A stretch of DNA of 50,873 bases, taken from the NCBI GenBank assembly GCA_015069335.1, contig SVIU01000005.1, positions 1 through 50,873 on the forward strand, read 5' to 3'. The notes under the pieces were generated by a model. That model did not search any database, was not told where the DNA came from, and saw only the letters and a list, made by a program, of their open reading frames with translations. Of the stretch, positions 1 through 50,873 are shown piece by piece. The first letter of the stretch is position 1. Each line of letters opens with the position of its first letter. The DNA is from Clostridiales bacterium (GTDB lineage Bacteria > Bacillota > Clostridia > Christensenellales > UBA1242). The position numbers were made by a program, and so were the translations under genes.

Positions 1-87
1 GCTACACCCTTTGGGTGTAAAATGCCTCTGGCATTTTTGTTAACCGATTTCTTGTAACAAAAAACCTCGCCGAATAGCAAGGCTTTG

Positions 88-196
88 TGGCTCCTCGAGT
101 CCGATTCGAACGGACGACCTATCGGTTTAACTCCGTCTTCGACTCCGTACGCAGAAAACTTGAAAGTTTTCTTGGCGCCCAGCCCCGTGCTCCACC
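88..196 (-). pseudogene. Interrupted tRNA-Asn copy: truncated 5' part, insert of about 50 nt in the anticodon loop, intact 3' half with CCA
   Basis: 3' half identical to the tRNA at 293-367; 5' part GGTGGAGCAC; between them GGGGCTG[GGCGCCAAGAAAACTTTCAAGTTTTCTGCG...GGAG]TTAAACCGAT. Confidence 0.75.
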
Positions 197-263
197 TCGC
201 ACTCGGCTACACCCTTTGGGTGTAAAATGCCTCTGGCATTTTTGTTAACCGATTTCTTGTAAC

Positions 264-286
264 AAAAAACCTCGCCGAATAGCAAG
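264..286 (-). terminator. Rho-independent terminator downstream of tRNA-Asn
   Basis: Minus strand CCTTGC-TATTCG-GCGAGG followed by TTTTTT; also present at 59-81 in the upstream duplicate. Confidence 0.75.
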
Positions 287-292
287 GCTTTG

Positions 293-367
293 TGGCTCCT
301 CGAGTCCGATTCGAACGGACGACCTATCGGTTAACAGCCGAGTGCTCCACCGCTGAGCTATCGAGGA
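293..367 (-). tRNA. tRNA-Asn (GTT), CCA encoded
   Basis: Minus strand reads TCCTCGATAGCTCAGCGGTGGAGCACTCGGCTGTTAACCGATAGGTCGTCCGTTCGAATCGGACTCGAGGAGCCA; 7-bp acceptor TCCTCGA/TCGAGGA, anticodon loop CTGTTAA, T-arm GTCCGTTCGAATCGGAC, CCA end. Confidence 0.93.
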
Positions 368-412
368 ATATTAAATTGTGGTGAGTGTCGCACTCGACTA
401 TTAACCGAAATT

Positions 413-504
413 GGTTTAACTCCGTCTTGCGACTCCGTACGCAGAAAACTTGAAAGTTTTCTTGGCGCCCAGCCCCGTGCTCCACCGCTGAGCTATCGAG
501 GGAT
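413..504 (-). pseudogene. 5' half of a tRNA-Asn fused to the same hairpin insert
   Basis: Minus strand TCCCTCGATAGCTCAGCGGTGGAGCAC followed by GGGGCTGGGCGCC...GTTAAACC; no 3' tRNA half follows. Confidence 0.7.
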
Positions 505-586
505 ATTGGTTGCTGATTAAACAATCAAAGCAATAATAACACTTTGTCACGTGCTTGTCAACAATTTTTTAAAGTTTTTTTAAAAT

Positions 587-1141
587 TTATAAAGTTTTTT
601 CTTGAGATCTAACTATTGTTGATTGGTTTTGATATGCTTGTGCTGATTTTTGTTGTTCTTGCAAATGTTTATCGCTTATTGCAAACATTTGCTCTAAGAG
701 TTGCGGTTTTTTGAGTTCTTCAACCCATTTTTCTATCTCACCTGACTCATGCAATTTTTTAAATTGTTTATGCTTCATATTAAATTTGTTTATTGATTCA
801 AACAAAAGTTTCATGTTGTCTCTTGACAAATAAATAACTGGCGTTGTTGCTGTCATCCCCAAAACGGTAAACACAAAAGCCCATTGTAGGCCAATAATTG
901 GCAAACAAATTCCGCCCAAAACAAGGGTGCTTATAAACAACTTGTTAAACAGTTTTAAACGCCTTAGATTTTTTTCATATTTTTCTTTTATATCTCTATA
1001 TTCAAACGCTAAGCACAAACGTTGTTGTTGCGTTAACTCTTTTTTTCTCATAACTCCCCAAGTCCTTGGAAATATTTTAATATAAGGCAGAGCGTTTGTC
1101 AATATGGAATTCTCTAATAGTGTTTCTAGATTAAAAATCAC
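587..1141 (-). CDS. Hypothetical protein with two predicted TM segments; true start may be MRKKEL near 1051
   Basis: ORF track; hydrophobic LFNKLFISTLVLGGICLPIIGLQWAFVFTVLGM segment. Confidence 0.6.
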   Translation of the reverse strand: MIFNLETLLENSILTNALPYIKIFPRTWGVMRKKELTQQQRLCLAFEYRDIKEKYEKNLRRLKLFNKLFISTLVLGGICLPIIGLQWAFVFTVLGMTATTPVIYLSRDNMKLLFESINKFNMKHKQFKKLHESGEIEKWVEELKKPQLLEQMFAISDKHLQEQQKSAQAYQNQSTIVRSQEKTL

Positions 1142-1162
1142 GATTTTACAAACAATATATTT

Positions 1163-2518
1163 ATGATTTTAAAATTTATTCTCTTTATAAATTTTTTGCT
1201 TGTTTTTGTTGTCCTTGCTTACGAAATAAACAATAAAACACAACTTGTTCGTTGGAGTATGATAACTCTTTTTTTGCCGATTGTTGGCTTTTTAATATAC
1301 TTTGTTTTTGGAAATGGATTAAAAATGAAATCGGCAAAAAGACTAAAATATTACAGCTTTACAACCAAGCACTATCTATCGCAAACAAATTGGTTTAATG
1401 AAAAAACAAAAAATAATCTAGCCGAAACCAAAATTTATATAAATGGTAAAGACTTTTTAAATGACTTACTTAAACAAATTGCCAAAGCAAAGCTCTTTAT
1501 TTTTTTGGAATTTTATATTTTAGCAAGCGACAAAACAGGCAAAAAACTTTTTGACTTGTTGGCTAAAAAAGCACAAACGGGAGTAAAAATTAAAATTATT
1601 TATGATGGTGTTGGCTCAAAAAAAACATCAAACAAAATTTGGACTTGTTTAAAAAATTATGGTGTGGATGTTATGCCGTTTTTTCCTCCAATTATTAACA
1701 ACACATATATAAATACGCAAATAAATTATAGAAATCACAGAAAAATTGCAATAATTGATGGCAAAATCGGCTTTGTGGGCGGAATTAACATTAGAAGTGA
1801 CCATATGGGATACGAAAAAAAGTTAAAGCCTTGGCGTGATACTGCCCTAAAAATAAATGGAGCTGCCACACATGATTTAACGACAACTTTTTTAAATGAT
1901 TGGCAATTTGTTACAAAAGCAAAAATTTCAAAAAATGATATTAATTATTTTTTTCCACAAATAGAATCACAAAAAGGCATTGTATTACACACAATAAATA
2001 GCAACCCCATTGACAAAAATAAAAAAATTTTAAATTTTTATATTAATCAAATAAAAAATGCTAAAAAATATATAATTGTTCAAACGCCGTATTTTATTGT
2101 GGACAATCAAATTATAAATTTGCTACTTGATGCTGATAAACGCGGCGTCAAAATTGCCATTTTTATACCCAAATTGGCTGACAAAAAACTTGTTTATGCA
2201 AACACTTTAATGTGTTTAAAAAGCCTTGTAAATTCAAATGTAAGTATATATTTATACAAGGGTTTTTTGCACTCAAAAGTGTTTATAACAGAAAATGTTG
2301 TTTCAATTGGCAGTTGCAATTTTGACAACCGCTCTTTTAAATTAAATTTTGAAACAAATTGTTACTCAAAAAATAAAAATTTTATTGAAAAAAATTTAAA
2401 AATAATTAAAAATGACATAGAAAATTCCACATTGCTCACTAACAAATTATATAAAAAAATAAAAACAAAAAATGTTTTTTATATTGCCATGCACAAACTT
2501 TTTGTTAAATTTTTATAA
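1163..2518 (+). CDS. cls: Cardiolipin synthase (PLD superfamily)
   Basis: Two HKD motifs (HRKIAIIDGKIGFVGGIN; HSKVFITENVVSIGSCNFDNRSF) and N-terminal TM pair. Confidence 0.9.
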   Translation: MILKFILFINFLLVFVVLAYEINNKTQLVRWSMITLFLPIVGFLIYFVFGNGLKMKSAKRLKYYSFTTKHYLSQTNWFNEKTKNNLAETKIYINGKDFLNDLLKQIAKAKLFIFLEFYILASDKTGKKLFDLLAKKAQTGVKIKIIYDGVGSKKTSNKIWTCLKNYGVDVMPFFPPIINNTYINTQINYRNHRKIAIIDGKIGFVGGINIRSDHMGYEKKLKPWRDTALKINGAATHDLTTTFLNDWQFVTKAKISKNDINYFFPQIESQKGIVLHTINSNPIDKNKKILNFYINQIKNAKKYIIVQTPYFIVDNQIINLLLDADKRGVKIAIFIPKLADKKLVYANTLMCLKSLVNSNVSIYLYKGFLHSKVFITENVVSIGSCNFDNRSFKLNFETNCYSKNKNFIEKNLKIIKNDIENSTLLTNKLYKKIKTKNVFYIAMHKLFVKFL

Positions 2519-2539
2519 TTTTTAACATTTTTTATTAAA

Positions 2540-2580
2540 AAACAAGGCAATTTTCAAAAATAATGAAAATTGCCTTGTTT
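2540..2580. terminator. Convergent terminator between cls and the giant gene
   Basis: AAACAAGGCAATTTTC-N9-GAAAATTGCCTTGTTT, 16-bp stem, T run on the minus side. Confidence 0.85.
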
Positions 2581-2633
2581 AAAATTGTTAATGTGATTAA
2601 ATAACATTAATAAATTTTTGGCCAATAACAATA

Positions 2634-5600
2634 CTAAGCTGACGCAGGTTGATTAATTGTTTCTTCGGTAACTGTAACAGCAACCGTACTAGTACACAAA
2701 CCATACTCAACAGTCATTTCTCCATTTGTTATATCTTCATCTCCTGAAACAGTATATACAAAATTTGGAGTAATATATTCAAAAGTAAATATTTGTGTTT
2801 CATCTGTAGTTTTTAGTATAATGCTTCCACTAGACAATGTTTGCTCTTCATTGTTTACTTTATATTCGAACGCACTTGAAGGTATTGAATATGATGTTAT
2901 AACATCATCAGTTGTGTCTGGAGTCCCCTTTTGATCTATTGTTTTTGTTATGACTAGTGTTGGTGGTGGTGTTGTTGCATTTGTCAATATTATTTCATTT
3001 ATTCTTATTAACACAAACTTTTGTTCTTCTTTTATTTTTAATTGCATAACTTTGTTTGCTACAAACTCAGTTGTAGAAGCGAATGATGCAATTGCATTAG
3101 TACTAGAAGCAGAGTAAGCTGTAGGCTTGAAACTATCTATGCTAATATCTGAGGCTGTTATTGTTCCATTTGGAACAAGTCCATGCAAATCTACCTTATA
3201 ATCAAAACTATTGCTAGCTTGCTGCTTATACACATCTAGGATAATTGCACTTGTAAACACTATGCTTACTGTGCCAATTGGTTCGTAATCTGTGGTGTTA
3301 TTTGTGGTGTTATATTTGCATTTAACAATTAGTGTAATATAGTACTCATTTGGTTTGAATCCAGTTTTTAGTGTTATCACACCAGCCTCTGTCACTTCAT
3401 ATAAATCTGAGGTATTTGCAACTTCAAATTTAAGGTCGGCAGAATTTGTTGTAAATGTTTTATCTTCATTTTGAGCTAAAATATCAGATACGCCACTTCC
3501 AGTTTTTAATTCGAAGGCACCGTTTATGCCAGTATTACCAGAAGCCCATTGTGCAAGCGTAATGGTTGTCGGAGTAGAAATCGCATTGTTTGTATCTAAA
3601 GAAAGATCAAGATATACACGATGCACAGCCTCAGGCAAATAAGCTTTATCTGTGTTTATACCTGTATATTTTAATGTCACATTAACCTTGCCTTTCTCGC
3701 CTGTAATTTTAGATATTGCATTTTTAGTTGTGTCCGAATTCGCCACATATTCTTTAAATACAACATCAATATTCATATCAGTTTCTTGGTATTTAATACC
3801 ATCTTTTGTTGATTCGAATTTTGTTTTTGTTAATTCTCCAGTATACGTGCTTGTATCGTCAGCAGTATCAGTAGGGGTTGTATCATTGACTTTTAAGCTT
3901 GATATATTTTTTGCCAATTTTGCATGTGCAGGTGTTAAACCGTTTACTATTGTAATACATGTGCACCCATCAGGAGATGTGTGGTTGCATTTGGTCAATG
4001 TCGCACCATGTGTAGGACTTGATTCTTCAACTTTTCCTGTAAATAATTTTACATCTTTGTCAATAAACACACTGTCATATAACGCAATTGGTGCATTAAT
4101 TCCCGCTGCTATATTTTTTGTGTTGCCATTTATGTCTGTAAAATAGCAATAATAGTAAACAACATTGTCAACTTCAAGTGCCAATCCCATATTATCAGAC
4201 GACAAAACATTAGCACCTACCCAAATATTAATATTGGTGATTGTTTTGATATTAAGAGCATTAACCACCGTGCTACCACTAGTAATATTTACAACTGTGT
4301 TTTCTCTATTTTTTCTTTCTTTATTATTGTATATTTTAACATCAAAACTATGATTATTTTCTGGTGTAACATCCTCACTAAACAAACCACCTTTTATACC
4401 CAATGGAATTTTTATACTAACAACATTTCCTGATTGGATTGTAGGTGTAACATATCTGGTAATTGTAGAATTATCAATACTGCTTGTAGCGATTATACTT
4501 AATTTAATTGCCAAGTCTGTAATGAGATATGAAGATGAGGATGGAGATGACTTTTCATTTCCATCGTGGGTTAATTCTGCTGTCCATGAGCCGTCTTTTT
4601 GGCGATCTGATGTATCAATTGCTTTAACCTTGATTTTCTGCTCACGGTCTAGTGTAATAGTTGTTGGAATAGTAGTTACCTGCACTTCAGCAGCTGTGTC
4701 AATTTGATAAATATATGCATTAGCCCCAGTTACTGGACCCCATGACACTTTGCCGTCAGCTGCTATGGAAACAACTGGTCTACCAAGTGCTTGTGCGTGT
4801 GGCGGTGTAAAGCCAACCGTTTCCAAATTATTCCAAGCAGCTGTTTTTTCTTTTTCGTCGCCATTAGAATTATTTACAATTGCCAACTGTTCGTTTATAT
4901 ATGTAGTTAATGATGTGCTAGTTCCACTATCATATACAATATTGTCCAAATCTATATCAGCCATCAGCGTTTGTGTTTGTGTCAATTCTGGACGGCCTAA
5001 TTGTTTTTGTTGTTTATTATCAAAAACATCTACAAAATGTTCCATTTCTACTTCGAAGCCATCACGAATATATGTGTTTTCCGGTTTTAATTCTAGTTTG
5101 TATTTTTTTATAATGACAATATCTACTGTAAACACATAATCTTCTGTACCAGTACCAAGTTTAATTTTTACCTTTAAATATCCATTGATGCTTGCACCAT
5201 TGCCATGGGTAGACCACAAACTTTCTTCTAAGAATGAAAAATCTATTTCTTTTGAGGCTGTGTCTACAACAGCAGCTTTTGGTATTTGTATATCACCTTG
5301 TGCTTTTTTCACCCAAAACTCAACAGCTTGTAAAACAACCTCTTGAGTTGTTTCATATGTTTGATCACTGTTGCTGTTTATGGTGATACCAATACCTTTT
5401 TTGGTTGAATTTGAACTTACTTTAGCGTTGTAAACATCCAAACTATCACCCTCATAAATGTTTCCGCCTACATTTAAAGTTGTGTTTACAACCTCTTTGC
5501 TTGCAACAAATTTTATATAATAAACAAACTCAAAGCCATAAGAATCATAAAATTTTATTTCAATAAGTTTGCTACCAAGTTGTGCTTGCTGAGTGTAAGA

Positions 5601-8600
5601 AACTATAATTTCGTAATCGCCAGTAGTTAAATTTGTTCTTCTTACACAATTAAAATAAGCTGAATAATCTGCCCCGCCAACACTTGTTGCTGAAATATTA
5701 AATGATTGTGCTATGTTTTTACGATTTGATTCTAAATCATGTATGCTGTATACATGAATATATTTTGTAACTGTTTTGCTTGTTAGTACTCTAGTATTGT
5801 TTGTTGAATCAAATACAAACAAATATGGATTATTTTGTGAATTTTCCGTTACTGGAGAGTCATTATTGCGTAGTTCCACAACAAGATCAGAGACAACTTT
5901 TACTGTGAGAGAAATCTTAATTGAATGTTCGCTAGTTGCAGTATAGGTAAATGTTAAATTTATTACGCTTCCATCATTTTTTGCACCCAATGCTTTCAAA
6001 AGGAAATCATTCACTTCACCATTTGGTTTGTGTTCTCTATAGATTAAACTTTGGCTACTATCATCTATACTTAAAGATATCTTTCTGTTTTCACCAATTA
6101 AATTATTATAGCCAAATTTGTTGCCTTGAGTATCTTTTACCATAAATGTTTCTATAAATGAAACACCGTCATCACCATTTGCATTTGCAACCAATACAAC
6201 TTCTTGGTCTTTGTTAATATCGATATCGTATTTATACAATATCTTACAATCCCCAATTGCTATATCATCACTTGCCAATTTGATTCCATCATCTAATACT
6301 ATTTCATACAAGTTGCTTTCTATTTGATCATTTGTCCACGTATAATAAGTTGTAATGTCAACATCTTCAACAACATTTCCATAATCTTGATATCTAATAT
6401 CAAAACCATTATATTTTAATGTTGCTCTTGGTTTGATTTCAAAATCATCACGCTCTAACTCTACATCATATGTTTCTGAATTTTCGTCAACAACTTGCAT
6501 CATAATTTTAAAGTTATTGTCATAATCAGAAGTTGCCATTACAGTCCTGATTTTGCTTGCTTGAGAATAATATACACCCTCTATTAAATTAACATCAGTT
6601 TTTGTTCCATCCGCGTAATCCACATAGAAGTTTACTTTTGAAACATCAACACCTTCGGCTACTGCTGGCATTGTAATAATAACATCTAGATTGCCAAAAA
6701 CATTGTCATCACCATAAGATACATAAACTATGGTTTGATTATTGTCTGCTTCAATTGAATATAATCCACTATTCTTTACAACAACATTGTATGTTCCATA
6801 CACAGCGCCACCAATCTTAATATTGAACTTGAGTGTTTTTTCCAACTGACTATCGTCTATATCTGATGTATCAAAAGTGGATACAACTTCTCCATTTTCA
6901 TCAACTATGTCAACACCTGTAACAGGCGAACCGTCCTTATCTGTAACTATTATTCTTGGTTTGCCATTAATATTGTTTGCTGAAAAATCTAGTATTTGAC
7001 CTTTTTGAAGATATTCACACTGCCAAATTTCCTCTTCTTGATCAGCATTGTTTACAACAATAGGATAATTAATTTTAACAATATATTCTGGATTTGCCTC
7101 AAATTGTGCATATGCAACTGCTATTATTGTGCCTTGAGCGTCAATTAATTCAACTTTTAAGACCTTTGTTATCTCGCTAACAATAATACCCAAGTTGTAG
7201 TCATATGTTCCTGTATCATAATCCACTACTGTATTTTCGATTTTAATTATTAGAGATTCATAATCTGCATATGCAACTGGTGGGTTTGAATCTTTCGATG
7301 CATCTTCAAACAATTCTCCCAACAAGGTTTTTACTTGAGCATTTGTTAATTGTATTTTGCTGTTGTCCGCTATTTGATAATTTGTATTTTCAACTGCCAC
7401 AAATGGGTTATTGATGTTTGTGTTGTTTGATCTCACTAATTGATTTACTTCAACATTGGCATGGTTTATAACAACATCATAACTTTTGCCATCCTTTTGA
7501 ATAGTTGCTCTTAAATCCAAATTGAATTTTTGTTTTGCAACATTATGAGGCAAGTGTTTGAAATATACTTTGTTATCAATGATATCATAACCAACACTAT
7601 TGCTATCTATCAATTCAATTTGTGAAACGGTGTAACCAGTCATTTCAAATAACTCACCCAATTCATAACTTGTGTTTGACCAAATTTTAACACCACTTTG
7701 TAATTCTTTAAAATTACATGCAGCTCCCATATTTGCAGTAATTGTAGTCAAAACACCATAAATTGTATAAAGTTCTATTGTAATTGTTGTGCTTGTTGGT
7801 TGAGCAATAAATGTGATTGTTTTTGCTGTAGGATCAACATCGGCATATTTTTCATCCTCGTCAATAACATTATCAAAATATACTCTAGCAGATAAATTTT
7901 CTTGAGTTGCAATGCTATTTAAATAATAATTGAATATTATAGCTTCATTAACAGTTGCGCCCAATGAAGAATCAAATGCTATTTTATTTCCGTTGGCAAC
8001 TTCGAATGTGCCACCATTTTTGCCAATAGTGGTTGCGGAGCCCGATATATTTCCTTCTGTATAACGTTGTCTTAGTAAAGGCATGCTAGGAATTTCACCA
8101 GCTGATACATAATAATAATTTACTGAGCCATTGGTTGTTGATATTTTTATCTTAACTCTTATATTTAGAGCAATTTCATTAAATATGCTTAAATCTCCAG
8201 TAGCAATATCTAATTGTGCAAGGTTTGATATTTGCTCAGCTGTAGCCATACTCCAGCCATTACCTTGATTGAAATAAACTTTTTCTATTTCAAATTTATA
8301 ACCGACATAACTGCTTTGCAATTGATAGTTTTCATCCTCACCTTTTTGGTATACAGATAAACGTTTGTATTTTGGATCTAATATGTTGGTTTTTGCTTCA
8401 CCATTCATATCAAATGACAAATATTCCATATACGATTTTAAACTAGCAAAATTGCCACCCATTAAATCTTTGTCAAAGTCTTCACTTCCATAAGTTTTAC
8501 TATTTACAACTGTATCTGTTGAAACTTCTTCAGTTCCAAAAGGATACGAAATGTGTAATTTTTGTGTTTTATCAAGTTTGATTAAAACAGGAACTGAAAG

Positions 8601-11600
8601 ATATGTTTTGAGGTTTGCATTTAAACGTCTTGTGTTTACATTAACAATTGCGTAAACATTATCTTGGCCTATCGGATCAATTTCTAATGTGATTTTGTAG
8701 TTGGTATCATCCCCTATTTTGCTCACTTTTAAATATGATGTGTCATTTGAAGTGTTTATCATTTTAAAACTTGCAATATCATTAGAAGTGGTTGAATTGA
8801 TTTCGTTATATTCTAGTCCAGCAACAACGTTATTAAAGACACCATTTTGGTCAACTTTGTCGAAAAGAACTAGTTTTTCACCAGCTGTAGCATACTCATT
8901 TTCATCATTATTGTCATACGTGGTTGTTAAATAAATCTTGTTGTCAGAACAATACTTAAACATATTTTCTGTGTCTTCAAAAATTTTGTAAAGATCCAAA
9001 TTTGAATAGTCTATTACTGGTTTGTATGTATTATCACGCGTATCAAAATATGTCAATTTGACAAATGGGAATTTCAACTCGCTTATAACTATTTGATAGG
9101 TTGTACTTATAGAATGTTCGTCAGTTAATGTTAATGTTCCGGCTTCTGTAAACAACTTGCTAGCTGACAATTTTACTGTGTAGTCTGTTGTGCTTCCACT
9201 ATTTAATTCTGCATAATAACCATAAAAACCTGTTATAGTTATTGTACCTTGTGTAAACATTGAACTAAATGTTGTATTGCTTACAACATCACCATTATTT
9301 ATAATTATTGCTTTTTGATCATTGTATAAAGCAAATGTACCGGAGTTTTGTAAGTTTGTTGGCACAATATTTAAGATAATTAATCCACCCAATACTGTTC
9401 CTTCTAGCGTTATATTAAATGCAATTGTGATTTTGTTTTCAAAAGCACCAAATTGTAAACTCACTTTATTGTCGGTTTCATCATAAGAATTGCTTGTTAT
9501 TATGCTGTTGTTTGGATATCCTGTAATGCCATCTTTATTTACAGAAATTACATCTGCAAGATCTGCTTTTTTAAATGACGTTACAGCTATTGCTTCTCCA
9601 TGAGCCACTCTTACAAAATAATCTGAAATAGGTAAAGTTAACGTATTACCAGTTAAGCTTACGGTTGTTGCTCCAGGATTTTTTAATTGCAAACTTTTGT
9701 TAACTTTAAATTGCAATGGGTAGTTTAAATCACCCACCGAAAGAGTTGTAACATTGCTTAGATATATCGTTATAGACTCAACTGAATCATCTGCAAATGT
9801 CTTTTTAAATGTGAATTTTTTTAGTCCCGCTGAAATATTTTCAATTGTTTCTGCCGTATCACCATCTAACCACAAATTATCACAATTTGCTGTTATTTCA
9901 ATTGTATATTCGATTCCCGTATATACGTTGTAAATTGCACTTTGTTGATCTTTTGTTACTTCACCACTGATTGTCTCTGCTTGGCTGTTTTCAAAAGAGT
10001 ATGAAACGTTTTCTGCAGAAATGATTAAGTTTGGTTGAATATTTAACTCAACATCTTGATATAAATTTAATGTTTCTTCTATATAGGTTAAACTTAATGA
10101 TACTGGACTACCTAATAATTTTGTAATTTTGATGCTACTTATTGAGTCGCCCTCTTTATAGCTGGCAACACCCATAATATTGTTTAACGCGACGGCTGTG
10201 GATTGATTAGAAATTTTAACCGTCAACTTTAATTGTTTTTCGGTTTCTGTAGGAAGCTTATACCACATATTAAACAAACCAGTTACATCTGTAAGAATGC
10301 ATTCATCGGTATAAACATCATTCGCATTTAAATAAATGTTAATTTTTTCATAATTATAATTTTCGTCTGTTGGAACTTCTTGAGTTTCACCACTTGGAGT
10401 ATCAATTTGATATTTTGAAACATAACCAGAACTCAAAACCTTTATTTTAAATGATTGTTGCAATTCATCTATTCCGTTTAAATATAACGATATGGTGGCC
10501 TCTTTTTGATCTTGGCTGGAATAAACAAAATCTAAAACTGTGTCATTTAAAATTTTAACACTATTATCATTTGAAACAAGTTTCCAACCCTCTGAGGTTG
10601 GTGTGCTAACGCCCAAGAAATCTTCTATATAAACATTAACTACATTTGATCCACTTTGAGTTATTGTTATGTCTTCTAATATATCGCCATTTTTCATTTT
10701 TGCAGTGAAAGTTCTTTTAAAACTGCCGCCCTCAAAAATTGTTGCAACTTCTATGTACTCCAATTGATCCAACTCAAGCCTTGTCGCAGCTGGGTTAACA
10801 TTATCTTGGTATGTAAACACAAAATATGCTTTACTGTTTATATTTTGAATAATACTAATTGTACTTGTTTTGCTATTGTTGCCCATATCATAAACATGAT
10901 CTATTGGGAACAAATATTCTTTGCCCTGTAATATGTATAAGAAATATAGTCTAACAACAACATCATTATCGACAACAATTGTTGATATGTCAAAATAGTA
11001 ATTATTTACTCCCTCGCTGCCTAATGTACTTTTAATATAATTTGTAGCAATATTTTTTTGTGTTCTAGCAACAACACTAATTGAGCCATCTATTAAGGCA
11101 TTGTATATTGCTGTTTTTTGGCTGTCGGTCAAGTCAGTCAAATTTATACCAACTCTTAAAACATTTTCTGTGTTTTGAGCAATTTTAAATACAACAGGCT
11201 CACTATTGGTTACACCAGCACTGCCATCCTTTAAATATGTGATTGCTCCTGAAATTGTTGAAATTGATTTTGTATAAGTAATTTCTAATGACGACAAAGA
11301 TTCATTTAAACCCTCTTGTACAGAAGAATATTTTACAAACACATATTTGCCATCGCTGATAACTGGTTGTCTTAAGGCATTTGTTTTGATGGTTGCAAAC
11401 ATAACTTTTACTGTTACCGCTGGAATTTCAGAACCTTTTAATTTTAAGAAATGGCCATCCAATTCAAATAAATTTTTTGATGCACCGTTTATTAAATATG
11501 TTTGTGGTTTTGTATCGGTTGTATAAAAGTAGTCTGACAACGTTTTGCTGCCCTCGGCTATAGCGTCATCTGTATAAATAAAGAATTTGTATGTTTGATA

Positions 11601-13466
11601 TGTGTTGTTGGCATCAATTGAAATCAATTTTGACAAATCAATTTCTGAATTTAGTTTTATTTGATTAATTGTTTGGTCATAACCATCAGGATTTACATCT
11701 TTTTCCATATCAATAACATTAGACATGTCTATAATGCTTAATGCTAATGGTGCTGTTTGTGTCCATGTTACACTTTCTTCATTGCCCTCCACGCTTGTTA
11801 AGTTGAAAATCTTATAAGAATTTTCTTGGACAATTTCGTTTTTTATTTCTCCATTTGAAAAGTATTCAATTACAACTCTAATGTCGTTTGTAATATGAAC
11901 ATCACTATAAACTTGCCAATAAGCATTTTGATATGTGGTTTGATCGCCAATTGGAAAATAATATTTTTGTGTAGTGTTTCCATTTGGTATTTCTTTTGTT
12001 GTATAATCATCACTATTTATAAACTTAATTTCGCTTGCATCAACCCATTGGTTGCCTAAAAATTTTTCAAATCTAATACCAACATTTAGGATTTTGTTTT
12101 GCAAGTCTATTGAATTCATGTTTGGGTTTGATATTTCAATTTTTAAGTGTGAGGTATGTTTTGCGTTAACTCCGTCTTTTGATGCATATATGGTATGTAT
12201 CATATCTGGCGAGAAATTATGCATAGATCCATTAATGGCAATGTTTGTAACCTCAACGTCAACAATATTGAATTCTGCTGTTTTTTTGATTATTGGCTTG
12301 TCTTGTACTGTTTGTGCTTTGTAAAGGTCTTCTAATTTTGAAACACGTTGATAAAATTCTTCTGGCAATTCCAATATAGTGAGTTCTTCTGATTTTGCGT
12401 TATCAAACAAATAAGCATAAACACCCGATTGTTTTTCTTGAGCCCAATTTTGAATATCTGTTGTTGCTTGAAATTTTAAAAGATTTGTTCCTGGAACAAT
12501 CCCTAAGTTTGTCAAATGTTGAATTTCGTTTTCAACAATTTCGCCCATTATATAATATTTTAAACCGTTAGAAAATTGTTGATACAATTCATTAATTTGA
12601 TTAACATAAGCTGCATCAATGAGGTTGTTTGAAACAATGCTGTTTAACAAATCGTGCATATCAACAAAATCTTGCGCTTTGATTGAATTGTTGTCGAGGG
12701 AGTTTAAAAATTCATAAAAGTCTTGTACTGTATAATTTAAGCCTTGCATTCCTCCTGCGTTGATTTGATCAAATATTGATTTTATTTCATCAAAATATTG
12801 AGCAATAAAAAAGTCTGATGAAATTTTTGAATATTTAAATTGACTTCTTGCTGGAGAATATTTAATGCCCATATAAATTGTTTCTCCAGCATTTATTTCA
12901 TAATTATCAGAGATTAGAGTTTTATATGACTGGTCTTGAAGATTTTCACCCAAACCCATATCGCCATTTATAACAAATATGTTTGCATCATATACTGGCA
13001 CATCAACAAATATTTGAGTTGTTGCCTTTTCTGTTGTTACGCACTCTGATGTTGCCACCAAATTTGATATACCACCAGCAATCCACTCTATTTGCGCATT
13101 GTTTTCATCAACAAAACCGTCATTTGCTGTTGTGGCCAATTTGACATTTATAGGTTCATTAATTTTTGCATTTTTTGGCACTATAATAACCCCATCGGTA
13201 ATATGATTTGCACCATATGGGGTTGAAGCAACACCATTTCCAAAAGAAAGAGTAATGTTGTCAACCGTAACATTTTCTGTTGTGGTTGTTACTTTGATTT
13301 GGAAATTTTCTACCGTTTCATAACTTTCAAATTCAAAAGAAATTTTTTCTGGATTGATAATTTCTTCCTCAAAACTGCCTGTTAAATACATTATTCCAAA
13401 GCTTGCACCCAATACAACTACTAGAGAAGCTAAGCATATTGCAAATATTTTAAAAAACCTTTTCAT
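2634..13466 (-). CDS. Giant (3610 aa) predicted exported or membrane-anchored beta-rich surface protein
   Basis: Single uninterrupted ORF; N-terminal MKRFFKIFAICLASLVVVLGASFGIMYLTG signal/anchor; T/S/N/D-rich beta-type sequence; FN3-like segment; no LPXTG or C-terminal TM; RBS AAGGAG. Confidence 0.85.
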   Translation of the reverse strand: MKRFFKIFAICLASLVVVLGASFGIMYLTGSFEEEIINPEKISFEFESYETVENFQIKVTTTTENVTVDNITLSFGNGVASTPYGANHITDGVIIVPKNAKINEPINVKLATTANDGFVDENNAQIEWIAGGISNLVATSECVTTEKATTQIFVDVPVYDANIFVINGDMGLGENLQDQSYKTLISDNYEINAGETIYMGIKYSPARSQFKYSKISSDFFIAQYFDEIKSIFDQINAGGMQGLNYTVQDFYEFLNSLDNNSIKAQDFVDMHDLLNSIVSNNLIDAAYVNQINELYQQFSNGLKYYIMGEIVENEIQHLTNLGIVPGTNLLKFQATTDIQNWAQEKQSGVYAYLFDNAKSEELTILELPEEFYQRVSKLEDLYKAQTVQDKPIIKKTAEFNIVDVEVTNIAINGSMHNFSPDMIHTIYASKDGVNAKHTSHLKIEISNPNMNSIDLQNKILNVGIRFEKFLGNQWVDASEIKFINSDDYTTKEIPNGNTTQKYYFPIGDQTTYQNAYWQVYSDVHITNDIRVVIEYFSNGEIKNEIVQENSYKIFNLTSVEGNEESVTWTQTAPLALSIIDMSNVIDMEKDVNPDGYDQTINQIKLNSEIDLSKLISIDANNTYQTYKFFIYTDDAIAEGSKTLSDYFYTTDTKPQTYLINGASKNLFELDGHFLKLKGSEIPAVTVKVMFATIKTNALRQPVISDGKYVFVKYSSVQEGLNESLSSLEITYTKSISTISGAITYLKDGSAGVTNSEPVVFKIAQNTENVLRVGINLTDLTDSQKTAIYNALIDGSISVVARTQKNIATNYIKSTLGSEGVNNYYFDISTIVVDNDVVVRLYFLYILQGKEYLFPIDHVYDMGNNSKTSTISIIQNINSKAYFVFTYQDNVNPAATRLELDQLEYIEVATIFEGGSFKRTFTAKMKNGDILEDITITQSGSNVVNVYIEDFLGVSTPTSEGWKLVSNDNSVKILNDTVLDFVYSSQDQKEATISLYLNGIDELQQSFKIKVLSSGYVSKYQIDTPSGETQEVPTDENYNYEKINIYLNANDVYTDECILTDVTGLFNMWYKLPTETEKQLKLTVKISNQSTAVALNNIMGVASYKEGDSISSIKITKLLGSPVSLSLTYIEETLNLYQDVELNIQPNLIISAENVSYSFENSQAETISGEVTKDQQSAIYNVYTGIEYTIEITANCDNLWLDGDTAETIENISAGLKKFTFKKTFADDSVESITIYLSNVTTLSVGDLNYPLQFKVNKSLQLKNPGATTVSLTGNTLTLPISDYFVRVAHGEAIAVTSFKKADLADVISVNKDGITGYPNNSIITSNSYDETDNKVSLQFGAFENKITIAFNITLEGTVLGGLIILNIVPTNLQNSGTFALYNDQKAIIINNGDVVSNTTFSSMFTQGTITITGFYGYYAELNSGSTTDYTVKLSASKLFTEAGTLTLTDEHSISTTYQIVISELKFPFVKLTYFDTRDNTYKPVIDYSNLDLYKIFEDTENMFKYCSDNKIYLTTTYDNNDENEYATAGEKLVLFDKVDQNGVFNNVVAGLEYNEINSTTSNDIASFKMINTSNDTSYLKVSKIGDDTNYKITLEIDPIGQDNVYAIVNVNTRRLNANLKTYLSVPVLIKLDKTQKLHISYPFGTEEVSTDTVVNSKTYGSEDFDKDLMGGNFASLKSYMEYLSFDMNGEAKTNILDPKYKRLSVYQKGEDENYQLQSSYVGYKFEIEKVYFNQGNGWSMATAEQISNLAQLDIATGDLSIFNEIALNIRVKIKISTTNGSVNYYYVSAGEIPSMPLLRQRYTEGNISGSATTIGKNGGTFEVANGNKIAFDSSLGATVNEAIIFNYYLNSIATQENLSARVYFDNVIDEDEKYADVDPTAKTITFIAQPTSTTITIELYTIYGVLTTITANMGAACNFKELQSGVKIWSNTSYELGELFEMTGYTVSQIELIDSNSVGYDIIDNKVYFKHLPHNVAKQKFNLDLRATIQKDGKSYDVVINHANVEVNQLVRSNNTNINNPFVAVENTNYQIADNSKIQLTNAQVKTLLGELFEDASKDSNPPVAYADYESLIIKIENTVVDYDTGTYDYNLGIIVSEITKVLKVELIDAQGTIIAVAYAQFEANPEYIVKINYPIVVNNADQEEEIWQCEYLQKGQILDFSANNINGKPRIIVTDKDGSPVTGVDIVDENGEVVSTFDTSDIDDSQLEKTLKFNIKIGGAVYGTYNVVVKNSGLYSIEADNNQTIVYVSYGDDNVFGNLDVIITMPAVAEGVDVSKVNFYVDYADGTKTDVNLIEGVYYSQASKIRTVMATSDYDNNFKIMMQVVDENSETYDVELERDDFEIKPRATLKYNGFDIRYQDYGNVVEDVDITTYYTWTNDQIESNLYEIVLDDGIKLASDDIAIGDCKILYKYDIDINKDQEVVLVANANGDDGVSFIETFMVKDTQGNKFGYNNLIGENRKISLSIDDSSQSLIYREHKPNGEVNDFLLKALGAKNDGSVINLTFTYTATSEHSIKISLTVKVVSDLVVELRNNDSPVTENSQNNPYLFVFDSTNNTRVLTSKTVTKYIHVYSIHDLESNRKNIAQSFNISATSVGGADYSAYFNCVRRTNLTTGDYEIIVSYTQQAQLGSKLIEIKFYDSYGFEFVYYIKFVASKEVVNTTLNVGGNIYEGDSLDVYNAKVSSNSTKKGIGITINSNSDQTYETTQEVVLQAVEFWVKKAQGDIQIPKAAVVDTASKEIDFSFLEESLWSTHGNGASINGYLKVKIKLGTGTEDYVFTVDIVIIKKYKLELKPENTYIRDGFEVEMEHFVDVFDNKQQKQLGRPELTQTQTLMADIDLDNIVYDSGTSTSLTTYINEQLAIVNNSNGDEKEKTAAWNNLETVGFTPPHAQALGRPVVSIAADGKVSWGPVTGANAYIYQIDTAAEVQVTTIPTTITLDREQKIKVKAIDTSDRQKDGSWTAELTHDGNEKSSPSSSSYLITDLAIKLSIIATSSIDNSTITRYVTPTIQSGNVVSIKIPLGIKGGLFSEDVTPENNHSFDVKIYNNKERKNRENTVVNITSGSTVVNALNIKTITNINIWVGANVLSSDNMGLALEVDNVVYYYCYFTDINGNTKNIAAGINAPIALYDSVFIDKDVKLFTGKVEESSPTHGATLTKCNHTSPDGCTCITIVNGLTPAHAKLAKNISSLKVNDTTPTDTADDTSTYTGELTKTKFESTKDGIKYQETDMNIDVVFKEYVANSDTTKNAISKITGEKGKVNVTLKYTGINTDKAYLPEAVHRVYLDLSLDTNNAISTPTTITLAQWASGNTGINGAFELKTGSGVSDILAQNEDKTFTTNSADLKFEVANTSDLYEVTEAGVITLKTGFKPNEYYITLIVKCKYNTTNNTTDYEPIGTVSIVFTSAIILDVYKQQASNSFDYKVDLHGLVPNGTITASDISIDSFKPTAYSASSTNAIASFASTTEFVANKVMQLKIKEEQKFVLIRINEIILTNATTPPPTLVITKTIDQKGTPDTTDDVITSYSIPSSAFEYKVNNEEQTLSSGSIILKTTDETQIFTFEYITPNFVYTVSGDEDITNGEMTVEYGLCTSTVAVTVTEETINQPASA

Positions 13467-13558
13467 AATTACTCCTTAAAATTTGGAAAAATATTAAAAA
13501 ATATTAAAATAAATTAATTTTAAATAAAATAATTTAAGAAATTTTAATTTCGCTTATA

Positions 13559-13587
13559 ATTATATAATTATTGTTTGTTAAAGTCAA
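13559..13587 (-). promoter_or_regulatory. Sigma-A-like promoter of the giant gene
   Basis: Minus strand TTGACT-17 nt-TATAAT (-35 at 13582-13587, -10 at 13559-13564), about 90 nt upstream of the ATG. Confidence 0.75.
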
Positions 13588-13689
13588 TTAAATATGAGGT
13601 TGCGTCAAATAATTTTAATTTTATTTTACAATTTATTTACACCAACATATTTTGATAATAATTATACGAAAATTTTTATGACATGAATA

Positions 13690-13718
13690 TTGACAAATTT
13701 ATACTTTGTTGATATACT
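13690..13718 (+). promoter_or_regulatory. Sigma-A-like promoter of the 541-aa gene
   Basis: TTGACA-17 nt-TATACT; AGGAG RBS just before the ATG at 13743. Confidence 0.8.
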
Positions 13719-13742
13719 AAAAGAAAATGAAAAAGGAGAAAA

Positions 13743-15368
13743 ATGATGGAAGAAAAAAAATTGCCAGATATCATTATTGAACCACAAGATGTGACAGAGT
13801 TGCAGCCGGACACTCAAACTGAAACAAAAACCGAAATCACACCAGCCACAACGCCAGAAAACGCAACCGATGTTCAAACTGATAAACCTGTTGAAACTCA
13901 AGTTGAAGATCAACCAGAATCGCCAACAGAAAAGCAAAACGAAACAACCAATGAGGAACATCCTAGTGTTATTGTAGAGGTTCCAAACGAAACACCAGTT
14001 GATGCACAAACTGATACTCAAGCCGAAGCACAAACTGGAACTCAAGCCGAAGTTATAACTGATACCCATGACGAGACTCAGCCTCAAACACATGAATCTG
14101 AATCTCACAGCGAAACAACACCCCCTAAAGCTCAAACAGCAGTTTCAACTCCAAAAAAACAACCGAGCGAACCAATAATTATTGAACACTCATCAAGCAA
14201 AAATAGTAAAACTAAAGGTGACGCAAGAGTTACCGTTGAACGCGCAGAAAGAATTGTTGTTGAGGGTGATCCAGCCACTGCCTCAGAATTGTTAAAACTT
14301 GTAAAACAACCAACCACAACCAAGAAGAAAACTTCTACAAAAAAGACTAGTTCAGCAAAAAAGAGCAGCACCAAAAAACCAAAAACTGTTGCACCAATAG
14401 AGCCTATACAACATGCTGAACCAGCTCCAGCAGAAACACAAAAAGTTGAGCCACAAACCACCCCTAATCCTGACACAAGCACAAAACAAACACCAGCATC
14501 AAATGGTGGGGCAGGCAACAATGACGAAAAAGAAAAACCACAAGTTCCAATTATTTCCGGAACAGTTTCTGGGCTTACAGCTATTGTTTTTGGACTTATT
14601 ATGCTAGCAGGATTTGTTAATCCTTTAATGATAATTATTACACTTGTTGCAATGTCTGCTTCCGCAACTTCGTTTACTTTTGGTTCGATACAAATGAAGG
14701 ATGCCAAAACAGCTCCTAAAAAAACTGCCAACAAGCAAGCAGAAAAGCAAAGTAAACAGCAAAAGAAACAAGAGAAAAAAGCAGAAAAGCAAATGACTAA
14801 ACAAGAAAGAAAAGCGAGAAAGCAACAAAAAAGCAAAACTCCTGAGTTGATGGCTACAACATTGGGCGATGCTATTCCTGCACAATCAGAACACCCATCT
14901 CAAGATCAAACTCCTTTGGCTCCACAAGTTGATAAACAAGAAGGTTTGTTAAAATCTAGCGTTGAAGAACTAAACAAAATGTTTGGCCAATTTACCCAAA
15001 ACCCACCAAAAACACCTGATGAAATGACTGCATTTAGACAAGATGTTGCAACCTTGGCTCAAGGAATTTATGATCAAGGAATTGACACTTCTGCAAGCGA
15101 ACAAGACGCAAGACTTTTTCAATGCTGTGTTAATTATCTTAATGCAAACAACGCGTTGCAAACTATAAAACAAACCCCAACTGGCGTTGCTGAACAAGAT
15201 GAACAATCAATAAGAGATGCTTTGGCTGTTAGTTATGAAGCGTTAAGCGAATTGCAATCAGCTTCGCAACAATATACTCAAGAAACCATTGCAAAGCAAG
15301 CTCCTACCACACAAGAAACAACAACCAGTTCTTCTCAACCTTCGCAAGAACAAGAAAAAACATTATAA
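13743..15368 (+). CDS. 541-aa low-complexity protein: T/Q/E/P-rich N-terminus, histone-H1-like Lys/Ser/Thr tract, central TM pair, K/Q-rich stretch, helical C-terminal domain
   Basis: ORF with consensus promoter, RBS and terminator; TM pair VPIISGTVSGLTAIVFGLIMLAGFVNPLMIIITLVAMSASATSF. Confidence 0.85.
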   Translation: MMEEKKLPDIIIEPQDVTELQPDTQTETKTEITPATTPENATDVQTDKPVETQVEDQPESPTEKQNETTNEEHPSVIVEVPNETPVDAQTDTQAEAQTGTQAEVITDTHDETQPQTHESESHSETTPPKAQTAVSTPKKQPSEPIIIEHSSSKNSKTKGDARVTVERAERIVVEGDPATASELLKLVKQPTTTKKKTSTKKTSSAKKSSTKKPKTVAPIEPIQHAEPAPAETQKVEPQTTPNPDTSTKQTPASNGGAGNNDEKEKPQVPIISGTVSGLTAIVFGLIMLAGFVNPLMIIITLVAMSASATSFTFGSIQMKDAKTAPKKTANKQAEKQSKQQKKQEKKAEKQMTKQERKARKQQKSKTPELMATTLGDAIPAQSEHPSQDQTPLAPQVDKQEGLLKSSVEELNKMFGQFTQNPPKTPDEMTAFRQDVATLAQGIYDQGIDTSASEQDARLFQCCVNYLNANNALQTIKQTPTGVAEQDEQSIRDALAVSYEALSELQSASQQYTQETIAKQAPTTQETTTSSSQPSQEQEKTL

Positions 15369-15380
15369 TTTCAAAACATA

Positions 15381-15411
15381 AAAAACGACAGTATCAACTG
15401 TCGTTTTTTTT
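15381..15411. terminator. Terminator between the 541-aa gene and rpe
   Basis: AAAAACGACAGT-ATCA-ACTGTCGTTTTT followed by further T. Confidence 0.88.
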
Positions 15412-15426
15412 GCATATTAATAAAAT

Positions 15427-16086
15427 TTATTTTAATTCTTCAATGGCTTGTTGTTTGTCTATGGCATTAAAAACATAACTGCCAGAAACAACAATATCTG
15501 CGCCATAAATACTTAGTTTTTTCGAAATTTCTGGCACAATTCCGCCGTCAACTTCAATTTTGAATCTTGCACCATAGCTTTCACGAATTTGTTTTAGTTT
15601 TTTGATTTTTGAATAAGTGCTTTCTTTAAACAACTGCCCGCTTTTCCCTGGCTCGACACTCATTACCAAAACGAGTTCCACATTTGCCAAGAACTCCAAA
15701 ATTTCACCAACTTCGGTGTTTGGTTTTATGGCAAGACCAGCAAGCGCTCCAAGAGAGTTTATCTTTTTTAAACATTTGATTAAATCTTTTTTGTTTTTAA
15801 ATGCTTCAAAATGAACGGTAACAAATTTTGCGCCGGCTTTGATATATTTTTCCACAAGTTTAAGTGGCTCATTTACCATTAAATGCACATCTAGTGGCAA
15901 AAGTGTGTGAAGATAGATATCTTTTACATCTCTTTCATTTATTGTGGTATGCCCAACAAAATTTTCGTGCATGACATCACAATGCACATAGTCTGCAATG
16001 TTGTTTAATCTTTTTACATAAACTAGCAAATCGTCTTTGTCTTTGCAAGGATCTGTTGATGGTGCAACCTTTAAAAAATTAGCCAT
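15427..16086 (-). CDS. rpe: Ribulose-phosphate 3-epimerase
   Basis: VAPSTDPC..., HCDVMHENFV, DVHLMVNEP, VLVMSVEPGKSGQ, EVDGGI, VVSGSYVF motifs. Confidence 0.93.
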   Translation of the reverse strand: MANFLKVAPSTDPCKDKDDLLVYVKRLNNIADYVHCDVMHENFVGHTTINERDVKDIYLHTLLPLDVHLMVNEPLKLVEKYIKAGAKFVTVHFEAFKNKKDLIKCLKKINSLGALAGLAIKPNTEVGEILEFLANVELVLVMSVEPGKSGQLFKESTYSKIKKLKQIRESYGARFKIEVDGGIVPEISKKLSIYGADIVVSGSYVFNAIDKQQAIEELK

Positions 16087-16951
16087 GTGTTCTTACCCAC
16101 TTTTGATTTAAAATTTTATATATTTCTTTATACCTTAAAAAACGGTCTTTGTCAATTAATCCGTCAAGTACTGCTCTTTTTACTGCACATTCTTCTTGTT
16201 TTTCATTAAAATGCACGCATGATTTATATTTACAACCCTCCATAACCTTAACAAAATCTGGATAATAATATGGGAGTTCGTAATAGGCAATTGGCAAAAG
16301 TTTTTCGTCCAAACTTGTAAAACCCGCCGTATCTGTGATGTAAATATCATCCTCAAAAAAGATTTCACAGTGGCGAGTTGTGTTTTTACCACGCTCTATT
16401 TTTATGCTTAACTCTCCCACTTGGCTTGCGTGCTTTTTTAATATTGAATTAACCAGTGCGCTTTTGCCAACAGCTGACTGCCCAGCAAATGCACTCAACT
16501 TGCCTTTTAAAGCTTGTTTTAAATTGTCTAATCCTTCACCAGTTTTTGCATTGGTAAAAATTATATTTTCGACCACATTTTCATAAACTTTTTTAACTTT
16601 TTCACAAAGACCTTTGTTTAGGTCAATTTTGTTTACAACAATAATTGGCTCAACGCCATAACAAAGGGAAAATAAAATTAGTTTGTCAACAATCATAAAA
16701 TCTGGTGCTGGAACTTCAGCAATTACAATGACCAAAGCGTCTAAATTTGCAAGTGGTGGGCGAACAAAAATGTTTTTTCGCTTGTTGATTTTTTCTATTG
16801 TAACTGGATTGTTTGATGTGTCAATTTCTACACTATCACCAACAAACACACCGTCAGCTTTTAAATTGCCTCTTGCAATGCAGCAAAAATCTTGGGCAAG
16901 AGTTTTTACCCAAAAATTATTTGCTACTTTTTTATATACAAGACCGGTCAT
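16079..16951 (-). CDS. rsgA: Ribosome small subunit-dependent GTPase A
   Basis: Circularly permuted GTPase: VVNKIDL before GQSAVGKSALVN, DTAGF, C-terminal Zn knuckle C-K-SCVHFNEKQEEC. Confidence 0.95.
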   Translation of the reverse strand: MTGLVYKKVANNFWVKTLAQDFCCIARGNLKADGVFVGDSVEIDTSNNPVTIEKINKRKNIFVRPPLANLDALVIVIAEVPAPDFMIVDKLILFSLCYGVEPIIVVNKIDLNKGLCEKVKKVYENVVENIIFTNAKTGEGLDNLKQALKGKLSAFAGQSAVGKSALVNSILKKHASQVGELSIKIERGKNTTRHCEIFFEDDIYITDTAGFTSLDEKLLPIAYYELPYYYPDFVKVMEGCKYKSCVHFNEKQEECAVKRAVLDGLIDKDRFLRYKEIYKILNQKWVRTHG

Positions 16952-16986
16952 TTTTACTCTACCTTAAGTTGATTTTTGTGGGTTTT

Positions 16987-17154
16987 AATGAATAATTAAT
17001 AATGAATAGTGAATAATGAAGGACAATGCATTTCTAACGAAATGCGTGAATAGTTAATTGTGAATACTATACACCCATATCAACGCCATGAATAGTGAAG
17101 GCAAATTAGAAATTTGACATCCATTATTCATTATTCACTATTCATTATTCATTT
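16987..17154. repeat. MITE-like palindromic element, about 168 bp
   Basis: Left arm AATGAATAATTAATAATGAATAGTGAATAATGAA and right arm TTATTCATTATTCACTATTCATTATTCATT are inverted copies; internal hairpins GCATTTC-TAAC-GAAATGC and CAAATT-AGA-AATTTG. Confidence 0.8.
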
Positions 17155-17173
17155 AAAAAGTAAAAAACTCAAC

Positions 17174-18223
17174 TTATCCATTAATAATTTTATTCCTTAG
17201 CTGTCCACACGCCCCTTCAATGTCTGCGCCCATTGTTCTGCGAACGGTTGCAGAGATGTTGTGCGAGTTTAGTCTATCCATAAAGGCGTATGCCTTTTTG
17301 CGATTTGTGCCAGACATTCCACGCTCTTTTACTTGGTTTAGTGGAATTAAATTCACGTGGCAAACCATACCTTTTAAAACATTTGCGAGTTCGTCTGCAC
17401 ATTCAAAACTATCGTTTTTGCCGTCTATTAGCGAATATTCAAAAACAATTCTTCTTTTTGTTTTTTCAAAATAATATTTTGTTGCCGAAATTAGTTCTTT
17501 TATTGAATATTTGTTGGCAATTGGCATTGTTTGTTTTCTTATTTGATCGTTTGGGGCATGAAGTGAAATGGTTAAAGTTATTTGCAAATTTAAGTTTGCC
17601 ATTTCTTTTATTTTATCAACCAAGCCACAGGTTGAAAGTGATATGTTTCGTTGAGAAATGTTAATTCCGTCTTCGCTTGAAACAAGTTCAAAAAATTTGA
17701 TTACATTATCAAAATTGTCAAGTGGCTCACCACTGCCCATAAGCACAATGTTGGTAACTTTGCGATTTTTTAAGTCGCCGTTATTGTCCTTATTTACAAA
17801 CAGCACTTGCCCTAAAATTTCGCCGGCAGACAAGTTGCGAACAAGACCATTTAATGTGCTTGCGCAAAACTTGCAACCCATTCTGCAACCAACTTGCGTA
17901 GATACGCAAATCGTGTTGCCGTATTTATAACTCATATACACGCCCTCAATGATGTTGCCATCATAAAGTTCGTAAACATATTTGACAGTGCCATCTTTGC
18001 CGGTGAGTTTGGTGTGAAGTTTGATTGGCTCGTCAACATATTTTTCTAGCAATTTTTGTTTGAAATCTTTGCTTAAATTTGATATTTCAGAAATTTTTTT
18101 GCCTTGATAGATGCCTTCAAAAAGTTGTTTTGCTCTAAACTTTTTTTCGCCTAAATTTAAACAAATTTGCTCTATTTCTTCATAAGAATAGTTTAATAAA
18201 TTATCCATTGCAAACACTTCCAA
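17174..18223 (-). CDS. rlmN: 23S rRNA (A2503-C2)/tRNA methyltransferase RlmN, radical SAM
   Basis: QVGCRMGCKFCASTLNGLVRNLSAGEI; MGSGEPLDN; C-terminal RRTMGADIEGACGQL. Confidence 0.96.
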   Translation of the reverse strand: MEVFAMDNLLNYSYEEIEQICLNLGEKKFRAKQLFEGIYQGKKISEISNLSKDFKQKLLEKYVDEPIKLHTKLTGKDGTVKYVYELYDGNIIEGVYMSYKYGNTICVSTQVGCRMGCKFCASTLNGLVRNLSAGEILGQVLFVNKDNNGDLKNRKVTNIVLMGSGEPLDNFDNVIKFFELVSSEDGINISQRNISLSTCGLVDKIKEMANLNLQITLTISLHAPNDQIRKQTMPIANKYSIKELISATKYYFEKTKRRIVFEYSLIDGKNDSFECADELANVLKGMVCHVNLIPLNQVKERGMSGTNRKKAYAFMDRLNSHNISATVRRTMGADIEGACGQLRNKIING

Positions 18224-19133
18224 TTTGTAAACTTTTTCCGTTTAAATAACTTTTTGCAAGCATTCTTTTTGAATTTGGCGCTGTCATTTCAACAATTTCA
18301 ACCGCGCCGTCTTGACACTTGATAACCAAGCCTTGTTTGTTATTTGCAACAAGAATTGTTCCGTTTGGCTCAGTGCCGTCATAACTGTACGCTTTGGCTT
18401 CAAAAACTTTAAAATTTTCACCATTTAAACTAAACGTTGCAATTGGGTTTGGGTTAAGCCCACGCACCAAGTTTACAATTTGTTTTGCAGTGTTGTCAAA
18501 ATTTATTATTGTGTGTTCTTTTTTAAACATTTTGGTATGTGTTGCTTTTGCGTTATCTTGCGGTGTAAATACTGCTCTGCCTGACTCTATTAAATCAAGT
18601 GCATTTACACAAAGATTTGCACCAATTTGTGATAATTTTTCACTTAGTGTGCCATAGGTATCGTTTGGTTCAATAAAGCATTCGGCATAAGAAAGCATAT
18701 CGCCTGTGTCAATGCCTGCTTCGGTTTTCATAATTGTTACGCCTGTTGTTTTTTCGCCGTCTATAATTGCTTGCTGTATTGGTGACGCTCCCCTATATTT
18801 TGGAAGCAAAGAGCCATGGACATTGATTATTCCATGCTTACAAATATCAATAATTTCTTGGCTTAAAATTTGGCCGTAGGCTGCCGTAACCATAATGTCA
18901 GCGTTTAAACTTTTTAGTGTTTCTACCCCGTCTACTCTAATTTTTGCAAATTGATAAACCGGAATGTTTAACTCATTTGCCAAAACTTTTGCCGGTGGTG
19001 CAATTACTTTATTGCCTCTGCCACTTGGTTTATCGGGCTGACAAACTACCGCCACCACTTCGTGAGTGCTGTTTGTTATGGCTTTTAAAACCGGACACGC
19101 AAACTCTGGCGTTCCTAAGAATATAACTCTCAT
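18201..19133 (-). CDS. fmt: Methionyl-tRNA formyltransferase
   Basis: MRVIFLGTPEFA; NVHGSLLPKYRGASPIQQAI; AGIDTGDML. Confidence 0.96.
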   Translation of the reverse strand: MRVIFLGTPEFACPVLKAITNSTHEVVAVVCQPDKPSGRGNKVIAPPAKVLANELNIPVYQFAKIRVDGVETLKSLNADIMVTAAYGQILSQEIIDICKHGIINVHGSLLPKYRGASPIQQAIIDGEKTTGVTIMKTEAGIDTGDMLSYAECFIEPNDTYGTLSEKLSQIGANLCVNALDLIESGRAVFTPQDNAKATHTKMFKKEHTIINFDNTAKQIVNLVRGLNPNPIATFSLNGENFKVFEAKAYSYDGTEPNGTILVANNKQGLVIKCQDGAVEIVEMTAPNSKRMLAKSYLNGKSLQIGSVCNG

Positions 19134-19175
19134 AGTTCTCCTAAATAATTTCTTAAAGTATCATTTGTTTATAAT

Positions 19176-21296
19176 TTATTCGGCAAGCACAAACTCTATT
19201 TTTCTATCATACATACTTGCTTTTATTGCCTTAACTTTTACCTTATCACCAAGACCAAAAGTGCGAGATGGTCCTTTTAGTTTGTAGGTTTTTTCAAAGA
19301 ATAAATAGCCATCATCTGGCAAGTTTTCCACCCTAACCAAGCCCTCGATGGTGTTGGTTAGTTCCACATAAAAACCATAACTTTGAACGCCTGAAATAAT
19401 GCCTTCAAACTCTTCGTTTAAGTGGTCTTGCATATAGTAGGCTTTGTATAAATCGTCAACATCACGCTCGGCTTCGGTTGCATTTTTTTCAGTTTCGCTG
19501 GAGCGAATTGATGCATCTGCAACAAAATCGCGAAGTTCTTCAATTCTTGTTTTGTCAATTTTTTTCTTTTTGTCTTCTTTGATTATTCTGTGAATGCAAA
19601 GGTCTGGATAACGCCTGATTGGGCTTGTAAAATGGCAATAATATTCAAGCGCCAAGCCAAAGTGGCCAAGACAATCTTCTAAATATTTTGCCTTTTGAAG
19701 TGAGCGAAGTAGCACTTTATTGCAAGTTTGCTCGTAGTCTTTGCCGTTTAGTTGTTTTAAAATTTCTTGAACAAAATCCGGCTCTATTTGGTTGCCAACA
19801 ATTTCTGGTGTTGGCTCGCCAATGCTGTTTAAAAAGTAGCAAAAACTTGCAATTTTTTCTCTGGTTGGCTTTTCATGCACGCGGTAAACAAAAGGAAAAT
19901 CTAATTTTGCATAGTGCTTTGCAACTGTTTCGTTGGCTATGACCATAAAGTTTTCTATTAAAATATGTGCTTCATTGCGCTCTCTTGGCTCAACAACCTT
20001 AACTTTTTCATTTTCGTCAAGTTCAAAATGCACTTCTGGAACATCAAGTTCAAGCATTCCGTTAGCCTTTTTTACTTCGCCCAAAATTTTTGAAAGTTCG
20101 TTCATTGTATCAATTGTTTGCTTGAATTTTGCAAATGTTTTAACCTCTGGTTTTTTGCCTTGAATAATGGCAAAAACTTCGTCATAAGTGAATCGTTTTT
20201 TGCTGTTTATCACTGATTCGCAAATTTTGTAATCTACAACCTCACCTGTTGGTTTAATTTCCATAATGCAAGAAAGCGTCAAACGGTCAACTCCCTCATT
20301 TAATGAGCAAATGCCATTTGATAATGCCTTTGGAAGCATAGGCAAAACAAGGTTTGGAAAATATGAGCTTGTGCCTCGCAAGTACGCCTCTTTATCAAGT
20401 TCTGTATCTTGATGTACATAATGCCCAACATCTGCAATATGTACACCTAAAACATAGTTTTTGCCCTTTTTTGAAATTGATACAGCATCATCAAAATCTC
20501 GTGCGTCTGCGCCGTCTATAGTAAAGGTTAATTCATCTCTTAAATCTAATCTGCCAGCTAGTTCGCTTGGCAAAACTTGTTGAGGGATTTTGCTTGCCTC
20601 GTCAAGCACTTCTTTTGGAAATTCTTCGTATAGTTTGTGATCACGAATTAAGGCAAGCTGTAAGGTTTTAAAATCGTCTTCTTGACCTAAAATTTCAATT
20701 ACTTCACCTTTTAAATTTTCACCTTTTGCGCTGAAAATTACTTTAACAACAACTTTTTGCCCTGTTGTTGCACCCATTGATGCTTTTTGTGGCACTATGA
20801 TTTGCTTACTGAATTTATTATTATCTGGCGTAATTAAACCATCACCGCGTTTTAATTTTTCAAAAGTTCCAACAACGGTTGTGTTGTTGCGTGCAAGCAC
20901 TTTAACCACTTCTGCCTCTTGGCTTAAATCGGTTTGTGAAAGAGGCTTAACAAGTACAATATCACCATTTAATGCGCCATTCAATTTGCTAGGCGGTACA
21001 AAAAAGTCAGGCACGTTAGGATCGCCTACGTCAACAAAGGCAAAGCCCCTATTGTTGCCAATTAATTTGCCTTTTACAAGGTTTGTATCTTCAATAAGTT
21101 TAAACTTGCCAGCATAAGCCTCTACAACTTTTCCGCTTTCTAACAAATTGTCAAAAACTCTTTTAACCTCGTTAAAATTGTCGTCATAAAAGTTTGCAAT
21201 TAAGTTTATTAACTCATTCTTGTTTTTATATTTTTTGTTTGTCTTTTGCAAAAACTGAATGATTTGCTCTTTTGTCATTTTGACTCCTTTAAACAT
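19176..21296 (-). CDS. rnr: Ribonuclease R
   Basis: RNB motif DLRDELTFTIDGADARDFDDAVS; CHFTSPIRRYPDLCIHR; C-terminal S1 domain. Confidence 0.95.
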   Translation of the reverse strand: MFKGVKMTKEQIIQFLQKTNKKYKNKNELINLIANFYDDNFNEVKRVFDNLLESGKVVEAYAGKFKLIEDTNLVKGKLIGNNRGFAFVDVGDPNVPDFFVPPSKLNGALNGDIVLVKPLSQTDLSQEAEVVKVLARNNTTVVGTFEKLKRGDGLITPDNNKFSKQIIVPQKASMGATTGQKVVVKVIFSAKGENLKGEVIEILGQEDDFKTLQLALIRDHKLYEEFPKEVLDEASKIPQQVLPSELAGRLDLRDELTFTIDGADARDFDDAVSISKKGKNYVLGVHIADVGHYVHQDTELDKEAYLRGTSSYFPNLVLPMLPKALSNGICSLNEGVDRLTLSCIMEIKPTGEVVDYKICESVINSKKRFTYDEVFAIIQGKKPEVKTFAKFKQTIDTMNELSKILGEVKKANGMLELDVPEVHFELDENEKVKVVEPRERNEAHILIENFMVIANETVAKHYAKLDFPFVYRVHEKPTREKIASFCYFLNSIGEPTPEIVGNQIEPDFVQEILKQLNGKDYEQTCNKVLLRSLQKAKYLEDCLGHFGLALEYYCHFTSPIRRYPDLCIHRIIKEDKKKKIDKTRIEELRDFVADASIRSSETEKNATEAERDVDDLYKAYYMQDHLNEEFEGIISGVQSYGFYVELTNTIEGLVRVENLPDDGYLFFEKTYKLKGPSRTFGLGDKVKVKAIKASMYDRKIEFVLAE

Positions 21297-21346
21297 AATA
21301 TATCACTTTTATGTAAAATGATAAAACATTTTTTTGCATTTGACAC

Positions 21347-21374
21347 AAAAAAAGAGTGAAACCACTCTTTTTTG
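21347..21374 (-). terminator. Hairpin between secG and rnr
   Basis: AAAGAGTG-AAAC-CACTCTTT flanked by A and T runs. Confidence 0.65.
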
Positions 21375-21386
21375 CACTTATATTTA

Positions 21387-21674
21387 TTAAACCATAATTA
21401 ACCATGTAACAAAGTATAACACTGTTGCAACTGCAATTATGATTCCTGTTATTATTGTTGTTTTTCTTAACTTGCCATCTCTGCTTTCGCCTTTGTTTTG
21501 TGAATAGTAACTGTCTTGACCTGTTAAGGCTGTTGCACCATTTTCATCAGCACTTGATTGAAGCAATGTTGAAATAATTAAAACTACGGCACACAAAAAG
21601 ATGATTCCTATAATAACAAATCTAATAATTGGTAAAACTTCGGTATTGAAGTCAGCTAGTAACATATTAAACAT
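21387..21674 (-). CDS. secG: Preprotein translocase subunit SecG (start trimmed to MFNMLL, preceded by GGAGG)
   Basis: Two TM segments, LLQSSADENGATALTGQDSYYSQNKG; located just upstream of rnr as in many Firmicutes. Confidence 0.8.
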   Translation of the reverse strand: MFNMLLADFNTEVLPIIRFVIIGIIFLCAVVLIISTLLQSSADENGATALTGQDSYYSQNKGESRDGKLRKTTIITGIIIAVATVLYFVTWLIMV

Positions 21675-21687
21675 TTTTCCTCCTAAA

Positions 21688-21906
21688 TTAAACGTGAATA
21701 CAAACAAAAACAGTTATAAAAATAAACAATGCAGCAAGAATAAATTGCCCAATTTTTAAAATTGGTTTTTTGGGATTGACATGTGTTTTGACAATCAAGA
21801 TGATTATCTCAACATCCAAAATTAACAAAATTCCAATAATCAACGCTTTCATGATTGGGCTGAGCATTGCAATGCCTGTTATTAAATTGTTTATAAACTC
21901 TGTCAT
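21688..21906 (-). CDS. Small (72 aa) membrane protein
   Basis: ORF directly upstream of secG, two hydrophobic segments. Confidence 0.55.
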   Translation of the reverse strand: MTEFINNLITGIAMLSPIMKALIIGILLILDVEIIILIVKTHVNPKKPILKIGQFILAALFIFITVFVCIHV

Positions 21907-21970
21907 TTTTTCCTCTCTTGCAAGATTATAAGCATTTTTTTGTGTAAAGTCAAGGTTTTATTTAAGATTA

Positions 21971-22198
21971 CTACACAAGATTAGAAAAATAGTTAATTGC
22001 CTCCACCACATGGTCGTATAAAAAAATGTTTATCAAAACTCCGCCAACAATTGTGCCAACCATAAACATAACCAGCCTATCAAATTTTGTAAGGCTGCCC
22101 ACAAGCCACAAAACACCCATAATAAGTAGCACACCAAAAAACAAAATTTTGAAAAAAATGTTGCTGTTTTTGTAATAACCAAAAAACTTACCTGCCAT
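21971..22198 (-). CDS. Small (75 aa) membrane protein
   Basis: ORF with two hydrophobic segments, same orientation as neighbours. Confidence 0.5.
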   Translation of the reverse strand: MAGKFFGYYKNSNIFFKILFFGVLLIMGVLWLVGSLTKFDRLVMFMVGTIVGGVLINIFLYDHVVEAINYFSNLV

Positions 22199-22236
22199 AA
22201 AATTAATCCTTTGATTTGATTTTTGACTTTTGGAAA

Positions 22237-22277
22237 AAAAATAAACACAACCGAATTGCTTGTTTGTGCTTATTTTT
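22237..22277 (-). terminator. Terminator downstream of the ylmC-like gene
   Basis: AAAAATAAACACAA...TTGTGCTTATTTTT hairpin. Confidence 0.65.
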
Positions 22278-22332
22278 AATTTTTGCGACTTTTGTTATAG
22301 CATAATTATTAATTAATGCAATGATTTTATAT

Positions 22333-22617
22333 CTATTTTTTACTTGGCTCGTTTAGAGCGCAGCAAGTTGAGTTGTCGTGAGCGTTATAAACTTCAACCA
22401 AAATTGTGTCGGTGCCTATTTTGCAAATTTGATGGAGGGCAATAAATATTGTTTGTGGAGATTTAAAAAATGAAGTTTTGCAAGAGTCTGGCACAACAAA
22501 GCCTTTTATGCAACCAGTTCTAAGGTCAAAAACAATGTCAATAATGCGGCCAAGTTTTTTGCCATTGACCACATTGATTACCTCTTTGCATCTTAACTCT
22601 AAAAATGAACTCTCCAC
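22333..22617 (-). CDS. YlmC/YmxH family PRC-barrel sporulation-associated protein
   Basis: SFLELRCKEVINVVNGKKLGRIIDIVFDLRTGCIKGFVVP is typical of the YlmC/YmxH family. Confidence 0.85.
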   Translation of the reverse strand: MESSFLELRCKEVINVVNGKKLGRIIDIVFDLRTGCIKGFVVPDSCKTSFFKSPQTIFIALHQICKIGTDTILVEVYNAHDNSTCCALNEPSKK

Positions 22618-22674
22618 CTTATGCTCATATATGATTTTGACACAAAATTTGTGAATAAAAAAAATAAAGCGGTT

Positions 22675-22748
22675 AGTCGTAGCAGTTTGAAACTAGCAAA
22701 AAAAGATCGATTTTAGTCAAAGTTATTTGAAATTAGCAATAAAAATCT
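22675..22748. repeat. Imperfect tandem duplication, period 40 nt, two units
   Basis: AGTCGTAGCAGTTTGAAACTAGCAAAAAAAGATC vs AGTCAAAGTTATTTGAAATTAGCAATAAAAATC. Confidence 0.55.
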
Positions 22749-22768
22749 TATCTGCAACGATAAGATTA
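22743..22768 (-). terminator. Terminator downstream of the permease
   Basis: Minus strand AATCTTATC-GTTGCA-GATAAGATT followed by TTTATT. Confidence 0.75.
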
Positions 22769-22776
22769 TTTACTTT

Positions 22777-23910
22777 TTACCAAAGAAGAATTGAAAAATA
22801 ACTTACAGGATATACAACGACCAATAATAAAATATTCATCAATAAATCTAACCCTATATATTTCCATATGCCGAAATTGCTGTCTTTTGGTTTATATTTA
22901 GAGTAACACTTCATTGCAATCACTCCTGATAAAGAAGAGAAAATTATTCCCAAACTTGCAACATTAACAGAAACTAGAAGAGCCACATAATTTGATGTAA
23001 ACTTAGATAATAAAATAGATGTTGGAACATTACTAATTAATTGACAAGATAAATATGCACACAAAAAAGTGTTATTATCGGCATAGTTAATCATAAAATT
23101 GCTAATAGCAGGAATCCTTGACATATTGCCACTAAAAATAAAAAAAGCAACAAATGTTAAAGGTATTGTATAATCAACCATTTTAAATGTTTTGTGATCA
23201 CATATAAGCATAGTTATTATAATTATTGGCAATACAATATAAAATGGAATTACGCGACTTACAACCAAAAAAGTCAAAACAAATAGAATTCCATAAACTA
23301 TAAGTTTGGGTACGTTTATACTATGATTATAATTATCAACATATTCAACCGGTGTTTTCTTAACAAAAAAACAACATATTACAATCAAAATAGCTGCACA
23401 AAGTGTAGGAATTAGCATAATCTTTAAAAATTCTAAAAGTCCAATATTGTAATAGGAAAACAAATAAATATTTTGAGGATTTCCAATTGGAGAAATCATA
23501 CCTCCAAGATTTGAAGCAATATTTTGCATAATAAATGTAAATGCTAAATATTGAGTTTGGTTAATATATTTTAACACAATATAAGATAAGGGTAAAAATG
23601 TTAACAAAGCCATATCATTAGCATTTATTAGTGCCGAAATATATGTTATAAATATCAATGTAATAATTATTGACCTTGTAGTTTTGAACTTTTTAACAAT
23701 AGATCTTGCAACCTTATGGAAGAAATCGATATTCTCTAATCCGGCTACAATAATTAAAATTCCAAAAATACATGTTAATGTTTCACCTGATCCTTCGAAG
23801 TATTGCAAATATCCTTTATCAAAAGGAATAATAAAGCAAGAAATAATTGATATAAAACACACTATAATAAAAATAATATTTGATTTACACCAATTTTTTA
23901 ACTTTATCAT
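22777..23910 (-). CDS. Anion permease-like membrane protein (ArsB/NhaD/citrate transporter superfamily)
   Basis: About 10 hydrophobic segments; NANDMALLTFLPL and NIASNLGGMISPIGNPQN motifs typical of the ion-transporter superfamily. Confidence 0.78.
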   Translation of the reverse strand: MIKLKNWCKSNIIFIIVCFISIISCFIIPFDKGYLQYFEGSGETLTCIFGILIIVAGLENIDFFHKVARSIVKKFKTTRSIIITLIFITYISALINANDMALLTFLPLSYIVLKYINQTQYLAFTFIMQNIASNLGGMISPIGNPQNIYLFSYYNIGLLEFLKIMLIPTLCAAILIVICCFFVKKTPVEYVDNYNHSINVPKLIVYGILFVLTFLVVSRVIPFYIVLPIIIITMLICDHKTFKMVDYTIPLTFVAFFIFSGNMSRIPAISNFMINYADNNTFLCAYLSCQLISNVPTSILLSKFTSNYVALLVSVNVASLGIIFSSLSGVIAMKCYSKYKPKDSNFGIWKYIGLDLLMNILLLVVVYPVSYFSILLW

Positions 23911-24225
23911 AAGCCCCCCACTATTACTATAAGAAATAATATAACTATTATAACATAATTTATATAGTTTTGCATCAAAAATAAAAGATATTTTTAAAAC
24001 AAAATGGCACTTGGGAGTGTGCTTGTTCCCTTGTTTTTATCGTTTCTCTGCCTTTTTAAGTAGAGCGTAGCGACACCAAGGTTCTGCGAAGCAGGTTCTT
24101 ATATTGTGTTTTCATTTCTTCTCTTGTCAAGTACCTTTCACGGCATAAAATAGCAATAAAAAAGAATTGAGATTTTTTTATTCTAATTCTCTTAATTATT
24201 ACGCTAGTTTCAAAAGTGCTAGCCC

Positions 24226-24750
24226 TTAAGCTTTGCTTTTTAAATATTCAATAACTTTTGGGGCACAAATGTGAAACCATGTTGAATATTTTGTTGGGTT
24301 TACAACGAGGTCGTTTGCTAAATCGTTTATTGATACCCATTTTATTTGTGCAATTTCTTCGGTAGAAAAGTTGATTGGTTGCTGTTTATATTCACCCACC
24401 AAAACGTGATCAAATTCATATTCGTATAAATCTTCGGCATACTTTGATAAATATGTAAAATTAAAAATTTCTTTTAGTGGCATTTTTTGTTTTATGCCAA
24501 GTTCAAAATCTAGCCTTTCGTAAACTGATTCCATAAACGTTTTATTTACCCTTGGATGCGAGCAACAAGAGTTTGCCCAAATTCCGCCAGAGTGATATTT
24601 ATTAAACTGCCTTTGTTGAATTAAAATTTTGTCGCCGTCATACAAAAACACCGAAAATGCTCTATGCAAAATTGGAGTTTTGTGTGCCTCTAATTTTTCC
24701 ACTACTCCAATTTGATTGTCGTTTATATCAACCTTTATTATTTGTTCCAT
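24226..24750 (-). CDS. idi: Isopentenyl-diphosphate delta-isomerase, type 1 (Nudix fold)
   Basis: HRAFSVFLYDGDKILIQQRQFNKYHSGGIWANSCCSHPRVNKT; EYEFDHVLVGEY. Confidence 0.88.
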   Translation of the reverse strand: MEQIIKVDINDNQIGVVEKLEAHKTPILHRAFSVFLYDGDKILIQQRQFNKYHSGGIWANSCCSHPRVNKTFMESVYERLDFELGIKQKMPLKEIFNFTYLSKYAEDLYEYEFDHVLVGEYKQQPINFSTEEIAQIKWVSINDLANDLVVNPTKYSTWFHICAPKVIEYLKSKA

Positions 24751-24800
24751 AGCATGTCCTTTTTGTTTTTTAGGTTAATAAGTTATAAAAATAGTTATAT

Positions 24801-25286
24801 TTATTTTAAACTTTTAACGATATTTTGTTTTAATATTTGCTTTTGTATAATCATAAAACTTTCTTCTTTATCGCTTAATTCTTCTACATTAACAAAACCC
24901 AATTTTTTATAAAAATTATATGCGATTATATTTTCATTATCTACTTGTAGAGAAATTATATCTTTTTGATTATTTTCAAAAAAATTACAAGCATTTAATA
25001 TTATTTGCTTTGCTATACCCAACCCCTGATAGTTTGGAAGTGTAACAATATTAGACATATAAATGCTATTATCATATTTTTTTGTTTCGCTATTGAATGT
25101 TGCGTGAGCAACAACTTTTTCGCCGTCTAAACACAAAAATGTGGTGTTATTTTCAAACATCACTATTTGATTTAAAATGTCTTTTTCATAAGGTTCATAG
25201 GTGCTTGATTGTTCCACTGTGTATATTTGTTCAAATAATTCATCGCTTATTGTTTTATAGTTTACATCAATATATTTTAAGTTCAT
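24801..25286 (-). CDS. GNAT family N-acetyltransferase
   Basis: SNIVTLPNYQGLGIAKQIILNA acetyl-CoA motif; NIIAYNFYKKLGF. Confidence 0.85.
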   Translation of the reverse strand: MNLKYIDVNYKTISDELFEQIYTVEQSSTYEPYEKDILNQIVMFENNTTFLCLDGEKVVAHATFNSETKKYDNSIYMSNIVTLPNYQGLGIAKQIILNACNFFENNQKDIISLQVDNENIIAYNFYKKLGFVNVEELSDKEESFMIIQKQILKQNIVKSLK

Positions 25287-25307
25287 ATTTACACCCCATT
25301 AAAACAA

Positions 25308-25346
25308 AACATAAGCTTTGAGTATTTACCAAAGTTTATGTTCTTA
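25308..25346 (-). terminator. Terminator of the comM-to-hslU gene cluster
   Basis: AACATAAGCTTTG...CAAAGTTTATGTT hairpin, T-rich on the minus strand, just after hslU. Confidence 0.65.
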
Positions 25347-25354
25347 TTTGATAT

Positions 25355-26653
25355 TTACAATACATACTTCTTTAAGTCGTGAGATTTAATTTTATCCTTA
25401 AACACTTTTTGAACATAACCGCGATTAATTACTACTTTTATGTGTTCTTCGCCATTTGCAACAAAAGAAATTTCTTCAAGAAGTTTTTCCATTAAAGTGT
25501 GGAGTCTTCTTGCTCCAATGTTTTCCATTGTTTCGTTTTCTTCTTCGGCTATGGCAGAAAGTTCGTCAATTGCGTCATCTTCAAACACAAGTTCTACATT
25601 GTCTACTGACAAGAGTTTTTCGTATTGGAAGGTGATTGAATTTTTTGGCTCACGCAAAATCTTTTTGAAATCTTCTTTGGTTAGTGAATTTAAATTCACA
25701 ACAACTGGAAAACGACCTTGAAGTTCTGGAATCATATCTTCAATTTTTGAAACATGGAATGCGCCTGCGCAAATAAACAAAATAAAGTCGGTTTTAACAT
25801 TGCCATATTTGGTGTTTACTGTGCATCCTTCTACAATTGGCAAAATGTCTCTTTGTACACCCTCACGTGATACGTCTGGGCCGTTTGATGCGCTTTTACC
25901 AATGATTTTGTCCATTTCGTCAATAAAGATAATGCCCTCTTCTTCGGCTCTGCGCACTGCCTCGGCATTTACTGCGTCTTGATCAATAAGTTTGCTTGCT
26001 TCTTCTTCAATTAAAGCTTCTCGAGCTTTTTCGATTGACAGTTTTTTCTTAACCTTTTTTTGAGGGAATACTCCACCCAAAATGCCACCAAAATTGATTT
26101 CGCCCATGCCTTCCATAATGTTTATTTGTTTTGGTTGTTCTGCGATATCAAGTTCGATTATTTCTTTATCTAATTTGCCCTCGAAATAGTCAAGTTTTAT
26201 GGCCTCTTTGCTTTTTAGAGGTTCGCCTTCTGGCACGACTTGAGTTTTGAACAAAATGTCAACAATTTTGTTGGCAACTTGAATTTTTGCCTTTTCTTCT
26301 ACTTCTTTGGTTTTTTCTTCTTTAACCATATTAACAGAAACTGCAACAAGGTCGCGAATCATACTTTCTACATCACGACCAACATATCCAACTTCGGTGT
26401 ACTTGGTTGCTTCAACTTTTACAAAAGGTGCTTTAACAAGGCGAGCGAGTCTTCTTGCGATTTCGGTTTTACCAACACCTGTTGGGCCTTTCATAATAAT
26501 GTTTTTTGGTGTTATCTCTTCACGCACTTCCTTTGGGAGTGAATTTCTACGATAACGGTTTCTTAAAGCAACTGCAACAGCTTTTTTTGCGTCATCTTGA
26601 CCAATAATATATTTGTTTAATTCTTCTACTACTTGTTTTGGAGTTAGATCCAT
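25355..26653 (-). CDS. hslU: ATP-dependent protease ATPase subunit HslU/ClpY
   Basis: GPTGVGKTEIARRLARL; GIIFIDEMDKI; GARRLHTLMEKLLEEI. Confidence 0.97.
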   Translation of the reverse strand: MDLTPKQVVEELNKYIIGQDDAKKAVAVALRNRYRRNSLPKEVREEITPKNIIMKGPTGVGKTEIARRLARLVKAPFVKVEATKYTEVGYVGRDVESMIRDLVAVSVNMVKEEKTKEVEEKAKIQVANKIVDILFKTQVVPEGEPLKSKEAIKLDYFEGKLDKEIIELDIAEQPKQINIMEGMGEINFGGILGGVFPQKKVKKKLSIEKAREALIEEEASKLIDQDAVNAEAVRRAEEEGIIFIDEMDKIIGKSASNGPDVSREGVQRDILPIVEGCTVNTKYGNVKTDFILFICAGAFHVSKIEDMIPELQGRFPVVVNLNSLTKEDFKKILREPKNSITFQYEKLLSVDNVELVFEDDAIDELSAIAEEENETMENIGARRLHTLMEKLLEEISFVANGEEHIKVVINRGYVQKVFKDKIKSHDLKKYVL

Positions 26654-26654
26654 A

Positions 26655-27194
26655 TTACACCTCCTCGATTGTTAAGTGATGGTTTGTAAACACGCAAATA
26701 TCACCAGCAATAGTGAGTGCTTTTTCGGCAATTTCTCTTGCTGACAAATCTGTGTTTTGTTTTAAGGCTTTTGCTGCTGCTAAGGCATAGTTTCCGCCGC
26801 TACCAATTGCACAAATCTCGTCATCTGGCTCAATAACATCACCCATGCCAGAAACCATTAAAAGTTGGTTTTTGTCGGCAACAATCATCATTGCTTCGAG
26901 TTTTCTAAGTGCTTTGTCCATACGCCAAAGTGAAGCAAGTTCTACCGCACTCTTCATTAAATTGCCTGCATATTTGTTTAGCATTTGTTCAAACCTTTCG
27001 CTTAAACTAAAAGCATCGGCAACCGAGCCAGCAAAACCGATTACAACCTTGTCGTTATATAACCTTCTAACTTTTACCGCATTGTTTTTGAAAATTACGC
27101 TTTGCGACATAGTTACTTGACCATCACCGCAAACTACTGTTTTGCCATCTTTTTTTACTGCACAAATTGTTGTGCCTCTAAACATAGATTCCAT
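26655..27194 (-). CDS. hslV: ATP-dependent protease subunit HslV/ClpQ
   Basis: [41 protein letters not shown]. Confidence 0.97.
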
Positions 27195-27195
27195 T

Positions 27196-28521
27196 TTAAG
27201 CCTCCTTTATCTTGTTTAAAAAGTTGTTAATTTCTTCTAATGACTTTTCTTTTATTCTTCTCTTTTTTTCTTCTTTATCACGCATATTTTCTGCTTGCAC
27301 AATGCCATAGTTGGCATTCATAGGCTGAAAATCTTTTTCGCTTGCAAATGCAATATAGTTTTGTATTGCACCAAGAACTGTTGTGCTTGGCAAACTTACA
27401 AGCGGTTTTTGATTTAAGTATTGTAGCATATTTATTGCAACATATAGACCACTTGCCATACTTTCGACATAGCCCTCTACACCAGAGAGTTGCCCTGCAA
27501 TAAACACGTTTGGAAATTGTTTTAATTGTGAATATTCGTTCATACACTTTGGTGCGTTGATGTATGAATTTCTGTGCATTGTGCCGTACCTTATAAACTC
27601 GGCATTTTTAAGTGCCGGAACAAGACCAAACACTCTTTTTTGCTCTGGAAAAGTTAGGTTTGTTTGAAAGCCAACCATATTTAAGTTGTCGCCAAGCAAG
27701 TCTTCTTTTCTTAGTTGAATTGCCGCATAAGGCCTTTCAGAAAAGCGTTCATCCCTTAAACCAACCGGCTTCATTGGACCATATCTTAAGGCGTCAATAC
27801 CACGCTTTGCCATTATTTCAACTGGCATACAACCTTCAAAAACCTTAAGTTTTTCAAACTCGTGGAGTTCTACCGTTTTGGCATTTATTAGTTGGTTATA
27901 AAACTCAAAATATTCTTCTTTATTCATTAAACAATTTAAATAGTCAGCCGTTTCGCCCTTGTTGTATCTATTGCCCCAATAGGCATAATTCATATCTATG
28001 CTTTCGGCGGTTATTATTGGTGCTATTGCATCATAAAAATAGCAAGAATCATCACCAATTAGTGTTTTTAAATTGTTGAAAAGTTCACCATCAATAAGTG
28101 GGCCACACGCCACAATGCAAGGTTTCGTTGTGTCAATTTGCGTGACAACTTGGTCAACGACCTTTATGAGTGGATGCTCATAAATCGCTTTTGTTACTAC
28201 TTGTCCAAATTGCTCTCTATCAACAGACAAAGCACCACCACTGGGCACACATGTGTCATAGGCAAGTGGCAAAAGGTGTGAGCCTAGCTTTTCCATTTCT
28301 AATTTTAGTAATCCGCTTGCACTGAGTGTATCGGTTGCCTTTAAACTGTTGGAACAAACAAGTTCTGCTAAAAATTCGCTTTTTTGTGCTGGTGTTTTTT
28401 TAACCTTTTTCATTTCGTACAAGGTTACACTTACGCCAGCGTTTGCTAGGTACAATGCAGCCTCGCAACCTGCAAGGCCTCCACCAATTATTGTTACATT
28501 TTTATTCTTCAACGTAATCAC
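27196..28521 (-). CDS. trmFO: Methylenetetrahydrofolate--tRNA-(uracil54-C5)-methyltransferase TrmFO
   Basis: [59 protein letters not shown]. Confidence 0.97.
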
Positions 28522-30574
28522 ATTCCTTATTACTACATTTTATTGTTTGATTGCCTCTAAACGTTTTTGTAATGATATGCTCACCACATTTTGGACAATT
28601 TTTGCCGGTTGGCTCATCCCAACTCATAAATTTACAATTTGCATAGTCTTCGCATGAATAGTAAATTTTTTGAGTTTTGGTTTTTCTAACCGTCATGCGC
28701 TTGCCACATTTTGGGCAAATGCCTTTGTATTCGGTTTTTTCTAGCGGTTGAATATTTTTGCATGTTGGATAGTTAGAACAACCCAAAAATTTGCCATATC
28801 TGCCCTCACGAATAACCATCATTTTGCCACATTTTTCGCATTTGATGTCGGTCATTTCTGGCTCGGCTTTAATTCTTTCGCCACCGTTGGCGGTGGTTAG
28901 AAGTGGCTCTAAAAATCTCCAGAATTTGTCTATAACCCTGCGCCACTCGGCAGTGTTTTCTGCAACTTGGTCAAGTTTGTTTTCCATATCTGCCGTAAAG
29001 TCAACATTAAACACTGTTGCAAAATATTTTTGTAAGAAATCGTTTACTGTGCAACCAATTTCGGTTGGCAAGAGATATTTTTTGTCTTTTTCTGTATAGT
29101 TTCTATTTGCAAGCAAGGCAATTGTTGGAGCGTAGGTTGCCGGTCTGCCAATGCCTTTTTCGTCCATTGCTTTAATAAGTGTGGACTCTGTATATCTAAC
29201 AGGTGGTTTAGTAAACTTTTGCTCTTTTTTAATTGAATTAAAGTTTAACACTTCGCCTTCTTCAAGTGGTGGAACTTTGTCGACTACTTCGTTTTCTTCA
29301 TCCGTTTCTTCCACTTGTTTGTAGGCGCTTGTCCAACCTGCAAATGTCATTGTTTTGCCTGTTACTCTAAATGTTATATCGTTGGCGTCAATATCAACCG
29401 AAACGTTGTCATATTTTGCCTCGGTCATTTGGCTTGCTAAAAATCTTTCATAAATAAGCTTATATAACTTGTAAAGTTCTGGTTTTAGGCACTTTTTCAA
29501 GCTCTCCGGATTTTTTTCTAGCGAGATTGGCCTAATTGCCTCGTGGGCATCTTGAGCGTCTTTTTTGGCGCCATAAACATTTAGTTTTGCCGGCAAATAG
29601 TTTGTGCCATATTCTTTTGCAATGTACTCTTTTGCCATTGCTGCAGCATCGGCAGAAACACGAGTTGAGTCGGTTCTGATGTAGGTGATTAATGCAGTTT
29701 TGCCTTCGCCTGGGATTTCAACACCCTCGTAAAGAATTTGTGCTGCTCTTGTTGTTGCAGCGGTGCTCATGCCTGCTTTGTTTTGCGCTTCTTGTTGCAT
29801 GGTTGAAGTCGTGAAAGGCGCTGGTGCATGAGAAGATGTTTTGCTTCTTTTTATTTTTGAAACTTTGTACTCTGCGTTTTCTATTCCTGCGCAAGCATTT
29901 TCAACTTCTTCTTGATTTTTAAACTTAACTTTTTTGCCCTTGTATAAAGTTGCCAAAGCTTTTATATGTTGTTTATCGTTAAACTTATTTAAGTCAACCG
30001 AAACATTCCAATATTCTTCTGGTTTAAAGTTTGAAATTTCTCTTTCTCTATCAACCACCAATTTAAGTGCAACCGATTGAACACGACCTGCGCTTAAATT
30101 TGATTTTATTTTTTTGCAAATGATTGGTGAAACTTTGTAACCAACAAGTCTATCTAAAATTCTGCGTGCTTGTTGGGCATTTACTAAACTTTCGTCAATT
30201 GTTCTTGGCTGTGTTAATGCTTTTTGCACTGCAGTTTTTGAAATTTCGTTAAAAGTTATACGGCATTTTTGGTCTGCCGGTATGCCCAAAATGTAGGCTA
30301 TGTGCCATGCGATTGCCTCCCCTTCTCTATCCGGGTCGGATGCGATTAAAACTTGTTCAGCTTTTTTTGCCTCACGCGTGAGTTCTTTAACAATTGCATT
30401 TTTGTCGGGCATAATTTCGTAATGTGGTTCGTAGTTGTTTTTTAAATCAACCGCGAAACTTTTGGTTGGTAAATCTCTTACGTGGCCTTTGCTTGAAAGA
30501 ACTTCGTAGCCTTCACCTAAATATTTTTTTAATGACTCCCTTTTGTTTGGAGACTCAATAATTACTAACTTCAT
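28502..30574 (-). CDS. topA: DNA topoisomerase I
   Basis: Toprim VIIESPNKRESLKKYLG, SDPDREGEAIAWH; LITYIRTDSTRVS; C-terminal Zn ribbons. Confidence 0.97.
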   Translation of the reverse strand: MKLVIIESPNKRESLKKYLGEGYEVLSSKGHVRDLPTKSFAVDLKNNYEPHYEIMPDKNAIVKELTREAKKAEQVLIASDPDREGEAIAWHIAYILGIPADQKCRITFNEISKTAVQKALTQPRTIDESLVNAQQARRILDRLVGYKVSPIICKKIKSNLSAGRVQSVALKLVVDREREISNFKPEEYWNVSVDLNKFNDKQHIKALATLYKGKKVKFKNQEEVENACAGIENAEYKVSKIKRSKTSSHAPAPFTTSTMQQEAQNKAGMSTAATTRAAQILYEGVEIPGEGKTALITYIRTDSTRVSADAAAMAKEYIAKEYGTNYLPAKLNVYGAKKDAQDAHEAIRPISLEKNPESLKKCLKPELYKLYKLIYERFLASQMTEAKYDNVSVDIDANDITFRVTGKTMTFAGWTSAYKQVEETDEENEVVDKVPPLEEGEVLNFNSIKKEQKFTKPPVRYTESTLIKAMDEKGIGRPATYAPTIALLANRNYTEKDKKYLLPTEIGCTVNDFLQKYFATVFNVDFTADMENKLDQVAENTAEWRRVIDKFWRFLEPLLTTANGGERIKAEPEMTDIKCEKCGKMMVIREGRYGKFLGCSNYPTCKNIQPLEKTEYKGICPKCGKRMTVRKTKTQKIYYSCEDYANCKFMSWDEPTGKNCPKCGEHIITKTFRGNQTIKCSNKECDYVEE

Positions 30575-30606
30575 AATACTCCACTATAATTTTTGTACTT
30601 AATTAC

Positions 30607-31710
30607 TTAGCATAAAATGTAGCCATTTCCTGCCAATTTTTTAATTATTCCACGAATTTCTAACGATGTCAAACTGATATTTAACATTTGAGTCGAAAAT
30701 TGTGTTTTTTCTTGTAAAAATTCAAAATCTTTTTCGCCGTCTTTGAGCAAATTGACAATTAGCGACTCTTCCATTGTGTATTGTTCTAGTTTTTGCACTG
30801 TTTGTTTTTGTTTTGTTGGTTTAATTCCAAACTTTTGCAAAATGTCTTCTGGGCAAGTTGCCGCTTCTACACAGTTTCTTTTGATTAAGTCGTTTGTTGC
30901 ATAAGAAAGCTCGCTGGTGATATTGCCTGGTATGCAAAATGTGTCAATGCCAAGTTCATCACCATAACTTTGTGTATATAAACTGCCGCTGCCCTTTTTG
31001 GCTTCTGGAATTAAAATTGCTTGCGATAGCGCAGCAATAATGCGGTTACGATAAGGAAAGGTGTATTTTGCCGCCTTTATGTCCAAACCATATTCGGTGA
31101 TAAGCAAGCCCTTTTTTGCTATTTCTCTTGCCAAATTTATGTTTAAAGCTGGAAAAATATGGTCAAACCCACCACCAAGAACGGCAATTGTTTTGCCGTT
31201 TACCGCAAGGGATGACTCGTGAGCGATTTTGTCTATGCCGGTTGCAAGACCACTTACAATACAAATGCCATTTTCTGCCAACTTTTTAACAAACTTTTCG
31301 GTGATAATTTTGCCGTATGGGCTTGGATTGCGTGAGCCAACAACTGCCAAATTTTTGCAGTTTACCAACTTTAAATCACCAATGTAATAAATAACATAAG
31401 GTGGTTCTTTTAATTTGAAAAACACATAAGGATAATCTTCTGAGGCAATGGTTGTGCATTTTATGCCACGCTTATCTAAATTTTGATAAAGTTTTTCTGC
31501 GTCAAAATTTTTTAAAGCTTCTAAAACCCTGTCATAGTTTTTGCCAAGCACTTGTTTTAGTTGAGTTTGCTGCTGAGTGGTTAAAGAAAATAAATCTCTT
31601 GCCTCGTCTAAACAAGAAAAAACATCTTCGAACTTTTTGCTTGTCATAAACTCGAATTGGCTCATAAAAATAAAGGCTTGTTCGTCTAGTGTATAATTTA
31701 TCATAACCAA
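30607..31710 (-). CDS. dprA: DNA processing protein DprA
   Basis: AVVGSRNPSPYGKI; CIVSGLATGIDKIAHESSLAVNGKTIAVLGGG; PYRNRIIAALSQAILIPEA. Confidence 0.96.
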   Translation of the reverse strand: MVMINYTLDEQAFIFMSQFEFMTSKKFEDVFSCLDEARDLFSLTTQQQTQLKQVLGKNYDRVLEALKNFDAEKLYQNLDKRGIKCTTIASEDYPYVFFKLKEPPYVIYYIGDLKLVNCKNLAVVGSRNPSPYGKIITEKFVKKLAENGICIVSGLATGIDKIAHESSLAVNGKTIAVLGGGFDHIFPALNINLAREIAKKGLLITEYGLDIKAAKYTFPYRNRIIAALSQAILIPEAKKGSGSLYTQSYGDELGIDTFCIPGNITSELSYATNDLIKRNCVEAATCPEDILQKFGIKPTKQKQTVQKLEQYTMEESLIVNLLKDGEKDFEFLQEKTQFSTQMLNISLTSLEIRGIIKKLAGNGYILC

Positions 31711-33242
31711 TACTTCCTATCAAGCGACCTATAATTTATTGCCTCGGCAATATGTACAGCTTTGATTGTTTGACTGCCTTCTAAATCAGCAATTGTGCGG
31801 GCAACTTTTAAAATTCTGTCATGAGCACGTGCCGACATTTTGAGTTTGTCAAAGGCAACTCTAATTAAATCTTCGGCATCTGGCTCTAGTTTGCAATGCT
31901 TTTTGGTTTGAACAACATTCATTTTTGCGTTGTTGTAAACTTTTGCACCTTTAAACCTTTCTAATTGCACTTGTCTTGCTTTGTTTACACGCTCTTTTAT
32001 TGAGGCAGAACACTCTTCTTCTTTGGTGCTGGCAATGTCGTCATAAGTGATTGAATCTACTTCTACATGCAAATCAATTCTGTCCATAATAGGTCCGCTA
32101 AGTTTGTTTAAATAGTTGTGAATTTGATTTGGTGAGCATCTGCACACTTGTGTTTTGCTTCCGTAATTTCCGCAAGGGCAAGGGTTCATACTAGACACCA
32201 TAATAAACGATGATGGATATGTAACTGTAAGTTTGTTTCTTGCAACTGTAATTTTGCCGTCTTCTAGTGGTTGTCTTAATGTTTCAATAAAATCTCTTTT
32301 GTATTCTGGAAGTTCGTCCAAAAACAACACGCCGTTGTGGGCAAGTGATATTTCGCCCGGCTTTGCATCTTTGCCACCGCCGGCAAGAGCAATGGTTGTT
32401 GCTGTGTGGTGTGGCGTTCTAAATGGGCGGTTTGTAATTATGCCCTTTTTGCTGTCAAGCACACCAGCAATGCTGTGTATTTTTGTAACTTCCAACGCTT
32501 CGTCAAAAGTCATATTTGGTAATATGCCTGCAAAACATTTTGCAAGCAAGGTCTTGCCGCTTCCTGGTGGGCCAATCATAAGCACATTGTGTCCGCCCGC
32601 TGCGGCAATTTCTAATGCCCTTTTGGCACTTGCTTGACCTTTTACATTTTTCATATCTATTACGTCTGCAAGGCCCTCTTCTTGAATTGAATCATAATTT
32701 GAGGTTTGCACTTTTTCAAGCGTAATATTATTTTCTGGCGAATAGTGATTTACTATTTGCACCAAAGTGTTTGCAACAAAAATGTCAATGCCGTCAATAA
32801 AACTTGCTTCAACAGCATTTTCTTTTGGCAAAATAAATGTTTTGTAACCGTTTGCTCTGGCAGAAATTAAAATTGGCAAAATGCCATTAACCTTTTTTAC
32901 CGAGCCGTCTAAAGATAGTTCGCCCAAAAAAATTGTATCTTTAACCAATGCATAGTTTATTGAGCCCGATGCGCATAAAAGCGAAACTGCAATTGGCAAA
33001 TCGTAAAGAGGCCCTTCTTTTTTCTTGTCGGCTGGTGCCAAATTGACCGTTATTGCGTCAATTGGATAATTTAAACCAGAGTTTTTTATTGCAGATTTAA
33101 CCCTGTCTTTGCTTTCTTTAATAGCAGTGTCGGCAAGACCAACAATGTCAAATTTGCTAAGACCAGACGAGATGTCTGTTTCTACAACAACGGGAAAACC
33201 TTCTAAACCGCTTAAACCATAACTAAATACTTTTGCTAACAT
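31701..33242 (-). CDS. comM: YifB/ComM family Mg-chelatase-like ATPase (start trimmed to MLAKVFS)
   Basis: MIGPPGSGKTLLAKCFAGILP; RPFRTPHHTATTIALAGGG; LPEYKRDFIETLRQPLEDG. RBS GGAG precedes the trimmed ATG. Confidence 0.94.
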   Translation of the reverse strand: MLAKVFSYGLSGLEGFPVVVETDISSGLSKFDIVGLADTAIKESKDRVKSAIKNSGLNYPIDAITVNLAPADKKKEGPLYDLPIAVSLLCASGSINYALVKDTIFLGELSLDGSVKKVNGILPILISARANGYKTFILPKENAVEASFIDGIDIFVANTLVQIVNHYSPENNITLEKVQTSNYDSIQEEGLADVIDMKNVKGQASAKRALEIAAAGGHNVLMIGPPGSGKTLLAKCFAGILPNMTFDEALEVTKIHSIAGVLDSKKGIITNRPFRTPHHTATTIALAGGGKDAKPGEISLAHNGVLFLDELPEYKRDFIETLRQPLEDGKITVARNKLTVTYPSSFIMVSSMNPCPCGNYGSKTQVCRCSPNQIHNYLNKLSGPIMDRIDLHVEVDSITYDDIASTKEEECSASIKERVNKARQVQLERFKGAKVYNNAKMNVVQTKKHCKLEPDAEDLIRVAFDKLKMSARAHDRILKVARTIADLEGSQTIKAVHIAEAINYRSLDRKYWL

Positions 33243-33263
33243 TTTTTCTCCTATCAAAAACTT

Positions 33264-33291
33264 ATTATACAACAAAAAAATGTAAAATCAA
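33264..33291 (-). promoter_or_regulatory. Promoter of the comM-dprA-topA-trmFO-hslVU cluster
   Basis: Minus strand TTGATT-16 nt-TATAAT. Confidence 0.7.
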
Positions 33292-33334
33292 AACAATTCT
33301 ACAAGTTAAATTTTTTTGACTTTACACTTTTTTA

Positions 33335-34147
33335 TTAAATGCGAATTTTTCGTTTTTTTAAAAATCTGTTGGTGAGTCGGCTTGCAAAGTTTGGAGCAAA
33401 TCTTGAAAGATAATCACCAAGTTTTGCGTCATAACCAACTACAATTCTTTTTTTCTTTTTGTTTAGGGCTTTTATAATTTTATCGCTTGCACTATTTGGC
33501 GACATTGCTCTTTTGTAAATCTTCTTTTGATCAAGCTCGTCTTGATTTTTTAAAAAATTGGTTTTTACTTTGCCAAGAAGAATTATGGCAACATAAAATT
33601 CTTCGAGTTCTTGCTGCAAAATTTCGGTATAACTTTTTAGGGCAGATTTACTTGCCGAATAAATGCTTGTGCCTTTTACGGGAAGCATTGCAGACACGCA
33701 ACTCACATTGACAATGCTTGGCGAATTAGATTTTTTTAAAATTGGCAACATATGGTTAACTGCAAATATGTTTGCATAAAAATTTGTTGCCATGGCACTA
33801 TTTATTTCTTTAAACTTATGATTTTCTGCCCTTGTAAATTTTGCTAGTTCTCCAACGCAGTTTATTAAAACATCAACGCCAATATTTTGCTCTTGCAAGG
33901 CTAAAGCCAATTCTTTCCATTTTTCTTCTTTAGTTACGTCAAAAACGTGATATTCAAACTTTTCGCCATATTGACTGATTTTAAATTTAAATGCCTTTAA
34001 TTCGCTAGCGTCTTTTGATACGCCAATCACTCTGCAATTGTATTTTACAATGAGTTTAAAGGCAAGATGTTTGCCTATGCCACTGCCAGCACCGGTTATT
34101 AAAACCGTCTTGCCAGCAAGCCAATTTGTGTTTGATTTTTTGTTCAT
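33335..34147 (-). CDS. Short-chain dehydrogenase/reductase family protein (start trimmed to MNKKSN)
   Basis: VLITGAGSGIGKHLA Rossmann motif; NVSCVSAMLPVKGTSIYSASKSALKSY catalytic YxxxK. Confidence 0.9.
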   Translation of the reverse strand: MNKKSNTNWLAGKTVLITGAGSGIGKHLAFKLIVKYNCRVIGVSKDASELKAFKFKISQYGEKFEYHVFDVTKEEKWKELALALQEQNIGVDVLINCVGELAKFTRAENHKFKEINSAMATNFYANIFAVNHMLPILKKSNSPSIVNVSCVSAMLPVKGTSIYSASKSALKSYTEILQQELEEFYVAIILLGKVKTNFLKNQDELDQKKIYKRAMSPNSASDKIIKALNKKKKRIVVGYDAKLGDYLSRFAPNFASRLTNRFLKKRKIRI

Positions 34148-34201
34148 ATTTTGATTATTTACTAAAAAAGCAAATTTAACCCACAAAAAACAAATGTTGT
34201 C

Positions 34202-34230
34202 TTGCGTTTTTGACATATATTTGTTATAAT
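34202..34230 (+). promoter_or_regulatory. Promoter predicted to give a leaderless mRNA for the DUF4364-like gene
   Basis: TTGCGT-17 nt-TATAAT, with the ATG 7 nt after the -10 element; no Shine-Dalgarno before the ATG. Confidence 0.6.
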
Positions 34231-34236
34231 ACTATT

Positions 34237-34803
34237 ATGGAACATAATAGCAAAGAAATACAACTCCCAATAATTGACCCAATGCAATGCAAATTGCTAC
34301 TTTTATTTACGCTTGACAAAATGGAGTTTCCGCTTACTGAAAACACAATTTTTGACATTTGTTACAACCGCAAAAATTGGATTTCTTATATGGACTGCAA
34401 AGAATATTTGTATAAACTTGTTGAAACAAATTTAATTTATAAAACCAGCAGTCAAGACGGTGAGGATCGTTTTAATATCACATATGACGGCAGAAATTGT
34501 TTAAATCACTTTTATTCAAAACTTCCGGATTTTTTAAGAGAAGACATCACAGAGTTCACTCGTCAAAACCGTATGCACTTTAAACGCTCGCAAGAATATG
34601 TTTCTACGTTTTTTAAATCTGAGGACGGCTCGTATATTGTTGTTTTAAAAATCAGGTCTGACAGCCTTCAGGGCGAGCCACTTTTTGAAATAAAAATAAA
34701 AGCGCCAACAAGGCAAAGTGCCATTGAGGCTTGCCGTAGGTGGCAAGAAAATGCACACAGTGCATATGAAAATGTTTATGAAATGTTTATTGAAGAAAAT
34801 TAA
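34237..34803 (+). CDS. DUF4364-like protein (start trimmed to MEHNSK)
   Basis: Resembles DUF4364 winged-helix-like proteins (IDPMQCKLLLLFTLDKMEFPLTENTI; YLYKLVETNLI). Confidence 0.75.
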   Translation: MEHNSKEIQLPIIDPMQCKLLLLFTLDKMEFPLTENTIFDICYNRKNWISYMDCKEYLYKLVETNLIYKTSSQDGEDRFNITYDGRNCLNHFYSKLPDFLREDITEFTRQNRMHFKRSQEYVSTFFKSEDGSYIVVLKIRSDSLQGEPLFEIKIKAPTRQSAIEACRRWQENAHSAYENVYEMFIEEN

Positions 34804-34812
34804 GGAGTAAAA

Positions 34813-35748
34813 ATGCCAAAAACTGTTTTAGAAATAAAAAATTTAACAAAACACTTTGGAAAAAGAACTGCTGTTAACAACCTCTCACTTGTGGTTAGAG
34901 AGGGTGAGATTTTTGGTTTTTTGGGCGCAAATGGTGCCGGCAAAAGCACAACCATTAAAATGCTCACTGGTCTTACCACAATTTCTAGTGGTGATGCTTT
35001 TGTTTGCGGCAATTCTGTAAAATACAAATTTGAAAAAGCCATGGAAAAAGTTGGAACAATTGTTGAAGTGCCAGAATTTTACAACTACTTAACCGGTTAT
35101 CAAAACTTGAAATATTTGGCAAGGCTTTCAAATGTAAAAGACAAGCATAAAATTGATATGGTTGTTGAAACAGTTGGTCTTTCTAACCGTATTAGAGAAA
35201 AGGTTTCAAAATATTCGCTTGGTATGAAACAACGTCTTGGCGTAGCTCAAGCACTTTTGAATGATCCAAAACTTTTGATTTTGGACGAGCCAACAAACGG
35301 CCTTGACGCAAATGGAATTAGAGAGTTTAGGCTTATGCTTAAAGATTTGGCACACAAGCACAACATTGCAATTTTGATTTCTAGCCACATTTTAAGCGAA
35401 ATGCAAAACCTTTGCGACACAATCGGAATAATTGACAACGGCGTGTTGCTTGAAACAAATTCTATGAGTTCTATAAGGCAAAATATTAGTGAGGATGGAT
35501 CGCAATATATCAAGTGCAACGCACCAAACTTTGCCGGCAAACTTATTCAAGAAGAATTTAAGCTTGATGTAAAAATTTGCAAAAATAAAGTTTTGTTTAC
35601 CACTGATGAAGACACTATTGCAAAAATCATTATCTTTTTAACACAAAAAAAAGTTATGGTTTTTGGTGCTGGTGAAGTTGACGCTTCGCTTGAAGATATT
35701 TTTTTGACAGTGATCAACGACGGCAAGTCTGGAACAGGCATAAATTAA
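34813..35748 (+). CDS. ABC transporter ATP-binding protein
   Basis: GANGAGKSTTIKMLTGL; YSLGMKQRLGVAQALLNDPKLLILDEPTNGLD. Confidence 0.96.
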   Translation: MPKTVLEIKNLTKHFGKRTAVNNLSLVVREGEIFGFLGANGAGKSTTIKMLTGLTTISSGDAFVCGNSVKYKFEKAMEKVGTIVEVPEFYNYLTGYQNLKYLARLSNVKDKHKIDMVVETVGLSNRIREKVSKYSLGMKQRLGVAQALLNDPKLLILDEPTNGLDANGIREFRLMLKDLAHKHNIAILISSHILSEMQNLCDTIGIIDNGVLLETNSMSSIRQNISEDGSQYIKCNAPNFAGKLIQEEFKLDVKICKNKVLFTTDEDTIAKIIIFLTQKKVMVFGAGEVDASLEDIFLTVINDGKSGTGIN

Positions 35749-35761
35749 TAAGGAGCAAAAT

Positions 35762-37540
35762 ATGAGAAAAATTTTTAGAATGTCAAAAACTGAACTGGGC
35801 AAAATTTTTATGCGTCCATCTATGTACATTTTGACAGCAGTTTTGGTTGTTGCTTTGATTGTTTCTTTTATGTTTTTTAAACCCGAGTCAGAAAACAAAA
35901 AATACACTTATGATTTAAACAACACCGAAGCAATTCACCTAAAGTTTTTAAGTGAAGATTTAGAAGTACCTTTAAAAAATGCAAAAGTTGATATTGACAA
36001 CTATATAGTAAGTTTAACTGCTGAAAACAATACATATGATAAATTTTGGGAACACTTTTCTTCTCTTAATGGTTATTTTGAAACCAATTTAGACGACGTA
36101 GTTGAAAATGCAATAAGGGACAATGTTTTTGACGCCACAGAAAAGTCAAATTGCGTGGGCGTATTTAATGACCTAAAAGCAAAAACCAACATTGTTCTTG
36201 ACTATATGACATATAACATAAAAAACAAAGAAATCAACTTTTTTATGACAACCCAATTTTATGAAAAACTTGATAAAACTTTAAAAAATTTTAGAGATAA
36301 TTTGCCAAGTTCTGAGGACGTTTCAAATTTTGATGCTAAACAACTTTATGAAAGAAGAAATTTATTAAAAGAAAATTATGATTTACGAAGCCTTGAACTT
36401 CAAATTAAAGACCTTGAAAGAGTTGAAATTGAAGAAGAATCTTTAACAGAACTGCTTGACAATTACTACTATTTAAATTTTGATAAAACAACAGGAAATC
36501 GCATTTTTAAATTAAAAGAATTGTATGATGCTGTTAGTGAATATTACTATGAGCCGGAGCATATACAATCTACCGATGAACAAATTATTTATGAATTGAA
36601 TGAAAGAATTGCAATGTATTATGACTATCTTCAAATGTGCAAAAACTTGCTTTCTAGCAATTTTGAACTTTTGATAATTGGCGACAAAACTGATGATCAA
36701 ATTGCAAACTATATTGGTTTTTCAGGAATTTCTAAATATAACTTGACTCAAAGCGTTACTACATCCAAATACTTTTTTGATACACTCACCGACGAGGACG
36801 AAGCAAACGACACCTTTGGCTATGAATATTTAACCGGCTTTAACTTTATGCAAAACAGCGGTGCCGAAACAAATGCCTATGACTTTGCTTTTTATGCAAT
36901 GCAAATTTTGTCTGCATTTATTATGATTTTTGTAATTTTTTATGCAACAAGTTTGTTAAGTGGCGAGCAATCAAGCGGAACGCTAAAAATGGTTGCAACA
37001 AGACCATACACTCGAAATAAAATTTACTCTGGCAAATTTTTGGCTTGCTTGAATGTTGCATTGATTTTGATGACGATTTCGCTTTTTGCCTCTCTTGCAA
37101 TTGGTTTTGCAATGTATGGCTTTAGTTTCCAAAGCGTATTGCTTGTGATAAATGCAAAAACGGTTATTATTACCAACCCTATTGTTGTGCTGCTGATGTA
37201 TATGGCAAGCTTGCTGATTGACACTGTGTTCTACGTTTCTTTGGCAATTTTTGTTTCTATGATTTTTAAACACGCAACTATAGCAACAACAATTTCAAAT
37301 GCCATTTTCTTGGCATCAACATATTTGGCTGGCAGCATAACTGCGAGTTGGATTAGGTTTATTCCTTCACTAAACACTGGTATATTTAAATTTTTCACTA
37401 CTTCGGCAACTGGATTGTTTAGTTTCTCGATTGTACCAAATGTAAATTTGCTATACAGCGGAATTATTTTGGCTGTTACAACAATTGCCTTTGACATTTT
37501 AGGCAGATATATGTTTACTCATAGGAGTTTGGATAAATAA
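35762..37540 (+). CDS. ABC-2 type transporter permease with a large extracytoplasmic loop
   Basis: N-terminal TM, long soluble segment, then six hydrophobic segments including LLSGEQSSGTLKMVATRPYTRNKIYSGKF. Confidence 0.88.
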   Translation: MRKIFRMSKTELGKIFMRPSMYILTAVLVVALIVSFMFFKPESENKKYTYDLNNTEAIHLKFLSEDLEVPLKNAKVDIDNYIVSLTAENNTYDKFWEHFSSLNGYFETNLDDVVENAIRDNVFDATEKSNCVGVFNDLKAKTNIVLDYMTYNIKNKEINFFMTTQFYEKLDKTLKNFRDNLPSSEDVSNFDAKQLYERRNLLKENYDLRSLELQIKDLERVEIEEESLTELLDNYYYLNFDKTTGNRIFKLKELYDAVSEYYYEPEHIQSTDEQIIYELNERIAMYYDYLQMCKNLLSSNFELLIIGDKTDDQIANYIGFSGISKYNLTQSVTTSKYFFDTLTDEDEANDTFGYEYLTGFNFMQNSGAETNAYDFAFYAMQILSAFIMIFVIFYATSLLSGEQSSGTLKMVATRPYTRNKIYSGKFLACLNVALILMTISLFASLAIGFAMYGFSFQSVLLVINAKTVIITNPIVVLLMYMASLLIDTVFYVSLAIFVSMIFKHATIATTISNAIFLASTYLAGSITASWIRFIPSLNTGIFKFFTTSATGLFSFSIVPNVNLLYSGIILAVTTIAFDILGRYMFTHRSLDK

Positions 37541-37551
37541 GATTTGCACGC

Positions 37552-37583
37552 AAAAAAACATCTTCGAGCGAAGATGTTTTTTT
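37552..37583. terminator. Bidirectional terminator between the ABC permease and pyk
   Basis: AAAAAAACATCTTCG-AG-CGAAGATGTTTTTTT. Confidence 0.88.
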
Positions 37584-37624
37584 GTTTTTTATATGATAAT
37601 AATAACTGTTTTAATTTATGTTGT

Positions 37625-39028
37625 TTAAATTTCTTCAATTTTTAAAAGGTTTGTGTTTGTCATGCTTGCTGTTCCTCCGGTTATGACAATATTGTCGCCT
37701 TTTTTAAGGTTAAAGCAATTTTTTGCATAATCTCTTGCATGATCAAAAAGGTCATTCAAACTTTTATGCTCTTTTGCCAAAAATGGAGTTACGCCAAAAT
37801 GGAGTGCAAGTTTATAAAACATTTTGCTATTTGTAGTCATGCCCAAAACATCAACTGGTGAATGGAATCTTGCAACATGCTTTATTGTTCTGCCCGTTTT
37901 ACTACAAGCCACAATGGCCTTTGCGTTTGTGTCTATGCCCAAACTTACGCAAGCGCGAGATACTGCGTCTAGATTGCCTTTTAGCAACGTGTTTTCATTA
38001 AATCTTTTTGCGTAATTTATGCTTTGTTCGGTTATTTCGGCAATGTTGCTCATGGTTTCAAGTGCTTTTAATGGGTATTTGCCCATAGCGGTTTCACCCG
38101 AGAGCATTATTGCTGTTGAGCCGTCATAAATTGCATTTGCAACGTCTGAAGTTTCGGCCCTGGTTGGCCTTGGGTTTTTTATCATACTTTCTAGCATTTC
38201 GGTGGCTGTTATGACAATTTTGCCGGCATCATTACTTTTTTTAATTAAATATTTTTGCAAGCCCGGCAAGTTTTCTTGAGCAACTTCCACACCCAAATCA
38301 CCTCTGCCAATTAAAATTCCCGAACATTCAGCCAAGATTGAATCAATGTTGTCTATGCCGGTTTGATTTTCTATTTTTGCAATTATTTCAATATCCTCTC
38401 CGCCGTTTTTGTCCAAAAACTTTCTTACATCTTTAACATCTTGCGCTTTTGAAACAAACGAGCAAGCAATATAGTCAACACCAAGGTCTATGCCAAGTTT
38501 AATGTCTTTTTTGTCTTGAGCTGATAAATATGCGTGGTCAAAAACTTTTTTAGGGAAATTCATACTTTTTTTATCAAACAATTCTCCGCCACTGATAACT
38601 TTGCAAACAACATCTTGCCCTTCAATTTTTTGCACCTTAAAAGATAAAAGGCCATTGCTAACCAAAATAACATCACCAACATTTATTTCTTTTGCCATAT
38701 TTTTGTAACTAACCGCAACTTTTGTATTGTCGCCAACAATGTTTTTGGTTGTAAATGTAAATAAGTCGCCGTCTTTTAAATTTACCTTTCCGTCTTTAAA
38801 AGTTTTTATTCTGTACTCAGGACCTTTTGTGTCTAGCATTATCGCAACAGGTGCATTTTTTTGACTTCGCACCCTTTTTAGTGTGTTTACTTTTAAAGTG
38901 TGTTCTTCATGCGTCCCGTGTGAAAAGTTTAGCCTTGCAACATTCATGCCAGAGTTAATAAGTTGTGCAATTATTTTTTCATCTTGAGAAGCAGGACCAA
39001 TTGTGCATATTATTTTTGTTTTTCTCAT
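37625..39028 (-). CDS. pyk: Pyruvate kinase
   Basis: KIICTIGPAS; MNVARLNFSHGTHEEH; AVMLDTKGPE-type motif; IKNPRPTRAETSDVANAIYDGSTAIMLSGETA. Confidence 0.97.
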   Translation of the reverse strand: MRKTKIICTIGPASQDEKIIAQLINSGMNVARLNFSHGTHEEHTLKVNTLKRVRSQKNAPVAIMLDTKGPEYRIKTFKDGKVNLKDGDLFTFTTKNIVGDNTKVAVSYKNMAKEINVGDVILVSNGLLSFKVQKIEGQDVVCKVISGGELFDKKSMNFPKKVFDHAYLSAQDKKDIKLGIDLGVDYIACSFVSKAQDVKDVRKFLDKNGGEDIEIIAKIENQTGIDNIDSILAECSGILIGRGDLGVEVAQENLPGLQKYLIKKSNDAGKIVITATEMLESMIKNPRPTRAETSDVANAIYDGSTAIMLSGETAMGKYPLKALETMSNIAEITEQSINYAKRFNENTLLKGNLDAVSRACVSLGIDTNAKAIVACSKTGRTIKHVARFHSPVDVLGMTTNSKMFYKLALHFGVTPFLAKEHKSLNDLFDHARDYAKNCFNLKKGDNIVITGGTASMTNTNLLKIEEI

Positions 39029-39138
39029 TTAACCTTTTCCTTTTTTGTTCTGTTTGTATACAGTTTACTTTTTTTTAAAAAAAATATCAACAAAAAAGCG
39101 TCTGTGAAAAATAATTTGTTTTTATTACGATCATTAAA

Positions 39139-39168
39139 AAGGCAGCGCTTTAAATAAAGTGCTGCCTT
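39139..39168 (-). terminator. Terminator downstream of the BspA-like gene
   Basis: AAGGCAGCGCTTT-AAAT-AAAGTGCTGCCTT; T run on the minus strand. Confidence 0.8.
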
Positions 39169-39211
39169 GTTTTAAAATTTTTATATTTTAAACCTATAGT
39201 TTGTTTTGTAA

Positions 39212-40774
39212 TTATAGAGCAACGTTTCCGTCATTGCAAACAACTTGTGTTGCAGGAACTTGATAGTTCCAGTTTGCACCTTTTTGAATTGCATTCCATT
39301 GTTCCATTGTTCCTAAAAATTTTATTGTTGCAAGTTTTGTGCAACCTTTTAGTGCGTTCTCACTTATGCTTGTAGTTCCACTTGTGATTGTAAGTGAAGT
39401 AATTATTGTGTCGGATATGTTAGCGTATATTAAATAATGATGTGAAATATAAAATCCATCAAATGTTTTAAGACTTGAAGGCAATATTATTTCGGTAAAA
39501 CCAGTAAACCCAGTATCATCCGCCCAAATAGCATATGAATTTGTATTATAATAATTACTAAACGAACAAGCGTTATAGCTAGTATCATCCGCATCTAAAA
39601 ACTCAATTTCTTTAATAGCTGTAAAACTTTGTGGCAACACTAATTTTTTGCTTAAGTTTTGGCAAGAGGCAAAAGCAAATTCACCTATGTGTGTCAAAGT
39701 TTTAGGCAATTCGATTGTTGTAACTGCATAGTCCATATGACGAGTACCGCCCTCATCAATAGAATGGATGTTATTATCATGATACATTTCCATTGTACAT
39801 AAAGAATATGCACCAATTGTTTTTATTCCGTTGGCAAATTTTATTGTAGAATATCCGTTTAAGCCGATCGTACCATATATTTGATCACCACCCCATACAT
39901 GTTCTGAGCCAGTGTATTCGCTTTCATCAATGATGTTGCCTTCTTCATCCCAAAAAATGTTGGTATTTTCAAAATAATTATAGCAAATACCATCAATTTT
40001 TACATAAGAACCATTCACTTTCTGAAGTACCGCGGGAATGGTTATTTCCCCAGTTCCATTAGGAACATAATTGATATATGCTCCGTTTGGATAACAAGGC
40101 GTTAATACCAAATTGCCGTCATATTCGCAAAATTTTTGCTCAACAGAATCAATAACTTCATACCAATAACCATCACTCTGTTTTCCCACAACAGCTTGTT
40201 CTAAAACAAGTTTAAAAGTGTTGTTGTTGAATACTTCTGGTGTAGCAAAACTTTGCGTACTATTACATTTTAAAGTGAGTTGAATGGTGATTAATTCTTC
40301 TTCTAGCATTGTTCCACCAATTTGATCCCAACTTGCAATAATGTTGTTTTCTTGGAGCAATAGTTGGTCGTCAAGTTCTAAATATGCAACAATTGGAAAG
40401 TTTGATGTGTTTGTAATTGTAAATGTCATAACAATTTCAGGCGGTGTACTGCCGTTTGACAAATTAGGAAAAAACAGACTATTGAGATTTATTAGCAGGT
40501 CTTGACCATTAAGTAAAATCTCAGACTTAGTTGCGCTGCCCAAACCCGTGCCATCGTTTTGAACATATAAATCATTTTGTGCTTCACCCCCCTCGGTGGT
40601 TGCAGCGCCATCAACCTCGATGGTTATTGTTGCGTTGCAATTGTTGCCAACAAAGCCAATGTCGCCGTTTAAAAAAAGTGATGCCCTTTTTACAGACCAT
40701 ACTCCTATTGCAATTGCGCATACGCATAGGCAAAATGACACAATATTAAAAATAAATACAAGTTTTCTTTTCAT
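39212..40774 (-). CDS. BspA-like leucine-rich-repeat surface protein
   Basis: N-terminal signal/TM; LRR_5-type repeats (ELPKTLTHIGEFAFASCQNL; LTITSGTTSISENALKGCTKLATIKFLGTMEQW). Confidence 0.85.
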   Translation of the reverse strand: MKRKLVFIFNIVSFCLCVCAIAIGVWSVKRASLFLNGDIGFVGNNCNATITIEVDGAATTEGGEAQNDLYVQNDGTGLGSATKSEILLNGQDLLINLNSLFFPNLSNGSTPPEIVMTFTITNTSNFPIVAYLELDDQLLLQENNIIASWDQIGGTMLEEELITIQLTLKCNSTQSFATPEVFNNNTFKLVLEQAVVGKQSDGYWYEVIDSVEQKFCEYDGNLVLTPCYPNGAYINYVPNGTGEITIPAVLQKVNGSYVKIDGICYNYFENTNIFWDEEGNIIDESEYTGSEHVWGGDQIYGTIGLNGYSTIKFANGIKTIGAYSLCTMEMYHDNNIHSIDEGGTRHMDYAVTTIELPKTLTHIGEFAFASCQNLSKKLVLPQSFTAIKEIEFLDADDTSYNACSFSNYYNTNSYAIWADDTGFTGFTEIILPSSLKTFDGFYISHHYLIYANISDTIITSLTITSGTTSISENALKGCTKLATIKFLGTMEQWNAIQKGANWNYQVPATQVVCNDGNVAL

Positions 40775-40869
40775 TAATTTTTCTCCTTTTTTATATTTTA
40801 TACATTTTTTTTGTCATTAGCAAATAATTTTAGATATTTTTTAAAAAAATATTTCGAATTTTAAACATA

Positions 40870-40902
40870 AAAAAATCACCTTGCAAAAAGGCAATTTTTT
40901 TG
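40870..40902 (-). terminator. Terminator downstream of khpA
   Basis: Minus strand AAATTGCC...GGTGATTTTTTT hairpin and T run. Confidence 0.65.
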
Positions 40903-40907
40903 TTGTT

Positions 40908-41138
40908 TTATTTGTTTATTTTAACATTGTATCTAATATGTTCTTTTGCAGAAACAGATTTTACAATTGCACGAATGCTTTGTGCAATGCGACCGTTTTT
41001 TCCAATCACTTTACCAACATCATCTGGAGCAACTGTAACCAAAATGTTAATAGAGTCGCCTTCACGAGTGGACTCAATTTTTACTTCTTCTTCATGGTCT
41101 ACAAGATTTGTAACAATGTATTTAACAAGTTCTTCCAT
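40908..41138 (-). CDS. khpA: KH-domain RNA-binding protein (KhpA/YlqC)
   Basis: VTVAPDDVGKVIGKNGRIAQSIRAIVKS; adjacent to rpsP. Confidence 0.94.
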   Translation of the reverse strand: MEELVKYIVTNLVDHEEEVKIESTREGDSINILVTVAPDDVGKVIGKNGRIAQSIRAIVKSVSAKEHIRYNVKINK

Positions 41139-41161
41139 ATTTCACCTCTTGTTTTAAGAAA

Positions 41162-41419
41162 TTAGTTCTTTTTTGCTTCAATTGCGCCGCTTTTTACAAG
41201 AATGTTTCTTGCTGTGTCGGTGGCTATAGCACCATTTTTGATCCATTGTTGTGCTTTTGCATTATCAATTTTGATTTCTGCTGGGTTTGTTAATGGATTG
41301 TAAGTTCCAAGAATATCAATAAATTTACCATCTCTTGGTGAACGAGAGTCTGCTACGATAACTCTGTAGAATGGTGATTTTTTATCTCCTAATCTTGTAA
41401 GTCTAATTTTTACTGCCAT
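41162..41419 (-). CDS. rpsP: 30S ribosomal protein S16
   Basis: [40 protein letters not shown]. Confidence 0.98.
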
Positions 41420-41491
41420 TTTTGTTTTCTCCTTTTTTGTTTTTGTATATATTTAATTTGTTGTTTAATACACAAATTGAAATATCAAGTT

Positions 41492-42811
41492 TTAAAATCC
41501 GAACAATCTGCCAAGACCTTTTTTGTTTTTCATTTGTTTTAGCATTTCTTTTGATTGTTCGAATTGTTTTAGTAGCGTGTTTACATCTTGAATTGTTGTG
41601 CCGCTACCTTTTGCAATACGCTTTTTTTGGCTTGCTTTTATTAATTCTGGATTGCGCCTTTCTTTTATTGTCATGCTTTGAATGATTGCTTTGTTTCTTA
41701 CAAGAATTTTTTCGTCAACTTGCACATTGCCCATTTGAGCACCAAGGCCTGGGATCATTGCGATAAGATCGTTAATGTTGCCCATTTTTTTAAGGTTTTC
41801 CATTTGCTTTAAATAGTCTTCAAAAGTAAAACTGTTTTTTCTAAATGCTTCTTCCAGTTTTTTTGCTTCTTCTTCAGTTACGGCTTCTTGAGCTTTGTCT
41901 ATAAGTGTAAGCACGTCGCCCATACCTAAAATTCTTGAAGCAATTCTGTCTGGATAAAAAGGCTCTAAATCGCCAATTTTTTCACCTACACCGCAAAATT
42001 TGATTGGTTTACCTGTGATTGCCTTAACCGAAAGCGCAACACCACCACGAGTATCGCCATCAAGTTTAGTTACAATAACGCCTGTAACATCTAAGTCGTT
42101 GTTAAAATGTTCGGCAACTGTAACAGCATCTTGACCTGTCATTGCATCAATTGTGAGCAAAATCTCGGTTGGGTTGACTTCTTGTTTGATGGACTTAAGC
42201 TCTTGCATAAGTTCTTCGTTTATGTGAAGTCTACCAGCGGTGTCTATGATTACTGTGTCATAACCTTGACTTCGTGCAAATTCAATTGCTTGTTTTGCAG
42301 TTTTTACTGGGTTTTGAGTGCCCTTTTCAAAAAAGCCAATGCCTGCTTGACTTGTTACAACCTTTAATTGATTGATTGCTGCCGGACGATAAATGTCGCA
42401 CGCAACTGCCAAGGGTTTTTTGCCACTTTTTTTGAGCAAATGACCAAGTTTTGCACACATTGTTGTTTTACCAGCACCTTGCAAGCCACACATCATAATA
42501 ACTGTTGGTGGAGCTGGTGAAACTTTTAACTTTTGGTCGTTGGACTTCATAAGGTCAATCATTTCTTCATTGACAATTTTAATAACTTGTTGGCCTGGAG
42601 TTAAGCTTTTTAAAACAACATCACCAACAGCCTTTTCGGAAACTTTTTTAACAAAGTCTTTAACCACCAAATAGTTTACATCTGCTTCTAAAAGAGCCAT
42701 TTTTATTTCTCGCATACTTTCTTTAACTTCTAGTTCAGTAAGTTTGCCACGAGCGGTGAGTTTACTGAAAATATGCGACATTTTTTGACTTAAGTTGCTA
42801 AATAATCCCAC
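41492..42811 (-). CDS. ffh: Signal recognition particle protein
   Basis: GLQGAGKTTMCAKLG; DTAGRLHINEELM; M-domain KRIAKGSGTTIQDVN. Confidence 0.98.
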   Translation of the reverse strand: MGLFSNLSQKMSHIFSKLTARGKLTELEVKESMREIKMALLEADVNYLVVKDFVKKVSEKAVGDVVLKSLTPGQQVIKIVNEEMIDLMKSNDQKLKVSPAPPTVIMMCGLQGAGKTTMCAKLGHLLKKSGKKPLAVACDIYRPAAINQLKVVTSQAGIGFFEKGTQNPVKTAKQAIEFARSQGYDTVIIDTAGRLHINEELMQELKSIKQEVNPTEILLTIDAMTGQDAVTVAEHFNNDLDVTGVIVTKLDGDTRGGVALSVKAITGKPIKFCGVGEKIGDLEPFYPDRIASRILGMGDVLTLIDKAQEAVTEEEAKKLEEAFRKNSFTFEDYLKQMENLKKMGNINDLIAMIPGLGAQMGNVQVDEKILVRNKAIIQSMTIKERRNPELIKASQKKRIAKGSGTTIQDVNTLLKQFEQSKEMLKQMKNKKGLGRLFGF

Positions 42812-42814
42812 CTA

Positions 42815-43123
42815 TTAGTACTCCTTTAAAAGTTTTTGTAATTCTTGTTTAACATTTTTGCCTTCGCACGCACTTGCAACTTTTGACCTGAACTCTAGCA
42901 TTTTTACTTTGCTTTCTAAATCTAAAAGTTTGTTTTGTGCATTTTTGATTGCGTCTAGCACTGCGGGTTTGGAAATTTGAAAATAATCCGCAATTTCTTG
43001 ATAACTCATATTTTCGCAAACGTACATGGTTAACACTTCACGCATTTTGTCTGTGAGCAAGGTGCCATAGGTGTCGAGCAATAAGCCAAGTTCAACTGTT
43101 AAGTTTAAGTCCATACCCATCAC
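42815..43123 (-). CDS. ylxM: YlxM-like sigma-70 region 4 HTH protein, SRP-associated
   Basis: DTYGTLLTDKMREVLTMYVCENMSYQEIADYFQISKPAVLDAI; directly upstream of ffh. Confidence 0.92.
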   Translation of the reverse strand: MMGMDLNLTVELGLLLDTYGTLLTDKMREVLTMYVCENMSYQEIADYFQISKPAVLDAIKNAQNKLLDLESKVKMLEFRSKVASACEGKNVKQELQKLLKEY

Positions 43124-43157
43124 CCCACAAATAGCCGTTAAGCAAAATTACTTAACC

Positions 43158-43186
43158 ATAATAACACACTCTTTTCCAAATTGCAA
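43158..43186 (-). promoter_or_regulatory. Promoter of ylxM-ffh-rpsP-khpA
   Basis: Minus strand TTGCAA-17 nt-TATTAT. Confidence 0.6.
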
Positions 43187-43219
43187 GTGTTTTTTTTATT
43201 TTGTTTACAAAATGTAAAA

Positions 43220-43351
43220 TATCGGAAGTAGTGCTGACGCACTTTGTGCTTGCTTTGCAATCACGCTCGCCAAGCTCGCACTTCCTCATTTTGAATAAAC
43301 ATCAGTTTTGCTTGCAAATGCCTTTGGCGCTTGCAGACAAAACTTCCGATA
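43220..43351. repeat. 132-bp intergenic element with 10-bp inverted ends and internal hairpins
   Basis: TATCGGAAGT ... ACTTCCGATA; internal AGTGC-TGAC-GCACT and GCAAATGCC-TTT-GGCGCTTGC. Confidence 0.65.
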
Positions 43352-43394
43352 ATATTATTTATAAATGAATTAAATAAATATAATCTTACTGAAT

Positions 43395-44606
43395 TTAAAT
43401 CAATTCTAAAATAATTGCAGAAACTAAACCAAAATTTTGTTCGGTTACAAAAAGATAATCATTTTCTATTTTTATAAAATTATTTTTTAAGAGCAATTCA
43501 ATTTGCTCTTTTTTTTCTTTTTGCAAATCTAAGCCAAGAGCTTTTAATTTTTGTAAGTTTACACCTTTTGCTTGTCGCAAACCAAGCATTATTGTTTCTT
43601 CAATAATTTGTTCTTTTGTTAAGTTTTCACATAAACTTTTATTAAAATTTGAATAAATTTCATTAAAATTGCTATAATTTTGCTTTATTTCGTTGTTTTT
43701 TATCGAATTTGTTTTAAATTTTAATTCTTCTACAAATTTATAATAATCTTTAAAATTTTCAATCCCTGAATAGCGAGTGCCATTAAAGTAACTATGTGCA
43801 GCAAGACCAAACCCAACATATTCACCCATATCCCAATAGTTTATGTTGTGCTTGCATTCATAACCAGGGAGTGCAAAGTTGCTTATTTCATATCTTTTAA
43901 AACCATATTGTTTTAACTTGTCATATGAACATTTGTACATATTGACACTATCATCTTCGCTTGCCACTTGCAACAAACCACCCTTTACTTGCTCATAAAG
44001 AATTGTACCTTTTTCAAGAATTAACATATATGCCGAAATATGTTTAACACCTGCATTAATTAAATCTTTAATGTCGCTTTTAAGCATTTTGGTTGTTTGA
44101 TTTGGTATGCCAATTAAAAGGTCTGCAGATATATTATCAAAGCCAACTTCTTGTGCAAGATGTATAATTTTTAACGCTTGATTTCTTGAATGTTTTCTAC
44201 CAATAATTTTCAAACACTCGTCATTTAGGCTTTGAATACCAAAACTTATTCTATTTATGCCGATGTTTTTATAATGCTCCAACTTTTGTTTGCTTGCCGA
44301 ATTTGGATTACATTCTATATTAATTTCTGCATTTTTATCAATTTTTAAGCATTTTTTTAAGGTTTTTAACACCTTTTCAATTAATTTTTCATTTATGAAA
44401 CTTGGAGTGCCCCCACCAAAATATATGCTGGTTGCAATTTTGTCCGCAAAAAAGACACTTTGCAATTCTATTTGCTCGCAAAGATAATTGATGTATTTTT
44501 CTATATTTTCTTTACTATCGCATTTGCTTACAAAGTTGCAATAATTACATTTTGATATACAAAATGGGATATGTATATATATCCCAAATGCTTGTTTGTT
44601 ATCCAT
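43395..44606 (-). CDS. hemW: HemW-like radical SAM protein
   Basis: YIHIPFCISKCNYCNFVS; YFGGGTPSF; NINYWDMGEYVGFGLAAHSYFNGTRYSGIENF. Confidence 0.94.
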   Translation of the reverse strand: MDNKQAFGIYIHIPFCISKCNYCNFVSKCDSKENIEKYINYLCEQIELQSVFFADKIATSIYFGGGTPSFINEKLIEKVLKTLKKCLKIDKNAEINIECNPNSASKQKLEHYKNIGINRISFGIQSLNDECLKIIGRKHSRNQALKIIHLAQEVGFDNISADLLIGIPNQTTKMLKSDIKDLINAGVKHISAYMLILEKGTILYEQVKGGLLQVASEDDSVNMYKCSYDKLKQYGFKRYEISNFALPGYECKHNINYWDMGEYVGFGLAAHSYFNGTRYSGIENFKDYYKFVEELKFKTNSIKNNEIKQNYSNFNEIYSNFNKSLCENLTKEQIIEETIMLGLRQAKGVNLQKLKALGLDLQKEKKEQIELLLKNNFIKIENDYLFVTEQNFGLVSAIILELI

Positions 44607-44666
44607 TTTGTCTCTCTGTTGTATTCTCTTTTTCTTTTACTCATTTAATAAAACCCTATGGGCGAA

Positions 44667-44808
44667 GTTTTCAATTGATTTATAATATTGTGCAAATGTG
44701 CTTTGCTGTAGTCGTATTTTGGCTTTTAGTTTTTGTGCTGTAAGCGAAAAACTAAAAACAACCCAAGACGAAGCAAACGCATTTGTGCAATTAAATTAAA
44801 TTGAAAAC
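44667..44808. repeat. 142-nt long imperfect palindrome between hemW and lepA
   Basis: GTTTTCAATTGATTTATAATATTGTGCAAATGTGCTTTGC pairs with GAAGCAAACGCATTTGTGCAATTAAATTAAATTGAAAAC; inner TTTTAGTTTTTGTGC/GCGAAAAACTAAAA. Confidence 0.8.
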
Positions 44809-44818
44809 AAGACCACCC

Positions 44819-46651
44819 TTAATCTTCATCATCATTGGTTTTGAGTATGCTCATAAACGCCTCGCTAGGAAGTTCTATTGAGCCTATTCTACGCATACGT
44901 TTTTTACCTTCTTTTTGTTTTTCAAGAAGTTTACGTTTACGAGAAATGTCACCACCATAACATTTTGCAAGTACATCTTTGCGAAGCGCTGAGATTGTTT
45001 CTCTTGCAATAATTTTTCCACCAATGCAAGCTTGAATTGGCACTTCAAAAAGTTGTCTAGGAATAACTTTTTTAAGTTTTTCTGCAATGCCACGACCGCG
45101 AGCATAGGCTTTTTCCCTGTGAGTTATTAAGCTTAAAGCATCACATGTTTCGCCGTTTAGCATAATGTCTAATTTCACTAAATCGCTTTTTTGGAAACCA
45201 GAAATTTCATAGTCTAAACTTGCATAGCCTTTTGTTCTTGATTTTAATGTGTCAAAAAAGTCATAAATTATTTCGCCAAGAGGAATTGAGTAATGAAGCC
45301 TTACTCTTTGTTTGTCGAGATATTGCAAGTCAACATATTCGCCACGTTTGTCTTGACAAAGCTCCATAACTGCGCCAACATATTCCGGCGGAGTATAAAC
45401 AAAAAGTTTTACCATTGGTTCTTCTATTCTATCAATTTCCACAACTGGTGGAAGTGTTGACGGATTGCTCACTTCAAGCATATTTCCGCTTGTTGTGTAA
45501 ACGTTATATGAAACGCTTGGCGCTGTGGTTATGATGTCTAAATTAAACTCTCTTTCAAGCCTTTCGGTGATAATGTCCATATGCAAAAGACCTAAAAAAC
45601 CAACCCTAAAGCCAAAACCAAGTGCCTTGCTGACTTCTGGTGAGAACACAAGTGATGCGTCATTTAGTTTGAGTTTTTCTAGTGCGTCTTTTAAGTCCCC
45701 ATATTTACTGCCGTCTACCAAAAAAATTCCACTAAACACAACCGGTTGAACTTCTTTATATCCTGGCAACTGCTGAGAAGTTGGGTTTTCGGCATTGGTT
45801 ATTGTATCGCCAACTTTTGTATCTAACAAATTTTTAATGCTAGCACAAATGTAACCAACATCACCAGACTTTAATTCTGGCGTTGCTTTCATATTTGGTG
45901 TAAATACACCAACTTCGGTAATTTCATAAGTTTTGCCTGTTTGCATCATTTTAATCTTATCGCCAATTTTGCAACTTCCGTCAACTATTCTAACAAAGCA
46001 AACAGCCCCTTTAAAGTTGTCGTAATAACTATCAAAAATGAGTGCTTTGAGTGGCGCATTTTCATCTCCACTTGGCGCTGGAACTTGCTTTATAACCTGC
46101 TCTAAAACTTGCTCTATGTTTATGCCGTCTTTTGCAGAAATGCAAGGGGCTTCATCTGCTGGAATTCCAATAACATCTTCAATTTGCTCTTTTGCAACTT
46201 CTATGTTTGCACTTGGCAAGTCAATTTTGTTTATAACCGGCAAAATTTCCAAATTATTATCAATTGCAAGATAAGCATTGGCAAGAGTTTGCGCCTCTAC
46301 CCCTTGGCTTGCATCAACAATCAAGATTGCCCCCTCGCACGCAGCGAGCGAACGAGAAACCTCATAAGTAAAATCAACGTGACCTGGAGTATCAATCAAG
46401 TTTAGTGTATATTCTTTGCCCTCGTACGTATAAAACATTCTAGTTGGAGTAAGTTTGATTGTTATGCCCCTTTCTTTTTCAAGTTCCATACTGTCTAGCA
46501 GTTGATCGCTCATGTCTCGTTTGCTAACCGTTCCTGTTTTTTCTATCAATCTATCCGCAAGTGTACTTTTGCCATGGTCTATGTGTGCCACAATGCAAAA
46601 GTTTCGTATATATTTTTGTCTGTCGTCCATAAATCTCCTAATATGCAACAA
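44819..46651 (-). CDS. lepA: Elongation factor 4 (LepA); likely start MDDRQK near 46630
   Basis: [44 protein letters not shown]. Confidence 0.97.
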
Positions 46652-46679
46652 TTATACCCAAAAACGCAAGCATAATCAA
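46651..46679 (-). promoter_or_regulatory. Promoter of lepA
   Basis: Minus strand TTGATT-17 nt-TATAAT upstream of AGGAG-N5-ATG. Confidence 0.75.
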
Positions 46680-46723
46680 GTGATTTATTAAAACAAAAAT
46701 TTGCTATCTAATTATTATCTTTT

Positions 46724-47017
46724 AGGCTCCCCCACTACATTAGGGGGGGGCTTTTCTAAAAAATGCCAATAGAAAAAACAAACTATATGATTAATATAGT
46801 TTGTTTTCAGAGTGTAGACAATAAAAAAATTTTACTAGAAATGTCAAAGTGTTGCCTGCTTAGGCTTCCCCTACTTTAAGGGGAAGCTGTCGGCAATTAG
46901 CCGACTGAAGGGGTGTTTGTCCTATTGGAATTCTAAAAATTCCTTTATTTTTAAGCAGTCAAACACCCCTTCCGTCAGCCAGAGGCTGCCACCTCCCCCT
47001 TAAGGTAGGGGGAGGCT
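46724..47017. repeat. Palindromic repeat cluster: one element at 46862-47017 plus a degenerate partial copy at 46724-46750
   Basis: GGCTTCCCCTACTTTAAGGGGAAGC, GTCGGC-AATTA-GCCGAC, GAAGGGGTGTTTG...CAAACACCCCTTC, CCTCCCCCTTAAGGTAGGGGGAGG; both right ends continue into GGCTTTTCTAAAAAATGCCA. Confidence 0.85.
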
Positions 47018-47082
47018 TTTCTAAAAAATGCCAAAAGAAAAAGACAAACTAAATAAAAACCATAGTTTGTCTTCAGTCTGAA

Positions 47083-47118
47083 AACAAACTATATAATAAA
47101 TATAGTTTGTTTTTTCTT
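47083..47118 (-). terminator. Terminator-like hairpin downstream of the SSB-like gene
   Basis: AAAACAAACTATAT-AATAA-ATATAGTTTGTTTT; related hairpins at about 46779-46806 and 47042-47072. Confidence 0.6.
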
Positions 47119-47148
47119 TAATAAGGTGCATATTATGCACATATTTTT

Positions 47149-47796
47149 TTAAGCTTGCTCTTCACCCAACTCTGTTTCTTCTTTTTCTTCTATTATTTTG
47201 TTGATTGAAACCTCATAGGCGGTTTTTGTTAATGTTTCGCCCTCTTCGGTGTGTTTTTGATATTCGCGCGATTGGATTCTGCCAACAATGTTCACCTTTG
47301 TACCAATGGCGAGTTCGCTTACAAATTTTGCATTTCTACCCCATGCTATGCAAGGCAAATAGTCCGATTTGTTGTAAGCTCTGTTTACTGCAATCAACAC
47401 ATCACAAATTTCTCTGTTGAAAGGAGTTGTTCGGTAGGTTGGCTCTTTGCAAATGTAACCTGTTATTTCAATCACATTTGGATTCATATCTTCTTCAAAA
47501 TCACATATTTCTCTAACAAACACTGTTAACATAAGTTTGCTTTTGCCGTTTTCTAGTTTGTTGTAACTTCTAAACTGACCTTTAATACAAACATATTTGC
47601 CAATGTCAAATTTTCCACCTGTTAACAGTTTTTCACTAACTGTAACTGGCACTCTATCTAAATGGTTAGAAAGCCTTGGCACAAGCAATGAAACTTCATA
47701 AAATTGCTCACCAAATGTTTCGTGGCTAAATACCGGCTTGCTTTCTACCGTTCCACTTAAAAACACGCGATTGTTGTTAAATTGTTCAATTTTCAT
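47149..47796 (-). CDS. SSB-like protein with tandem OB folds
   Basis: Second half (NVIEITGYICKEPTYRTTPFNREICDVLIAVNRAYNKSDYLPCIAWGRNAKFVSEL..GTKVNIVGRIQSREYQK) is SSB-like; first half looks like a divergent second OB fold. Confidence 0.85.
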   Translation of the reverse strand: MKIEQFNNNRVFLSGTVESKPVFSHETFGEQFYEVSLLVPRLSNHLDRVPVTVSEKLLTGGKFDIGKYVCIKGQFRSYNKLENGKSKLMLTVFVREICDFEEDMNPNVIEITGYICKEPTYRTTPFNREICDVLIAVNRAYNKSDYLPCIAWGRNAKFVSELAIGTKVNIVGRIQSREYQKHTEEGETLTKTAYEVSINKIIEEKEETELGEEQA

Positions 47797-47808
47797 AATA
47801 ATTTTCTC

Positions 47809-48573
47809 CTAAACTAATAATTTTTGAAGTCCAGTTCTATCAATTGTGTAATTGTCGCTGTAAACCAAATCCCCAACTGCTCCAACCTTATAGCCTTTCT
47901 TTTGCAATCTATCAAGTATCATTGGGAGCGCCTCAACAATATGGTCCGAGTTGTTATGGCATAAAATTATTGAACCATTTTTTACACCATTTAAAATTCG
48001 CATTGTTATTGCTTCGGCAGAAAGACCTTTCCAGTCGAGCGAATCAACATCCCATTGAATTGTTTTAAGTCCTTTACTTTCGGCAACTTCCAAAAGCGAA
48101 TTATTATACGCTCCAAAAGGAGCTCTAAACAACTCGACTGGTTTGTTTGTGATTTTGGTTATCATTTCAGTGCATTTGTCAAGCTCCAAGCTTTGTGCTT
48201 CGCTTCCAAGTTTGGTCATGTCGGGATGAGTGTTGCTGTGCGTTCCAATTTCAAAGCCGTTTTGGTCAATATACTCAACCATGTCAGGATGTTTATCAAC
48301 CCAAAAGCCTACCAAAAAAAAAGTTGCTCTTACATTATACTCCTTACAAATGTCTACAATTTGTTTTGTTTTATCCGCACCCCATGCGGCATCAAAACTT
48401 ATTGCAACTTGTGGCTCATTAGTTTGAACACAATAAATAGGAACTTTTCTTGTGGAATAACCAAAAAACACTTCGGCAGAAACCGCCCCATTGATTGAAA
48501 TTGCCAAAAGAATACTTGCTAGCAAAACAACAAGAACATATTTAATAGATTTAGATTTGACTACGCAAAACAT
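47809..48573 (-). CDS. Polysaccharide deacetylase family protein, PdaB-like
   Basis: VAISFDAAWGADKTKQIVDI; IGTHSNTHPDM; RAPFGAYNN; N-terminal signal/TM. Confidence 0.9.
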   Translation of the reverse strand: MFCVVKSKSIKYVLVVLLASILLAISINGAVSAEVFFGYSTRKVPIYCVQTNEPQVAISFDAAWGADKTKQIVDICKEYNVRATFFLVGFWVDKHPDMVEYIDQNGFEIGTHSNTHPDMTKLGSEAQSLELDKCTEMITKITNKPVELFRAPFGAYNNSLLEVAESKGLKTIQWDVDSLDWKGLSAEAITMRILNGVKNGSIILCHNNSDHIVEALPMILDRLQKKGYKVGAVGDLVYSDNYTIDRTGLQKLLV

Positions 48574-48712
48574 TTAAACCTCGCTTTTAATAATAGTATT
48601 TAAATATGAATAAGTTAATGCGATATATTTATATAATTGCTCGCAAATGTTCATATTTTGTCGAATTACAATATATTGTATGAATAAGGCTTTTAGGTTA
48701 GAACAAAAAAAA

Positions 48713-48739
48713 CAAACCAAATCACGAAGATTTGGTTTG
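48713..48739 (-). terminator. Terminator downstream of the second BspA-like gene
   Basis: CAAACCAAATC-ACGAA-GATTTGGTTTG; minus-strand T8 run. Confidence 0.8.
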
Positions 48740-48842
48740 CTTATTGTTAACCAATGTTGTTTGTAAAAATTTTTAACTTTTGTTTAAAAGTTTATGCTTT
48801 TTTAAGCACTGCACCTTACGTAGGCACTGCTTTATTTTTTGA

Positions 48843-50873
48843 CTAGTTAAATCTCGCCAAATTGCGACTTACATAAGTATTACGCAACAAATTAGCATTG
48901 TATTGCAAGTTTTCCGAGCTTGAAGCATCTTTTATTGTTACAGCCGTATCCGTTGGTTTCACATGGCTAGAGATACTTGCCCTCCAGCCATTTATATTTT
49001 TAAACTCAACACTGGTCAATTGATTGCAACCAGAGAACGCTCGACTGCCAATGCTTGTTACACTACTTGGGATGGTGATTGAGGTTAGGCTTGTACAACC
49101 AGAGAACGCAGAACCGCCTATGCTTGTTACGCTGCTTGGGATGGTGATTGAGGTTAGGCTTGTACAACCAGAGAACGCAGAACCGCCTATGCTTGTTACA
49201 CTGCTTGGGATGGTGATTGAGGTTAGGCTTTCGCAACCAGAGAACGCAGAACCGCCTATGCTTGTTACACTGCTTGGAATGGTGATTGAGGTTAGGCTTT
49301 CGCAACCAGAGAACGCATAACTGCCTATGCTTGTTACACTGCTTGGGATTGTGATTGAGGTTAGGCTTGTGCAACCAGAGAACGCAGAATCGCTAATGTT
49401 TGTTACACTGCTTGGGATGGTGATTGAGGTTAGGCTTGTACAATCAGAGAACGCAGAAACTGCTATACAAACAACATTTGTTGTATCAAATGCACCAGAA
49501 AAACTTGTTGGAACGCTTATTACAATCTTCTTTCCATCTGAGCAGGTGTAAACACCATTGCTGTTTTCTTGTAAATTAGTTAAGAATGGAGTACCATAGA
49601 ACGCGTCATAGTCTATGCTTCTTACACTGCTTGGGATGGTGATTGAGGTTAGGCTTTCGCATTCATAGAACGTAGAATCGCCAATGCTTGTTACGCCGTT
49701 TTCGATGGTAACTGAGGTTAGGCTTGTACAACCATAGAATATATTATCGCCAATGCTTGTTACACTGCTTGGGATGGTGATTGAGGTTAGGCTTGTACAA
49801 TCATTGAACGTAGAATTGCCAATGCTTGTTACGCCGTTTTCTATGGTAACTGAGGTTAGGCTTGTGCAATAATCGAACGCATCATCGCCAATGCTTGTTA
49901 CACTGCTTGGGATGGTGATTGAGGGTAGGCTTTCGCAACAATAGAACGCATACTGGTCAATGCTTGTTACGCCGTTTCCGATGTTAACTGAGGTTAGGCT
50001 TGTACAATCAGAGAACGCAGAATTGCCAATGCTTGTTACGCTGCTTGGGATGGTGATTGATGTTAGGCTTGCGCAATAGAACGCATAGTCGTCAATGGTT
50101 TTTAAAGTGTTTGGTAAGTTTACTGTTGTCAGTGGAATTTGCCCCGTATAGTTCGCATCAAAAATACTATCTGGAATTTCTTTAATTCCATTTTTAATGG
50201 TTACCGTTTCAAGGTTTTCCATGCAAGTATTATTGCCATATTTCGCAAACGCTTCACTAGTTAATTGTACTGTGCCTGGCAAAATAAGTTCATGCATCGA
50301 ATATGTTCCTTCATAAATATCATAAACGCCGTAGTCGTAATTCACTTCTGTATATTCCACGTAAAATGGATAGTTATAAGAAAGATCCACCAAACCATTT
50401 GCAAGTTCTACTGTTTCATAAGTGTCAAGGTTTAAAACACCACCATACAAGTAGATAGTTTCAGTCCGAGAATCTTCACCGTTGTCAAATTCAATCTCTT
50501 CTTCTATTGTCGCACTTGTAATTCCGTGAACTTTAATGTATGACTCGTCTTGCTCTTTCAATACAGCAGGAATAATAATTTTACCATTGTCTTCTGCTTT
50601 TTCTGCTGGAACTTGATTGATGTAATATTTGCCATTTTCTTCTTCATATAAAAACTTGTCGTCGCCCACAGTGCCTACAACCGCTTGCTCTAAGTTTAAT
50701 TTAAAAGATTCTGCAGTGATTACTTCTGCAGCGGAAAAACTTTCATTAGTGTTGCATTTAAGTGTTAAAACCAAATTAACTGATTCGTTTGCTAAAAGTG
50801 TTTGACCCCAAAGGTTCCAATCTGCCAAAATTTGTGAGGTGGCAGGATTTAGCAGTTGCTCGCCAATGTCAAA
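48843..50873 (-). CDS. BspA-like leucine-rich-repeat surface protein, N-terminus beyond the window edge
   Basis: LRR_5-type repeats (SLTSITIPSSVTSIG..AF) x13; frame stays open to 50873 (DIGEQLLNPATSQILADWNLWG), matching the paralogue at 39212-40774. Confidence 0.9.
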   Translation of the reverse strand, partial: FDIGEQLLNPATSQILADWNLWGQTLLANESVNLVLTLKCNTNESFSAAEVITAESFKLNLEQAVVGTVGDDKFLYEEENGKYYINQVPAEKAEDNGKIIIPAVLKEQDESYIKVHGITSATIEEEIEFDNGEDSRTETIYLYGGVLNLDTYETVELANGLVDLSYNYPFYVEYTEVNYDYGVYDIYEGTYSMHELILPGTVQLTSEAFAKYGNNTCMENLETVTIKNGIKEIPDSIFDANYTGQIPLTTVNLPNTLKTIDDYAFYCASLTSITIPSSVTSIGNSAFSDCTSLTSVNIGNGVTSIDQYAFYCCESLPSITIPSSVTSIGDDAFDYCTSLTSVTIENGVTSIGNSTFNDCTSLTSITIPSSVTSIGDNIFYGCTSLTSVTIENGVTSIGDSTFYECESLTSITIPSSVRSIDYDAFYGTPFLTNLQENSNGVYTCSDGKKIVISVPTSFSGAFDTTNVVCIAVSAFSDCTSLTSITIPSSVTNISDSAFSGCTSLTSITIPSSVTSIGSYAFSGCESLTSITIPSSVTSIGGSAFSGCESLTSITIPSSVTSIGGSAFSGCTSLTSITIPSSVTSIGGSAFSGCTSLTSITIPSSVTSIGSRAFSGCNQLTSVEFKNINGWRASISSHVKPTDTAVTIKDASSSENLQYNANLLRNTYVSRNLARFN
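49030..50110 (-). repeat. Tandem 69-bp LRR coding repeats, homogeneous and alternating blocks
   Basis: GCTTGTTACACTGCTTGGGATGGTGATTGAGGTTAGGCT recurs at exact 69-bp spacing (e.g. 49053, 49122). Confidence 0.9.

Follow-up and report, generated by a model that had tools for sequence, protein, structure and literature searches.

The window, as we call the whole stretch of 50,873 nucleotides that was analysed, contains one very long open reading frame, which in the open reading frame listing runs from an ATG at 13466 down to 2634 and comprises 3610 codons plus a stop. The gene is 10.8 kb long and takes up ~1.1% of the 1.01-Mb assembly. The initial annotation had reported the interval without a strand. 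Its coordinates were right, and the gene must lie on the minus strand because the plus strand, over these positions, is dense with stops and has no open frame. Nor is the frame a product of chance, because many genomes carry intact orthologues without internal stops. The gene is preceded by a ribosome-binding site and, further upstream, by a promoter-like sequence, and lies between a convergent and a divergent neighbour (Table 1). Promoter-like sites overall showed no excess over shuffled sequence in the consensus scan.

Table 1. Features of the giant gene and its two neighbours, in window coordinates.
Feature	Position	Strand	Basis or remark
Cardiolipin-synthase-like PLD protein	1163..2518	plus	convergent with the giant gene; PLDc_2 and PLDc_N Pfam matches in a cluster member
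Giant predicted surface protein gene	2634..13466	minus	single intact ORF, 3610 aa; full-length orthologues in the same genus
Variable C-terminal end, residues 3401-3610, putative distal tip	2637..3266	minus	lowest alignment identity
Long beta-rich body, residues 166-3400	3267..12971	minus	alignable across genera; 15-sequence and three-way alignments
Conserved membrane-proximal N-terminal domain, ~residues 33-165	12972..13370	minus	most conserved part; W-x-x-G-G and VDVPV motifs
Predicted N-terminal membrane anchor, ~residues 7-28	13383..13448	minus	hydropathy; charge bias; A-x-A rarity
Ribosome-binding site AAGGAG	13472..13477	minus	sequence read, just before the ATG
Promoter-like TTGACT-17-TATAAT, 11/12	13559..13587	minus	consensus scan only; not evidence of function
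541-aa protein with central membrane hairpin and low-complexity E/Q/T/K-rich ends	13743..15368	plus	divergent, head-to-head upstream of the giant gene

The predicted protein contains little cysteine (0.4%) and has a net charge of -190. The initial annotation had described it as rich in T, S, N and D, as belonging to no known family and as free of the near-identical repeats that recent expansion would have left, and all three descriptions agree with our results. The four residues are indeed frequent, and the protein had no significant match among Pfam, NCBIfam or PDB sequences. Because Pfam found almost nothing in 30 diverse homologues either, present libraries evidently cover this protein family poorly. 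At the DNA level, TRF detected one 23-bp array only, and no direct repeat exceeded 77% identity over 30-43 nt. HMM-HMM self-comparison of the protein gave no internal pair above 15% probability, the best being residues 2086-2163 against 1590-1697, and we consequently rejected an internal-repeat architecture. The analysis revealed neither a strong match to any characterised adhesin nor signs of a cytoplasmic location, the two outcomes that would have overturned the view of the protein taken in the same annotation.

Elsewhere in the window, two LRR_5 (BspA-type leucine-rich-repeat) proteins are encoded on the minus strand, at 39212-40774 and at 48843-50873. The two resemble each other over an N-terminal segment, 'LTLKCN...LEQAVVG', and the second, whose frame is open at the window edge, contains many near-identical LRR units.

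We then followed the giant through related genomes with a profile that defines the protein family and covers the N-terminal 166 positions, that is, the anchor and the N-terminal domain. The profile found the giant in 139 of the 197 genomes of the bacterial family and in 29 of its 42 genera, nearly always as one copy per genome; among good-quality genomes the count was 104 of 132. These numbers are lower bounds because at least one absence is a contig-edge artefact: genome G003, scored as giant-less, carries the 3' part of the gene where a contig ends, with the cardiolipin synthase gene next to it (L095, 6-6392, plus strand). In a search with the first 1000 residues, same-genus relatives were 31-43% identical and the matches in other genera were N-terminal. 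The initial annotation had proposed looking for same-length homologues in related genomes, and the same-genus open frames, of 3,680 and 3,398 aa, are of this kind; a third is truncated by its contig at 1,472 aa. Across the complete open reading frames that we fetched, length depends on the genus and ranges from 1,038 to 4,643 aa.

Outside the family, a sample of the order gave weak matches (E 1e-5 to 6e-4), mostly to the helix region and in short open reading frames. In the window genome (G000), the C-terminal 1000 residues of the giant have no paralogue. We read the giant as a single-copy gene, probably inherited vertically, that belongs to a family of gut Clostridia with reduced genomes. One of the weak matches to the profile, N-terminal in position, is a 434-aa protein from another family of the order (G239, locus L096, 4016-5320, plus strand). 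It is preceded by an open reading frame of at least 1,329 aa (12-4001, plus strand) that resembles another large surface protein and runs off the fetched stretch.

Hydropathy analysis revealed one strong hydrophobic helix in the giant, within residues 1-30, and none at the C-terminus. An internal hydrophobic stretch at residues 1346-1364 occurs also in the L023 orthologue and is missing from that of L024, and is for this reason probably beta. The charge before the N-terminal helix is more positive than that after it in 38 of 40 homologues, as expected for an N-in, C-out orientation. An A-x-A string near the end of the helix was present in only nine of the 40, and the G-x-F that immediately follows the helix is near-invariant and belongs to the most conserved sequence of the protein. 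Such conservation would not be expected of a signal-peptide cleavage region, which suggests that the helix stays uncleaved. As computed, the protein therefore has the make-up of an N-tethered surface protein, with one uncleaved N-terminal helix, N-in/C-out topology and a long soluble remainder. From this topology and its conservation throughout the family, we consider it very likely that the giant is tethered to the membrane and exposed on the outside, as the initial annotation had suggested.

If the helix were, on the contrary, a long, cleavable signal peptide, the giant would be a secreted matrix protein. The absence of a second anchor would fit such a fate, as would the A-x-A-like strings of the nine homologues; these strings are not conserved, however, and the highly conserved G-x-F beyond the helix does not look like a cleavage region. 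We regard secretion into a matrix as very unlikely, and return to a tethered protein.

How such a protein would be held at the cell surface depends on the machinery available to the cell. The only candidate for an LPXTG motif near the C-end of the giant is a chance string, 'IPSSA', with no C-terminal helix behind it, and neither Pfam nor NCBIfam gave a match to SLH or other known wall-binding domains. The giant therefore fails as an LPXTG protein and as an SLH protein, in line with the earlier observation that it has no LPXTG motif, C-terminal transmembrane segment or obvious cell-wall-binding repeats. Sortase (PF04203) had no match in the window genome, and was present in one of 36 genomes of the family; among 24 genomes that represent the order's other families, 11 have it. 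Because sortase is nearly absent from the family, the missing LPXTG motif is a trait of the lineage. The search for the penicillin-binding transpeptidase domain PF00905, by comparison, covered 98 genomes and matched every one of them, the window genome twice, and this excludes a wall-less cell in which the giant replaces the wall. With cell-wall transpeptidases universal and sortase missing in 35 of 36 genomes, a membrane tether is a plausible mode of attachment.

Conservation declines along the protein away from the anchor. When 15 homologues were aligned, identity to the window copy was ~0.4 at residues 1-100 and only 0.04-0.14 in the final 200. In the three-way alignment, the C-terminal end is missing from the L024 orthologue, and a genus-specific insert lies within the body at ~residues 210-310. 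AlphaFold, run on a three-row alignment (window, L043 and L044), modelled residues 1-600 with a mean pLDDT of 35.6 and residues 395-585 with a mean pLDDT of 49.1, the latter mostly as strands; both models were too poor to reveal either an extended shape or Ig-like modules. A Foldseek search gave no match at E 0.001; the best, to CBM3b (E 0.0097), had a TM-score of only ~0.2 and was set aside. Among PDB sequences, the N-terminal profile also matched Biofilm-associated surface protein (7dm0 and 6m3a, E 0.016 and 0.17). These matches were set aside as weak, and no single stretch of the best of them was significant.

A tethered giant with these properties might serve as a structural envelope protein, forming a surface coat or a spacer between membrane and wall without binding a specific ligand. 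Its near-universal single copy in the family is what such a role would lead one to expect, and so are a body that can be aligned end to end and the membrane-related genes beside it. Yet a more than fourfold range of length among genera and a poorly conserved distal end would be odd for a coat lattice, and the giant has no SLH or S-layer domain. We therefore think a structural coat unlikely. The same gradient, with a conserved base and a variable end, would suit a fibre that reaches outwards from the membrane, which is the reading that we prefer.

The giant occupies conserved positions in the genome, beside genes related to the membrane or the cell surface. The cardiolipin-synthase-like gene adjoins it in ~14 genomes, the window's among them. 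In several genomes both genes share a strand and the synthase gene starts 11-29 bp downstream of the giant, with a 4-bp overlap in one; in the window, L023 and G003 its orientation is opposite to that of the giant. It encodes the only PLDc_2 protein of the window genome; as there is a single such enzyme, its linkage to the giant may be plain synteny. On the other side, the position and architecture of the membrane-hairpin protein are common to eight related loci, and the window's protein is too dissimilar to those in the eight loci for BLAST clustering. Neither the cardiolipin synthase nor the hairpin protein points to adhesion.

In other genera, the giant is found between rpsD-rpoA-rplQ and spoVT with a flippase gene, and usually adjoins a lipoprotein gene. 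The lipoproteins form a family of ~460-1,480 aa encoded immediately upstream of it in one genus set (L032, L033, L037, L083, L094 and others). They carry Big_2 or comparable Ig-like domains, and Big_2 scored in six of 11 members. Homology between the N-terminal domain of the giant and these Big_2 lipoproteins was considered and rejected, as HMM-HMM comparison gave no alignment. spoVT and the polysaccharide-type flippase gene are retained downstream of the giant despite genome reduction (L032, L033, L037, L038 and others); the sporulation genes of UBA1242 have been termed unexpected (PMC12306168).

The window genome, at 1.01 Mb, is typical of its family, in which most genomes are near 1 Mb; those of other families of the order are larger. 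purF was below the cut-off in all 36 family genomes, and its matches, near 100 bits and in ~600-aa frames, look like GlmS-type proteins. F-type atpD exceeded the cut-off in none of the 36, and flagellin was not found in the family. Glucose-6-phosphate isomerase (PGI) is missing from the window genome and present in nine of 36 family genomes, compared with 24 of 24 others. UBA1242 (Christensenellales) has been described as having reduced genomes that lack F-type ATPase, nucleotide synthesis and flagella, with dependence on a partner proposed, and PGI was reported as lacking (PMC12306168). The family is probably UBA1242, as it agrees with this description in size, purF, atpD, flagellin and the number of genera (> 40) and imperfectly in PGI; there is further agreement with PMC13155120. 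A genome of ~1 Mb that has lost purF, F-type atpD and flagellin suggests dependence on other cells, as was proposed for UBA1242 (PMC12306168).

A cell in this position might use the giant as a nutrient-capturing or enzyme-bearing arm, whose distal part would bind or modify polymers and deliver them to the membrane. Key biosynthesis genes are missing from the family, and one homologue (G026, L079) has a transglutaminase-like domain (Transglut_core) near its C-end, at residues 2188-2295 of 2425, where the distal tip is predicted. Against this proposal, the window protein and most homologues have no enzyme domain, and in the loci that we read no transporter is paired with the giant. We judge it quite improbable.

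We favour a membrane-tethered contact fibre or adhesin, which we hold to be probable by a modest measure. In this model, the single uncleaved N-terminal helix would insert the giant into the cytoplasmic membrane, N-in and C-out, and the conserved first domain would form a base at the membrane. The beta-rich body of ~3,200 residues would span the peptidoglycan and present the variable C-terminal end as the distal contact tip. The fibre would thus hold a nutrient-dependent cell to its hypothetical partner bacteria, to food particles or to host mucus. We count in favour of this model the single-copy spread through the family, the uncleaved anchor pattern, the near-absence of sortase and the conserved base with its variable tip, together with the genus-dependent length, the membrane and surface gene neighbours, the one homologue with Transglut_core and the reduced genome. 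The extended shape, surface exposure and binding of the fibre are what we infer from these observations. Pfam recognised no binding domain in the window protein, and adhesion is suggested by analogy with other giant proteins and by the partner-dependent lifestyle; on these grounds we find such a role somewhat better than an even prospect.

Reduced gut Clostridia such as UBA1242 are uncultured and widespread, and dependence on other cells has been proposed for them; the literature that we found names no contact factor in these bacteria. Nor did we find, in the literature searched, anything relevant to this protein among work on giant surface proteins of gut Clostridia, or a description of a sortase-independent, N-tethered, single-copy giant that extends through a whole family of Clostridia. 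A single-copy giant in at least 29 of 42 genera, with predicted sortase-free anchoring, is a concrete candidate for such a factor, through which the attachment mode and target of these cells become directly testable.

Giant surface proteins are already known from reduced genomes. Giant1-5 of Apilactobacillus kunkeei are extracellular proteins of 3,000-8,000 aa, thought to act in cell interaction (PMC12863079), and like the window protein they are giant predicted surface proteins of a small-genome, host-associated member of the Bacillota. Five genes in a row encode these proteins, which combine an N-terminal beta-solenoid with alpha-helical repeats and have a patchy distribution (PMC12863079), descriptions that set them apart from a single-copy protein that is beta-rich by sequence and has an N-terminal membrane helix. 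Omnitrophota and other reduced symbionts similarly have very large, poorly annotated open reading frames, for which cell-cell adhesion has been proposed (PMC10066038), and the window giant resembles these in its size, its poor annotation and its reduced genome. The Velamenicoccus frame of the Omnitrophota, however, encodes 39,678 aa with 42 predicted helices, and such frames have been called poorly conserved (PMC10066038), whereas the window giant has a single helix, and its single-copy orthologues are conserved throughout its family. It would work much as the A. kunkeei and Omnitrophota giants do, but these analogies do not place it in either group. A bolder proposal, which we put forward tentatively and think doubtful, is that the giant may serve UBA1242 as a dedicated fibre for contact with the partner. 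It would be a single-molecule, N-tethered and sortase-free device linked to genome reduction; its likeness to the proposed adhesin giants of Omnitrophota and nanohaloarchaeal symbionts would be convergent, and its length would be set genus by genus to the partner surface.

Among surface proteins of known domain type, Big_2 was found in the neighbouring lipoproteins and, weakly, in one of the 30 homologues scanned; all of these, like the window giant, are beta-rich by sequence, but the giant itself has no Big_2 match. The thioester-domain adhesins are sortase-anchored stalk adhesins of Gram-positive bacteria (reviewed in PMC8092201). With them the giant would share its presumed role, that of projecting a tip from the membrane through the wall (PMC8092201), but its predicted anchor is at the opposite end, an N-terminal helix in place of LPXTG, in a family from which sortase is nearly missing.
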